DNA of 64,000 nt from Bryoerythrophyllum caledonicum (lineage: Eukaryota > Streptophyta > Bryopsida > Pottiales > Pottiaceae). Each line of letters begins with the position of its first letter. The first letter of the stretch is position 1. The DNA is taken from NCBI GenBank assembly GCA_963971425.1, contig OZ020524.1, positions 4,311,773 to 4,375,772 of the forward strand. The letters are read 5' to 3'. Made by a program: the position numbers and the translations under genes. Below, one piece after another: positions 1 to 64,000 of this stretch. The notes beneath the pieces are model-generated. The model was not told the DNA's origin. It saw nothing but the letters and a program-made list of their open reading frames with translations, and did no database searches.

Positions 1-479
1 AATGTGTATTTTCCTACAACATTTAAATTCATGCATATATTCTATTAATCCTCCACATACAAACACTGAAAATATGCATACATTAAAAAAGTTCAGGTAC
101 CTATTGAAATTAAGCGAAGAAACCTTTTCAAGTTATGTAATTTGTCAATTGAATCATCATTACATCCATCTGCAAATCAAATTACACGAATAAACCCACA
201 TCCAGCTCAATCACAAACACAGGCTCACACAAGCGATCAAAGAATTGCATAACTCAATTTGTGCATTTATACAATCACCCAAAAACCATGGGCCTGAATT
301 TCTAGACCAATTTCAACCCGGCAAGAATGTGAGTCACTTTCATCTACAAGGCGTGCTAAAAACTCAACAATGTATTCACAAATCTCAACCCAACCATGCA
401 CCACACAACGTTACAAACACAAAGGCTAGGGTCCATGAATTTCGACAAATATTATGGCTGGCAGTCTTCAGGAGAAGGA
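1..479. other. Downstream flank of first gene
   Basis: This AT-rich stretch lies after the stop codon of the minus-strand gene that ends at 480. The short frames here lack any family signal and at least one begins with TTG rather than ATG. It probably includes the 3' untranslated region of that gene. I see no separate gene, RNA or repeat. Confidence 0.5.
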
Positions 480-3400
480 TCAGGCAGAATCATTGAGTAC
501 TGGAGCTGACCTTAGTAATCTCTCCACTTCATCATTTGCCTCTGCTTGCAACCTCCATGACTGCCACAACAATTTTTCCAAGGTTAGCACTCCGGAAATA
601 ATAGAAATTTAGGTCACAAATATGGAAAGAAACTGATTCAAAATCAAGTACTTGTGTCATCACTTCAGAGATTAAAACTCCTTACAATTGACGAGATGTA
701 CGCTATGTTACAAGTAAGAAAAAGAGAACTCTCATAACATCACAACAGGGAGATAATTTAGTTCTCTATGATTTAGCTGATAGGTTGATTCAAAGCTATT
801 CTGGGTTGATTTTGATGATTTATTGAAATGAGAAAAAAAGGTCATGGTTTCTTTGCCTCGCGTTGCAAACAACTTCAATAGACTAGACCTTGGATTGTAG
901 AAAACGAGAAAGAGTTGCAGCATGGAGCCAACCTTTTGAAGATCCTCAACTTCCATAAGCCGCTCAATCTGCTCTGCTATGGCCTGTCACCATTTAAAAC
1001 ATGCAGAAGCGTTTGTAAGAGAATTATCCATATCTCGACTAAAAAGATCCAGTTCGAAATATTTGAAAAACACAACCACTAATTTAACCAGGTAAATGAT
1101 GGATTACACTGCTGGCACCAGCACCCTCCGCAGCCAACACATCAATATCCATCTCCACTTCGATCTCTATCATTGAGGCAATCTGAAAATTCACGACACG
1201 AACATTTCGTACGAAGTATCAGAAACAATCAACTAGATAAAATGTTTCAAAAGTAGCAGAGAGCTCAACTGTAAGAACCAAGCATCTTGACATGTGACAT
1301 GGTTTTGGGTTTTAGATATTAGGAATTAGGGTTTAAGGGTTGAGGGCAACGTTGAGGTTATTTGTAAAGCGAAGCAATGATGCCATGAATTTTGACCTCT
1401 TTCCTCACGTCGAATAAATTAAATTAGCCCTAAATAGTTCTGAAAGTGCGGCTAAACCTAGTTTTAACTTGAGTTTGGACACCACCGAGCTCTTCCATAC
1501 TTGATAAGGATTCTACTTGAGGGACCACCATATCCAATAGCTATTAAGAGTGAACCCAATAAAAGTATTGTAAATTAAACGAGGGGTTATCTTTGATGAA
1601 ACTTTGGAAAACTCGACTGTATTGCGCTTATATCCAAAAGTATTAACCCTGTATCCTAAACCCAAAGTGTTCGCGTCATACCTTTGCATAGCTATAAATG
1701 AGTTCCAGCCGAGATTCGAGCCGTTCATCCAGAGTTTCTCGTGCCTTCTGAACTCTTTCCAAACGTGCACTGAAGAGCCGAAATTGAATCAGATCGTGCA
1801 TTGTATTCCCAGAATTCACTTCAGCACATGAGATGGAGTGGCAATTACCTGTAAGTCGGTTCGTTCACAGCTTCCATCTTGTTCTGTAATTGGCACATCC
1901 GGGCCAGCATCCTGACCTGAATAATTATGAAAAACACAGCAGACTCAACATGATGTCTAAAACGTTTCCAAAAGTGCACATTCAGTGTTGATAAAAAACT
2001 GTCCATGTATTATCAAAATATGTCATACGCCATGCTTAGAACACTGTATTGGTAGCTTTGGCAGCAGCATTCACTGGCGATAACATCCAAAATTTTACCA
2101 AAGCTGAAGTTTGTGGAATGCCACCAAAGTTACCAACATCTAGAAATTTTGTAGTAACCAATGCCATAGATATGGTCATGACATAATCTGATTTACATAG
2201 AGTAGAAATTGAGAGAATAGAGTCGTACATCAGCAGCAGCTTCTTGTGTCAGGCTCTGAAGCCGAGCTTGCAACCCTTCATGTTGCGCCAGAAGTTGTTG
2301 CCGAAGCGCCAAAGCATCAACTGTCCTTTGTGGTAACTGCACACAACCCGTTTCAGAACTCTTTAGACCACCTCTGAATCATGATATACTCTGAAACTAA
2401 AAAAAAACTGAAAGTCCTCCAAATAAAAATTATGTCAAAGCAGGAAGTTTAAGAACTACCCTAACAAGCATAAACCGTAGCAACTGCAACAGAAACTGGA
2501 GTTCTTCTAAAGTCGCCCAAAGTTTCAATAAGATACCCCCTCTTTTTTCATTAGGAACAGCTCTAAACAGTTCTCAACTAATCTAAACTCAGCTCAGAGG
2601 AGAGAAAGGCGCCTAATATTCACGGTATCTTGCAGAATCTTTATCCTTTCTCAAAAACGGCTTAAACTACATGACTTGAGTTTGAAGACCACCAAGCTCT
2701 TCCATTGCTCAAAGTGAGGAAAGAGTAGTATAATAAATTATAAGAGGGGTTATCTAATTGACTTCACTAAAAACTCTACTAAATCTTAATGGTGAAGACA
2801 ATGCACCTGATTGAGGCGCGGCAACACAAACGCATTAGTAGCGCCTCCAACGGCAACCACCGTCGCCGCCCCAATAGCAAGCGTCCTCGGAAGCGACGGA
2901 TCAATGAGAGCCGTTGCGGCATCGCCACTGGCCAAGAGAAGAGCCGCAGAAAAGATAAAAGTAGTATCAAACGCCGCCCCACTCCCGGACTTCGGAGGCG
3001 GCCGAGAGAGGAGCGACACACGCCCTGTGACGTGGTTTGTGACCGCCATGGGCTCACTAGGCCGCCACCCGGGCGTCCTGGACGTGCTCTTAAAGGGCCC
3101 AATGCCACGCCCCAAGTTGGCAGGCGCTGCGGAGATCACCGTCACTCGCTCCCCTTCTTGAGCTGGAATGTCGGCGCTTTCGGTTGCGCAACGGTGGGTG
3201 CGCGCAAGGCCATCAGGAGCACGGACCTGGAACATACACTCTCATCAGGATAATCCTCAAGTTAAAGGTTTGTGTAGCTCAATATGAAGTTACCGTTTAA
3301 AACTGAACTAGTATGTGTATACGTTTCACACAAGTTCAACATATCTTATCCTTTTCAGCGACCATCTTTTGGTCATCAATCCAACTCATGAGAAATAAAA

Positions 3401-5491
3401 ACTCTAGGGAGTGAGATTACTTACCACTATGGAATGTACAGCTGCAGGAAGTGGCCGGTTTAGCAGCTTCAAAACTCGCAAGCCTCGCTCAATTACAGAG
3501 ATATTCATACTGACATGTTTATTGACATCAAGTCGTGTCGTTAACCAAAAAAAACCACGTGTCCAGAACATTTGAACTTGTGCTTGAATTCAAACACTGA
3601 GCTCATCTTTAAAAGGTCTTCAGTTTGATGCAGCAAGGTCAAAATAAAAACACCCACTTTAAATCTCAATTATCTAAAGTAGATGATTATTTTTGTACTA
3701 TTCTTGAAAAACAAGCTTTCAATTTGGCTGCTCACCTGATGGACTCCGATTCACAGTCCACGACGGTGCCAGACATCAACTCATACTGGTACCGACACTT
3801 TGCACATGGAGCAACCTATCCACAATCCCACACAACTTGTCAATTCCAAGAGCTACTCAAACCTTAAAATAATAACACGAGGCCAATCACAGTATCCAGT
3901 ATACCTTCAAAAAGCATTGCAGATCTTTTGGAGTTATTTGTAAAGTCACCTAAAGTTTCAGAAAGATAGCCCCTCTTTTGACAACTTGACTGCTCTTTCC
4001 TCACTCTTATCCTTCAATGGAAGAGCTTGGTGGTCTCTAAACTCAAGTCAAAGTAGTTTTAGCCGTCTTTTAGAAGAAAGAGAGCTTGTATGAGATCAAC
4101 CATGAATATTAGCTGCCTTTCTGTTCGTTGAGCTGCCTTTAGATTAATTGAGAGCTCTTTAGTGGTGATTACTATCATTCAAAATTTCAGGTGGCTTTAC
4201 AAATAAACTCTTACTGTCCATAAATTTGTCATTTTCAACATGAAAAGGTGAGTGGCACCTGGACGCCTTGCTGAGGTTGGACGACAGCCAGCGCCGTTCT
4301 GCAAGTGGGGCAGCTGACAACTTTACCAAACGGAACCTGCACACCCCATCTAAACCCTATGTCTCAGAAATTACAAAGCTGCAAACATCCCACACATAAC
4401 AAAACTCAACAACTAATCTAAGAGCACTCTTTACTTCCTTACAGGCACAATTCACTCATCAAGCATCACATTTTCACATTGAAAAAACAAAAAAAATTCA
4501 CATCTCTACCTCATCTCCAGCCGGCACCCCACGACGCCGAACATCCGCAACGACTTCAATCGCATCTGCGACTCGCAACGACGCCGCCAATCCTCTCACA
4601 AGTGTGGCATAAGTGCTCACATTCGGCTGCGCCCATCGCCATCCCTCAGCATATGACCCTTTCTCTGCCACACCAAATCCATCCCTCAAGCTCCAAAACT
4701 GTAGCAAAAGAGGTGGCACAAAACTGCAACAAACATCGAAGAAGTGAAAGCAGGCTGAAGAAGCGGTGATTGAGGATTTAGCATCATGCACGTGATTCTT
4801 GCCATCTGTATCATCCCTCAAGCTACAATAATCATCGAGAAGTGAAAGCAGGAGTGCCTGAGGAGTTAGCATCATCCACATGATTCTTACCATCTACTTA
4901 AACATGCGTTGATTGCTTACCATTTTGGTCGACTCGGCGTTGGACGACGCTGCTCCGCATGGCTTGCAAGAGCGAGAAGGCGAGGTCGCTGTTGCCGAGC
5001 GCCAGAGATTCCAAGATGAGCTTGGAGCACTCCTGGTTGCCCACCACGCCACCGTTGGAGATCCCCGTTGCGCGCTCAGCAATCATCTCCAACGCCGCGC
5101 TCGCATCCAGCGCCATGGCGACTTGCCTCCTGAAACTCGCATCCCCTAACCCTGAACCCACATCATCACCCATCTCCACTCTCGCATCCTCCTCCTCCAT
5201 CAGTCGCTTGGTCACCTTCCCGATCTCATCCGCCATGTCTTCAAAGGATTCATCCCCACCCATGCGACTACTGGGATTCTCAGCATTCTCGGAGGAGAAA
5301 ACTTGCCTCCGCAACGTGACCCAGTTTGGCTTCCGCATTCCGGAGAGCTTCCTCGGACTCCTTACACATCCCACACACACATTGCGCCCGGGAAACATGT
5401 GCAGCGCCATCCTGTCCATCCGAGAAAGGTCCTCAGCTGCCACATTCAACTGAGCTGATGAAACAGATGGGCCTGATAACACACTAGCCAT
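480..5491 (-). CDS. Conserved plant zinc-ribbon, membrane and coiled-coil protein (12 exons)
   Basis: Exons read on the minus strand are 4921-5491, 4510-4664, 4259-4336, 3736-3815, 3425-3509, 2807-3226, 2229-2336, 1849-1916, 1682-1769, 1108-1182, 933-983 and 480-560. Each join uses GT/AG sites and keeps phase, giving 620 codons with the stop. The N-terminus (about 1-75) is basic and serine-rich, like an organelle transit peptide. Residues 190-242 contain a PPR-like helical pair. CPTC (251-254) and CAKC (272-275) form a CxxC...CxxC zinc ribbon split across exons 3 and 4. Exon 6 (about 324-463) has a beta-rich conserved block and then two hydrophobic segments. The C-terminal 150 residues are charged and coiled-coil-like. 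I recognise the order as a single-copy plant family of unknown function, probably plastidial, but give no name. Start chosen at the first ATG. The exon joins are manual inference. Confidence 0.8.
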
Positions 5492-6706
5492 GATTTCTCT
5501 TCATCACCAGCTCATCACAATCTAGAGCTCGGGAAGGGATTGCTCACAGTCAAGAGCTCAGAAAAACTCAAGCTCTTCAGGAATTGCTCACAATCTAGTA
5601 CACAGAAATCCTCACACTCTTCAGGAATTCCTCACAACTGGAACTAAAAATTTTGTTTCTGTTTTGCAACACATGCTTGAGGACTGAGTTCGAGAGAGTG
5701 ATCACATTGGCTGCAGCCATATCCTACAGAAATGTCATCTTCATGAAGATGACGCATCCGCCTCTTTTTCTCAGCATGTCCACTTTTTTGGATTTTGGGA
5801 TGGTTGTTAGATTTGGAGCAGGTTTTTGAAGGGTTTTCTTTTTTTAATCTTGCTTAATCTATGACTCTTGATGAATTGTTACGTGGGTGGATGAGGAGAT
5901 TTAGGGCTTTGGGGCGGCAAAGAGGTGGTTGACATGCCTTTTGAGGTGAAGAGACAAAGTGGAAGCGGTGTCGATGGGGTTTTATGATTTCGGGGTCTGG
6001 GTTGTGTGATTCTGGGCCAAGCCATGACGCCATTCTGTTACTCCACAGCGCTCTCTGAATTGTTGACCATTTGGTGGCACTCCCCACATCACATAGGGAA
6101 ATGTGACCAGGCTCATACTAGTGTTTGGTTGCAGAAATGTAGGTTCAGCAAATATAAGTTTCATGTGACTTCTTCGTCATCAGACTCCTGTCGGTTTTTA
6201 CTTCCTGTTGTCTCAGAGAGATAGAAGCTTCACCCAAGTGGGTGCAATCTTTGTGATAGGAACAGGTGGTATTCATGGATTCTTTCTGCAACCCTAGCCT
6301 AAACGGAGAGGACTCTGATCCCCTCGACAGACGAATGAGGCTGATCAACATGAGCATGATCCATGAGGTGAGCATGAGAATGCTATCGATCAATATTGGA
6401 AATTCTCTGTCAATCCCTTCATAACAGTGAGTACCAACCTCCAGAACAAAGTAGTGGAGGAGCGGACTTGAAAAGGGAGAAGAAAGACAAGGGACCTCCC
6501 GGAAAGAATTAGCTTTGGACGACCTACGGTACAAAACAATCATGCCCCAGATTGGTCGGGTGCATACAGCTACGAAATGAAGAGATGATAACTCAAACAG
6601 AACCCGTGATGTTTTTGTGTGCAGGACATCATGCGAACATGTCAGGTAGAGCTCACCATGAGGCTTTGATAATGAACATCTTGGCACGAGAAGGAAAAGC
6701 AGCAGC
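5492..6706. other. Intergenic region between divergent genes
   Basis: This 1.2-kb region separates the minus-strand zinc-ribbon gene from the plus-strand carrier, so it should hold both promoters and 5' leaders. Frames on both strands, including a 244-codon minus frame at 6145-6879, show no family signal and overlap the carrier start in antisense. I could not identify a clear TATA box or other element. No transposon ends were seen. Confidence 0.4.
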
Positions 6707-7729
6707 ATGAGTCGTCGTCTGGTGGAGGTGGGGAAGGACTTGACCGCAGGCACCATGGCCGGCATCGCCCAGTTGCTGGTGGGGCACCCGTTCGACACGG
6801 TGAAGGTGAAGCTGCAGGCGCAGATGAGCAACCAGGCGCCGCAGTACGCGGGGGCCTTCGACGCCGTGCGCAAGATCATGGCCAGGGAGGGTCCCAGGGG
6901 ACTCTACAGCGGCCTCAGCGCACCCCTGGCCGCCGTGGCGCTCTTCAACGCCGTCCTGTTCACGGCCAGGGGCCAGATGGAAGCTCTCCTGCTGCAACAC
7001 AACAAGAAACCATACTCCAGTCTCAGCGTCCGGCAACAGATAGTGGCCGGAGCAGGTGCCGGCGTCGCTGTCTCCTTTGTCGCATGCCCCACTGAACTCA
7101 TCAAGTGCAGACTGCAAGCACAGACATCTTCACCTCCGAACACACCTCCGAAAACACCAGAGAATGAAGTCACAACTGATAACAACCCTAACCCTAACCC
7201 TAACTTACCTGAGCAAGGTGACATCGGACTGAGTCCCTTGGCGATCACGGATGTTGAAGGCGGAGCTCCACCTGCTCACAAGTATGACGGCTCCCTGGAC
7301 GTGGCAAAGGTAATTTACCACCAGGAAGGAGGCGTCTTCGGATTCTTCAAGGGGCTGTCACCTACGTTTCTCCGGGAGGTGTTTGGAAACGCGGCCTACT
7401 TCGGGTCGTATCAAGGTACCAAGCAGTTGCTGTCCAGAGGCAGCACCGGGGAGAATCTGAGCACCGGGTCCCTGTTGGTGGCGGGCGGCGTTGCAGGTGC
7501 TATGTTCTGGCTCCTGGTCTACCCTGCCGATGTCATTAAGAGCACTATCCAGGTTGATGACTACCGGAATCCCAAGTACACCAGTACGCTTGACGCGTTC
7601 CGGAAGGTGTTCAAGGCTCAGGGCGTCAAGGGGTTTTACTGCGGCTTTGGGCCGGCTATAGCCCGGAGCGTCCTTGCAAACGCTGTCTGTTTCTTCGTCT
7701 ACGAGCTGGTCCGGAAGGCATTTAATTGA
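6707..7729 (+). CDS. BOU: Mitochondrial carrier, BOU / carnitine-acylcarnitine carrier-like
   Basis: A 340-residue intronless member of the SLC25 family of inner-membrane transporters. All three repeats carry the carrier signature: HPFDTVKVK (P at 28), CPTELIKCR (P at 128) and YPADVIKST (P at 273), each followed by a glycine-containing matrix helix. Whole-length similarity is best to Arabidopsis A BOUT DE SOUFFLE, which affects photorespiratory mitochondrial metabolism; related animal proteins carry acylcarnitine. Length is normal apart from a low-complexity linker at about 140-192, between the second and third repeats, rich in Pro, Asn and Thr. That linker contains three CCCTAA hexamers (about 7186-7203) coding for Pro-Asn repeats. 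ATG 6707 is chosen because the carrier fold starts a few residues later. The gene converges on the DUF2232 gene. Substrate is inferred, not shown. Confidence 0.88.
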   Translation: MSRRLVEVGKDLTAGTMAGIAQLLVGHPFDTVKVKLQAQMSNQAPQYAGAFDAVRKIMAREGPRGLYSGLSAPLAAVALFNAVLFTARGQMEALLLQHNKKPYSSLSVRQQIVAGAGAGVAVSFVACPTELIKCRLQAQTSSPPNTPPKTPENEVTTDNNPNPNPNLPEQGDIGLSPLAITDVEGGAPPAHKYDGSLDVAKVIYHQEGGVFGFFKGLSPTFLREVFGNAAYFGSYQGTKQLLSRGSTGENLSTGSLLVAGGVAGAMFWLLVYPADVIKSTIQVDDYRNPKYTSTLDAFRKVFKAQGVKGFYCGFGPAIARSVLANAVCFFVYELVRKAFN

Positions 7730-8061
7730 AAAGCTCAAGACAGTAAGATGACTTTACCTTGTTTTGTTCGGTGTGCTGGAGTCCACCTTCCTCTTCCCTG
7801 CAAACGATTTACTGCATCCAATGAAGTGCTACGCAACGCCATGTGATCGAAGGTCAGAAACGACAACATTGAAGGGAAAATCTGCCTCTCAGCCTGAGCA
7901 TGAGATGGAGGTGGAGGGAAGAGCATCAATTACATCTTTGACTGACCGCGTACACAAGCGATCCACTGTTGAGAGAAGAAATGGTCGATGACTTCATAAT
8001 TGATGAATGTTGATGGTATATAGGAGAAAATTTATGGCACAGTGGTAAATAGGAACTAAAA
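7730..8061. other. Short convergent intergenic spacer
   Basis: These 332 bases separate the stop codons of two convergent genes and must hold both 3' untranslated regions. No further gene is supported. Confidence 0.5.
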
Positions 8062-10397
8062 TTACATGGCTCGTTCTACCCAACCTGGGACTCTGATGGA
8101 GCCCCTCAACCCTAGGCGCCGTAAAAAAATAGCGTATAGGACGTGGAGAAGGAAAACGAACGAGCCGCAATTTACTACAAGCTGCATGCAATATCACAGG
8201 GTAAGTTAGACAAAGCAAGGTAATAAACGAAGGAAGACTTGCTACATCTAATCACAGCACGCTATCTGGGAGAAAACAGAGACACAGTCAACCAACCAAA
8301 AGAGAAGTTCTACCAAGTGATTACATAACTCAAAATCAAAATGACCAATATCTTCTTGAGGTTCTACAACATTTCACAAGCAGAGGGATATACTCACCAA
8401 GGAAGCAAAGACAACATATATCATGGGCATTGATGGCACTAAGTTGATTCCTAATGCTGCCAGCATGTAAGACAGCGATGCATGAGCATTCATGGTAATC
8501 TGCACAGCAACGGAGCAAACAACGGCATGACCGCATCGTCAAGACTGGACTTGTTCATGTCCGTCAGAAAAAATCATTGCTGGCCAAGTCTATTCAAACC
8601 ATTTCAGGATTTTAACGACCTGGCTGACACAATCGCACTTCAGACAAGATGAAAGAACTCACCAGAGCCAATAAGTTGTCCCTCAATAGCCATGACGTCA
8701 GAAGTACAAAGCCCAATGCTCCAAGACATCTCACCTACAAAACCAGAAATGATCGGTCAAGCTTAAGTGCATACATCTAACGAGCGCCATCAGCCTTCAA
8801 CATTTAAGCATACTGTAATCATATAGAGCACCCCAAGATAGTTAGACAGCTGGCAAACGCGAGTACAGCAGGTAATCAGCCAAATTGTAAGTCAATCGAT
8901 GGTGAGTGAAGGTTAAGCCCCTTACCACAGTGCAACCTACTATAGAAAGGCCCCAATTCACATTCCACCTGCACATCAATAGCCCAAACATATTTAGTAA
9001 ATTCGTCACCTGAAATACAAGTGACAACAAACTCCTCTCATGGCTCTCGTGACGAGATCTTGCATGACTTACTTCCAGAAGGCTCCCATAGCTAGCCCCA
9101 CAAATCCATGCATCAACTGCAATTCATGCATAGTCAAGTGATCAGTAACACGCAAAATCGATACACCTACGCAGCAATCTTCAGAATGCAACTTCGAGTA
9201 ACCCAACGAATCAACCAATAATTAGCAGTCTAGTCATGTAACATTCAGTCAAGAATGTGAGGACAACAGACCAGGTAAGAACAAGCCTTGAGCGGTCCCG
9301 AAAGTATAAGCAGTAGAATAGCCGTGGCCACCTGAAGAAAAAAAAAAAACAAAATCAAACTTAGCACGCCAGACCCAAGAGAAAATCACACCGAAACTCC
9401 ACGGCTTCATATGTCCACCTTTCCATGTCACTTCCTTAAGGATGCCTGAATTTGGAAGAAGAAAGAGAGTCTGAAGAACTGATACCATAGTCTTTCTGCC
9501 TGCAGCAGCTCCCCAACGCATAGAAGAGATGACCACCGGTAAGGGAAAGAAACATCCAAAGTAAGCCTGCCATCCGAACATACCCACTCAGTTTACTAGC
9601 AATTTGCTTCAAGATGCAGTCACGTAAGACAGGGCACGGAATTCAAACCAAGGTGCGTTAGAGAGAATAAATACCTCAAGGCGAAGGAGATTACTAAGAA
9701 AATAAGCAAGGCCTGCAGTAGCGGCAAGCATGGCACATTCCACCAAGCGCAGAGTGTTTCGCATCTCACTTCCATCTCCTGTCAATATGGAACCATCTTC
9801 AACTTTCCCATCTGGATTTGGACCGCTCTCGTCACCAGAAGCTTTGTCATCTGACGTTATCCCAGCTGACGATCCGGAATCTATCAATGATTTACAATAG
9901 ACGACCGCTCCCTCTCCTGAAAGGTTTCGTTTACTTCTAAGGAAGCCTAATCTAGGTCCAAGACTTGTCCAAGTTTTATCTATCCGATAACTTTCAGCAA
10001 CCCCTGACTGTTCAAGAAGAAAATGCCACTAAGTAAGTACAAAACTACAATTGCAAGAGATGTACGGAGAGAGAGCCTGGTCTATAAAATCTAAGGAATT
10101 CACTGGTCAAGTAGTAGAGTAGCTTTATGAGCCCTGGAACAAAAAATTCATAAGAAAATTCTCCATAGACATGACGAAAACCTAAGACACACGATCAGAA
10201 GATGAGGAATCAGGAAGAGCACTTACCGGAATTTTCTTTGACAAAGTTGCGTCTACAATGATTGAATCATGATTAATTCTCCGAACAGCTCCAACACTTC
10301 TCGACCTCAAAAGATTAAACCCTAACTGGGGACCAAAACTGCGATTACCGAGCGCAATCTCCTCGCCAGGGCGACATGAAACCCTGGCTAAATTCAT
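8062..10397 (-). CDS. DUF2232-family plastid membrane protein (9 exons)
   Basis: Minus-strand exons are 10227-10397, 9675-10007, 9486-9566, 9272-9331, 9073-9116, 8926-8968, 8663-8734, 8398-8499 and 8062-8181. All joins have GT/AG ends and keep phase, giving 342 codons including TAA. The first 60-130 residues are basic and Ser/Arg-rich, consistent with a plastid transit peptide. A run of hydrophobic helices starts near residue 144 and continues to the end. The conserved segment YFGCFFPLPVVISSMRWG at the start of exon 3 and the terminal PGWVERAM are the clearest family marks. The family is also found in cyanobacteria and bacteria as polytopic membrane proteins; its biochemical role is not established. 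Start: first ATG at 10397; a longer frame begins only with TTG. Splice sites are inferred by eye. Confidence 0.83.
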
Positions 10398-10973
10398 GGC
10401 GGCCGGAAGCAATCAAATCACTCTATCTCAAAATCCTCAAGAACGGTTTCCTGGCTCCATCTCCTGGAAAACCTGCCCCGCAACTGAAGGAAAAAAAAAT
10501 GTCACTCACTGCCAAGACGACAAACCTCACAAATTCCCCAAGAAAGGAAAAAATGCAGCAAAAACAGAGAGTTGCTTCAAATTAGGTCAAGAAGGGACAT
10601 CACAAGGGTTACAAACTCTGCCATTCCACTCACAGAAGCTGAAAAAAGCGGAATGGCCACTAACATACGAAATCAAACACCGAAATGAATCCTCGTTTCC
10701 AAAATGGAATCCTCGAACCCTGCACCTCACAAAATGGTGAAGATTGTAGTCCTCTACGAACTTCCATGAACGCAGCTCCCGGATAATGCCACAAAGCCAT
10801 ATTATATTGTCTGGAGGTGTTTTCTGTATCAGCTACTTCTCCACGAGAGCCAGGAAAAGCAAAGCAAGTAAGAAATCTTACCGAATGCTATGAGATGCTC
10901 GCTTCGAGCTCGAATTGTTCGCTGCAAAAGCTTCGAGATTGAGCAGCTCGCTGTGCAGATCATCGTTGTAAAG
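10398..10973. other. Upstream region of the DUF2232 gene
   Basis: Probable promoter and 5' leader of the minus-strand gene. Plus-strand frames at 10376-10740 have no family signal and begin inside the antisense of exon 1. No distinct element was seen. Confidence 0.35.
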
Positions 10974-11052
10974 GAAACTGGACAAACGAACGGGAAACTG
11001 GACGAACAAACTGGACGAACAAACTGGACGAACGAACTGGACGAACGAACGC
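10974..11052. repeat. 13-bp tandem repeat (about six units)
   Basis: Units resemble AAACTGGACGAAC, with small A/G changes between copies. The array is short and imperfect. It lies upstream of the DUF2232 gene, in no coding frame that I trust. Confidence 0.8.
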
Positions 11053-11128
11053 GTAAGCCACAGAAAGTTGAAACTGTTACTTTCGTTGATTTCTGCTTTG
11101 CATATCTTAGGGTCCTCTAAGAGCATCT

Positions 11129-11163
11129 CCACCCCTTCCACGCCATCCCCGCGGAAGGGGTGG
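11129..11163. repeat. Perfect 11-bp inverted repeat
   Basis: CCACCCCTTCC at 11129-11139 is followed 13 bases later by its exact reverse complement GGAAGGGGTGG at 11153-11163. A second GC palindrome, CCACCGCGGTGG, lies about 70 bases downstream. It could be part of a small foldback element; no target duplication was found. Confidence 0.65.
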
Positions 11164-13358
11164 AGGCACGGAGGGTTTCTTGGCCCCGCGGTTGGGCTCT
11201 TGGACGGGGCTAGAAGCAACCCACGCCAGTCCACCACCGCGGTGGCCGTCCCTTGTCGCAACATGCCGCCCAGCGTAGGGATTCTAAATTATTGATTTAA
11301 ATATTTGTTTTAAATTATCTTATGGAAACCACCGCCGCAGCTACTTAGGTATCGCCACATGTACACATGCGATTGGCCTTTCAGTCCAGGATAATTAGGC
11401 GTGCGCCCGTCATATCTGTCAGATATGGTGATTGAGCACCAGTTCGGGGCTAACGCTCGGAACGGGATGGCGGGTCTGATTCCGGCGATGGAGCAACGAG
11501 ACTCCTTACAAGACAGAACAGAATATTTTTCCGCGGCTCAGTGCCTCGGTAGAGATGCTTTAACATATGCTACTAAGTATAGTGGCGGTTTGAGGTATGT
11601 ACTACATAGCCCTCTCCTTGAAACTAGATCTAGATCATTCAGTCATGGAAATCTACGGCTCTTGGTGCATGTCAGTGATAGGAGAAGGTTATCACTCTTG
11701 AACCTTTGTCCTTGTGCCATGTACTTGCCAATCTCCTTGTGCCATGTGGCAATGACAGGAGAGGGTTATGAAGATGAGGCCCACTTTATGCCGTTGACTT
11801 AGCACAAGGTAGAACATGAATTCATAAAGTTATGCGGTGTGTGGTTAGAAAATATGACATTATCTTGAGTCAAAGTATGCTGATCATAAATGTGCAGGGA
11901 AAAAAAAAAACCATGTTGGACTCTTCAAATGCATGTATTTTACAATCCATTCGGTTAAAATTTTACAAAAAAAAATTAGGGTCTCCTTGTTGTAGTGAAC
12001 TTAAAGATCCTACGACTGAAAATAATTATAAAATATTAAATTTAGTCTTGCAACATCTCATCTTCGCCCTTTAGGGGTGAAAAATAATGAATATGTTTTT
12101 CCCCCTATTGAAGCATTTTGAAGGTGCCTATACAACAAGGTCTCAAGATCCTTGAACATGGAATATATATATATATATATATATACGTATATATTTTTTA
12201 ATTTATTGATTTATTTTAAATTTATTCATCTATACAATGGCAAGCATTAATAGTTGTACTAGAGGAGCTTTTTTAAAAATCAACTACCAAATCTACATGA
12301 ACTCTCATAAAATAGCAAGAACACAATCACAAGAACTTAGTTTGGCAACAAGCATAAAGCCCAAAGTTTTTAATGAAAATATGAACTAGAAAAACACACA
12401 TTAACCCCTTTAGGCTAAAGGACCAAAGTCCCCTCGGGGACATTTTGAAATTGGATAAGGTACTACGTTCTCAATTCTAGGCATTATTTTCTGAGATTTT
12501 TATTGAATGGACAACTTTTGATTAGCTTTGCGTAGACACAAATTTCGTAGAACTCCAACTTACGGTTCAAAAGTTACAATTTATTTTCACTTACATATAC
12601 AAATAGTGCAGCACTTTAGTGTGACATATCACAAATACTGTCACAAAACTTTAATAGCTTCTAAATTCAATAGAAATTCGAGTTTTTGTCCATTTAAAAG
12701 AAAGAAAACGTCCTCTTGGAAAGAAAATTGAAATATTTGCATCTACTGTACGGATTTATGAATTTCAAAAATTTGAGATGGATATGATATGTGCAAAATA
12801 TAAAGTGTATTGCTGATTCTCAGCACATAGTTGCATTGCAAGATCTTTTAGGACATCTTCTACACCTCTTCTACTTCTAAAATTTGGTGCACATGTGCCT
12901 AACATGATCTTTTTCTTATTAACATAATAAATTCATGGCCGGTAGTGCAAAAAGTTGCCATAGAAGGTGGTCGAAGTTTGTTGAAGGTGTTTAGTATGAC
13001 CTCAAAAAGAGATTATGGCACACTTCAAAGGTTGATATCTTTCAATCCGTGCGGTCAAACTTACCAAAATTTTCATCACACACTCTCATACAACTCTAGT
13101 ACAAGATCCTATGGTTAAATTTTGAGAAAAAACATTTTGTATCATTTCGTGTAGAATGCGCCAAAAATGGCAGTATTGGAGTGATTTTGAGGAGAAAATG
13201 TCTTCGTCCTTTAGGAGTTAATTCAAATGTGCAATAAGCCTCCACGATTCTTTATGCTCAAGCTGGTTTATATTGCAAATCAACTATAGAAAAGAAGACT
13301 ATTTGATTACAAAACACCTCCTCAACTCAATGAAGCAACTCATAAGCACTCACAAACA
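11164..13358. other. Gene-poor repeat-rich region
   Basis: No supported gene. An (AT)n stretch sits at about 12163-12185. From about 12400 to 13220 the sequence resembles pieces at 44980-45310 and 57300-57670: text about 'contacting' a short gene-free repeat is limited to shared stretches such as the CCTTTAGG-(A/G)-GTT motif and the segment with TACACCTCTTCTAC. It is a member of a dispersed family whose class I cannot name. Confidence 0.5.
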
Positions 13359-13858
13359 CTACCACCGTGTGTAGCCACTTCTTGCTTGGTAGACCTCAAG
13401 AGCTCTTTGGAGCATAGAGAGTATCAACTTCCCAACAACATCAAGTTCTATATTGTATCAAATTTCTTGGATCTTCTCCCAGGAGTCACTTTTACGAAAG
13501 GATTTCCACTTAGACCTTCTCAGACCACAATCTACTTCATTCCAAAGATGTTCTACTAGATTGAGGTTAGGTGATTCTAGAGGGTGTCTAAAGATGAGAA
13601 ATTTTTGAACACGCAACCAATCTACAATACAATGCTCAGAGTGTTTTGGGTCATTTTCATGTTGGAAATAACCTGATCATCTTCTAAACCTTGCATTTGT
13701 ATAGTGCCCATACGTTCTATTTTTATAATGTTGCGGTATATGTATTTATCCATCTTCCCTTCAACCGCATGAAACTTCACAACTCCTTCCCAACTCATAC
13801 AACCCCAAACCATTATGCTTCCTCCCCCACATTTGATTGTAAATTGCACATGTTGGTT
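13359..13858 (-). pseudogene. Tc1/mariner transposase, C-terminal half (broken)
   Basis: Reading from 13858 downward, the frame has GGGSIMVWGCMSWEG, then after a shift FQHENDPKHS and then a segment ending VEHLW. These are the landmarks of the DDE catalytic domain of Tc1/mariner cut-and-paste transposases: the GG(S)xMVWG strand, the second-Asp DNDPKH motif, and the (S)PxLNxxEHLW motif. The usual Asp of SPDLN is Asn here. At least one frameshift and one in-frame stop are present, so the gene is dead. The N-terminal half is found in the same orientation near 18345-18845, about 4.5 kb upstream on the minus strand. Confidence 0.8.
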
Positions 13859-14172
13859 TAAAAGACGTTTGTAATCGTAAAAAGTTCTATAAATGAAGAT
13901 TCAAGAACACAACCCAAGAACCTTGTAGTAGGATTGTTCTTTTTAGGGAGAGTCGATTCGTCTAGCGTTTAATGACTAAGGTCACTTGATAAAGTTAAGA
14001 TTCTCTAATTTCTGTAAGGAGTTCTTTAGATTTTTATGTTATTGGGTTATCCTTGTATAAACAATCGCTCAATCTATGCTAATTTGTCATTAAATTCTAT
14101 AATTGTCACTGTAAATCTTAGAATTCTACGATTCCAAGGTAACAGTCATACATTCTATGGTGTAAGAAATAC
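13859..14172. other. Left flank of insertion inside the transposase
   Basis: AT-rich non-coding sequence between the transposase break and the left LTR of the LTR element. Together with 17531-18340 it probably forms an earlier insertion, about 1.1 kb without the LTR element. Its outer ends (GTTTGTAATCG here and GTTGTAGACGG on the other strand near 18345) look only weakly alike. Confidence 0.4.
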
Positions 14173-14674
14173 TGTTAAAGGGAGATTGACCTACAAACTC
14201 ACTTTCACATAAACCCTAGAAACCCTAGAAACCCTAATGAAACCCTGATTTGCTCAAAACTTCTCATAAAACCTCAAATCACGTCGGATTTTATTGGCTA
14301 GGTCATAGTTTTTACATGGCAAAGTCTTCTCAACTCAATGTGACCTCAAAACCTCTAAACTCCTCTAAACTCTAATTGTGTCTAAGCTCTAGCTCTAAGT
14401 TCCAAGTTGCAAGAGTGTGAGAGAGAGAGAGAGAGAGAGCTCCAAGCTCCCCCTCCATGTGCACCAAACCCTAATGGAAGTCATCTGGTGGATGAACACT
14501 GGGCTGGATGGAAATAATCCAGCTGCCCAAGTTCATCCAACTGGCGGATGAAACTGGTCAGGACGGAAATCATCCGCCTGGCCTGGTTCATCTACTGGAG
14601 AGCCCAAAAACTCAACCGGCTTCAAAAAGAAAAATACTACCTCGGGTCCGCTAATCCTGGTTCTCCGCTTAACA
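14173..14674 (-). repeat. Left LTR (3' LTR in sense)
   Basis: A 502-bp copy ending CTTAACA, followed at once by the pyrimidine run TTATCCCTCTTCT, the complement of a polypurine tract. It contains a short (GA)n run near 14420 that is shorter in the other LTR. Confidence 0.85.
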
Positions 14675-15619
14675 TTATCCCTCTTCTAAACTATATCGGT
14701 CCTCCGATGTTTGTTTGTTTTTTGTTTTTTTGTTTTTGTTTTTTTTGTTTTTTTTTTAAAATTAATTTTTCGGTTGAAGGTCATCTATGACTCCTTGTCG
14801 TGTTGCCTTCGAGTATGCCCCCAGCGTGTTTTCTCACCAGCTGCTCCAATTATCAAGCCATCTCCGTGGCCGGGTAAAGATCATGGATCTCCTCGTCCTC
14901 CGTCTCTCCTCAGTCCGTCCGGGTGCCGATACCCTGTCCAAGTCCCAAAATCTCCGCCTTGACACCAACTTCCAAGCTTCACCTCGGAGCTAATATGTGG
15001 TCTGCCCATGACCGTGTAAACCTCCAATTTTTCCGGCCGCAGTACTAGCCGAGTTGTACGTGGTTGCTGGAATTGACTCCCCACATCTCCTAGACCTCCT
15101 CCTCCCTGGTCACCATCCATGCTGAGTGAATTGTCTTCTGCTTCCGGTGACTGACTTCCGGTATTGGCCTAGTCGTGTTGTCTTGCCAGCACTTCAGTAT
15201 CCGGTCTTCCATGGGTGCCCGAGTAGTGATCGGGGATCTCCTTTGTCCTCCGTCCTTCCTGTGGTCCTCCCTTTCCGGGTGTCGATATACTGCCCTGGTC
15301 ATGCAATCCTACCAACCTTCCATTGTCTTTCCTCTTTTCCGGTTAGCAGTGCATTCCTCTAGTCTAGGCGCTGCCTAGTGAGTAGTGTCCGCATACTGTA
15401 GCTGGAATTTTCCTTTGCAATTTTTACCTACTAACATATTATTTTTTTATTTTTATTTTTTATTTTTTTCCTTCCCCTTTGTATTTCCTTTTTAATTTTT
15501 AGTTTTTAACTTGAAAGACTTGTTTCCGGAAACTTACCTGGTCTAGGTGCACCATCCCTCTTTTGGAGTGGAACACTCCTCTGGTCCGGGTGGTACGCCG
15601 GTGTTGACTGCTGCTGGAA

Positions 15620-16250
15620 GACTGTCGGGTCTGCAGTGTTCACCTAACGTGTTTGGGTTTCCGGTTTGGAATCTCCGGGTTGAGTTGGAGCTCCAAGGCC
15701 TCCGGCCTTCGGTTGTCGCCGGAACTGATTGGAAGTCCGGGTTAGGACTCCAGGTTGTCCGCTGTTGGAAGGCTGCCGGGTCTTCGGGTGTCATTGCAAA
15801 AGATCGGATGTCCGAGTTGAGACTCCGGGTTGGCGGTAGCTGGAAGGTCTCCAGGTCTCTGGGTGTCACTAGAAGTGCTCGGATGTCCGGGTTGGGACTC
15901 CGGGCTGGCTGCAATTGGAAGCCTCTAGGTCTCCGGGTGTCACTAGAAGTGATCAAATGGTCGGATTAGAACTCCAGGCTGGCTGTAGTTGGAAGCCTCC
16001 GGGTCTCGACCCTCCGCGTGTCACCGGAAGTGCTCGAATGTCCGCGTTGAGACTCCGGGCTGGTTGTAGATGGAAGCCTCCGGGTCGCCGGGTGTCACGA
16101 GAAGTGATCGGATGGCCGGGTTGGGACTCCGAGCCGGCTGCAGCGGGAAGCCTCCGGGTCTCCGGGTGTCACTAGAAGTGATCAGATGGTCGGGTTGGAA
16201 CTCCGGGTTGGCTGCAATTGGAAGCTTCCGGGTCTTGACTTCAGCCAAAA
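15620..16250. repeat. GC-rich minisatellite, period about 75 bp
   Basis: Seven to eight diverged units, recognisable by GGTGTCAC at about 15862, 15937, 16091 and 16166 and by the CTCCGGG(C/T)TGGCTG block. The period is a multiple of three, and the minus strand (the element's sense strand) stays open through 15543-15956 and 16021-16248, giving 25-residue repeats with RSxNPDIRS-like cores rich in Pro, Ser and Thr. It may be the remnant of a repetitive coding region or a structural RNA block. Confidence 0.75.
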
Positions 16251-16254
16251 CTAC

Positions 16255-16560
16255 CTCAAAAATGACCTCTAAAAATGTCTCTTACAGGGCCTCTAAATCG
16301 GCTTCTAAACAGCCTCCAAAACTACCTCGAAAATTGCCTTAAGACAGCCTCAAAAACGGCCTAAAACGGTCTCTAAAACGGCCTCTAAAAAGTGCCTCTG
16401 AAAGAGCCCCTAAAATTGCCTCTAAAACAGCTGCTAAATGTCTAGAGAAGTTCGCTAAACGTCTAGAAAAGTTCGCTAAACGTTAAGAATGTTCCGCTAA
16501 ATGTCTAGAAAAGTTCGCTAAACGTCAAAAAAGTTCCACTAAACGTCTACACCAATTACG
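16255..16560. repeat. Two short-period arrays
   Basis: First come degenerate units around GGCCTCTAAAA (about 15 bp). From 16440 units of about 20 bp follow, like AAGTTCGCTAAACGTCTAGA. Both lie in the interior of the LTR element, downstream of the 75-bp array on the plus strand. Confidence 0.7.
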
Positions 16561-17030
16561 AAGGTGTGATCGGGAGCAAAAAAATTAAAATCAAAATTTC
16601 GAAATAGAAAGGGGGAACACTTCCCTGGAGATGTGGTGGTTGCCGCCGACCTTTGCCGACTCCCTATGAGCTATTGCCCGGGTTGCTCCAACTCCTCGTT
16701 ACCGCCGCCTTGTGCTCCTGGGCATCGTGGACGGGCTGGACTATTGCCGGGACTCGTCCGGGACTGCTGGCTGCCCTCTCCAAGACGTCCAGAAACCCTA
16801 ATTTCGCATTTTCTTCAAAAAAATACAAATGTTGGGATTTTACAAAAACCCACTAAAACCTAGTAGTGCATTGTGTAGAGAAGCACTATAAAACTTCCAT
16901 GCAACTCAAAAACCTTCAAAAATTTTGAAAAACAAGCCTCAAAATCCTAGATCTAGATCTCCAAGCTTCAAACCCTAGTTGCCTCCTTGTAGCAAGAGCC
17001 ACATGATTCGAACTTGTGCATGGTCGCCAA

Positions 17031-17530
17031 TGTTAAAGCGAGATTGACCTACAAACTCACTTTCACATAAACCCTAGAAATCCTAGAAACCCTACGAAAC
17101 CCTGATTTGCTCAAAACTTCTCATAAAACCTCAAATCACGTCGGATTTTATTGGCTAGGTCATAGTTTTTACATGGCAAAGTCTTCTCAACTCAATGTGA
17201 CCTCAAAACCTCTAAACTCCTCTAAACTCTAATTGTGTCTAAGCTCTAGCTCTAAGTTCCAAGTTGCAAGAGTGTGAGAGTGTGAGAGATAGAGAGCTCC
17301 AAGCTCCCCCTCCATGTGCACCAAACCCTAATGGAAGTCATCTGGTGGATGAACACTGGGCTGGATGGAAATAATCCAGCTGCCCAAGTTCATCCAACTG
17401 GCGGATGAAACTGGTCAGGACGGAAATCATCCACCTGGCCAGGTTCATCCACTGGAGAGCCCAAAAACTCAACCGGCTTCAAAAAAAAAATACTACCCCG
17501 GGTCCGCTAATCCTGGTTCTCCGCTTAACA
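17031..17530 (-). repeat. Right LTR (5' LTR in sense)
   Basis: A 500-bp repeat matching 14173-14674. Directly outside its inner end (below 17031) the minus strand reads TTGGCGACCATGCAC and then GTTCGAATC. This starts one base after the LTR with TGG and looks like the complement of a tRNA 3' end including the T-arm, so it is a candidate primer-binding site. Confidence 0.83.
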
Positions 17531-18344
17531 AATATTTATCAGCCTACGGAGTCCACCATCTTCAATTTCTAAATCCCACTCCCAATATCGTTGTATGACT
17601 CCACACCATCATATAATTTTAGGTTTGCCTCACCACACTCGAAGCGACTAAGGATTGCTCCTACAACGACCACATGTACGTGTAGATAGTATCCTATGAC
17701 AATTGCTCAGAGCTCTCTATGATGCTACAATTCCTACAGTCTTTACACCGACTGTGTTTACACTATTATTATCTGTAGAACAAATCAACTTTTATTCTAC
17801 TTAAATGATTTTTAAATTTAGGTCATAGGATCACAATCCGTGAATCATTCCTATCAACCTACATACTACGGCATTATACCACTGTAATAAATCATGGTCC
17901 TCACAACAATTCGTTGTTTACACTTAAATTGCAAGACTTGCTTTACAATTAAATTCCTTCTTTACGATATAATTTTACCTTGAATTCTACAGCCAATTTC
18001 ACTCTTCTTTTAAGTGCAAATCACTTAGGATCATCCAGTCTTAACATGCTAGCTTTCTCTTAGGCTAGGACTCACACACTCTTACGCTCGAATTCTAAAC
18101 ATTGTGTGTGGCGCAGGAAATGGCTGATTTTCCTGACTATATAGTTCTACAGTTAAAAGACAGTTTTTCTACAGTTGTAACTTCTATTATAGAATTAAAA
18201 CCTTTTGTGTAGACCAATGTCTTTTCAAATCTCTAATCCTTTAAGGGTTGCAACTTCTTTTTACTCTAACTATTCATACTTCCACATCTTTTAAAACATT
18301 TCTGTAGATTAATTTCACTAAAATTTAGAAACCGTAAGTAAAAA
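17531..18344. other. Right flank of insertion inside the transposase
   Basis: AT-rich sequence with many CTACAGT and CTGTAGA words and no coding signal. It continues from the LTR element to the point where transposase sequence resumes near 18345-18355. It is probably the other part of the insertion that holds 13859-14172. Confidence 0.4.
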
Positions 18345-18845
18345 CTAAAAATTCCGTCTACAACATTCTCTACTCTTTCTCCAATATAATTGATGCCCAA
18401 CTGAACCAAAAACATTGAATTTAGACTCGTGAGAAAAAATGCCATGAGCTCGGAACTCCCAATCTGCGTACTTGCAATTCTTTGCCAACTAGAATCGACG
18501 TGCTCGATGTCTCTTTGTCAAAAGTGGCTTCTTGGTCTTCACACATGCTCTCAACCCCTGCCTCCAAATACTCCTTTTGTTTGTACCATCACTCAATTGC
18601 ATGTCCTCGAATCATTACGCTCTTCCTAAAGCTCCCATAGTACTAGTATTTTGATCATTTAACCTCCTCATTATGTCATGGTCACCACGTTCATCAAAAC
18701 TTCCAGGTCTACCAGATAAAGTTTTGCCTTTGAGACTCCCTCTTGCACAAAACCTTTGCACTATATTAAAACAAGTGCTTTGAGGAAGGTCCAAAAGTGC
18801 AGAAATCTTGCAAAATGAGTTGCCTCGCTCATCCATCTCAAGAAC
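18345..18845 (-). pseudogene. Tc1/mariner transposase, N-terminal half (broken)
   Basis: The clear frame, 18615-18836 on minus, has a helix-turn-helix region (KISALLDLPQSTCFNIVQRF) followed by a basic linker with SGRPGS. This is the usual DNA-binding part of Tc1-type transposases. After frame changes, LLTKRHRARR and ESKFNVFGS appear near 18500-18370, marking the start of the catalytic domain; the expected first Asp before ESKFN is His. The gene then stops at the insertion and continues at 13858. Confidence 0.78.
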
Positions 18846-19954
18846 CGCCCTACGCTAATTTTCACACCATCTGAGAGCTATAGTGAATCACCAAAGGACT
18901 CTCCAAATCTTACCAAGAAAAATCCAAAACTAAAAGCCTTACAAGTGCATTAATTCTGTATTGAAAAGCTTGTGGTGTGCACAACCTGTGTGCATATTAA
19001 GTTGTACTAACTTCTTCATGATTTCTGCATATATAATCTCTACAAGTGGCATATTTTGAGGGAGTCAATGTTAGTTAGGTGCCATGCGGTGTAGTACTTA
19101 AAGCTAGCCCAAAAAAACTCTTATCAATCCACCAACTACGCTACAGTCTACACAGATTGAAAAGTTGCTTCGCTGTCCAAAAATTTATGTTTGCCACTAT
19201 ATATATACATGCATCTACTAACCCATTGTCCCCAATGGACTATGTAAGTTTAGGTGATTTAATCAAAACTATAAAACTAAAAAATAAAAATAACGAAAGT
19301 AAATTCCAAGTGTTGCCGCCTCCAATGGCGGGTATCACCTAGGTATCACATGATACCCGTATGCCTTTTATTGAATTTGGATAGAGAAAAGAGATGTGTG
19401 TGTTTGTGAAAATGTAGTATTTGATTAAAACAACGTTATTAGGAAGGTCAACATTTACAACACAATTTTGGATAGTCTTTAAGATACAAATTATCATCAA
19501 TGAATTTGACCAAATCGTTTTCCGTGTATATGAAATACTACATAACATGTGGCTTTGTATTTGAATGTATTTGATGTATTTGGCAACATTATTCAAGGTA
19601 TTCCAAGAGTTTTACAACTCCAATGATAATTTGTTTATTGAAAATGTGTGTGCACTTATGATATTAGAAATTTACAATCCAATTTCTCATGGATATCATG
19701 CAAATTAAGATTCAACACATTCAAAGATCAAAAAGTGGTTGCGGAATCACCAATAGATTAACTCTACCACACATATTGAACATAAAGGAAGCACCTTATA
19801 GTATGGTAGTACTTTGACCCTTAAATGTCATTAAGAAACCATACATACATGCATGTATTTTTCTTTGTAGATTACAAAAACGTATTGGAGTTTAGCAAGA
19901 CCTTTGGATTAAAGATTTTTCAACACACATCTTTCATTTGGTGGTCATTTCAAT
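18720..19954. repeat. Dispersed repeat R1, left part
   Basis: Matches 54130-55530 along its length, with the same order of landmarks (a transposase 5' part, GGTGTAGTACTTAAAGCTAGCCC, GGCGGG-ATCACCTAGGTATCACATGAT, CATCTTTCATTTGGTGGTCATT). It breaks off at 19954, where the Copia element begins, and resumes at 42181. The short AT run near 19200 is about 130 bp long in the other copy. No gene is supported in it. Confidence 0.8.
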
Positions 19955-19959
19955 ATTTG

Positions 19960-20442
19960 CATTGAGCTTCAAAAAAAAAAAAATGATTTCACAAGCAAAT
20001 GAAATACACACAATATTACAAACAATGCTTGGAGTGAGATATTGCCTTCTTTCGAAGGCCTTTTCATATACTTCCATTTAGCGGCATCTCATACATCTTG
20101 CAAGCCGCATCTCATACATCTTGCAAGCGGCTTTTCAAGCATCTTACAAGTGCGTTTTAAAATATCTTACAAGTGCGTTTTAAAATATCTTGCAAGTGGC
20201 TTCTGAAGCAACTTGCAAGTCCCCCCTTGCCAACTCATGGGCCACATGACCACCCACTAATCCTTGCTTATCCCATGCAAGACATATGGATTGGTCCTAC
20301 CTCTTTGACCTTAGGTCATGTATGTACCTCTCAAATTCCTTTCACCTCTTCCCTTTTTCTCCCCATTAACATGTCCCTCTAAATATACCTCAATGACTAT
20401 TTACAATGCCTTAATAATTATGAGCAACTTTTAACTTTAACA
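19960..20442 (-). repeat. Copia left LTR (3' LTR in sense)
   Basis: About 483 bp. In sense it begins TGTTAAAGTTAAAAGTTG at 20442. It holds an internal duplication of a segment around ATCTTGCAAG-CGGC (20090-20215) that the right LTR lacks in part. The sequence directly outside, 20443-20452, reads AAAGTGGAAG on minus and is the polypurine tract. Confidence 0.85.
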
Positions 20443-20452
20443 CTTCCACTTT

Positions 20453-21053
20453 GCAAGTAGTTACTATCTTGCAATCCCATCCCCGTAGCTAACCTTTGGT
20501 GTTGCTCTCTCGCGAATGCCTTCGTCAACACATTGGCCACCATGTCTTCCGCTAGGCTATACTTCGAGCTAATCTCGCCACTCTCCAACTTCTCGCAAAT
20601 GAAATGATGTTGCACATCAATGTGTTTTATGCGTGAGTGGTGTGTGGGGTTCTTTGCAAGGGCTACGCATCGTTGGTTGTTGCACATGATGGTCGTTGCT
20701 CATTCTCGAACAAACCCCATGTCCGCCAAGAGCTTGCGAAGCCAAATGGCCTCCTTCATACTTTGACAAGTTGCCATGTATTCCGCCTTCATTTTGGACA
20801 AGGAAATGGTCGGTTGCCTCCTCCAAGTCCACAAGATGGCACCATCTTCAACAAAAAACACATATTGTGTCGTTGAACGACGCTTGTTTGCATCTCCAAC
20901 CCAATCCGCATCGCAATAGCCCCTCAAAGCAATGTCTTTACCACCAAGGCACAATTTGAGGTCTATAATACCTTGCATGTACCGCATGATGTCCTTCACA
21001 ACACTCCAATGAATTTGACTAGCCCTAGACATGAATTGGCTCACCATGCTCAC
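20453..21053 (-). pseudogene. Copia RNase H and polyprotein C-terminus
   Basis: Frames 20700-21053 and 20418-20687 on minus show YCDADWVGD, then LSKMKAEYMA, then the CDNQ-like MCNNQRCVALAKNP and the HIDVQHHF segment: the standard order of Copia RNase H ending near the LTR. The frame breaks between the two parts. Confidence 0.88.
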
Positions 21054-21890
21054 CGCAATGCAAGGTCAGATCGTGTGCCTACCATGCCATACATCAATGA
21101 CCCAACTCCACTATTATATGGCACGCCTTCCATCTCACCTTGAATCGCCTCAAAGTCTTTCTCCAAAAGCTTCAACAACTTGACATTTACATAAAGAGGG
21201 GTACCAATGGGCTTGCACTCCTCCATATTGAAGCGCTTGAGCACCTCCTCAACGTACTTCTTTTAGCTCGTGGTGATGATGTGTGCCTTGCGGTCTCTCA
21301 CAATTCCACACCAAGACAATACTTCAACTCAAAAGAAATCGCTCATCTCAAACTCCGTGTTCAGCTTACATTTGAGCCACGCCAACAAAGCCAAAAAGCT
21401 AGCCAAGATGACCAAGTCATCCACATAGATGAGGACTATCAACAAGTACTCACTCATTTTCTTGATGTACAAGGAATGGTCTACTTGACTCCTTGTAAAA
21501 CCTTCCATGGTGAAAAAAACATCGATGCGTTTGTATCATGCTCTAGATGATTGCTTGAGTTGATGCAATGACTTCTTGAGCTTGCACACAAGATGGTTGA
21601 AGTCTTCTTGTACACAACTTTGCGGTTGGTCCATGAAATGTCCTCCTCCAAGTCACCGTTCAAGAATGTGGTCTTCACATCCATATGGTGGATTTCCAAG
21701 TCCAAGGCCGCTCCAAGTATAGGATTGCACCGAATGGTGGTAAACTTGGCAATGGGAGCGAACATCTCAAGAAGGTCCACTCTCGCAATTTACAAGTACC
21801 ATTTGGCAATTAATCTTGCCTTGTGGCACATCACTCGATTCGAAGCATCCTTCTTTGTATAAAACACCCACTTGCATCTAACGCTCTTGC
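21054..21890 (-). pseudogene. Copia reverse transcriptase (broken)
   Basis: The frame at 21481-21780 has FAPIAKFTTIR and HHMDVKTTFLNGDLEE, the conserved N-terminal palm motifs. Near 21400-21440 another frame reads IVLIYVDDLVIL with the catalytic YVDD. 21050-21244 has CKPIGTPL, the linker towards RNase H. Several frameshifts separate the parts. Confidence 0.88.
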
Positions 21891-21892
21891 AA

Positions 21893-23220
21893 TCATTTGG
21901 AAGAGGAGCCAACCCCCCTACAATTTGCCATGAGCAAGTCGTCCTCCTCTTGCATGGCCGACTCCCACTTGCTCCCATCTTCCAATTTCATAGCCTCACA
22001 CATATTTAAAAGATCCTCCAATGACGCCACATTGACACGCTCTATCTCATGTTGAGGCAAAATGTAGCTCTTCCACCATTCACCGAGCGGGCGACACTCT
22101 CTTCTTGGATGCCGCGGCTCTTGTAAGTTCCCCAAGTCCTCATCGCTTGGTAAAGGTGTTGATGAAGATGCTACATCTCCTTTTTTGGCATCCAATCTCT
22201 CTTCTTTCTTGATATCTCCATCGCAATCCTTCAGCGGTAGTGGTTTGAAAGATTCGTCCACCAAGGTAGGGGTTTCACTTCTCCCACTTGGACTCATCTC
22301 CAAAACATCACCAATACTAGTAGTATCTTCAATAAATACTACATCCCAACTCTTAATGATCTTCTTCGTCTCAATGCACATGAGTCGATATGCCTTAGTG
22401 TCCTCACAATAGCTAAGAAACAAACACTTTGTGCCTTTTGCATCAAACTTACTATTTTTTGTATCCGGCACCATGGCATATACAATGCATCCAAACACAT
22501 GCATATGCGCAATGCATGGCTTGCGGCCACTCCAAGCTTCTTGCGGTGTAATGGTAACGAGAGCCCCCATTAGACATTGATTGAGAATGAAGACCGCATT
22601 GACCACCGCTTCCGCCTAAAATTCAAGTTATATGCGTTGTGCATGGATCATGTTCCTCGCCATTTTCACTATGGTACGATTTGCACACTCATCGACTCCA
22701 TTTTCTTCCGGCGTGTAAGGTGTTGATGTGTGCCTCTCAATGCCATGCTTCTTCAAGAAACTTCGAAAGCCTTTGGATATGAACTCTCCACCGTTGTCCG
22801 ACCGAAATACCTTAATCTTGTGCTCTGATTGCTTCTCCGCAAGGGCCTTCTACTCCTTGAACTTCTCAAGGCATTCCACCTTTGTATTCAAGATGTACAT
22901 CCACACCTTCCTTAAAAATTCATCAATGAAGGTTACAAATACCTTGCACAACCTATGGAAGTGGTCCTCATTGGGCCGCACACATCCATATGCACAATTT
23001 CCAAAGGCTTTGATGCACGCGTCGCTCCATCATTTGGAAATAGTGCCCTATATTATTTGCCTTACACGCACCCTTCACAAAATGACATTGATAATTCATT
23101 TTGCCAAGAGTCATGTCATTTACCATGCTTTCAAGTAAATGCACACTTTTCACGTTCAAATGACCAAGTCGACGATGCCAAAGCTCCAATGCACCGCTCT
23201 TTGTTGATGATTGTGTCAAG
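21893..23220 (-). pseudogene. Copia integrase and C-terminal linker
   Basis: The 22968-23219 frame has LWHRRLGHLNVKSVHLL, the HH part of the HHCC zinc domain. 21893-22606 has HVFGCIVYAMVP and CLFLSYCEDTKAYRL, the conserved end of the Copia integrase region, then an acidic linker with the WWKSYILPQHE segment. The core between them is degraded. Confidence 0.87.
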
Positions 23221-24078
23221 TTGGCCGCATCCGCCTTAACACTTTCATGAAGGTCGTTTGGTACAAATTGCCTTCACGAGGTGCTACCACAAGAACATCT
23301 TTAATTGGTGCCCTCAACACGCATCCATCCACATTGAAATGCACCTTCATTTCACTTGTCACAGATTTGCTCACCGAGAGCAAGTTCGCTTGCAACTTTG
23401 GCACATCGAGAAAATATTTGATTCTAAATCTCTTAGAGCAACCCTTCAGAAGCACTTCGACAACAATAGATCCGACGCTAACTGCCTCCACAACACTATC
23501 ATCACCCAAATGCACGTTATGTGGAGTAATTACCTCATACGTATCAAATGCCATCTCATAAGGTGTCATGTGTTTTGTGGCTCTCGAATCCATCATCTAC
23601 TTATACACGGACTTGGAATGTGGTCCACCATGAGTTGCAAGTGCATAATGATCATCCTCCTTTGCATGATTGGCATTATCCTTCTCTTTTGCTTGGTTCG
23701 TGTTTTCCCGCACCCATTTTTTGGCTTAAAGCAATTTTGTGGAATGTGGCCCGGTTTGCGACAATTGTAACATACCTTGGGCTTGCTACGTGAAGAAGAG
23801 GAGCCTCTCCACTTGTTTTGTTTTGACACCAAGGCCGCATCGTCGCCATTGGACTCCTTCTCTTTACACTTGGACACTTTGTGCATCAACAGCGTCATCA
23901 CAAACTCCATGGTGAGTTCCTTCATTGCCAAGGTCTTCAAGGTAGTGATAAAGTGTTTATATGAAGGTGGCAAATTCTCAAGCAAGGTCATCACCACATC
24001 GTCATGTCTCATCGAGACATCCAAGCAAGCAAGTTGATCCGCAAGTGCCTACATTTCGTTGACATGATTTAATAAATC
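23221..24078 (-). pseudogene. Copia gag C-terminal part and protease
   Basis: 23593-24024 on minus has the gag C-terminal domain (MTLLENLPPSYKHF) and a CCHC knuckle CYNCRKPGHIPQNC. 23216-23596 begins MMDSRATKHMTP: the aspartic protease signature normally reads DSGAT, and here Gly is Arg. A stop follows NEM at the start of the gag fragment, next to the insertion edge at 24079. Confidence 0.88.
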
Positions 24079-27000
24079 ATTTCTATCTTAGTCTAGTGGT
24101 TCGTTATTCTCAAAATTAACCGAAATTAACCTTAAGCAAGCCCACCTTACCAGATCGGTTCCAGGGATTTCTATCGTGCATCAAACTCATTAAATCTTAA
24201 CAACGATCCACACATAATACCTCGGAACATCCCAAAGGATGGCTTCCCCGGTACCTTAGTAACCGGTAACAAGTAACCAAATGTGTTTCAGTTAAACTCT
24301 GTTGAGCGTCAGAGTAGATTTTCGGTAAATTTTTATAGTGCCCGGAAAGTCACTGCCCTCCGTTCTCGCAGTCCAGAGGCCACAATATCCACAATCTAAC
24401 CCTACACCTTGAAAGAGTTAAAAAGGTCGCAGCCGGTTTACCGGTCTTCACAATCTACCGGGAACTTGTCCCGGTAAACCGGTCACGCAAGCCCGGGTTC
24501 CAACTACAACCACACCCAATGAATCAAAGCAAAAAGATACAAGACTCACAACAAGTTAGTACTAAGCAAATCATATGAGCAAAACAACCTTCCACGGGGA
24601 TCGTCGGAACTCATCCACTGCAAGGGTAATAATCCCGGAATTCATCGGACTCAGGCTTAGCCGGGATGTCTCCCGGTGTACCGAGAGAAGGGGGATGTCA
24701 CCCCCTACTCCCCACCAATCCGAACACTTCCCACTTAAGGGAGGCTATCATAAATAGCCGTGGATTTTCCGGATCCCATCCGGTAAAGTAACTCTTCCCG
24801 GTCCCACCGGTGAAAAGTCTAGAGCACAAGTCCCGGACCTCACTCTACCTATCTAACCCGGATATCCTAGCCCCTCGGGATGTCTCTACTGACACTCAAT
24901 CATTTAATACAAAACAAGTCACAACCTTGCACACCTAGCAAAGACACACTAGGAGGACTCAACCCTCTCCCGGTCTACTCACACAAGCTCAACAAAGACT
25001 CTAGACACAAGCAATGAAGACAAGACACGAGGAGATCAACAAAGAGAAGAGTACATAACACAAGAGCCCAAGGCCCTTAAGTACACAAAGGCCACTAACT
25101 ACCCTCCAAAATTAGATCCCCAAAAGGTGGAAATGGCATCTAAAGAGTGCACTAAAGTCAATAGCTACGCTCCAAAACTACACCGCAAAAGGACAAAACG
25201 GCATCTAGGGAGTGCACTAAAGTCAATAGCTACCCTCCAAAAGTACATCCACTACAGGACGAAACGGCATCTAGATCCTAAAATCAAGGTAGCCTAGTCA
25301 CCGGCGGATTACCGGTAGACCGGTAAACTGGAAGACTTCCGGTCCGGCGGTCCCGGGACCGGTGAACCTTTTCCTAACAAAAATAAGTAGCCGGAGAAAC
25401 CACTCAAGTGGTAGTGACCGGGTGCGCAATGGGGCCCCATCGACATCACTACTCTCACCCTAGTGTGTAATTCTAGCAATTTAAAACAATATCTCACCAA
25501 CCGGTGAGGTAAACCAACACATAACATATAACGAAGACTCAACCGGAAGACTCTTCCAATTGAGACATATAGGGATTGTCTCTACGTCTGGAAGTACCAA
25601 CATGGTCAAGAGAATTTCCCAGGAGGTCGGATGTCTCAACCGGGAGGTCTACCGGTGGATTGGGAATATCCCCCGGGAGGTCTACCGGTGAAGTGGCGGT
25701 ATCCACCGGAAGGTTGGGTGTATCTATAGATACATACGGAGTCTCTTTAAGCTTGATTAGTATAGCCACAGAAGACTCCACCAAGGACTCCGGGGTTGTG
25801 GAAGAGGGATCTACCGGTTCCTTCCCGGTAGAAGCTACCGAGAGGCTTCTTTTTCTCTCATAGACCTTCAAGGCCCACTCCTTGAAGGATGGGAAATCCA
25901 CCCGACTCACCGGAGAGCCATGTTGTCCCGGGTGGACAAAATCCTCAAAATGTCTGTACTTCCACCAATCTCCCTATTAACTTGTCACAAACTCCGGTCC
26001 GGCCCGGAAACACAAGTCTACCGGTCAGCCGGTAGACAACTCCGGAACACTTTGCTAGAGTATGTGGATATGGGTGTCTCACACATCTAGCAACATACTA
26101 CCAACACAAGGTCACATATAATGATAACGAGGAGAGGACTTTAGAGACAAGGACTTAGAAAGAGGTTCTTCCCGGTTGACCAGGAAGACCAGGAAAAAAA
26201 TAGGAATTGTGGGCAAGACCTAAAATGATAGGAGGAGGGAGACAACTCAAGATAACAACTTGCCACAAGGCTAGGACAACAACTACTCATGTAAGCAACA
26301 CAATGAGGTCTAGATGGAGTCCCCCGAGGGACTTTTTCTCTAGACCGGGGAGGATGTTACCGGGGAGTCACCCCGGTAGTCAAGAGAGGAAAAGACTCAC
26401 AAACAAGAATTTCGCACAAACAAAAGAAACCCAACATGAGTAAGAGTCACCTTGTTGTTGCACCCGCAATCTCTTTCCTTAGTCTCTTTTATCTTCTCGC
26501 TTTGGCCACAAATCTCCTCCACTTCCGCAAACCCTAGAAACGCGCACCTCTTCCACCAAACCCTAGCTCGCGCACCTCTTCCACCAAACCCTAGCTCGCG
26601 CATCTCTTCCACCAAACCTCTTGAGCTACCTCCTCTTGAAACCTCCTCTTCTTGAAACCCTAGTAGCATCTCCTTCTTTGCACTTCTTCAACTACTTCAA
26701 ACCCCAACTCTAAACAAAGACTAAATAGAAAGAGAGAGAGAACCTATGAGAGAGAGAGAGAACTAGAGAGGGAGATAGAGGAAAAAATTTGAGGGGGGGG
26801 AGAAGATTTTTAGAGAAGGAGTGGGAGATGGAAGAGTTCTAGAGAGGGGAAGGAGAGTTTCTGGAGAGAAGAAGAAATTTTCGGGGAGAGAGGGTCGGCC
26901 AAGATGGCTGGAGATACCCGAGCTGCTGCCCGGGTGATACCCAGGTACCCGGGTATCATCCCATACCCGGATTGGTACCCGGGTATGTATTTTTTTTTTA

Positions 27001-27451
27001 AAAAATTTATTTATATATATATATTTTTTTTTTCTTTTTTTTTTCTTTTTTTTTCCTTTTTTTTTTTTTTTTTTGTCTTTTTTTTTCTTTTCTCTACCAC
27101 TACTACTAATTCAAACAAGAATTAGTATCTAGAACTCAACTACTTCTAACTATCTTCTAAACTCAACTAATTAATTTAGATTTAAGTGGTGATTTTAGAC
27201 CTACGTCCCGGGATATCTCCTGGGATTCTTTTGAAATTGTTTCCCAGAACTTAAATTAGTGATTTTAAGACCCGGTTTTATCACCACTATAAACCTAATT
27301 AACTACTTAAGCATTTCCCTGTTTTCTCTATTCGCTATCTAATCTAATTTCACACAATACTAACTACTTTTCTAATTAACTAATACTAAAAATCCCCTTT
27401 TAACTAATTTTTTTGGTAGGGGCGACCAAGTGGGAGTTTTAGACTCCCACA
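24079..27451. mobile_element. Unclassified 3.37-kb insertion in Copia gag, ACCGGT-rich
   Basis: It splits gag between the codons for MQEGD and DLLNHVN. Only ATC (24076-24078 and 27452-27454) is repeated at the edges. It has no long LTR or clear inverted termini. Between 24.1 and 26.4 kb CCGGT/ACCGGT words recur more than a dozen times. At about 26530-26630 there are three 30-bp units with ACCCTAGCTCGCGCACCTC. A purine-rich block (26730-26900) is followed by a long T tract (26990-27090). The minus frame 25539-25910 encodes a Pro/Val/Asp-rich repeat (PVDLPGDIPNPPVDLP). A box-A-like word TAGTCTAGTGG sits near the left edge. No transposase or polymerase was found. Confidence 0.6.
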
Positions 27452-27820
27452 ATCTCCCTCTTGCATCTTCATTGTGAAGAACTTGCGGCAAATGAAGAGG
27501 ATGTTGGACAAACTCCTCATTTTGTGGATGTTGCGCAAAGTCTTCCATGCTTCCACGGGTCCCTTAGAACTCTTAAGGTGGGCAAGTTGGTTGTCCACCA
27601 AGTAAGGGCCAATGATGGACATGGCCTTCTTTGCACACCGATTATCGTCCTTCTTCACCTTTGGATCATTGTCTTCGGACGGAAGCTCCTCGGAGTCATC
27701 CGCAATCTCCCAAAGGTCCATGAATGCCAATACTATCTCCATCTTGAACTTCCAAAGATTGAAGTTCTCACTTTTGAACTTGTCAATGACTCTAGCACTC
27801 TCGCCATCATACATTGTCAT
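27452..27820 (-). pseudogene. Copia gag N-terminal part
   Basis: ATG at 27820 opens a frame with FNLWKFKMEIVL and EAWKTLRNIHKMRS, then FFTMKMQEGD, which is the conserved Copia capsid region. It is cut by the insertion and continues at 24078. The frame reads on into the insertion and stops at 27404. Confidence 0.88.
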
Positions 27821-28089
27821 ATTTGCACACTAACACTAACTCCTAACTTCCAATGTGCACAAGTGCTTCTCAATCACTCAAATGAGCCCTTTTTAGGCTC
27901 CAATGTGCACTTATGCAACTACAACATTTAAATTTCAGAACTACCTATACGGGTTATGTATTAGGTGTATCCGCAACGTGCACACACATCTAAAACACTC
28001 AAACTTCAGGGCTATCCATACAAATTGTGTACTATATGTTTGGGTGAAGTCCAAAAGTGCAAATGTAAACACTTACAAAGTTGACACCC

Positions 28090-28300
28090 TTGAATGTACA
28101 CCTCCAATGCTCCTAGAAACTCCTTGGGTTGTCTTCAATCACCTCCAATGCTTCCGAAGGCCTTAAATCAATACTTTTGCACCTCCAATGCTTCAAATTA
28201 AACCTTGTGCACCTCCGATGCTCAGACAACTTTAAGTCAATTCATGTACACCTCCAATGCTTTTTATTAGATCTTGTACACCTCCAACATTCAAAGACTC
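28090..28300. repeat. Interspersed CACCTCCAATGC repeats in Copia leader
   Basis: Five to six copies of a 12-base core, spaced 35-45 bases apart, lie between the primer site and gag. They could be a packaging or structural feature of the element's RNA; that is inference. Confidence 0.6.
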
Positions 28301-28356
28301 TCAAGATCTCCTCCTAACCAATTTGCGTCAAAAGTCTATACACGCAACTCACATAA

Positions 28357-28371
28357 GTGGGCCCATAACCT
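28357..28371 (-). promoter_or_regulatory. Candidate Copia primer-binding site
   Basis: On the minus strand directly after the LTR the sequence is AGGTTATGGGCCCAC. It matches, with one difference, the complement of the initiator-tRNA-Met anticodon arm, the half-tRNA primer used by some Copia elements, rather than the usual tRNA 3' end. Confidence 0.5.
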
Positions 28372-28511
28372 ATTGAGATTCGAAAGAATTAAAAAAATGA
28401 TTGCATAAGCAAATGAAACACACACGGTATAACAAACAATGCTTGGAGTGAGATATTGCCTTCTTTCAAAGGCCTTTTCATATAATACTTCTACTTAGCG
28501 ACATCTTATGC
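28370..28511 (-). repeat. Copia right LTR, inner fragment
   Basis: Matches the first part of 19960-20442 (for example ACAATGCTTGGAGTGAGATA). It stops at ACATCTTATGC, where the LINE was inserted; the rest of the LTR is at 41868-42180. Confidence 0.88.
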
Positions 28512-28746
28512 AAAAAAAAAAAAAAAAAAAACGCCGGTTTCCAATAGGAGGCCGACGTGAATAAAGTGTCTGTTCGTTCCACTACTAAGACCATGCCCAC
28601 TGGACAAGGAATTAGTAAGCTGGAACTACTCCCCTCTCTCGAGGGTAGACACTATGTAACAAGTAGCCTAAGAACCACAGACCAAGTAACTAGCCAACTA
28701 ACTAACCACAAACCAGGCAAGCAATAAAAACCTCAAAGCCAACATT
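28512..28746 (-). other. LINE 3' untranslated region, hairpin and oligo(T) tail
   Basis: The sense end reads GTCGGCCTCC-TATT-GGAAACCGGC (eight of ten pairs) and then 20 T. The preceding 110 bases, including GAGGGGAGTAGTTC, match the 3' half of the SINE at 43622-43980. The hairpin is probably the recognition signal for the LINE reverse transcriptase, by analogy with stringent-type LINE/SINE pairs. Confidence 0.75.
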
Positions 28747-31700
28747 TCATGCTAGATCAGGGTGGGGGGAGAATTTAGGGGGGGTCTTGTGCATCGGGGA
28801 GGGCTTGATTGTTTTCGATTTTGCGTTTATGTAGTAGAATGGAATGGCATATTGAGTAGCAATGGTGTTAATGTTTTTAAAGGAGGTGTTAATTGTTTCA
28901 ATGGGAATTTTGAAGGTATCCTCAAGAATTTTCATAGATGGGATAAAGGTAGTGGCACGAGCGCCGGCCGTGATTACAATGAGGGGGTCTACATTCCATC
29001 CAAGGGCGATGATGTCGTCCATAAGGGGTTGATATTTATCTATTTTGTTTTGAATTGTTTCTGGGGAAAATCTATCGTTGCAATATGTGAATTCGATGAA
29101 TTGAATGGTGTAGTTTTGGTTACTGTGATCAGGTGGTGGGTCATTGTATGGTAAGCCTTTAACACATAGAATGTCCGGTTTGAGTCTAGCATTGCAATGA
29201 CATCTTTGAGTCTCACATGAGCATGGGAGTAGCCAAGGGGAGACTGTATTTTCTTGTGGCTTGTTATTAAAGGTGCCGGCGTTCATTAGTATAAAACATC
29301 TCGATTTATTGTAGGAGGTGATTAGTTTTCGGACTTCCCATACCGCTTTGTTATGTCTTTTAACAATAAGAGAGTATATGTGGTGATTTTGGCATTTGAG
29401 TAGGACATGAAGCCATGTGTCGGGGTCCATTGAGGGGCATATGGGGCATGTTATGGATGGGAATCTTTCCGTTCCAAAGAAGAGTTGTTTACGGGCGTTT
29501 CCCATGTATTGAGCGGTACGGAATTTGATAAGGCATGTGATTTGTGAGTCGGTGATGATGGGGTTTTTCCAAAAGTTAGTGGAGAGTTCATTGTCTATGT
29601 CTTTGTTGTTAGTCCACTTTTCTATGTTAGGGAAGTTGTCTGAGATTATATCAAGGTTGTTGTAGAGGTCTTGTTTTTTGAGATATTTGCTCAAAAATCT
29701 GATTGGGCCTTTGTCGGGGGTATCTTCTTTGGAAGGCCAATCTTCTTTTTGGAAATAGTATGGAGTGGCATGGGCATGTTCGTGCGGGTCTGTGGCATTT
29801 TTGTGTGTTTTTTCTCGGCCTTCTTTTGCTAATTTATCCGCTTGTTCGTTGCCATCAATGTTGGCATGGGCTCTCACTTTGTGGAGGGTTGTGATTTGTG
29901 TACGGTTTTGTAACATTTGGACCATTGACGTTAATATGGTTTGGTCGGGGTGGCTATTGTGAAGGGTAGGGTGTGTTATTTGGGTGTTTAGTAGGTAGAG
30001 TGCATTTATACAATCGGTGAATATATGTGCGGGTTCATCATTGTATTTTGTTGTGATGATTTGTAGTGTTTTGTGAATGGCCATGAGTTCTACTCTGAGG
30101 ATGTTTTGTAATCCGTGGAGTCTTTTGGCTAGTTTGATTTCCTTGGTAGAATTATATATGCCGTAGTCAGCTTTTTCTCTGCGCCAAGATCCCGGGCTTA
30201 TTTGTTCTGGTGGTTTAAAGGAGCCGTCGGTGTAATAACTATGTGCGGGGTTAAATTTTAGTGTGGTATGAGTTGGGTAGTTTGGGAGGTGGGGAAGTAT
30301 GCCGGAGTAATTTGATGTGTTGTTGACATAGTTTAGTTTTGACCAGTTTTTGCTTCTATTTACGGGGGTTTGTATAGGTTTTGGTAGGGCCGATTTTGTG
30401 TATAGTCGGTGTATGTTTAAATTTTCTGTTATGGAGGTGAGTTCAGCAAGTTGTTCTAGTGAGCCAAGGGTTTGATTTTGATGATGGACGCATAGTATTT
30501 GTAATGTAGATGGCTCGATTCGGGGTTTTTTTAGCTCGGGTGGAATGGTAGGTTCTTTATATGGTATTGTATCTGCCTCGAATAGTGCGATGATATGAGA
30601 ATCTGGAAATGGGTTTGAATGTTGGTTGTTGTTTTGGTACCACTTGTTGTTCGGTGTAATGATGATTGTATTTGTGTTATTTGGGTCATGTTTGGCGGCA
30701 AGTCTAGCCCAATGTATGGCTTGTTCCATGTCTTTCTCGTTGTTGGAGTGAGCTATACCATTACCTTTCCATTTATAGTCAAAGGCCTTGCCTAGGGATC
30801 CAAATATTTTGTCTCTTTCAAAGGGTGAGTGGAATTTTTTTAGTTTGGTGGAGCATGTGACCGGGGAAGAAAAGTATGATTGTTCGATGTTAAAGGATGA
30901 AATCAGTGAGTCTAAAATGGGAGTAGGTATTGTGTATTGCGCATTTTTTAGGGGGTCAGTTTTTGGTATTCGGTACTTATATCTTTGGTATAGCCATATT
31001 ATTTCGGTTTCAAAGGGTTGGGTCTTTGGTTCAATGTTTACAGGAATTTGTAATTGTGTTTTATATTGATTCCATAGCCATTGGAGTCGAGTAACGGGGA
31101 TGGTGTGTAAATGTCGTCCATTTTCTTCATATAGATGTGCTTGGTTGTTATCTATTTGAATTGTATTTGAGGATGTAAGGATATTGTTTTCGGGATTACA
31201 TTCTGTTATGTAGATGTTTAAGAGTGGAATAATTATGGGTGGTGTTACGGATCTTGAGTCTGAGAATTGTTCTTGGGGGTGGTGGGCTAGGATGATTTCT
31301 GAGTATGTTTTATTTTGAATTATTTGGTAGTATTGTTTTAATTTTTTGGTATTATGTGTGGAGGTATTGGTGTCGTATCGTGGAAAGAGGTCTCTTTGGG
31401 GAAGCCATTTATTGTATGTATTATCGTTATGTCTCCATTGGCATAAATATTTTGTGTAGGTATTTTGTATGTTATTTGTGTCTATGTGTTGGATATGTTT
31501 ATGGTGTATGATGTTATTAATGGGATATGTAGTAGGGTTTTTGGGGATGTATGTTGGGGGACGGGGAGGGTATGTATGTGGGGGGTTAGGGGGGTTTATT
31601 GGTGTGGGAATATTTCTTGGGGTGATGAATGAGTCTTTAAGTGTATGAGAATATGGGTGTATGTTACAAGGGGTATGACATGTAGTGGGGCAGTTGGGGT

Positions 31701-34700
31701 GGCAAAATAGTTGTTTAGCAACTTTTAGGGCACTTTTTAATAGTTTGGATGGGGTGAAATGATATGTTTTGAAGTCTTCATTGTTCATGATGTGTGTGCC
31801 GTTGGGTAAAGTAATTTGGGTTAATTCAAAAATATTTTTTGAGAGGAGTTTTTGTAGAAGCTTTTGGGAGAGTTGGGCATTGAGTGTGTTGTGTTTTTGT
31901 GTTTCTTGGCGCCATAGTATTTCTAGTGATGTAGGATTAATGAGGAAGTTTGGGAGCGTACTTTTAAGGTGGGCTTTAGCAATATGTTTTAATAAGAAGA
32001 ATGTTCGTGTTATTGGTGATCTTATGCAGTCACTTTTTTTAATTCTGGGTATGTTTTCGGCGCCACCGTATTGGGCAAGTACATATTGAGTTAATCCATT
32101 GTATATTTTTCCAAGTCTGCCTTTGTCGTTTAACGCATTTTGTAGTTGTTCGCCTATACATCTGAGGTATGCGTTTTTGAGGGAGAAAGCTTCAAGTCCA
32201 AATAGGTTATGTGGGAGTTGGGTTATTGCGTTTGACATACATTTCGGTAGTCCACATATGGTTTTTTGTATGGCTATTATTTTTTGATCAAGTTTTTTGA
32301 TAGCTGGCATAGAGTATGGTACACCGTAGAAACTGTATGCCACGCCTGGGCGTAGTACGGTATCAACCATTTTTATTTTTTGTTTCATAGTGGCCGAGCA
32401 AGTTGTTAGTTCTTTGCACTGTTTGATGAGTTTCGTGGTTGTAGCGTGAATTTGGATTTTCCATTTTAGTGAGGGGACAAGATTTATACCTAAGTATATG
32501 TATGGTTCATTTTGGTGTAGTGTGGGGATTGGTTGATTGCGGTAATTGATGTTAGAGGCTTGTATTAGGGCTTTGAAAGTGGTAGGGTTTAATTTGGATT
32601 TGTTTGGGCATCCGGTAGCGGCACATTTTGGGACACCTACGTCCATACCGGTCCATTTACAATATCTATCAATTTTGTTGAGTTGAATTTGTATATGTTT
32701 GATTTTGTTAGTTATGACGGCGAGGTCATCTGCGTATGCGGCAGAGTTTATTGTGACTTGTGATGTGCCAAACGTGTATCCGCTGTTGCCTCGTTCTAAC
32801 CACCTGAGTAGTGGTTCTAAGAATATAATGAATAAATATGGGCTAAGGGTGTCTCCTTGTATGGTTCATCTTTGTATAGGTATGGGTTTTGTTTTCCCAA
32901 AGTGTTCACCAATATAATGAGTGGATGACTGGGAGTAAATGTTTCCTACAAGTGTAGTGGCATCTTTTGGGTAGCCGAGGTCCATCATTATTGCTAGTAG
33001 TCGGGCATGGTCTATTGAGCCAAAGATGTTTTTAAAATCAACGTATAATATGTATATATCTTGGTTAGTGAATTTTGCGTCTTCTAGTGCAGCTATTATA
33101 GTTTGTATTTGTCGAGCGGTGCTTCTCTCTGCTCTAAATCCTTCTTGGCTATCATGTAGGATTTTGAATTTTTCGCCGTATGAGGATAGTATAGAGGTGA
33201 GTGTACTAGTGAAGAATTTGTATATTGTGTTAGCTAGTGCAATTGGTCTATGATTGGGTAGTATAGATGGGTCACCTTTTTTGTATAGTAAGATTGTTGC
33301 ACTTGATTTCCATGAGGTCGGTATTTGCTTTTGTTTATAGCAGTGAGAGAAGAATAGGAATAGTAACTTATGAAATCTAGGAGGCATGTTTTTGAGTATT
33401 GAATTTGGTATGCGGTCTGGGCCTGGGGCTTTGTTGTTACCAAGATTTTGAAGGCATGTGTCATATATGGCTCTATTGAGGTATTGATGTAGTGGGATTT
33501 CTGGTTCACCTCTTTTCTCCAGGGTATATCCATCAAGGTCATGCCATGGATATTGGCGTATTGCACATGTACATTTGTTTTGATGTAGTAGTTGGTAGTT
33601 ACATGTTGATACTGTTGGTCTATTGGTTTTTGTTTGTTGGTTGAATATTTCATTCGCAATGTCTTCGGGGCTAGTTAGAATATTATTAGATTGATCTGTG
33701 ATACAGTCAAGTGGTGGGGATTCTAGATTCTTAAAGACTCTTCTATTAATTTTCTTAGGGCTGATGTCATATAATTGTCTATATTTTGAGATGGCTTTTT
33801 TAATGTTATCTTTGGTGTGTTTTGAAGTTATTTTTCTGGCTTGTATGTTGGCATTTTTTGCAATTAGTGCGATATCTTTTATCCATGTATCATGGGATGT
33901 ATCCGGGGGCGGTGGGGTGGGAATTTGGGTATTTTGTAGAGTTAGTAGTTCATTACATATGGGGTGGTTACGCCATTGGGAATTATTTTTTACAAGTCTT
34001 ATAGTTTTTCGTATAACATGGTATGTAGTAAGATGTTGTTTCCAAGTTTTAGAGAGTTTGCGTGGTAGATATCCTCCTTGTTGAGATATTCTGTTTGTCA
34101 ATTGGGGTATTGGGTGGGCTCTACAAGTTTGTTCTAGTGTGTTGGAGATTTCTTTGATGAGTATATCTAAGGTTTCACATGCTTCTTGCCATTGTACTTG
34201 TGATAGTTGATTGTTGTTTTCAAGAGTATTTGTGAGGGAGTCTATTAGCATGGATTGTTCTTCAAAGAATTTTGTGTTGAATTTTTCTAAGTTACTTTTT
34301 GGAATGGGGTTGAGTATGCGTATAGTGTCGTTGTTTAGAGTTGTGGGAGTTCTATTAATTAAGGTGTTATTTGGTATGTGTAAATGTATAGGGGAGTGGT
34401 CCGAGTTGAGAATAATATCTTTTTTTGTTGTGGAGGTGTATTGTGTATTATTGTTGGTATTTATATAAAATCCATCTATTAGACTCCTGTCGCTATAGTT
34501 GTAGCCGCCTTGCCTAGAGAATTGCGTATCGGTTTTTATGTATGTGAAGTTTAAGTTTTCTATGAATTGACGCCATTGATAATCGATGTTTTGGGGAGGG
34601 GTACTATGGTTTCCGTTTTGGCGTCCTATTAATGCTATATCTCTATTAAAGTCTCCGCATAGTATATATGTGTGGTTGGGGTTGTTACTTATTTGAGATG

Positions 34701-35762
34701 TCATAGTGTTTTGTATGTCGTTAATAAGTCTAGTGTCTTCGGGGTGAGATGGCATATACATGTGGAGAACTAGCCATGGTTGTAGTGGATAATTAGTGAT
34801 TTTAATAATTTGAAGGTAAGGGGATATGTGCATTGGGGTGGGGATTTTTTTGATGTTGCCCGGGAAGGCATATTTTTTATGTATTAGTGTAAGGAGACCA
34901 CCACGCCCCGGTGTGTATGGTCTCCGTTGTTGGATACATCTTGTAAGCGCATGTGTATTGTTGAAAATGAGTTTATAGTCTTGAAATAATTTTTGTATAT
35001 ACTTTGTGGATTTCGTGGCGGATAATTTTGTTTCTTGTATAACTATAATGGCTAGCGGTGTGTTTGTATGTGTGGCCAAAGTTTGTAGGCTAGGGAGGGC
35101 GGTGTTTAGAGAGGAGGCATTCCATGTGAGTATATATGCACTTTCTTGATTTGGATTATTGTTTTGGTTTTGTGGGCGTAGGTAAGGGGGTGGGGGGGGT
35201 GGGTGGGTATATTTTGGTATTTGGTCAAGGCATTTTAGTGTTTCAATAATTAGATTGTTGGGAAGGTATGGAAATTTTTGTTTTATTGTTTCTTGTGTTG
35301 GTAGTATATGATGATTATGTATGAAGTCGTATAGTTCTTTATGTATTGATGTTTTATGGTTTATAATATTTTGGTTATTTTCAATGAATGATACATAAGG
35401 GTGTGTGGTGTTAATGTGTCTTTCAGGAGGGTTTTGTAGGTTAGCAAGGGAGTCTAGTAGTGCATTAGTCCATTGGGTTATGTTTGGACTTTGTTGATTT
35501 AATAGGAGGTTGCATTCGTCTATGTGTGGGTGGATTGTAGTTACTATGGCGTATAGAATATGTGGTGAGGGGTATTCGTTTTTTTGTTGTATATATTGGA
35601 TAATGTGTGGATGTGTGTTGGCGTATGATAGGTGTAGTGTATGTGTGGATTCTAGTATAGGTGCAAATGATCGAGCAATATGTCTATACTCCGGTTGTAA
35701 TTTTATTGTATTTGGTATAAAATATCTTTTGGCATTTTTTTTGTGTTGAATTGGATGTCTTT
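28747..35762 (-). pseudogene. LINE ORF2: APE, RT, RNase H, CCHC, RLE
   Basis: One frame of about 2,340 codons, broken only by TGA at 32866-32868. APE endonuclease: WNASSLN, IQETKL, CGDFN and SDHSP are all present (about 35120-34390). Reverse transcriptase: APGPDRIPNSI, YVDFKN, QGDTLSP and AYADDLAV (about 33440-32720). A thumb region follows. About 31.0-30.6 kb holds a conserved-looking block (FGSLGKAFDYKWKG, then MEQAIHWARLAA) of unknown role. RNase H: YTDGS, VELMAIH, FTDCINAL and HANIDGNEQAD (30.24-29.83 kb). A CCHC knuckle CPICPSMDPDTWLHVLLKC (about 29.42 kb) precedes an RLE-like PD-(D/E)xK core, KPDILCVKG then IEFTYC, and the KYQPLMDDIIALGW helix. Separated from its 2A by a one-base frameshift at about 35765. 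Confidence 0.87.
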
Positions 35763-35920
35763 TTAGTACTTTGGCATAGGTCCTGGGTTGGTTTCTATGT
35801 CTCCGCCAAGTATTAGTAGTAGTTTATAGTGTGGTGGTTTGTTATTATGTTTAATAGTTGCGTGTTTTTTTGTTTTTCTAGTGTATTTTTTTGTTTTGTT
35901 TATTTTATCCTTGTATTGAA
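34745..35920 (-). repeat. Second copy of the 2A-endonuclease segment
   Basis: Matches 35930-37060 at an offset of about 1182 bp, with roughly 80-85 percent identity by eye. This copy continues into the complete endonuclease and polymerase; the other one is cut off. Confidence 0.85.
35778..35831 (-). other. 2A-like ribosome-skipping motif, copy B
   Basis: HYKLLLILGGDIETNPGP. It has the D-x-E-x-N-P-G-P core and a hydrophobic lead, as known from 2A sequences, which release the chain between Gly and Pro. It lies directly upstream of the full endonuclease-polymerase frame, which now needs a one-base shift. Confidence 0.85.
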
Positions 35921-36959
35921 GGGGGTGGGAAGGCATATACATGTGGAAGATTAACCATGGTTGTAGTGGTTGATTAGTGATTTTGATTATTTGGAGGTAT
36001 GGAGATATGTGCATTGGGGTAGGGATTTTGTTGATGTTACCTGAAAAAGCGTATTTTTTGTGTATTAATGTACGGAGGCTACCGCGGCCCAGTGTGTATG
36101 GTCTACCTTGTTGGATGCATCTTGTTAGTGCATGTGTGTTATTAAAAATAAGTTTGTAGTCTTGGAATATGGTTTGTATGTATTTTGTGGATTTTGTGGC
36201 CGATATTCTAGTTTCTTGTATAGCTATGATGGCCGGTGGTGTGCCTGTATGTGTGACCAAAGCTTGTAAGCTAGGGAGAGCGGTGTTTAGAGATGAGGCA
36301 TTCCATGTAACTATGTTTGTATTTTCATTGTTTGAACTGATATTTTGGTTCTGTGGGGGCAAGTGGGAGGGTGGAGGGGGTGGGTGGGTATATTCTGGTA
36401 TAGTGTTAAAACATTTTATTGATTCATTAATTAATTTATTAGGAAGGTAAGGAAATTTTTGTTTTATTTCATTGTTTGAAGGCGGTATAGTTTGGCTATG
36501 TAAAAAATTGTATAGTTCTTTGTGTATTGATTTTTCTTGGTTTATGATATGTAGGTTTTCTTCCAGAAATTTTGTATAAGGGTGTGGGGTGTGAATATGT
36601 CTTTCGGGTGGATTTGCTAAGTTTGATAAGGTGCATAATAGTGTGTTAGTCCATGTAATTATATTTGGATTTTGTAGGTTTAACATGCGGTTACATTTGT
36701 TTATGTTTGGGTGGGTGGTAATTACTAGGGCATATAGAATATGTGTTAATGGGTGCGTATTTTTTTGTTGAATGTATTGGGCAATGTTTGGGTGTGTTGT
36801 GTTGTGTAGTTGATGTAATATATGTGTGGTTTTTAGAAGGGGTGCGAATGTATGAGCAATGTGTTTGTATTCTGGTTGTAGTGTTATGGTATTTGGTATA
36901 AAGTATATTTCGGCGTTTTTCTTGTGTGCTATGGGGTGTCTTTTTAGTACGTTAGGTAT

Positions 36960-37013
36960 GGGTCCTGGGTTGGTTTCTATATCTCCACTTAGTAGTATTA
37001 ATATTTTATAGTG
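36960..37013 (-). other. 2A-like ribosome-skipping motif, copy A
   Basis: HYKILILLSGDIETNPGP. Same core as copy B with two or three changes in the lead. If active it would separate a 161-residue N-terminal peptide from the downstream product. Confidence 0.87.
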
Positions 37014-38035
37014 TAGAGGTTTGGTTTGTTTTTGTTTTATTGGTTGTTGTATATATTTTAGGTATTTTCCAGTTTTTGTGTTTTTAGTGTTTTTGTTTAT
37101 CCAGGTATTTGTGGGTGTTATGGCGGTTTTGGGTGTGACAGGAGGATGGATGTATTGATTCATTGTAATTGTAGGTGTTTTTATGGTTTGGCTTTTATTT
37201 CTGGTTTTTGGTGATTTTATATGTGTGTATGTTTTAGTTTCTTGAATTAGTTGCCATATGTGTGTTGTAGGTGTATTTCTTGGTATTGGTATGAGTGTAG
37301 TATGAGTTGTGATGAGGCTATATTTTTTGGTTGATTTTGTGTCGTATGCGTTTCTGTTAGTGTTTTTGTGGTCTGTGTGCAACAAGATGTATATGCACGT
37401 GGGGTGGCCAATGGTTTTGGTAGATGTCTTTGTTTGTGGGGGCATGGCTATTGTGTGGTGTATATATGTATAAGGTATGGTATTTTTATTCTTACATGGT
37501 AGTTTTTTGTGAGTATATATTGTGTGTATTTCATATGTGTTTTCCAAATAGATATTCATACCGTAATGGTATATGTAGTGACAACATTTATATGTATGGA
37601 GGATTAAACCCCAATTCCAAAATAGTCTTTCACCATGTGGTCTCCAAGACTTGTATCTAGATGTAGTTGTCTTGTAGTAATGGTCTAGAGTATGTCTATC
37701 GTAGGAGGTAGCTAGGGAGGTGAGTATAGAGACTGAAGTGAGGCTAGGGTGAGCTACTATAGAGAGAGGGAGAGAGTGGGATACCACTATTGAGAGCAAG
37801 CCAAAGGGGGAGTGATGTGCATCTATCTGGAGGGGTGTGTAGAGTGCTATTGTAGTGGGCAGGAGAGCACCTCCTAGCAAATTGTAACAAAGGAGAGAGA
37901 ACACATTAGAGGAGACCACAATTACCATGTATATAGAAGTATGTAAAACTAATAGAAAGAGGTGGGAGAAAGGAGTAATAACCTCGTTCACCTTTCTGAC
38001 ATTAGATTGGTGAGATCTTCGGTTGTGGTCCTTGG

Positions 38036-39679
38036 TCAATCCACGTTTGAGTGGTCCTCTAGGGCTGGGATAGTTGATGGTCTTGTTCCTGTGATTTGTT
38101 GCATAGCCATCAATGCAGAGGCTATTAACTGCTCAACATTTGAGAGTTTTGCCTGTAGCTCACTGGTGCGGTTGTCTGTGTAGGCCCTTGTATCTTTGAT
38201 GATGTCCTCTCGTAGGATAGAGAGCTCTTGGCGTAGTCTCTTGTTTCCTGCATCCATGATGGAGGTCATCTCGGACCTTGTGATGCCTGAGGGTGTGGGG
38301 GTGACTTGTAGGGAGGCTACTGTGTTTACAAGTGCCTTGTTGATGTCGTTGAAGCCCCACTTCTCTAGTAGGTCGGTGGAAGGTGGGTCATCACCGTCAA
38401 GGCTACGGCGGTGGGGAGAGATTTCTACTTGATGTCGCCCTATCGTGAAGGTCTTGTGTAGGTATTGACGGTAGATGATGGGATTAGGGAATTGCACATT
38501 GGCACTACCATTGTGTTTGCCCCTCTGTTGCCTGTGGAACCATAGGGAGATTACGTTTTTGGCTTCAAAGATTTGGTGAATGGCTTCCGTGGTTTCAACC
38601 ACGCTCATAAGGATGGGAAGCTGGGATATGGTGACCGTGAGTGCATCTTTCTTGGCTCTGTCGATAGGTGATAATGTTCTGGAGCTGCTAGCACGAGCTG
38701 GTATCATCTCGTGATGTGTGGTAATCTGGTGGAGCTCGAATTTCTTGGCTTGTTGTGGGGTTGGGGCGACTATAAACGCATGGGATTCCTCTTGTACCTT
38801 CTGGACATCTGTGACCTCGAATTCTAAGTTTCTCGAGAAACTATTTGCCACTATATCTTGGAAGAGAGTATGAGCGGCCATACCTTGTAGAGTTTCACTT
38901 TTGATTCTTACTGATATGTTTTTTCGTGCCACTGCATGGAAGGTCTTACATACTTTCCCCAAGGAGGCTTGGCTTGTGATGTCCAGATGTAGGATGAAGT
39001 AGCGGGTGCCTCTAAGGAGGGCAATGGCATCTACCTCTGGTCTTAGTAAGTGAAGTTTAATGGTGCCTGACCAGACCCCCTTTTGCCCCTCTTTTTTTAC
39101 TCCTTTGCATAGAACGGCAATGGGATCCATTAGGTTGGTTCCTAATGGTATTTTCATGTGCTCTAGTCTAGCTATGGCAAGTCTCTTCACATCATCGTGG
39201 TACATGGGGTGTGGTGGCAATTCAAAGTGAATTGCCACATGAAAGTCATAGGAAAGTCCAGTGGTCGGGTGTGTGGGAATGTCAAAGGGGACATGCGTGA
39301 GGTTGTAGTGTTGGCCTTCTATGTTGTCGTTGCGCACCGGAGAATATAGGACTTGTGGTATCGTTGGGTAGGCCACAGCGGCACCAAGTGCCTCCTCTGC
39401 TTCATCTTTGGGTACTCCTCGTGTAATCATGTCTCTAACACTTTCTCCACTAAACAGGGGCTCTTGTCCTACGTCCTTGGCAATCTTTTCCATGGTGGAG
39501 AAGCCCAGCCAGAATTTGAATGTAGAGAGGTCAGGGATGGTGACTTGGTTGGGGGTGGGATAGTTGCCTTTTGCTTTCTTGGATGGGGTTGGGCTTTCTC
39601 CTGTCACTATGGTTGATCCCCTGTTTACTATGTTATTCGTGACTTCTGGGTGTGAGTTTTCGGTTTCCATAGCGTCCAT
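38036..39679 (-). CDS. LINE ORF1 protein (RRM-like and coiled coil)
   Basis: 547 residues from ATG 39679; the frame is open further up to 39826 but only with a GTG start. The N-terminal half has no family I recognise. Near residues 380-460 a beta-alpha-beta-beta-alpha-beta pattern (LTVTISQLP, HQIFEA, VISLWFHRQQRG, GSANVQFPNP, RHQVEISPH) fits an RNA-recognition motif. The last 90 residues are a heptad-like helix (RLRQELSILREDIIKDT, then ELQAKLSNVEQLIASAL). RRM plus coiled coil is the usual make-up of L1-type ORF1, an RNA-binding trimer that packages element RNA; here the coiled coil follows the RRM rather than preceding it. No stop or shift is seen, which suggests recent activity. Confidence 0.8.
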   Translation of the reverse strand: MDAMETENSHPEVTNNIVNRGSTIVTGESPTPSKKAKGNYPTPNQVTIPDLSTFKFWLGFSTMEKIAKDVGQEPLFSGESVRDMITRGVPKDEAEEALGAAVAYPTIPQVLYSPVRNDNIEGQHYNLTHVPFDIPTHPTTGLSYDFHVAIHFELPPHPMYHDDVKRLAIARLEHMKIPLGTNLMDPIAVLCKGVKKEGQKGVWSGTIKLHLLRPEVDAIALLRGTRYFILHLDITSQASLGKVCKTFHAVARKNISVRIKSETLQGMAAHTLFQDIVANSFSRNLEFEVTDVQKVQEESHAFIVAPTPQQAKKFELHQITTHHEMIPARASSSRTLSPIDRAKKDALTVTISQLPILMSVVETTEAIHQIFEAKNVISLWFHRQQRGKHNGSANVQFPNPIIYRQYLHKTFTIGRHQVEISPHRRSLDGDDPPSTDLLEKWGFNDINKALVNTVASLQVTPTPSGITRSEMTSIMDAGNKRLRQELSILREDIIKDTRAYTDNRTSELQAKLSNVEQLIASALMAMQQITGTRPSTIPALEDHSNVD

Positions 39680-39826
39680 TTTTGCTGTGGCTGGTGTTAC
39701 TTGCCTTTGGGGTCTAACTAAGGGTTGGTTAGTGGAGGGTGCTGGTCTAGAGGGCTGATGGACTAAAAGGTCGTTAGTTATGGGTGGGGCACTAGGTTGA
39801 AGGGTAGCAAAGGCACAGGGGGTCAC

Positions 39827-41867
39827 TAGATCGTGGGAGGTCGCAAAGTCCTGTGAGGTCGACGTGCCGTGGGGGGTCGTAAGGTGGTTACTGGTTAGAG
39901 GTAGGTTGTGAACTCGTGCTGGTTTTCTAGGCTGGGGAAGGGTCGCTATTACACATAAGGGTTCTTCTGGTTGGAGTCTCTGTACGGGTTTTGTTTAGTG
40001 CGAGGGTTCCTGGGCAGGTTTCGGGTACTGCCGGGGTTCCTGCTCAGCGTAGGCTCTTGTTCTATGCTTGTTGTCTCTGTGTTCGGTGGTGTGAGCGTGT
40101 GTGGCGGCGCTTGTGGCGTTCCCCTGGTTGAAGGTTTCCAGGCCTCCGAGAGAGCTCGCGGCTGTGTGTACTGTCCTCTCCGGATTGGGGGTCGTTGGGC
40201 CTTCGTGGGTGTACGCAGCGAGCCTTACTCCTTGTTGCGGGTTGGGGTTTGCTAGGGTTGCTTTGTGAGCACTATCGTCAGTCTTGACTCCTCTCTCCGA
40301 GTTGGAGGTGCTTGCAGCTCTGTGTGCTCTTAGGTTCCTCGTTTGGTGGGCGTCCAGGGTTGAGGGCTTCTTTACTTTGTGTAAGTCTAGGTTCAGGGGT
40401 TGCTGCACTTTGTGTGTGTCTGGGTCGTCAATGTTTGAGGCTAGGAATCTGTAGGATCCTCTTGGGTTTCTGTAGGTTGCTGTAGGTTGCTGGGTTTTTT
40501 GAGGTCTTGTGTCTATACTAATGTCTATGGTTGTCCGCAGGTTTCTGGTGTGAGTACGTGTGTGGGCTACCTGTTGCGCATCGCTCTTATTGATCCCATG
40601 TCCTCTCTTGGGTTTAGCGCTTACCTGGTATGCTTCTTTGTTGTGGTAGTTGCGCTTACTGTGGCGACTATTGATCTCCCGTTCTCCACTTTTATTGATC
40701 TCCCGCTCTCCTTGGCTGCCGATCTCTTTCTCCTTCTTCTCGTTTGTTGCTCTTCCACTCCTCTTCTTCTACAGCCGTCTCCAATTGTCGTCTTTGTGGT
40801 TGCAGGATCTTAGGGTTGGTGTGGGAGGGCTGTCGGGGTTGGGGTGTGTGTTTCTTTGTCTGTTGATTTTCTTCTCCTTCGGCTCGTCTGCTGATTTCTC
40901 TCTTCCTGCCACCTGTAGTCGTCTTGATTTGTCGTCCGTATAGTCTGTTAGTCTTCTTCCGTGCTTCACCTGCAGATGTCGTTGATGGCCTTCTTTGTGT
41001 ATGCAGGGACGATTGGGTAATGACTTGGAGGTGCAGAGCTTGAGGCGGGGGGTCTAGGGGTGTCGGTGGAGGGTGCTCCAGCTTGTGGGGGGGAGTTTAG
41101 GGTTAGTGTGGGGGGGCTGCCGGGGCTAGGATGTATGGTTCGGTGCTTGTGTACCTGTGTAGGTGTAGGTTTGAGCTCCCGGGTGTTGCGTCTGTTCCGA
41201 ATGGTCCTGTAAAAATTTCTCCAGCGCTTCCGCGCACAGGGTGGATTATTGAAAAAATTTAATCTACGTCTACCTCTACTGTGTGTGCGCCAAATATGTG
41301 TGTTGTGTAGAATAGATGATGTGATGTGAGTGTGAGGTGTAGTGAGATGGTAAGAAGCTGTAGATGTAGATGCAAGAGTTTGATGGACAAGAAGGAGGTT
41401 AGGAATAGCCTGAGTCTGTGTGTAGGTGCTGCCGAGCAGCACGCTTGTGTCGTATGTTGAAATCTTGTTGCTGCAGTCTTGGGTCGAGGAGTTTGGTGAC
41501 TTTGTGTGGGCGGTAGATCTGTTGCAGTGTACTCCAGATCTGGGCAACAGATCGCAGAAAACCCTAATGTGCAGCCGATTTCAGCTCCCAACACTCGTGT
41601 CCCCGCCTCAGAATAAGCACGCGTTGATCTTGCACCTAGGGTTGTTCAGTGATCTAAAACCTCAGACCGTATCTAAGCCCATTCCAACACTCTTCTGCCT
41701 TCTACCCACCCACACAGCAGACGCAGATCTGGGTTTACAGGGGCTTCGCGGTGAAGCCAGCAACACTCACCGGCTACAAACTCAGTTTCTGCGTCTGGGT
41801 CACAGAGCTCCTCTCACCAAGAAAAACGGAGCGTTTCAGCAGTCCATTCTCGCTCTAAACTATCTAC
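39827..41867 (-). other. LINE 5' leader
   Basis: About 2 kb from the element's 5' end to ORF1, more GC-rich than ORF2. Minus frames at 39995-40408 (137 codons) and 40966-41547 (193 codons) are Thr/Pro/His-rich and unrecognised. They could be upstream frames or ORF1 extensions. The internal promoter expected for a LINE should be here, but I cannot point to it. Confidence 0.6.
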
Positions 41868-42180
41868 ACATCTTATGCATCTTACAAGTGGCTTCTCAAG
41901 CATCTTACAAGTGCGTTCTAAAATATATTGCAAATGGCTTCTCAAGCAACTTGCAAGTCCCTCTTTGCCGACTCATGGGCCACATGGCCACTCACTTGTC
42001 CTTGCTTATTTCATGCAAGACATGTGGATTGGTCCTACCTCTTTGACCTCAGGTCATGCATGTATCTCTCAAGTTCCTTTCACCTCTACCCATTTTCTCC
42101 GCATTTACTTGCCTATCTAAATCTACCTCAATAACTATATGCAATGCCTTAATAACTATGAGCAACTCTTAACTCCAACA
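41868..42180 (-). repeat. Copia right LTR, outer fragment
   Basis: Starts with the second ACATCTTATGC of the LINE target duplication and runs to the sense 5' end TGTTGGAGTTAAGAG at 42180. Matches 20090-20442. Confidence 0.88.
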
Positions 42181-43500
42181 ATTTGAACCTTATCATGTTC
42201 AAATACAACACCATATATGTAGAATACATGACCATTCTGCGATTTTTTTTTTACATGCGATAGGAGCAATATGATCTAAATTTGACATGCCATGTGTCAT
42301 TGAATTGGGATCAACACAAATACAATTTTTTGTAACTATTATATACTTCAATTCTTACACCTTGTAAATCAAATATACTAAAGGGATTTTCATACATGGA
42401 CCATAGTACTAAGGTACCAAGTGCTACTACCAATTTGATTGGTCGGAGCCTCAAAATCAGCCTTGTCAGGACCTTGGGGTTTCACACTTGGACCAAGCTA
42501 CCAAAGGCGTCTAAAATGCTTACATGGCAACATTTTTTTGGAGGTTTTGGCCCCAAGAATTTGGTCAGTAGAGGGAAGTTGGGTTTCTATTCTTGTTTGG
42601 ACAAAACTCTTGCCGAGGTGCCGACCATTTTTTTCATAAAAATGTTCAAAATCTGACATTAGCATAGCCGTTAGATTAAAACGAACGTATCCTACCCTCA
42701 AATTTTTTGTCCAAAAATTCTATTGTATAGGTTTGACCTAAATTTTTATTTGAATGTTCTCATTCAAATTTTTATCGGAAATTAATACCTAAATTTTTTT
42801 CTATAGCAGTGCTTGTGCTGGAATTTTTTGGGTAATGAACATTTTGACCATTTTCTTGATTTCTTTACAAAAAAATGTATTTTTTTGTACGCTCCACGAC
42901 TAAAGAAAATGAGAGAGGATTTTTTTTTAAAACAAGGACATTTAAGAAGGAAAAATTGACTTGGGATTGGCCCAATAGTTTGAATCACGGCCTCTCAACT
43001 CAATACCTTGGGCTTTCACACTACTAGGTCCAAAACTCCACAAATTGAATATTTTAATATATTTTTCCAACTTCAAAACTCGGCAACTTGGCATAGTTTG
43101 GTCCTTTGGTACCTTAGATCCATGTGTAAAACCCACCTAAAACATCATGTTGCAACCCAACCTAGTTTTCTAGACCTTTAACCCTTTAGCGCCAAGCTAG
43201 TAGTTATAAAGCTAACTCATGTCATCGCTCCTTGTGTATAAGTGAAATGCACTTTTTTTGGTCACAACATGTCTAGCACTAGTGAATATCCTTCAAATGG
43301 AACAAATATTGGAAACATTGGTGAGCTACAATGATCTTTGGGAATTGGGGTAAAAAATAAAATGTATCCACTGTGTAGATATTACACTCGTGGATTCTCC
43401 AAAGCCTTGCGAAGCTCATTGATGCTCAAGGGTTAAGGGCCAGCATCCTGACGTTGGGTTGCATAAGTAGACAGTAAACTCTCTTTCATTAACCCTTAAA
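42181..43500. repeat. Dispersed repeat R1, right part
   Basis: Continues R1 from 19954. Matches 55535-56850, for example GAACCTTATCATGTTCAA at the start and GTGAAATGCACTTTTTT and CTCGTGGATTCTCCAAAGCC near the end. No gene is supported; short frames are not conserved between the copies. Confidence 0.8.
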
Positions 43501-43621
43501 CGTCGGGGCAACCAAAATCTCGTTGATGAAAGAATGTAAAATGCTCCCACCTGATGATAAAACATTACTTTCATCCAAGTTTTTGTGAAGGTGTTGTCAA
43601 TGAGTGCATGAACTACATGCA

Positions 43622-43980
43622 AGAAGACGAAAAAGAACTCCGGTCTCCAAAGGAGACCGGCGTGAAAATAGTGTTTGTTCATTCTCTTCACTAAGCATAT
43701 GGCCACGGGACATAGGCTAGTGTAATAGAACTACTCCCCCCTCTCAAGGATAAACACTTTTCTACACTAAGTGCTTCCCTACACTAATTGCCTTGGAGAC
43801 AACCGACATGTCATCTCCCCTAAGGGCTTTGTGGGTCCCCATACAACGACGCCTTGGGACCCCCACCATAATTGGGTGGTCTATGGTGGTAGGCACCAAG
43901 CCGGCAATAGGACTTGAACTCACAACCACCAGCGGTGTGCCATGACCCAAACCACTACACCAAGGTCGTGACGCATTAAT
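43622..43980 (-). mobile_element. tRNA-derived SINE with LINE-type tail
   Basis: 359 bp flanked by exact ACTACATGCA duplications (43612-43621 and 43981-43990). On minus the 5' part has an A box, TGGTGTAGTGGTTT (43949-43962), and a B box, GGTTGTGAGTTCAAGTCC (43910-43927), 20-odd bases apart, as in tRNA-type pol III promoters. The 3' half matches the LINE 3' end and closes with a hairpin, CCGGTCTCC-TTT-GGAGACCGG, followed by a T-rich tail. It has no protein and would be moved by LINE proteins. Confidence 0.88.
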
Positions 43981-43990
43981 ACTACATGCA

Positions 43991-44589
43991 CTGTAGATAC
44001 CCTTCATAGAGTGTGTAACTTTTTCTCTGAACAAAAAAATGTTTGTAACATGGAACTCAACATAGTGTATTTTAGAAACTTTTGGCTTTAGGTCTAAATC
44101 TGGATTTGAGTCATTAAAATGATATTTTTTGAAATTGAGTCCAACTAATGAAATGCAGTCTATCAAATCTAGTTTTCAATCCAATTTGAAAATTTGAAAA
44201 ATACTTAAAATTGAGTAAGTTATTGCAATTTGAACTTTGGGCCTATTACCATGGATGACCAAATTTCTAATTTTAGCTGAACACGGAAGTTTCATCAACA
44301 CCACAAGTTTCAGTACAATAATGTACACCTTCAGTGAAATTATCATATTTTTTACGCAAAATCTGTATGTATATGATATGATTATTCTTCAATTTTTCTT
44401 CAGAAAATCACAATAATTAGAATTTAAAAAAAAAATCTTGTGATTTTTGTGACATGAACAAAACCTGTGGTGCCATCTCTGAAAAATGAAATAAAAATAT
44501 TTCCGCTTATTGTTTATGAAGAATTAGAGAACATTTAAGAATGAAAATCGGGATTGATGCCACGCCCATAGCTCCGTCCTTTAAGGGTT
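43991..44589. repeat. Dispersed repeat, copy also at 63120-63800
   Basis: Shares an ordered run of motifs with the window's right end (ACATGGAACTCAACATAGTG versus the diverged form there, TTTTTTGAA-TTGAGTCCAACTAA, AAAATCACA-TGATT). Non-coding. Confidence 0.65.
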
Positions 44590-44966
44590 AAATAACGATC
44601 CAATTGGTCAAGATGTGGACAGTGTTGAAATTCGGTGCAATTCCTGGCAATTACTCGAAAGGTTCTGTGCAGACAAAATTTCAATCCCCTTCCTCCCCCA
44701 TTTTCATCCCCTCCCTCCCCCATTTTCATCCCCTCTCTCCCCCAATTTCACCCCCTTCCACTCCCTTGACCCCACGTGCTGGTCTACACCTCCCCCTACT
44801 GCGACAGTACATGACCCTAAATCTTGGTATAAATCCAACAAAGTTAGCCTCCGGCAACATTGAGTTTGGGAGGTTTCAATAGCCATGGCTTCACTTCTCA
44901 CAAGCCACTAAGGTTGATCGCTTGTGGATGTTGTGGCAGAGGGTTGTAGGTGGAGACGAGAACCTC
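44590..44966 (+). repeat. Orphan copy of the 5' region of the 546-residue gene
   Basis: Matches 47520-47815 and 57680-58100 (TGGCAATTACTC, CACGTGCTGGTCTACACC, ATGGCTTCACTTCTCACAA) but is followed by other repeats instead of the gene. It includes a pyrimidine minisatellite with CCCCATTTTCATCCCCT units (44690-44750), also seen at about 57838-57890. Confidence 0.75.
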
Positions 44967-46084
44967 CACTTCTTGTACAATTAAAAAAAAAGCTACACCT
45001 CTTTTCTACCTCTAAAAACTGGTGTACAAGGAACTAATACCATGCATAACACAATGGTGATGACATAGACCATGTGTGGTGCAAAAATATGACACCAAGT
45101 GAAGTCAAGGTCTCTTATCCACTCAAGGCACGGATGAAAATGGATTGTTTTTTCAACTTCAAACACCATAATCATTGAATCCGTACCGTCAAAGTCGATG
45201 AAAGTTTTTGAGTATGTTACTTAGTAGGTCTTAATTAGGATCCTACGGTTACAATTGGAAAGAAGAGTTATTTTTCCTTCCTTACTCATCAACAACTTTG
45301 AAGTGCTATTGATGTAAAATTGTGAAGAAAATTTAGGGGTTAATCACAAATCTCTATATTGTTTCACAAGGATGCAAAAATTGTATAGCTTTTTAAACAA
45401 AAATTGTATGAGAATTTTTTTATAGAAAGTTGTTGTTCTAAGAGAAATATATACTACATTCTTTTATGAAAATTGAGATTTTTCATTTAAAAAATAATAT
45501 TACACACTTTGAGATTCTCAAAAGGGCCATACTCAAGGGTCGGAATTGGCACTATAGTGCCAAATAATTAATTGTCTCTAAAATAAATGTTGTGGCAGAA
45601 CAAATCTCACCCTATACATTGGTCAACTTTGCACATTACTTATCTAAAGTGGAGAATTTCCCAAATTCCTTAGAAACTTCAAAGAATTCATCTAGGTGAT
45701 ACCCATGTAATACCTAGGTGTTACCCATTGTGTCCAAACTACCACGATTTGGAAAAATAAGTTATTTGATAGGGAGGTGTTGAAACCGACTCTTGCACAT
45801 AGTATAGGAAATTCATTTTTCACTCACAAAGATTTGACATTTTGGAAAGAGATTCCATAATAATTGTCAGCTATTTTTAGAAACGATTATCACAGACCCT
45901 CGGGTTCAATACCATTTTCACTTTGACCACAATCGGTACGGCCAAAGTTCACAAAATGTTTACCACATCATCTCATACAAAATTAAGAGGAAGATCCTAC
46001 GGTGACATTCCCAAAACGGTTTCAATCAATGAAGTAGATATTCTTTTAAGATGCCATGGTCATTTAGGAGTCAAGGACAAGCAT
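44967..46084. other. Repeat-derived non-coding region
   Basis: 44980-45310 matches 57327-57600 and, more weakly, 12850-13150. The remainder, up to the MITE, is AT-rich with no gene. The unoccupied site of the MITE is part of the same family that contains CAGAATCAGACAGT near 56820. Confidence 0.5.
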
Positions 46085-46093
46085 CCTGACATG

Positions 46094-46371
46094 GCCCAGG
46101 GCAAATTGACCCCCTCATTCGTACTTACCCGAGGGGGTCAGAAGGTGGTGGGGCCAAACATGGCTCCTATTTTGTTTTTGGATGGGAACTTATTTATAGC
46201 AAGAGAAGGACCTTTTGTATACACAATGGCCGTGGGCCCCAAATTTGTCCCCAAAAAATTCAAAAAAGGCCTCTAGACCTCCAAAATAAGAGGGCCAGAA
46301 CAACGACCCCATGCAATTAAGACGGGGCCTACCTCGGGTAAGTACGAATGAGAGGTCAATTTGCCCTGGGC
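46094..46371. mobile_element. MITE copy 1 (278 bp, 9-bp duplication)
   Basis: Flanked by exact CCTGACATG at 46085-46093 and 46372-46380. Terminal inverted repeats start GCCCAGGGCAAATTGACC and stay alike for about 45 bases up to ACTTACCCGAG. A 9-bp duplication suggests a Mutator-like family. The interior, GGTGGTGGGGCCAAA and TATTTTGTTTTTGGATGGG, is shared in inverse orientation with 47102-47378. Confidence 0.85.
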
Positions 46372-46380
46372 CCTGACATG

Positions 46381-47089
46381 AGGTTGCAGAATCAGACAGT
46401 AGGTCTCCGCACATGCACCTAGATTGGAGTTTTCAGGGACCGAACCCCTGTTTTGAGGAGCACTTCATTGAAATTTGTCCCCTGACATGCTCGCCATAGC
46501 GTCGTGTATGTTTGGGATGTTTTTGGTAGGTTTGTCAGTAAATCTTCACAAAAAATTTCGATAACCGCCCTTCGTTTTACCATCCCTCACGAAATTCACC
46601 CAAGTTCCCAACGACCTTTCATTATCTAGGTTTATGTGTTTTTCTTTCATGTGGAAAAGAGGGGCTTAGGGTACTTATCTTTCATGAGGCCAAGAAGGGT
46701 GACATTTTGAAGAACATGAACATGCTAATTAACCCCAAAAGATTCAAGTGTACTTACGGGGTCTTAAAATGTATACTTTGACCGCAATTATCTTGTAGTT
46801 TGTAAGGTCAAACTTCACAAAATTTTCACCACATCATTTCTTATAAATTCAAAAGAAGAGCCTATGGTTCCATTTTCAATTAGTTCATCTTCTCAGTTTC
46901 TAATCAACCAAGTAGAGATTCCTCTGAAATGGCAATTGATCAGCTGCAAGACAAACCCTGCAAGAGAAACATAGAAGAGAAACAAAGAAGAAAAACAGAG
47001 AAGAGAAATAAAGCTCTGAAATCAAGATAAACAGAGAAGAGAAATATTTTGGACAGTTAAAACCAACGCAAGGGCGGGGTAAACGAGGG
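46381..47089. other. Non-coding region between two MITEs
   Basis: No gene is supported. 46900-47050 is purine-rich (GAGAAACAAAGAAG-type). The rest belongs to the dispersed AT-rich family. Confidence 0.4.
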
Positions 47090-47101
47090 GAGGGCTGTGG
47101 G

Positions 47102-47378
47102 CGCGGACAGGAAACCCCCAAAGCTCGGGCTTACCCGAGGTGGGGCCCTGTCATAATTGCATGGGCTCATTTTTCTGGCCCTCCCATATTGGGGGGGTCA
47201 AAGGCTTTTTTTGGCTTTTTTTTTACGAAATTGGGGCCTACGGCTCGAATTTAGTCTGTAGGTCCCCCATTGGCTAAATTTAGGGCCCCATCCAAAAACA
47301 AAATAGGGGCCAGGTTTTGGCCCCACCACCTCCTCCCCCACCTGGTAAGTCTGAGCGTGGGGGGTTTCCTGTCAAATC
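47102..47378. mobile_element. MITE copy 2 (277 bp)
   Basis: Flanked by GAGGGCTGTGGG at 47090-47101 and 47379-47390. Inverted ends share ACAGGAAACCCCC and then CTCGGGCTTACCCGAGG-like sequence. The interior matches copy 1 in reverse, with almost the same total length, but the outermost 20 bases differ from those of copy 1. Confidence 0.75.
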
Positions 47379-47519
47379 GAGGGCTGTGGGAAAATTCTGA
47401 ACCATGTGCGGGTTTGCCCAATTCCGGGCCAAATTCTTAACCAAATTCGGTGGTAAATTCTGAACCAAATCTCAATCATGTGCGTGGGCCTAGTAACTTC
47501 TCAATCAATCAGGCAAAAT

Positions 47520-48070
47520 GAGGACGCTGCAGTGACTTAAATTAGTGCAATTTCTGGCAATTGTTCTGAAGAATCTCTGCGGACAAAATGAAGTCTCCCC
47601 CCGGATCCCTTCCACCCACTTGCCCCCACGTACTACTCTACGGTATTGCGACAGTAGACGACCCTAAAACTTGGATAAATCCAACAAATTTCCAACCTCC
47701 GGCAACATTGTGTTTGGAAAGCTTCGATAGCCATGGCTTCACTTCTCACAAGCCACTGAGGTGGATCGCTTGTGAATGTTGTGGCAGAGGGTTCTAAGTG
47801 GAGACGAGTGCCTAGAAGCTATGTGACTCTCGGTGTGTTATGCTTGGTGGAAGTGCAGTTTTGCAGATAGAGACGGTGGAGGGTGGTTTCATTCGGGAAG
47901 CCTGGGTCTGTCTTGTTCGAGGTGTGATGTGTTGGTGCTAGAGTAATGAACGTGGATCGCGATGTGGATTTTATTGATCTGGGCGTTAGTTTGAGGTGGT
48001 AGCTAGTTTACAGAGCAAGATAGAAGCCTGACGCCGTGGTCTCCCTCAGCGAATTGGGAGTGCGAGCTTC
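47520..48070 (+). promoter_or_regulatory. Conserved 5' region of the 546-residue gene
   Basis: Three copies of this upstream block exist in the window (also 44590-44966 and 57680-58207). It probably contains promoter and leader. A precise transcription start cannot be given. Confidence 0.45.
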
Positions 48071-49711
48071 ATGGCATATCTCGAGTTCGTCGAGGACGGA
48101 GACCACCCTCCAAGGGTGCGTAAGTTTAGATCAATAGACCCACATGAACGTGATTTACTAATGCCATGTCTCCCATGGAATGGTTGCGTATTGGAGGATT
48201 GGTACTTGAAGAATATGGGGGATGGGTTGCAATCCCGGATGGATAGAATGGTAACGGTGTGTAAATTATCGATGACGACCAAAGCCCGCCTAGACTCGAA
48301 ATTGGAGGTTGAAAGAGAAGTGAGGCAATTAGAAAGCTGGATGAGCAGCCACACGGCAGACGCAGAAGCATATATAGATGTAAGAGTTAACGCGTGTTTA
48401 GCTTTTTCTTACATTTTTTGTAGGGCAGACCCAGTCTTCGATGAAAGAAAAAAGAATTATTTGAAAGGAATCGAAGCGATTCTGCGGGAGTGCATGCGAT
48501 CATTCGAGGACATGTTGACCAGCCTGATGGCAACAGAAGAAGGAGAAGAAGAAGAGGATTTTCAGAGGAAGAAACGAGACGAAGAGGCGAGGCTGGTGTA
48601 CGCCGTGGCAGTGTCAGCTGTGGCAGTGCTAGCATTGGTGTACTTGTATCTGGTGGGGGTCATTGACAGAGGCGGCACCAAAACGTACTCACCTGGTTCC
48701 CGAGTACTCAGCTCCAACTTCGTCTCCATCGTTCTCGTCCTAGCCTTCTACGTCTGGTTCAAGAGCAGAGACCCAGCGTCCAGAGGAGGTTATCGCAGAC
48801 GTGGCCAGACTAAGATTGAGGCCAGGTACAAGCCACCAGGAGCATCTGGGAATTTTTCGTTAGGGTTGTGTGCTGACGACGAGGAGGCCGGAATCAAGAA
48901 GGAGATAGCTGCGTATTACTATGATAAACACTCACGTTGGTTGGATGTTAGAGATCGTGAGCATCGCTTCGAAATTCCGCTGACGCCTTCAGCGCCGGCC
49001 AACCTTGATACGAAGGAGAAGAGAAGATGGGTCAAGACCCGAGTCTTGCACGTATATGAAGAATATAAACGTTTCAGAGCAGGGTTACCGAGTCCTCCTG
49101 TGCAGCAAGTTGGACATGATCCTTTTGTTGCCTTCGATCTGGATTTTACAGTTGAAGATTTGCTTCAGGATCTTCCTGATAATCTTGAGGCCATGATTGA
49201 CTTCCCTCACTGCTCTGGTGCGGAGACTCAACCTGTCCGTGACAACCATGTTTTGCAGGCGGTGATGACAGCGTCGGTCATGCCTGATGGTTGTTTTGGT
49301 TTTGAACCTGGGACGTCCAGGGTCTCAGCTGTGAACAACGCTGTCGATGGAATTCACTCTGAAGTTGGTGTGGGTGGATTGGCAAATGGAGGTGCAGCCA
49401 ATGACATTCCTCAATTGAATTCAAGTGAGGTTCTACCCACATTGAGTCCAAGCAGGGAGTCTCCTACCAATTTCGAGTTTATCCAACAACACTCTTCTCC
49501 AATGGCAGGGCTGTCAAACGTGGACCAGCCTCAGAATTCAACCTTGTACATGCCGCCGTTTGCGTTGAAGTTGGTAAATTGTCTCATGCAGCAGATTGAA
49601 GAAAAAGACAGACAACTTGCAGAAAAAGACAGTCTAAATGAAGAACAAGCTCGAATGATGGTGGAGTTGAAGCGTGAAGTCGAGCGTTTGACAAGCATGT
49701 CACCATATTAA
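48071..49711 (+). CDS. Unrecognised 546-residue membrane and coiled-coil protein
   Basis: Uninterrupted frame from ATG 48071 to TAA. I do not recognise the family. Visible parts: an N-terminal charged domain (1-150) with helices, an acidic run EEGEEEED (about 157-163), two hydrophobic segments (about 174-197 and 211-230) separated by a short polar loop, a basic stretch YRRRGQTK, a conserved middle (about 265-345, ending near YEEYKRF), an acidic/Asn-rich linker, and a C-terminal coiled coil (about 500-543, IEEKDRQLAEKD). The two segments suggest a membrane hairpin with both ends on one side. The second copy at 58216 keeps the middle and C-terminal parts at about 93 percent identity by eye, so the frame is real coding sequence. 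No intron was needed. Confidence 0.72.
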   Translation: MAYLEFVEDGDHPPRVRKFRSIDPHERDLLMPCLPWNGCVLEDWYLKNMGDGLQSRMDRMVTVCKLSMTTKARLDSKLEVEREVRQLESWMSSHTADAEAYIDVRVNACLAFSYIFCRADPVFDERKKNYLKGIEAILRECMRSFEDMLTSLMATEEGEEEEDFQRKKRDEEARLVYAVAVSAVAVLALVYLYLVGVIDRGGTKTYSPGSRVLSSNFVSIVLVLAFYVWFKSRDPASRGGYRRRGQTKIEARYKPPGASGNFSLGLCADDEEAGIKKEIAAYYYDKHSRWLDVRDREHRFEIPLTPSAPANLDTKEKRRWVKTRVLHVYEEYKRFRAGLPSPPVQQVGHDPFVAFDLDFTVEDLLQDLPDNLEAMIDFPHCSGAETQPVRDNHVLQAVMTASVMPDGCFGFEPGTSRVSAVNNAVDGIHSEVGVGGLANGGAANDIPQLNSSEVLPTLSPSRESPTNFEFIQQHSSPMAGLSNVDQPQNSTLYMPPFALKLVNCLMQQIEEKDRQLAEKDSLNEEQARMMVELKREVERLTSMSPY

Positions 49712-50233
49712 GCTCATGTGTGGAAGGTTTATCTGTAAGTAGTTAGCTAGAACCACAGTAGGGTTAGTAGTGGGAAATAGTACAGGTTTGCTCTTGCCAA
49801 TCTCAGCTCTACCGTGTATCCTTGTAATTTCTGTGGTGGTACGACCACGTTCATTTCACAAGTACATTGTTCTGTTTTCAATCAATGCAACCAACCAGAG
49901 TGATCGCAGTAATGATCCGAATCTGAATTCCACCTTTCACCAGACAACACACACAGGTTTCGCATATCCATCCCACGATGAATGAAGCAGAATATATGTT
50001 GGACCCAGATGAAGATGCGCCCACCCTGGCACTAAATGGCTCAAATCATGCACACAAACACCCTCATGATCGAAAGATGCAACACCTGTGTTGTTGTCGA
50101 TCATGATACGACCGCAGTTGCAGTTTCCCGGGTTTGAAAATGGTCACAGCATGCGAGACAGAGATGTATTGTTGGATCGCTCGCTGGTCGTCGACGGTTG
50201 CGAGCATTCCGAGTCTGTAAATTAGGGCACGAG
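49712..50233 (+). other. Spacer between the two duplicated genes
   Basis: Contains the 3' untranslated region of the 546-residue gene and the start of the next. It is copied at 59160-59681 with few changes. The short frame at 49770-49985 is present in both copies but has no recognisable domain. Confidence 0.45.
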
Positions 50234-52229
50234 ATGAGGAGATTGTTGAACATCCTGGTGCTGTCTGTGATGGTGACGGTGACGACGATGGCGAATTCTG
50301 CGTCCGGGTTGGCGAGGAATTCCGCGTTTCTGGGCTACAGCGAGCGGCCGCTCGTGGTTCCACAGTTTCACGGTCTCAACCCTAATCTGTCAATGGCAAG
50401 AGCATGAATTCCATGTCTGCTTAACTGTTTTGCCCCCTCTTTCATGTTGAGTATGTGATTCAAAGTTGGTCGCCTTGAGATTTACAGGGATGAGATCGTT
50501 GTGAGGATTTTTAAACCAGACTGGAAGCTTCGGTTAGGGTTTGGTGGAGGTTGATGATTGAAAACCATTGGGGGTTGACATGTGGTTAGGGTATCCGCAA
50601 AGACCGAAGGAGCGTCTTGTGTTTGCGACTGAGTATGGGGTATGGTATAACGCTTTCATTGAAGGATGCTGTGTAGAGTAGCCTAGAGTTCAGTGAAGCG
50701 CATACTCTTCATTGTCAGCAATTCTTAGTACACTTCGATCGTGAGCTCGTTTGGTTTGATCTGCCATTGACAAAAATCAACGATTACTGTTGGAGAATAT
50801 TGCAGGATATCACGGTGGAACTGAAAAGAGAAATGGCGTTTAAAACTGTCGAGTACGTGAAGGTTGTCTTCATTCCTTTTTCTTGTTGTGCATAAGCGAA
50901 ATATCATGGAGCATATGTGGAGTTGTCGCCAGATTTCTTTATCCGTTCACCATTGTCTCAATTGCCTTGAAGGTGGATTCAGAGTAACGTTTGTTGCCCA
51001 TTTGTGAGATCTGTTTGTAGAAATCACGAATGCTTCAGATAGAGACTTGATTTCATTGCTGTAAATTAAGTGATTAGCTGGTGTTGATGGAAACAGAGCT
51101 TGGTCAGCCGAGGTTTATTTGATGGATGTGGTTTCTACCGTGCGGAGCCTCCAGGTCGGTGATCCGAGGAATACTTAGTCCAGAATACTACCTCCCACAC
51201 AGATTGATGTCATGGATGAACAACAGTACAATTTTGACTAAAAGTATAATAATTTTTGCTGGTAGGCTATCCTTTCTTAAAGTGTGTTTTAGGAATACTT
51301 TTTTGCTTGGTAGAGATTCAGCTAATTTTTGGCAGATATGGAAACGCTGCTCCAGGTCCAACAATAGACGCTGGGAGAAATGACACTCGTGAAGGGTGCG
51401 TAATTTGCCTTTTAAGCTTTCATTTTTCGTGTATCTGCAGCGAGAACGAGTTGGAAAGCTATTGATACCTTCCTCTCTTTACCAAACCACTGTTCGGGGG
51501 CAACAACCTACTCTGTTGTGCAGATATGCATTATTGCAAGGTGGGCTGTACTCTTGTGGGCGTCAAGAAAACAAGGAATTGCCTCTGGAAACGAAGCTGG
51601 ACAACAGCAAAGGAACCGTGGCGCTCATTACTGTAATTTATCTCATTCCTTTAGATGCAATATGAGTTGTTGCTTTCCGACTGGCTTTCATGTACGACTG
51701 GATTGAGGGCTTGCACCATTGTTGAAGCGAAAAATATCACCCTTGTCGTTCGGAATAGTTTGAAAGTGTATACGCTTTTTGTATTAGCAAACGTTGCTCA
51801 TGCTCTCATCCATGTACAGCTCGATGGTGAGCAAATTTGATGATGTGCAGGGAACAAGTGAGTTCTTTTTCAGCGTCGAAGACCACCACGAATGGAATGG
51901 GAGCTTCTCTGTGTTTGGAACGGTATGAGAAACCTCAAAATTTGCAGTGATTAGACCAACAGATCAATTCAAGCTTTTTTAGGGAGGCACTTTTATTGAA
52001 CCTTGTTTGGATGCCCGTGTATACCTGTCGTTGTTACAGATATGTGATGTAATTTAGGAAGGTCTGTGAAGGATCTGATGCTTGATTGCAGGTGGTGGGA
52101 GAGCCGAGCTGGCGTGCTTTGGAGCACCTTGTGGCATTACCTACAAGGCAGGAGGTGCATCCGAGCGGCACTGTCATGCGGATTTTGCTGGAGCCTGTCA
52201 TTTTCAAAGTCACCCTTGAGCAATATTGA
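50234..52229 (+). CDS. Secreted cyclophilin-like peptidyl-prolyl isomerase (spliced, copy 1)
   Basis: Exon-like blocks in order: 50234-50370 (signal peptide MRRLLNILVLSVMVTV), about 50465-50500 (GRLEIYRDEIV), 50806-50862 (ITVELKREMAFKTVEYVK), about 51111-51155 (GCGFYRAEPP), about 51340-51395 (YGNAAPGPTIDAG), 51524-51632 (YALLQGGLYS, LETKLDNSKGTVALI), 51851-51922 (SEFFFSVEDHHEWNGSFSVFGT) and 52092-52229 (WRALEHLVALPTRQ, GTVMRILLEP). The last three join cleanly in phase 0 with AG/GT sites. The wording and order fit a plant cyclophilin-like family that acts on protein folding; the signal peptide puts it in the secretory pathway. The joins around 50.9-51.3 kb are unclear: the FYRAEPP block runs into a stop, so this copy may be defective. 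The C-terminus differs from copy 2. Confidence 0.55.
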
Positions 52230-52282
52230 AGTGTTTTTGGTGAAGTTGTCAAGGAATTTGGACCTGAAACACTTCAATATTG
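52221..52282. repeat. Perfect 16-bp inverted repeat at the gene end
   Basis: CAATATTGAAGTGTTT (52221-52236) and its exact reverse complement (52267-52282) surround a 30-base loop. The first arm supplies the last codons and the stop of cyclophilin-like copy 1. A TGGTGAAG-TGTCAAGGAATTT phrase is also repeated directly (about 52240 and 52302). Absent from copy 2. Confidence 0.8.
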
Positions 52283-52973
52283 CCCTTCTAAGATGGTTTT
52301 TGGTGAAGTGTCAAGGAATTTTGGGAGGTGAAGAATAAGATGGAGTAGGTGACTGTAGTTGACATTTTTAACCATTATAATCGTGTATGAAAGACTGTAC
52401 CACAGTCCCAGGGCAGGATGTGGAGGATGATTGAGAGAAACCAGGCGCCATGAACAATGCAATCTCCACGTCTACACTATCCAGATATAAGAGTGCAAAA
52501 ATATACAAAAAAGAAAACAAATCAGCAGGTTGTAAGTAACAAAAATCGTACCCACCCACAATTTAATGATCCAATCAAAGGTTCTACGTCTTTCATACAA
52601 CTCAACAAGCTAAAAAATAATCCTTACCTCCACGAGAGTATTGACTCAAAAGCTCCATACAATTGTCTCCTCTGAGTGTCAAAAACAAATAGAGTGCAAC
52701 AGTTCGGATGTGTCAGGAGCTCCAACCCGTTCAACACACTTCTCCTCAAAACAGTATCCTCCTTGTGCAGATTACACCAATTACACTAATTTGAAGATTA
52801 TGCTTAGTAATCTAGACAAGTTTTGACGTATGCACATTCCACTTCTACAGTGCCCAAGGCCAAGCACCAAATTATGACATGAAACTCCACCTTGGATTAT
52901 AAGATTCAATACTAATCTGGTATTCATCAATGTTCAGTCCTTGAAGTACTATATCATGCAGACAGCTAACTAG
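52283..52973. other. Non-coding region
   Basis: Small frames only, without family signal. Lies beyond the end of the duplicated block. I see no repeat or RNA gene. Confidence 0.4.
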
Positions 52974-53551
52974 TCACTGATGTCTTGTTTGAGTCCACTT
53001 TCTTGACGTCCCGTACAGGCTCCGATACCTTTCCAAGGCCGCTTCGTTCTCCTCACACTCACAACTCTTGACTTCCAAAGCTGGCTTTGCAGAGACATGC
53101 TCTTTCTTTGTCAAGTTCCATAGGAAACGTGATGACCAAGTATCGGGTTGGCATTTGTTGATGAGCAGTATCTGCTTGAGATGATTGGTCTTCTGCTTGA
53201 ATTCTTCACATCTGGGCCACTTCTCCGCATAATTAAAAGTATCGCTGTTGCCTCTGCATCGTTGGATCATGCATCACCTTCACTAGCTTCAATGGGACTG
53301 AGGTCTGCACCGGCCTGATGGATGACTAGGGGACGAGGTGCGCAGGTTCGCTAGAATCCACCATCGTCGCCGCAATACAATCCATCATCGTCGCCTGCAC
53401 AGACACGGTGAGCGAGAGCACCAGAAACAGCATTTTATGAAGTTGGAAATTATGTTCCGCTTACCGAGACATCCGCCCGCTGGATACTGTCCTGATACCC
53501 GGCAAGGATCCTGTTGACACCCGATCTGTCCGGGCTTCCTGTCGTGTCCAT
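52974..53551 (-). CDS. Possible small spliced gene, unrecognised
   Basis: On minus, ATG 53551 opens 29 codons (MDTTGSPDRSGVNRIL and on) that end at a good donor after 53465 (TCG, then GTAAGC). An acceptor before 53394 continues in phase for 22 codons to a TAG at 53326. Further down, the 98-codon frame 52974-53270 (RCEEFKQKTNHLKQ, NLTKKEHVSAKPALEVKS, ALERYRSLYGTSRKW) has protein-like composition with several Cys and Trp, and a candidate acceptor (GATGCAG) near its start. The two could belong to one gene if splicing skips the TAG, or be separate. I do not recognise either part. Confidence 0.35.
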
Positions 53552-54125
53552 GATATGATGATGATTATACGAAGTTGGTTGTAATGAAATAGATGAAATA
53601 TTGTAATATTGTTTTTATGAAAGTTGTTAGTTGAAGAGTCTTCAATCGTTGAAATACTAACTTTATTTAGTCCAACCTATGAAATGAGTCACAAGTATGT
53701 ACCTACTCCAAGATTTGATATTTTCAATTGTTGATTACACATCTCGTTTTGTTGGTTGGACACAATGTTTATTTTACACATTTTTTTTTAAGCTAGAGTG
53801 GCGACACAAATTTTTTGGAGACAAAAACTCTAGCAACACCATTTCCAAAATATCGTGGTAAAGATCACTTATGCTGCATCTATACCCTATATTCCATAGA
53901 TCCAAAAAGAATTAATGGCAAATAGGAAGGGTGTCCTAGAGAATTTTGGCATCCGATTTCAATAACATACTCCATAAACTTCACCTAATATGAGTTTGAG
54001 GTGACTTCAAACTTCATTCTCACAAATTTAGGCAACTAGACGCCCACCTTGAGACTTTTTGCATTTAGGGGTTTACTGAACACAATTATGGTTGCTAAGA
54101 ACTTTCCTTTACTACTATCCACTTG
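53552..54125. other. AT-rich non-coding region
   Basis: Upstream of the possible small gene and before the R1 copy. No gene or repeat boundary is visible apart from the start of R1 homology near 54130. Confidence 0.35.
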
Positions 54126-56850
<2,725 letters not shown>

Positions 56851-57680
56851 GACGAAGTTTTTAAAATGGGCTTTTTGAAAGTTCGGTCAGGTTCCTATGG
56901 TGTCAATTTCCAATATATGTCTTTGGAATTCTTATTGTAGAAGGGAATTACTAAGAGCCTAGTGAAAGAACTATTTTGGCTAGGACACTCTATTGCATGG
57001 ATTTTCAATATTTGCAAGTAGTATTATTTCCCTTCAAATTGTCAAAAAAAAGTTGTTGGCTTTAGTGAAAAATAGCATTTTTATTCCAGTAAACATTTTC
57101 ACACTTTGTTGCATATTGTCAGGCAAGTTACCAAAAACATTCTTCTTTTCCACATAAAACATGTATATCTTCATATTAGAGATCTTTAATTTTTCCACAA
57201 AAATATGTAGTGGAAGCCTTTCTACTGACCATTCCGATCATTACTCTGAAACATATTAAGTTCACAAAAAATGAAAGCGTGAATTGGCCATTTTTGAACC
57301 TCCACTCCTTGCACAAACCTTTTGAATATGCTACACCCCTCCTCTAAAATTGGTGTAAGAGTAACTAACATCATGCTTAACAAGATGGTAATGGACTTAG
57401 ACCTTGTGTAGTGCAAAAATTTGACACCAAGTGAAGTTAAACCCTGCTGATCCTCTATACGCAAGGAAGAAAATGAACCATTTGCTCGACTTCAAACACT
57501 ATAATCTTTCCATCCTTGCGGTCAAAATTTATGAAACTTTGAGAGTATGTTTCTTTATAAGTCGTAATTGAGATCCTTCTATGAAAACCAGAAATGAAAT
57601 TCTGTGTCTCCTTCTCTATTTAGTGCACTAAAATCCAACAATTTTGAAGTATTTTATGGTGTGAAACTGTCACGGTCCCT
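56851..57680. other. Repeat-derived non-coding region
   Basis: 57300-57670 matches 44980-45310 and ends with the CCTTAGGGGTTGAATAACG motif that leads into the copied 5' region. No gene. Confidence 0.45.
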
Positions 57681-59159
57681 TAGGGGTTGAATAACGATCC
57701 AATTGGTCAAGGTGTTGACAGTATAGAAATTCGGAACAATTCCTGGCAATTACTCTAAAGGCTCTGTGCAGACAAAATGAAGGCTTCCCCTGGGTCCCCT
57801 TCCACGGCCTTCCACCCCCTCTCTTCCCAACTTCAATCCCCTTCATCCCCCATTTTCATCCCCCATTTTCATCCCCTCTCTCCCCCACATTCACCCCCTT
57901 CCACTCCCTTGACCCCACGTGCTGGTCTACACCTCCCCCTATTGCGACAGTACATGACCCTAAATCTTGGTATAAACCCAACAAAGTTAGCCTGAGTTGG
58001 GGAGGTTTCAGTAGCCATGGCTTCACTTCTCACAACCCACTGAGGTGTTTGCTCGTGGATGTTGTGGCAGAGGGTTCGAAGTGGAGACGAGTGCCTAGAA
58101 GCAATTTCACTCTCGGTGTGTTATGCTTGGGGGAAGTGCAGTTTAGCAGGTAGAGACGGTGGAGGGTGATTTCATTCGGGAAGCCTGGGTCTGTCTTGTT
58201 CGTGGTACAATCCAGCAGACCCAGCGTCCAGACGAGGTTATCGCAGACGTGGCCAGACTAAGGTTGAGGCCAGGTACAAACCTGCAGGGGCATCTGGGAA
58301 TTTTTCGTTAGGCTTGTGTGCTGACGACGAGGAGGCCGGAGTCAAGCAGGAGATAGCGGCGTTTTACTATGGTAAACACTCGCGTTGGTTGGATGTTAAA
58401 GGTCGTGAGCATTGCTTCGAAATTCCGCTGACGCCTTCAGCGCCGGACAGCGATAATACGGTGGCGAAGAGAAGATGGGTCAAGACCCGAGTCTTGCAGG
58501 TATATGAAGAATACAAACGTTTCAGAGGAGGGTTACCGAATCCTCCTGTGCAGCAAGTTGGACATGGTCCTTCTGTTGCCTTCGATCCGGATTTTACAGT
58601 TGAAGATATGCTTCAGGATCTTCCTGATAATCTTGAGGCCATGATTGACTTCCCTCACTGCTCTGCTGCGGAGACTCAACCTGTCCGTGACAACCATGTT
58701 TTGCAGGCGGTGATGACTGCGGCGGTCATGCCTGATGGTTGTTTTGGTTTTGAACCTGGGACGTCCTGGGTCTCAGCTGTGAACAACGCTGTCGGTGGAA
58801 ATCACTCTGAAGTTGGTGTGGGTGGATTGGCAAATGGAGGTGCAGCCAATGACATTCCTCAGTTTATTTCATGCGAGGTTCCATCCACATTGAGCCCAAG
58901 CGGAGAGTCTCCTACCAATTTCGAGTTTTTCCAACAACACTCTTCTCCAATGGCAGGGCTGTCAAACGTGGACCAGCATCAGAATTAAACCTTGGACCTG
59001 CCGCCGTTTGCGTTGAAGTTTTTTAGTTGTCTCGTGCAGCAGATTGAAGAAAAAGACAGACAACTTGCAGAAAAAGACAGTCTATATGAAGAACAAGCTC
59101 GAATGATGGTGGAGTTGAAGCGTGAAGTCGAGCGTTTGACAAGCATTTCACCATATTAA
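57681..59159 (+). pseudogene. Truncated second copy of the 546-residue gene
   Basis: The 5' region (57681-58203) is joined directly to codon 235 or so of the gene: about 848 bp, equal to 47921-48768 of copy 1, is missing, including the start codon and both hydrophobic segments. The frame then matches copy 1 with no net indel (offset 9448) until TAA at 58986-58988, where copy 1 has TCA. The coiled-coil region beyond the stop is still readable to 59159. An ATG-less start makes translation of the rest unlikely. Confidence 0.88.
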
Positions 59160-59681
59160 GCTCATGTGTGGAAGGTTTATCTGTAAGTAGTTAGCTAGAA
59201 CCACAGTAGGGTTAGTAGTGGGAAATAGTACAGGTTTGCTCTTGCCAATCTCAGCTCTACCGTGTATCCTTGTAATTTCTGTGGTGGTACGACCACGTTC
59301 ATTTCATATGTACATTGTTTTGTTTTCAATCAATGCAACCAACCAGAGTGATCGCAGTAATGATCCGAATCTGAATCCAACCTTTCACCAGACAACACAC
59401 ACAGGTTTCGCATATCCATCCCACGATGAATGAAGCAGAATATATGTTGGACCCGGCTGAAGATGCGCCCACCCTGGCACTAAATGGCTCAAATCATGCA
59501 CACAAACAACCTCGTGATCGAAAGATGTAACACCTGTGTTGTTGTCGATCACGATACGACCGTAGTTGCAGTTTCCCGGGTTTGAAAATGGTGACAGCAT
59601 GCGAGAATGAGAAGTATTGTCGGATCCCTCGCAGGTCGTCGACGGTTGCGAGCATTCTCAGTCTGTAAATTAGGGCACGAG
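59160..59681 (+). other. Spacer copy 2
   Basis: Counterpart of 49712-50233, with scattered substitutions. Confidence 0.5.
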
Positions 59682-61694
59682 ATGAGGAGATTGTTGCACA
59701 TCCTGGTGCTGTCTGTGATGGTGACGGTGACGATGATGGCGAATTCTGCGTCCGGGTTGGCGAGAAACTCCGCGTTTCTGGGCTACAGCGAGCGGCCGCT
59801 CGTGGTTCCACAGTTTCACGGTCTCAACCCTAATCTGTCAATGGCAAGAGCATGAATTCCATGTCTGCTTGACTGTTTTGCCCCCTCTTTCATGTTGAGT
59901 ATGTGATTCAAAGATGGTCGCCTTGAGATTTACAGGGATGAGATCGTTGTGAGGATTTTCAAACCAGACTGGAAGCTTCGGTTAGGGTTTGGTGGAGGTT
60001 GATGATTGAAAACCATTGGGGGTTGACATGTGGTTAGGGTATCCGCAAAGACCGAAGGAGCGTCTTGTGTTTGCGACTGAGTATGGGGTATGGTATAACG
60101 CTTTCATTGAAGGATGCTGTGTAGAGTAGCCTAGAGTTCAGTGAAGCGCATACTCTTCATTGTCAGCAATTCTTAGTACACTTCGATCGTGAGCTCGTTT
60201 GGTTTGATCTGCCATTGACAAAAATCAACGATTACTGTTGGAGAATATTGCAGGATATCACGGTGGAACTGAAAAGAGAAATGGCGTTTAAAACTGTCGA
60301 GTACGTGAAGGTTGTCTTCATTCCTTTTTCTTGTTGTGCATAAGCGAAATATCATGGAGCATATGTGGAGTTGTCGCCAGATTTCTTTATCCGTTCACCA
60401 TTGTCTCAATTGCCTTGAAGGTGGATTCAGAGTAACGTTTGTTGCCCATTTGTGAGATCTGTTTGTAGAAATCACGAATGCTTCAGATAGAGACTTGATT
60501 TCATTGCTGTAAATTAAGTGATTAGCTGGTGTTGATGGAAACAGAGCTTGGTCAGCCGAGGTTTATTTGATGGATGTGGTTTCTACCGTGCGGAGCCTCC
60601 AGGTCGGTGATCCGAGGAATACTTAGTCCAGAATACTACCTCCCACACAGATTGATGTCATGGATGAACAACAGTACAATTTTGACTAAAAGTATAATAA
60701 TTTTTGCTGGTAGGCTATCCTTTCTTAAAGTGTGTTTTAGGAATACTTTTTTGCTTGGTAGAGATTCAGCTAATTTTTGGCAGATATGGAAACGCTGCTC
60801 CAGGTCCAACAATAGACGCTGGGAGAAATGACACTCGTGAAGGGTGCGTAATTTGCCTTTTAAGCTTTCATTTTTCGTGTATCTGCAGCGAGAACGAGTT
60901 GGAAAGCTATTGATACCTTCCTCTCTTTACCAAACCACTGTTCGGGGGCAACAACCTACTCTGTTGTGCAGATATGCATTATTGCAAGGTGGGCTGTACT
61001 CTTGTGGGCGTCAAGAAAACAAGGAATTGCCTCTGGAAACGAAGCTGGACAACAGCAAAGGAACCGTGGCGCTCATTACTGTAATTTATCTCATTCCTTG
61101 AGATATGTTCGACGCAATATGAGTTGTAGCTTTCCGACTGGCTTTCGTGTACGACTGGATTGAGGGCTTGCACCATTGTTGAAGCGAAAAATATCACCCT
61201 TGTCCTCTGGAATAGTTTGAAATTGCATATGCTTTTTGTATTAGCAAACGTTGCTCATGCTCTCATCCATGTACAGCTCGATGGTGAGCAAATTTGATGA
61301 TGTGCAGGGAACAAGTGAGTTCTTTTTCAGCGTCGAAGACCACCACGAATGGAATGGGAGCTTCTCTGTGTTTGGAACGGTATGAAAAACCTCAAAACTT
61401 GCAGTGAGTAGACCAACAGATCAATTCAAGCTTTTTAGGGAGGCACTTTTATTGAACCTTGTTTGGATGCCCGTGTTTACCTGTCGTTGTTACAGATATG
61501 TGATGTAATTTAGGAAGGTCTGTGAAGGATCTGATGCTTGATTGCAGGTGGTGGGAGAGCCGAGCTGGCGTGCTTTGGAGCACCTTGTGGCATTACCTAC
61601 AAGGCAGGAGGTGCATCCGAGCGGCACTGTCATGCGGATTTTGCTGGAGCCTGTCATATTCAAAGTCACCTTTGAGCACCACTTCGACTTTTAG
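59682..61694 (+). CDS. Secreted cyclophilin-like peptidyl-prolyl isomerase (copy 2)
   Basis: Same exon-like blocks as copy 1 at an offset of 9448 up to about 61090, then slightly more after a small insertion. Signal-peptide block starts MRRLLHILVLSVMVTV. The last block ends KVTFEHHFDF and TAG at 61692-61694, probably the ancestral C-terminus, since copy 1 switches sequence after KVTLEQ. The region from about 59960 to 61090 appears identical to copy 1, so it shares the unclear block around FYRAEPP. Function is inferred from SEFFFSVEDHHEWNGSF, as in copy 1. Confidence 0.55.
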
Positions 61695-61741
61695 ACTGCA
61701 TTCTTTAGAAGAAGAGCTCCTTTTCTTGATATCAGTTCAAT

Positions 61742-63119
<1,378 letters not shown>

Positions 63120-63800
63120 GATTATTGATCACCGATTAACCTTGGAACGTCGGAGCGACCAAAAACTAGCTTCTCAAATGACATTCATGGATGATCAGCA
63201 ACATAAATGGTCATTTATCATCCAATTTTTTGTGGAGAATTTTTTTAATGTGTAAGCATTAGATGGTGATGAAACTTGCCTCATTGAGGTAATCATGTTG
63301 TATCTAAGAAAGAACATGTTTGTGATACGGACCTTAATGTAGTGGAGTTGAGAAACTTCTAGCTTTAGCTCTAATTCTGAATTTGATGCATGAAATTGGT
63401 ATTTTTTGAACTTGAGTCCAACTAACAAAATGAATTTTATGAAGTATAGTTTCCATTCCAATTTGAAATTTTTGGAAAATACATAAAATGGTATAAGCTA
63501 TTGCAATTTGAAATTTGGACCTACGACCAACTTTCTATTTTAGCTGAACATGGTAGTTTCATCTACACAACAGGTTTTGGCACTATGATGTGCACCTCTG
63601 TTGAAATTTTCAGAATTTTTAATCACAACTTGTATTTAACATGAATATTCTTCACTTTTCCTTCAGAAAATCACAGTGATTTCAAAATTCCACTAAACAA
63701 TCTGTGATTTTTTTGACATTATCCAAACATGTGAATTCACATGTGAAAAATCAAATAAAAAAATTCCACAATTTTTTCATAAGAAATGAGTGCACACAAC
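63120..63800. repeat. Dispersed repeat, copy of 43500-44589
   Basis: Begins near AACGTCGGAGCGACCAAAA, matching AAACGTCGGGGCAACCAAAA at 43497, and continues in the same order without the SINE. Non-coding. Confidence 0.65.
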
Positions 63801-64000
63801 AGAATGGAATTTGGGTTTGGGTTTGGGTTTGGTTCCACGGTTATAGGCCCCGGCGTTCCACGGTCAATCACTACGATCTTCCACGGTCATCGGATCGCCT
63901 GTCACTCCCACAGATCAGTCGGGAGCTAATCCATAAGTATAGACGAAACTATGACTGTCTGCACCTCCTCATCCCTATTATATACAAAAGTACGGTACCT
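63801..64000. other. Right end of window
   Basis: Holds three to four TTTGGG hexamers (63811-63832) and then more GC-rich sequence. Nothing else can be assigned. Confidence 0.4.

Follow-up and report, generated by a model that had tools for sequence, protein, structure and literature searches.

A single LINE-type non-LTR retrotransposon lies on the minus strand of the window, the 64,000-nt stretch of DNA analysed here. All coordinates are positions within this window, and the element at 28513-41867 is referred to as the window copy (Table 1). We set these limits because a perfect 12-bp direct repeat, the target-site duplication (TSD), flanks them on both sides, and the ends given in the initial annotation were thereby borne out to the base. 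A TSD was detected in 7 of 13 copies inspected (12 bp in six, 13 bp in one), and a comparison of flanks showed that integration sites vary from copy to copy. The last 60 nt fold into a hairpin (-14.9 kcal/mol in the window copy, -24.2 kcal/mol in copy c6). The 3' tail of the other printed copies is (TTC)n, unlike the T run of the window copy.

Table 1. Features of the element and its flanks (positions within the 64,000-nt window)
Feature	Position	Strand	Basis
Target-site duplication, 3' side	28501..28512	.	reads TGCATAAGATGT on minus strand
Whole element, 13.36-kb non-LTR retrotransposon	28513..41867	-	flanking 12-bp TSD; homologous copies
3' tail	28513..28530	-	T run in window copy
3'-terminal hairpin	28531..28558	-	fold energy
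CCHC zinc knuckle and putative restriction-like endonuclease block	28900..29448	-	R2-type motif block, profiles; lower end approximate
RNase H	29815..30237	-	Pfam RNase_H 1.4e-11
PCIF1-like domain, relative of cap-adenosine methyltransferase	30763..31038	-	Pfam PCIF1_WW 2e-10
Chromodomain-like stretch (weak)	31387..31473	-	Pfam Chromo E 0.04, below cut-off
Reverse transcriptase domain	32245..33453	-	tblastn; Pfam RVT_1
In-frame TGA interrupting ORF2 of window copy	32866..32868	-	ORF list; aligned copies
APE-type endonuclease domain	34387..35130	-	Pfam Exo_endo_phos 6.6e-7
Second StopGo/2A core DIETNPGP, context LLILGG	35778..35801	-	motif scan; frameshift follows in window copy
Upstream partial duplicate: 2A, N-terminal domain, half APE block	35922..37050	-	repeats; 79% match
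First StopGo/2A core DIETNPGP, context LILLSG	36960..36983	-	motif scan; translation
ORF1, 652-aa open frame	38036..39994	-	homology to ORF1 of other copies
Target-site duplication, 5' side	41868..41879	.	perfect 12-bp direct repeat with 28501-28512

The motifs named in the initial annotation were all found in the minus-strand open reading frames 35823-32866 and 32865-28747, which are parts of ORF2 separated by an in-frame TGA that is lacking in the other aligned copies. The predicted order of ORF2, in one register, is APE-type endonuclease (APE), reverse transcriptase (RT), PCIF1-like domain, RNase H, zinc knuckle and an R2-like restriction-like endonuclease (RLE) block. The APE, N-terminal to the RT, carries TWNASS, IQETK, GDFNRD and NSDHS, and was also matched in family member L027 (Exo_endo_phos, 1.1e-6); a match of the window APE to Exo_endo_phos_2 (2.4e-5) stayed under its cut-off. 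The RT of the window copy contains AYADD and the RNase H YTDGS. By tblastn the RT matched R2 (1.6e-31) and human L1 (6e-22), and by Pfam it was recovered in two halves flanking the stop (1.5e-9 and 1.1e-10) and in L027 at 2.9e-28. RNase H was matched in three family members (1.4e-11, 3.6e-12 and 4.8e-12). Profile searches over ORF2 bore out the APE, RT and RNase H parts of the initial claim, and the RLE block had no library match. As judged by dN/dS between the window copy and c6, both endonuclease-type blocks are under purifying selection (0.065 for the APE, 0.11 for the RLE block).

Between RT and RNase H lies a domain related to PCIF1 (E ~1e-10), for which PCIF1_WW scored 41.0, 41.1 and 35.2 bits in the window copy, L028 and L033, with a cut-off of 31.1 bits. 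The PCIF1 structure 6irx also matched (E 0.034), and its F-x-SP...C and FGS-x-G region aligns with the LINE domain. NPPF is the catalytic motif of PCIF1; it was seen in none of eight family sequences (window copy, L028, L032, L033, L042-L045), where the position reads AHPHN, AHPHT or AHSNN. The LINE domain differs from PCIF1/CAPAM in being altered at this site and in being fused to a LINE replicase. A limited literature search turned up no other retrotransposon whose replicase contains a PCIF1-like domain. Chromodomain identity of the neighbouring weak stretch is only suggestive: Pfam Chromo gave E-values of 0.04 and 0.21 in family members, both under the cut-off, and the L028 counterpart forms beta-beta-beta-helix in a low-confidence model whose mean pLDDT of 35.8 is too poor for fold searching.

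The ORF1 of the window copy is homologous to those of L027 (45% identity, E 2e-151) and L033 (35% identity, E 1.6e-95), with a conserved portion at about 38087-39598. Therefore, the upstream half belongs to the same element and not to another one. A Pfam scan of ORF1 gave no family above cut-off. ORF2 of the family is preceded by predicted StopGo/2A peptides. A scan of 46 sequences for the 2A core returned 14 matches, every one within this LINE family, with DIETNPGP in 13 and DIEINPGP in one. The cores match the 2A signature (D/G/C/N)(V/I)ExNPGP, which calls for a permissive context upstream, and the stretches before them are L-rich (e.g., LLILGG, LILLSG, LIILCG). This context resembles an L-rich 2A class described as active in vitro in the portion of PMC12846837 available to us; before the final G, most family 2As carry G, and the published class A, S or C.

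The window copy has two 2A cores, the first within a partial duplicate that matches, at 79%, copy positions also matched by the main block. Since c6 and c10 share the tandem 2A-APE arrangement, an assembly error is unlikely; the first 2A is degenerate in both. L033 has a single 2A, and the older copy c2up two degenerate ones. The initial annotation did not include the StopGo/2A peptides, the PCIF1-like domain or the near-constant 12-bp TSD.

Because of the in-frame TGA and a frameshift just past the second 2A, the window copy itself is predicted to be inactive. The recent activity proposed for its family was borne out by three full-length copies of ~14 kb elsewhere in the genome, which are 99.6% identical. 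ORF2 is free of stops in 3 of 11 main copies, and its layout is common to c2, c6, c7, c10, L033 and the window copy. In one family alignment the first ~330 residues of c6 are out of frame, and only the later portion was used. By a first look, the genome holds thousands of candidate family sites. No relatives were found in IMG/VR, phage records or GTDB genome contigs, collections that hold few eukaryotes. A RuBisCO large subunit and about 18 NAC genes agree with the land-plant host proposed initially.

In an RT tree confined to R2, human L1, two L1s of the host and the family itself, the L1 clade (support 99/97) was separate from the clade of our family (100/100). The RT falls outside the L1 clade of this genome, in line with the initial proposal. 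The family joined R2 across long branches, and in a search of the PDB the RT matched R2 (9nl2, 5e-32) better than human L1 (6.6e-21). Taken together, we consider it probable, at roughly 80%, that a large family of Dualen-type LINEs resides in this land-plant genome and that the element is one of its full-length copies, by now inactive. The label Dualen-type is our best reading, with the RT compared among R2, L1 and the family itself and the architecture likened by description. Likewise, our best reading is that the combination of 2A, PCIF1-like domain and two endonuclease types is new for a Dualen-type LINE.

The family could instead be a RandI/Dualen family of the usual kind, from a non-seed plant and already catalogued in Repbase, whose architecture holds no novelty. 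Annotations of green algae and cryptophytes routinely include Dualen, and the part of the literature available to us reports it from these groups; that same part mentions neither a land-plant Dualen nor a Dualen with a 2A or PCIF1 domain, and we find this explanation fairly unlikely. To our knowledge, neither a 2A nor a PCIF1-like domain has been described for Dualen.

The identity of the second endonuclease bears on another alternative, that of a LINE in which only the APE cuts and the C-terminal block is a zinc knuckle plus an ancestral RLE remnant, with the KPD block binding RNA or DNA. The block comprises C-x2-C-x9-H-x4-C followed by RHNK, KPD (at ~29173-29181), IEFT and NKIDKY...GW. The R2 order CCHC - RHN - KPD - acidic - K-x3-Y was present in all three R2s and all four family members tested; the full pattern occurred in 0 of 100,000 shuffles and a looser form in 14 of 100,000. 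An R2-RLE profile scored 6.1-11.2 bits on the four members, with 9.2 bits for the best of 4,000 shuffles and 2 of 4,000 reaching the c6 score of 6.5. In an hhalign comparison, the block gave P 0.005 (probability 7.1%), compared with P 0.7 for a control region. In favor of an APE-only element, the block had no match in Pfam or in a PDB sequence search, and in the reverse test, where a family profile was run on fragments of R2, only one of three R2s reached significance. R2Tg pairwise scores were ordinary against two of three family members. A structural model showed a strand-strand-helix-strand core at low confidence (mean pLDDT 37.7), too low for a fold search. Against an APE-only element stand the KPD, the acidic position in IEFT and the K-x3-Y, which follow R2's order in every member tested, and the conservation of the block: besides its low dN/dS, its pN against L033 is 0.12 (RT 0.118, RNase H 0.106), and at the sequence level it is among the better conserved parts of ORF2. 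We therefore regard an APE-only element as unlikely. For the restriction-like nuclease claimed initially at 29450-28747, Pfam and the PDB sequence search gave no match, which taken literally is an outcome that the initial annotation named as refuting; motif order and moderate profile scores speak for the nuclease, and the reverse profile test was mostly negative. We read the second endonuclease as a putative R2-like RLE with a PD-(D/E)xK-like block.

Alternatively, the two endonuclease types could have been joined independently, by an R2-like RLE element gaining an APE or an I-group element gaining an RLE, so that the family would not descend from algal Dualen. The best RT score, to R2, agrees with such a fusion, as does the lack of the PCIF1-like domain and 2A from what we know of Dualen. 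We consider it improbable by parsimony, which favors a single dual-endonuclease clade in green plants given the records of Dualen in several green algae (PMC8226300, in the part available). A chance mosaic of an APE/RNase H LINE beside or nested in an R2-like element is extremely improbable: the family does nest within itself (c10, c11b) and the window copy has a duplicated 2A-APE block, but the domains stand in one register in independent copies and a single TSD brackets the entire element, so that a chimera or nested pair was ruled out by the TSD and the shared ORF2 layout.

For the Dualen-type LINE that we favor, we propose that the element RNA is translated such that StopGo would release the leader, with the ribosome then making the replicase as a separate chain. 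The ORF1 protein probably coats the element RNA. One endonuclease would nick the target, between purine and T in the flank, and reverse transcription would start at the tail with the 3' end at the nick as its primer (target-primed reverse transcription). The same endonuclease or, more interestingly, the other one could make the second cut at a distance of 12 bp. Much more tentatively, and with joint odds that we consider low, APE would cut one strand and RLE the other with 12 bp between the cuts, a built-in ruler giving the near-constant TSD, while the PCIF1-like domain reads the cap and StopGo frees the replicase. In this scheme the catalytically altered domain would recognize the cap region of the element's own RNA and thereby keep the enzyme on full-length capped templates.

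In the view given in PMC4640811 (in the part available), restriction-like endonucleases were replaced by APE during LINE evolution, and Dualen represents the intermediate stage. If this tentative scheme holds, the family would be the living link between LINEs of the RLE and APE types, maintained for its function rather than solely as a relic. A recently active dual-endonuclease LINE would also make the question of why two endonucleases are kept testable in a multicellular plant. Furthermore, StopGo works in plants, although no natural use by plant viruses is recorded in the available portion of PMC12846837; this gives weight to a StopGo that occurs naturally in an element of a plant.

Among known systems, R2 has an RLE only and is specific for 28S rDNA; it is not known to carry an APE, an RNase H or a 2A. 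Our family resembles R2 and other RLE-only LINEs in its best PDB match of the RT and in the shared C-terminal motif block, and differs from R2 by its APE and by target sites that vary among copies. With plant L1s of the zf-RVT type, present in the same genome, it shares ORF1 and ORF2, APE and RT, and target-primed insertion; its RT falls in a separate clade, and Pfam scans of family members gave no zf-RVT match. RTE elements are not known to have RNase H or RLE, and the RNase H found here sets the family apart from them. Regarding 2A-bearing LINEs, a 2013 paper reportedly concerns, by its title, APE-type LINEs of multicellular organisms, and there may be earlier plant cases. D(V/I)ExNPGP peptides are described for LINEs of trypanosomes and of various other species (PMC4981915, in the part available); the plant family carries the same kind of peptide in a putative dual-endonuclease LINE.

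The original Dualen description of 2005 is said to include a cysteine protease. No such family was found in the plant LINE, and Pfam scans of ORF1 and ORF2 from three members gave no peptidase family, although a divergent one could escape them. The Dualen definitions in the available parts of PMC3636483 and PMC4640811 are without a cysteine protease, and describe, as proposed for our family, an APE and a restriction-like endonuclease in one LINE, together with RT and RNase H. RandI and the plant family also share non-A 3' repeats, (ATT)n and (CTATTT)n in RandI (PMC3747384, in part) and (TTC)n in the plant family. The plant family differs from Dualen/RandI in its land-plant host, its length of ~14 kb, the predicted StopGo/2A before ORF2 and the PCIF1-like domain between RT and RNase H.

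The window (C12:4311773-4375772 of the 437-Mb host genome) carries the LINE as a single insertion, because a perfect 12-bp repeat, TGCATAAGATGT, lies on both of its flanks, which confirms that the interval read as one element in the initial annotation is correct. A hairpin and a T run close the 3' end of this copy, and TTC repeats take that place in the other copies inspected. The upstream half also belongs to the element, since ORF1 is homologous to ORF1 of the full-length copy c6 (locus L027, 45% identity) and of the more divergent family member L033 (35%). No Pfam family scored above its cut-off in the conserved part of ORF1. As general observations on the host genome, the RuBisCO large subunit was found on contigs C590, C821 and C894, and 31 NAC-domain matches represent about 18 genes. 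Both findings mark the host as a land plant, and the small number of NAC genes suggests one without seeds.

Features of the window and their positions
Feature	Window position	Strand	Description
Non-LTR retrotransposon	28513-41867	-	ORF1 and giant ORF2
ORF1	39994-38036	-
Conserved part of ORF1	38087-39598		35-45% identity between subfamilies
ORF2, first open frame	35823-32866	-	985 aa
ORF2, second open frame	32865-28747	-	1372 aa; same register, TGA alone between the two frames
Region before the PCIF1-like domain	30229-31536		corresponds to L028 570-1877
Mitochondrial carrier gene	6662-7726	+	single exon, 355-aa open frame; Mito_carr 5.8e-67
Copia-type LTR retrotransposon remains	27407-27829	-	Retrotran_gag_2 5.6e-16
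Copia-type LTR retrotransposon remains	21896-22615	-	SH3_retrovirus 8.8e-27

The apurinic-type endonuclease (APE) and RNase H that had been proposed for ORF2 were both recovered by Pfam (Exo_endo_phos, 6.6e-7; RNase_H, 1.4e-11), and the reverse transcriptase (RT) was matched in two halves (RVT_1, 1.5e-9 and 1.1e-10). An unexpected PCIF1_WW domain lies between RT and RNase H (2e-10, 41 bits vs. a cut-off of 31.1). The same four families were found in c6 (L027/L028; RVT_1 2.9e-28, Exo_endo_phos 1.1e-6, RNase_H 3.6e-12, PCIF1_WW 1.9e-10), and three of them in L033 (RVT_1 5.6e-28, RNase_H 4.8e-12, PCIF1_WW 1.2e-8). The 764-aa piece of L033 that holds its APE region matched no Pfam family, Exo_endo_phos included; nonetheless, this region can be aligned to ORF2 of the window.

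The RT core matched R2 proteins (5e-32, 2e-29 and 3e-29) better than human L1 (6.6e-21), with a weaker match to R2Bm (9.9e-16). In a tree of nine rows, which covered R2, human L1, two L1s of the host genome and four family members, the family formed one clade (100/100), apart from a clade of human L1 and the two host L1s (99/97). The RT is therefore not placed inside plant L1, a position that the initial annotation had named as contrary to a Dualen-like element. R2 was the nearer neighbor of the family, with a long-branch warning.

The restriction-like endonuclease (RLE) was recognized neither by Pfam nor by a PDB sequence search, and we therefore compared the C-terminal block directly with the endonuclease parts of three structurally characterized R2 proteins. 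Alignment with hhalign was collinear across the zinc knuckle, RHNK, KPD and K-x3-Y (P = 0.005, but with a probability as low as 7.1%; control region, P = 0.7), and the same region was found again after L033 was added to the alignment (P = 0.0096). An R2 profile scored 6.1-11.2 bits on four family members (best of 4,000 shuffles, 9.2), the score of c6, 6.5, being equaled or exceeded by 2 of the 4,000. In pairwise Smith-Waterman comparisons with three members, the number of shuffles (out of 500) that attained the real score was 0, 1 and 0 for R2Bm; 36, 12 and 1 for 9nl2; and 268, 189 and 3 for R2Tg. In the reverse test, with a family profile on the R2 fragments, R2Bm alone was significant (1 of 2000 shuffles as high), and the other two fragments were not (159 and 467 of 2000). 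A motif pattern occurred in 3/3 R2s and 4/4 family members and was absent from 100,000 shuffles, 14 of which carried a looser form of it; these counts are not P-values because the pattern was designed with R2s and family both in view. Among 215 open stretches of at least 150 aa in the DNA analyzed, 12 matched the looser form, and all of them except a decayed fragment in locus L011 (11 in total) matched the full form as well. The AlphaFold model of the block was poor overall (mean pLDDT 37.7); the best-modeled segment (block means of 44-66 over residues 221-290) shows a predicted strand-strand-helix-strand arrangement around KPD, IEFT and K-x3-Y, as would be expected for a PD-(D/E)xK core. The block, the second endonuclease of the initial annotation, is likely, but not proven, to be an RLE.

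The PCIF1 cut-off was exceeded in all three copies scanned and, genome-wide, in each of the 150 candidates scored out of 2614 first-look candidates. A PDB search aligned the domain to PCIF1 chain 6irx (residues 286-371, E = 0.034); PCIF1 was not found with the divergent L033 piece (at E = 10) or with a profile of four family members. The catalytic motif of PCIF1 is NPPF. It was not seen in eight family sequences, in which the corresponding site reads AHPHN, AHPHT or AHSNN. Between the window and c6, dN/dS was 0.22 for this domain, compared with values of 0.065 (APE), 0.075 (RNase H) and 0.11 (RLE block); against L033, several domains were saturated at synonymous sites. We infer a kept but altered methyltransferase fold that may bind cap or RNA. 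In a low-confidence model of the L028 counterpart, the region preceding it shows a beta-beta-beta-helix unit twice; these may be a pair of chromo- or SH3-like folds.

The proposed recent activity holds for the family: the full-length copies c6, c10 and c11b are 99.6% identical over about 13.96 kb, and 3 of 11 main copies (c2, c6, c7) have a stop-free ORF2 (residues 13-2349 in one aligned piece), further copies in the same stretches being partial or stop-bearing. The family is recently mobile, and the window copy is not functional. As lower bounds on abundance, at least 40 of 3594 candidates were scored with a 2-kb DNA probe and at least 125 of 10,023 with the C-terminal protein. Among the 150 scored PCIF1 matches, 42 had an identical E-value (4.0e-11, 50.6 bits), 33 of these with the same 3087-aa open frame; this likeness in frame length and score suggests that a single subfamily may have expanded very recently.

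Of 13 elements whose 3' junction was inspected for a direct repeat (target-site duplication, TSD), 7 had one; it measures 12 bp in the window, c6, c10, c11b, c2 and c9, and 13 bp in c7inv. None was found for c7, c14a, c14b, c4, c2up and c10inv; c14a, c14b and c4 may have their 5' end beyond the stretch compared. All seven repeats begin with T and are preceded by a purine; in c2, c6 and c11b the tail could account for the first T or TC, leaving 11, 10 and 11 bp. Of 2000 random downstream 12-mers, 64 were found again within 6 kb; one 12-bp match alone is no proof, and the concordant length across copies is notable. In full-length copies, 15 (c6), 23 (c11b) and 43 (c10) extra bases separate the repeat from the 5' end. 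The young, full-length copies c10 (L029 with L025/L026) and c11b (L030 with L023/L024) lie antisense inside older family copies; the insertion point of c10 is some 50 bp downstream of where its host encodes the 2A (host positions ~6727-6738). An older copy on C2, c2up, is likewise antisense, and its 3' end falls within about 20 bp of that host site. This nesting could reflect self-targeting, or abundance alone.

A scan of 46 sequences (the window and 45 loci) for StopGo (2A) peptides, (D/G/C/N)(V/I)ExNP(G/R)P, gave 14 matches in 12 sequences, every one in the element family. The core was DIETNPGP in 13 and DIEINPGP in one, and in each case it follows an L-rich stretch whose last two residues are GG, SG or CG. 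L033 has a single 2A; the window and c6 carry an upstream duplicate of the block of 2A, N-domain and partial APE; the first 2A, which is canonical in the window, has a degenerate form in c6. A frameshift lies directly 3' of the second 2A in the window. Between ORF1 and the 2A, an open low-complexity frame was observed, His/Thr/Tyr-rich and lacking an early ATG in c6 (L027 3871-4804) and with a long Asn run in L033 (6021-8312).

Dualen/RandI elements are known from green algae and cryptophytes (PMC3747384, PMC8226300, PMC4640811, PMC3636483, PMC12747079, PMC5753468), and Dualen is also mentioned elsewhere (PMC4438587, PMC4455052, PMC9714946); the portions of the green algal and cryptophyte reports consulted describe none from a land plant. 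A literature search for PCIF1 combined with a retrotransposon or reverse transcriptase gave papers that, by title and abstract, concern other subjects. Novelty of the element is provisional, because literature coverage is partial and Repbase lies outside the comparison. According to the portions consulted of a StopGo study, in one class the core D follows an L-rich, LLLLSG-like motif that ends in (A/S/C)G, one such motif was active in vitro, and StopGo functions in plants, natural use by plant viruses not having been found (PMC12846837). In most 2As of the family the upstream stretch ends in GG instead of (A/S/C)G, a small difference from this published class.
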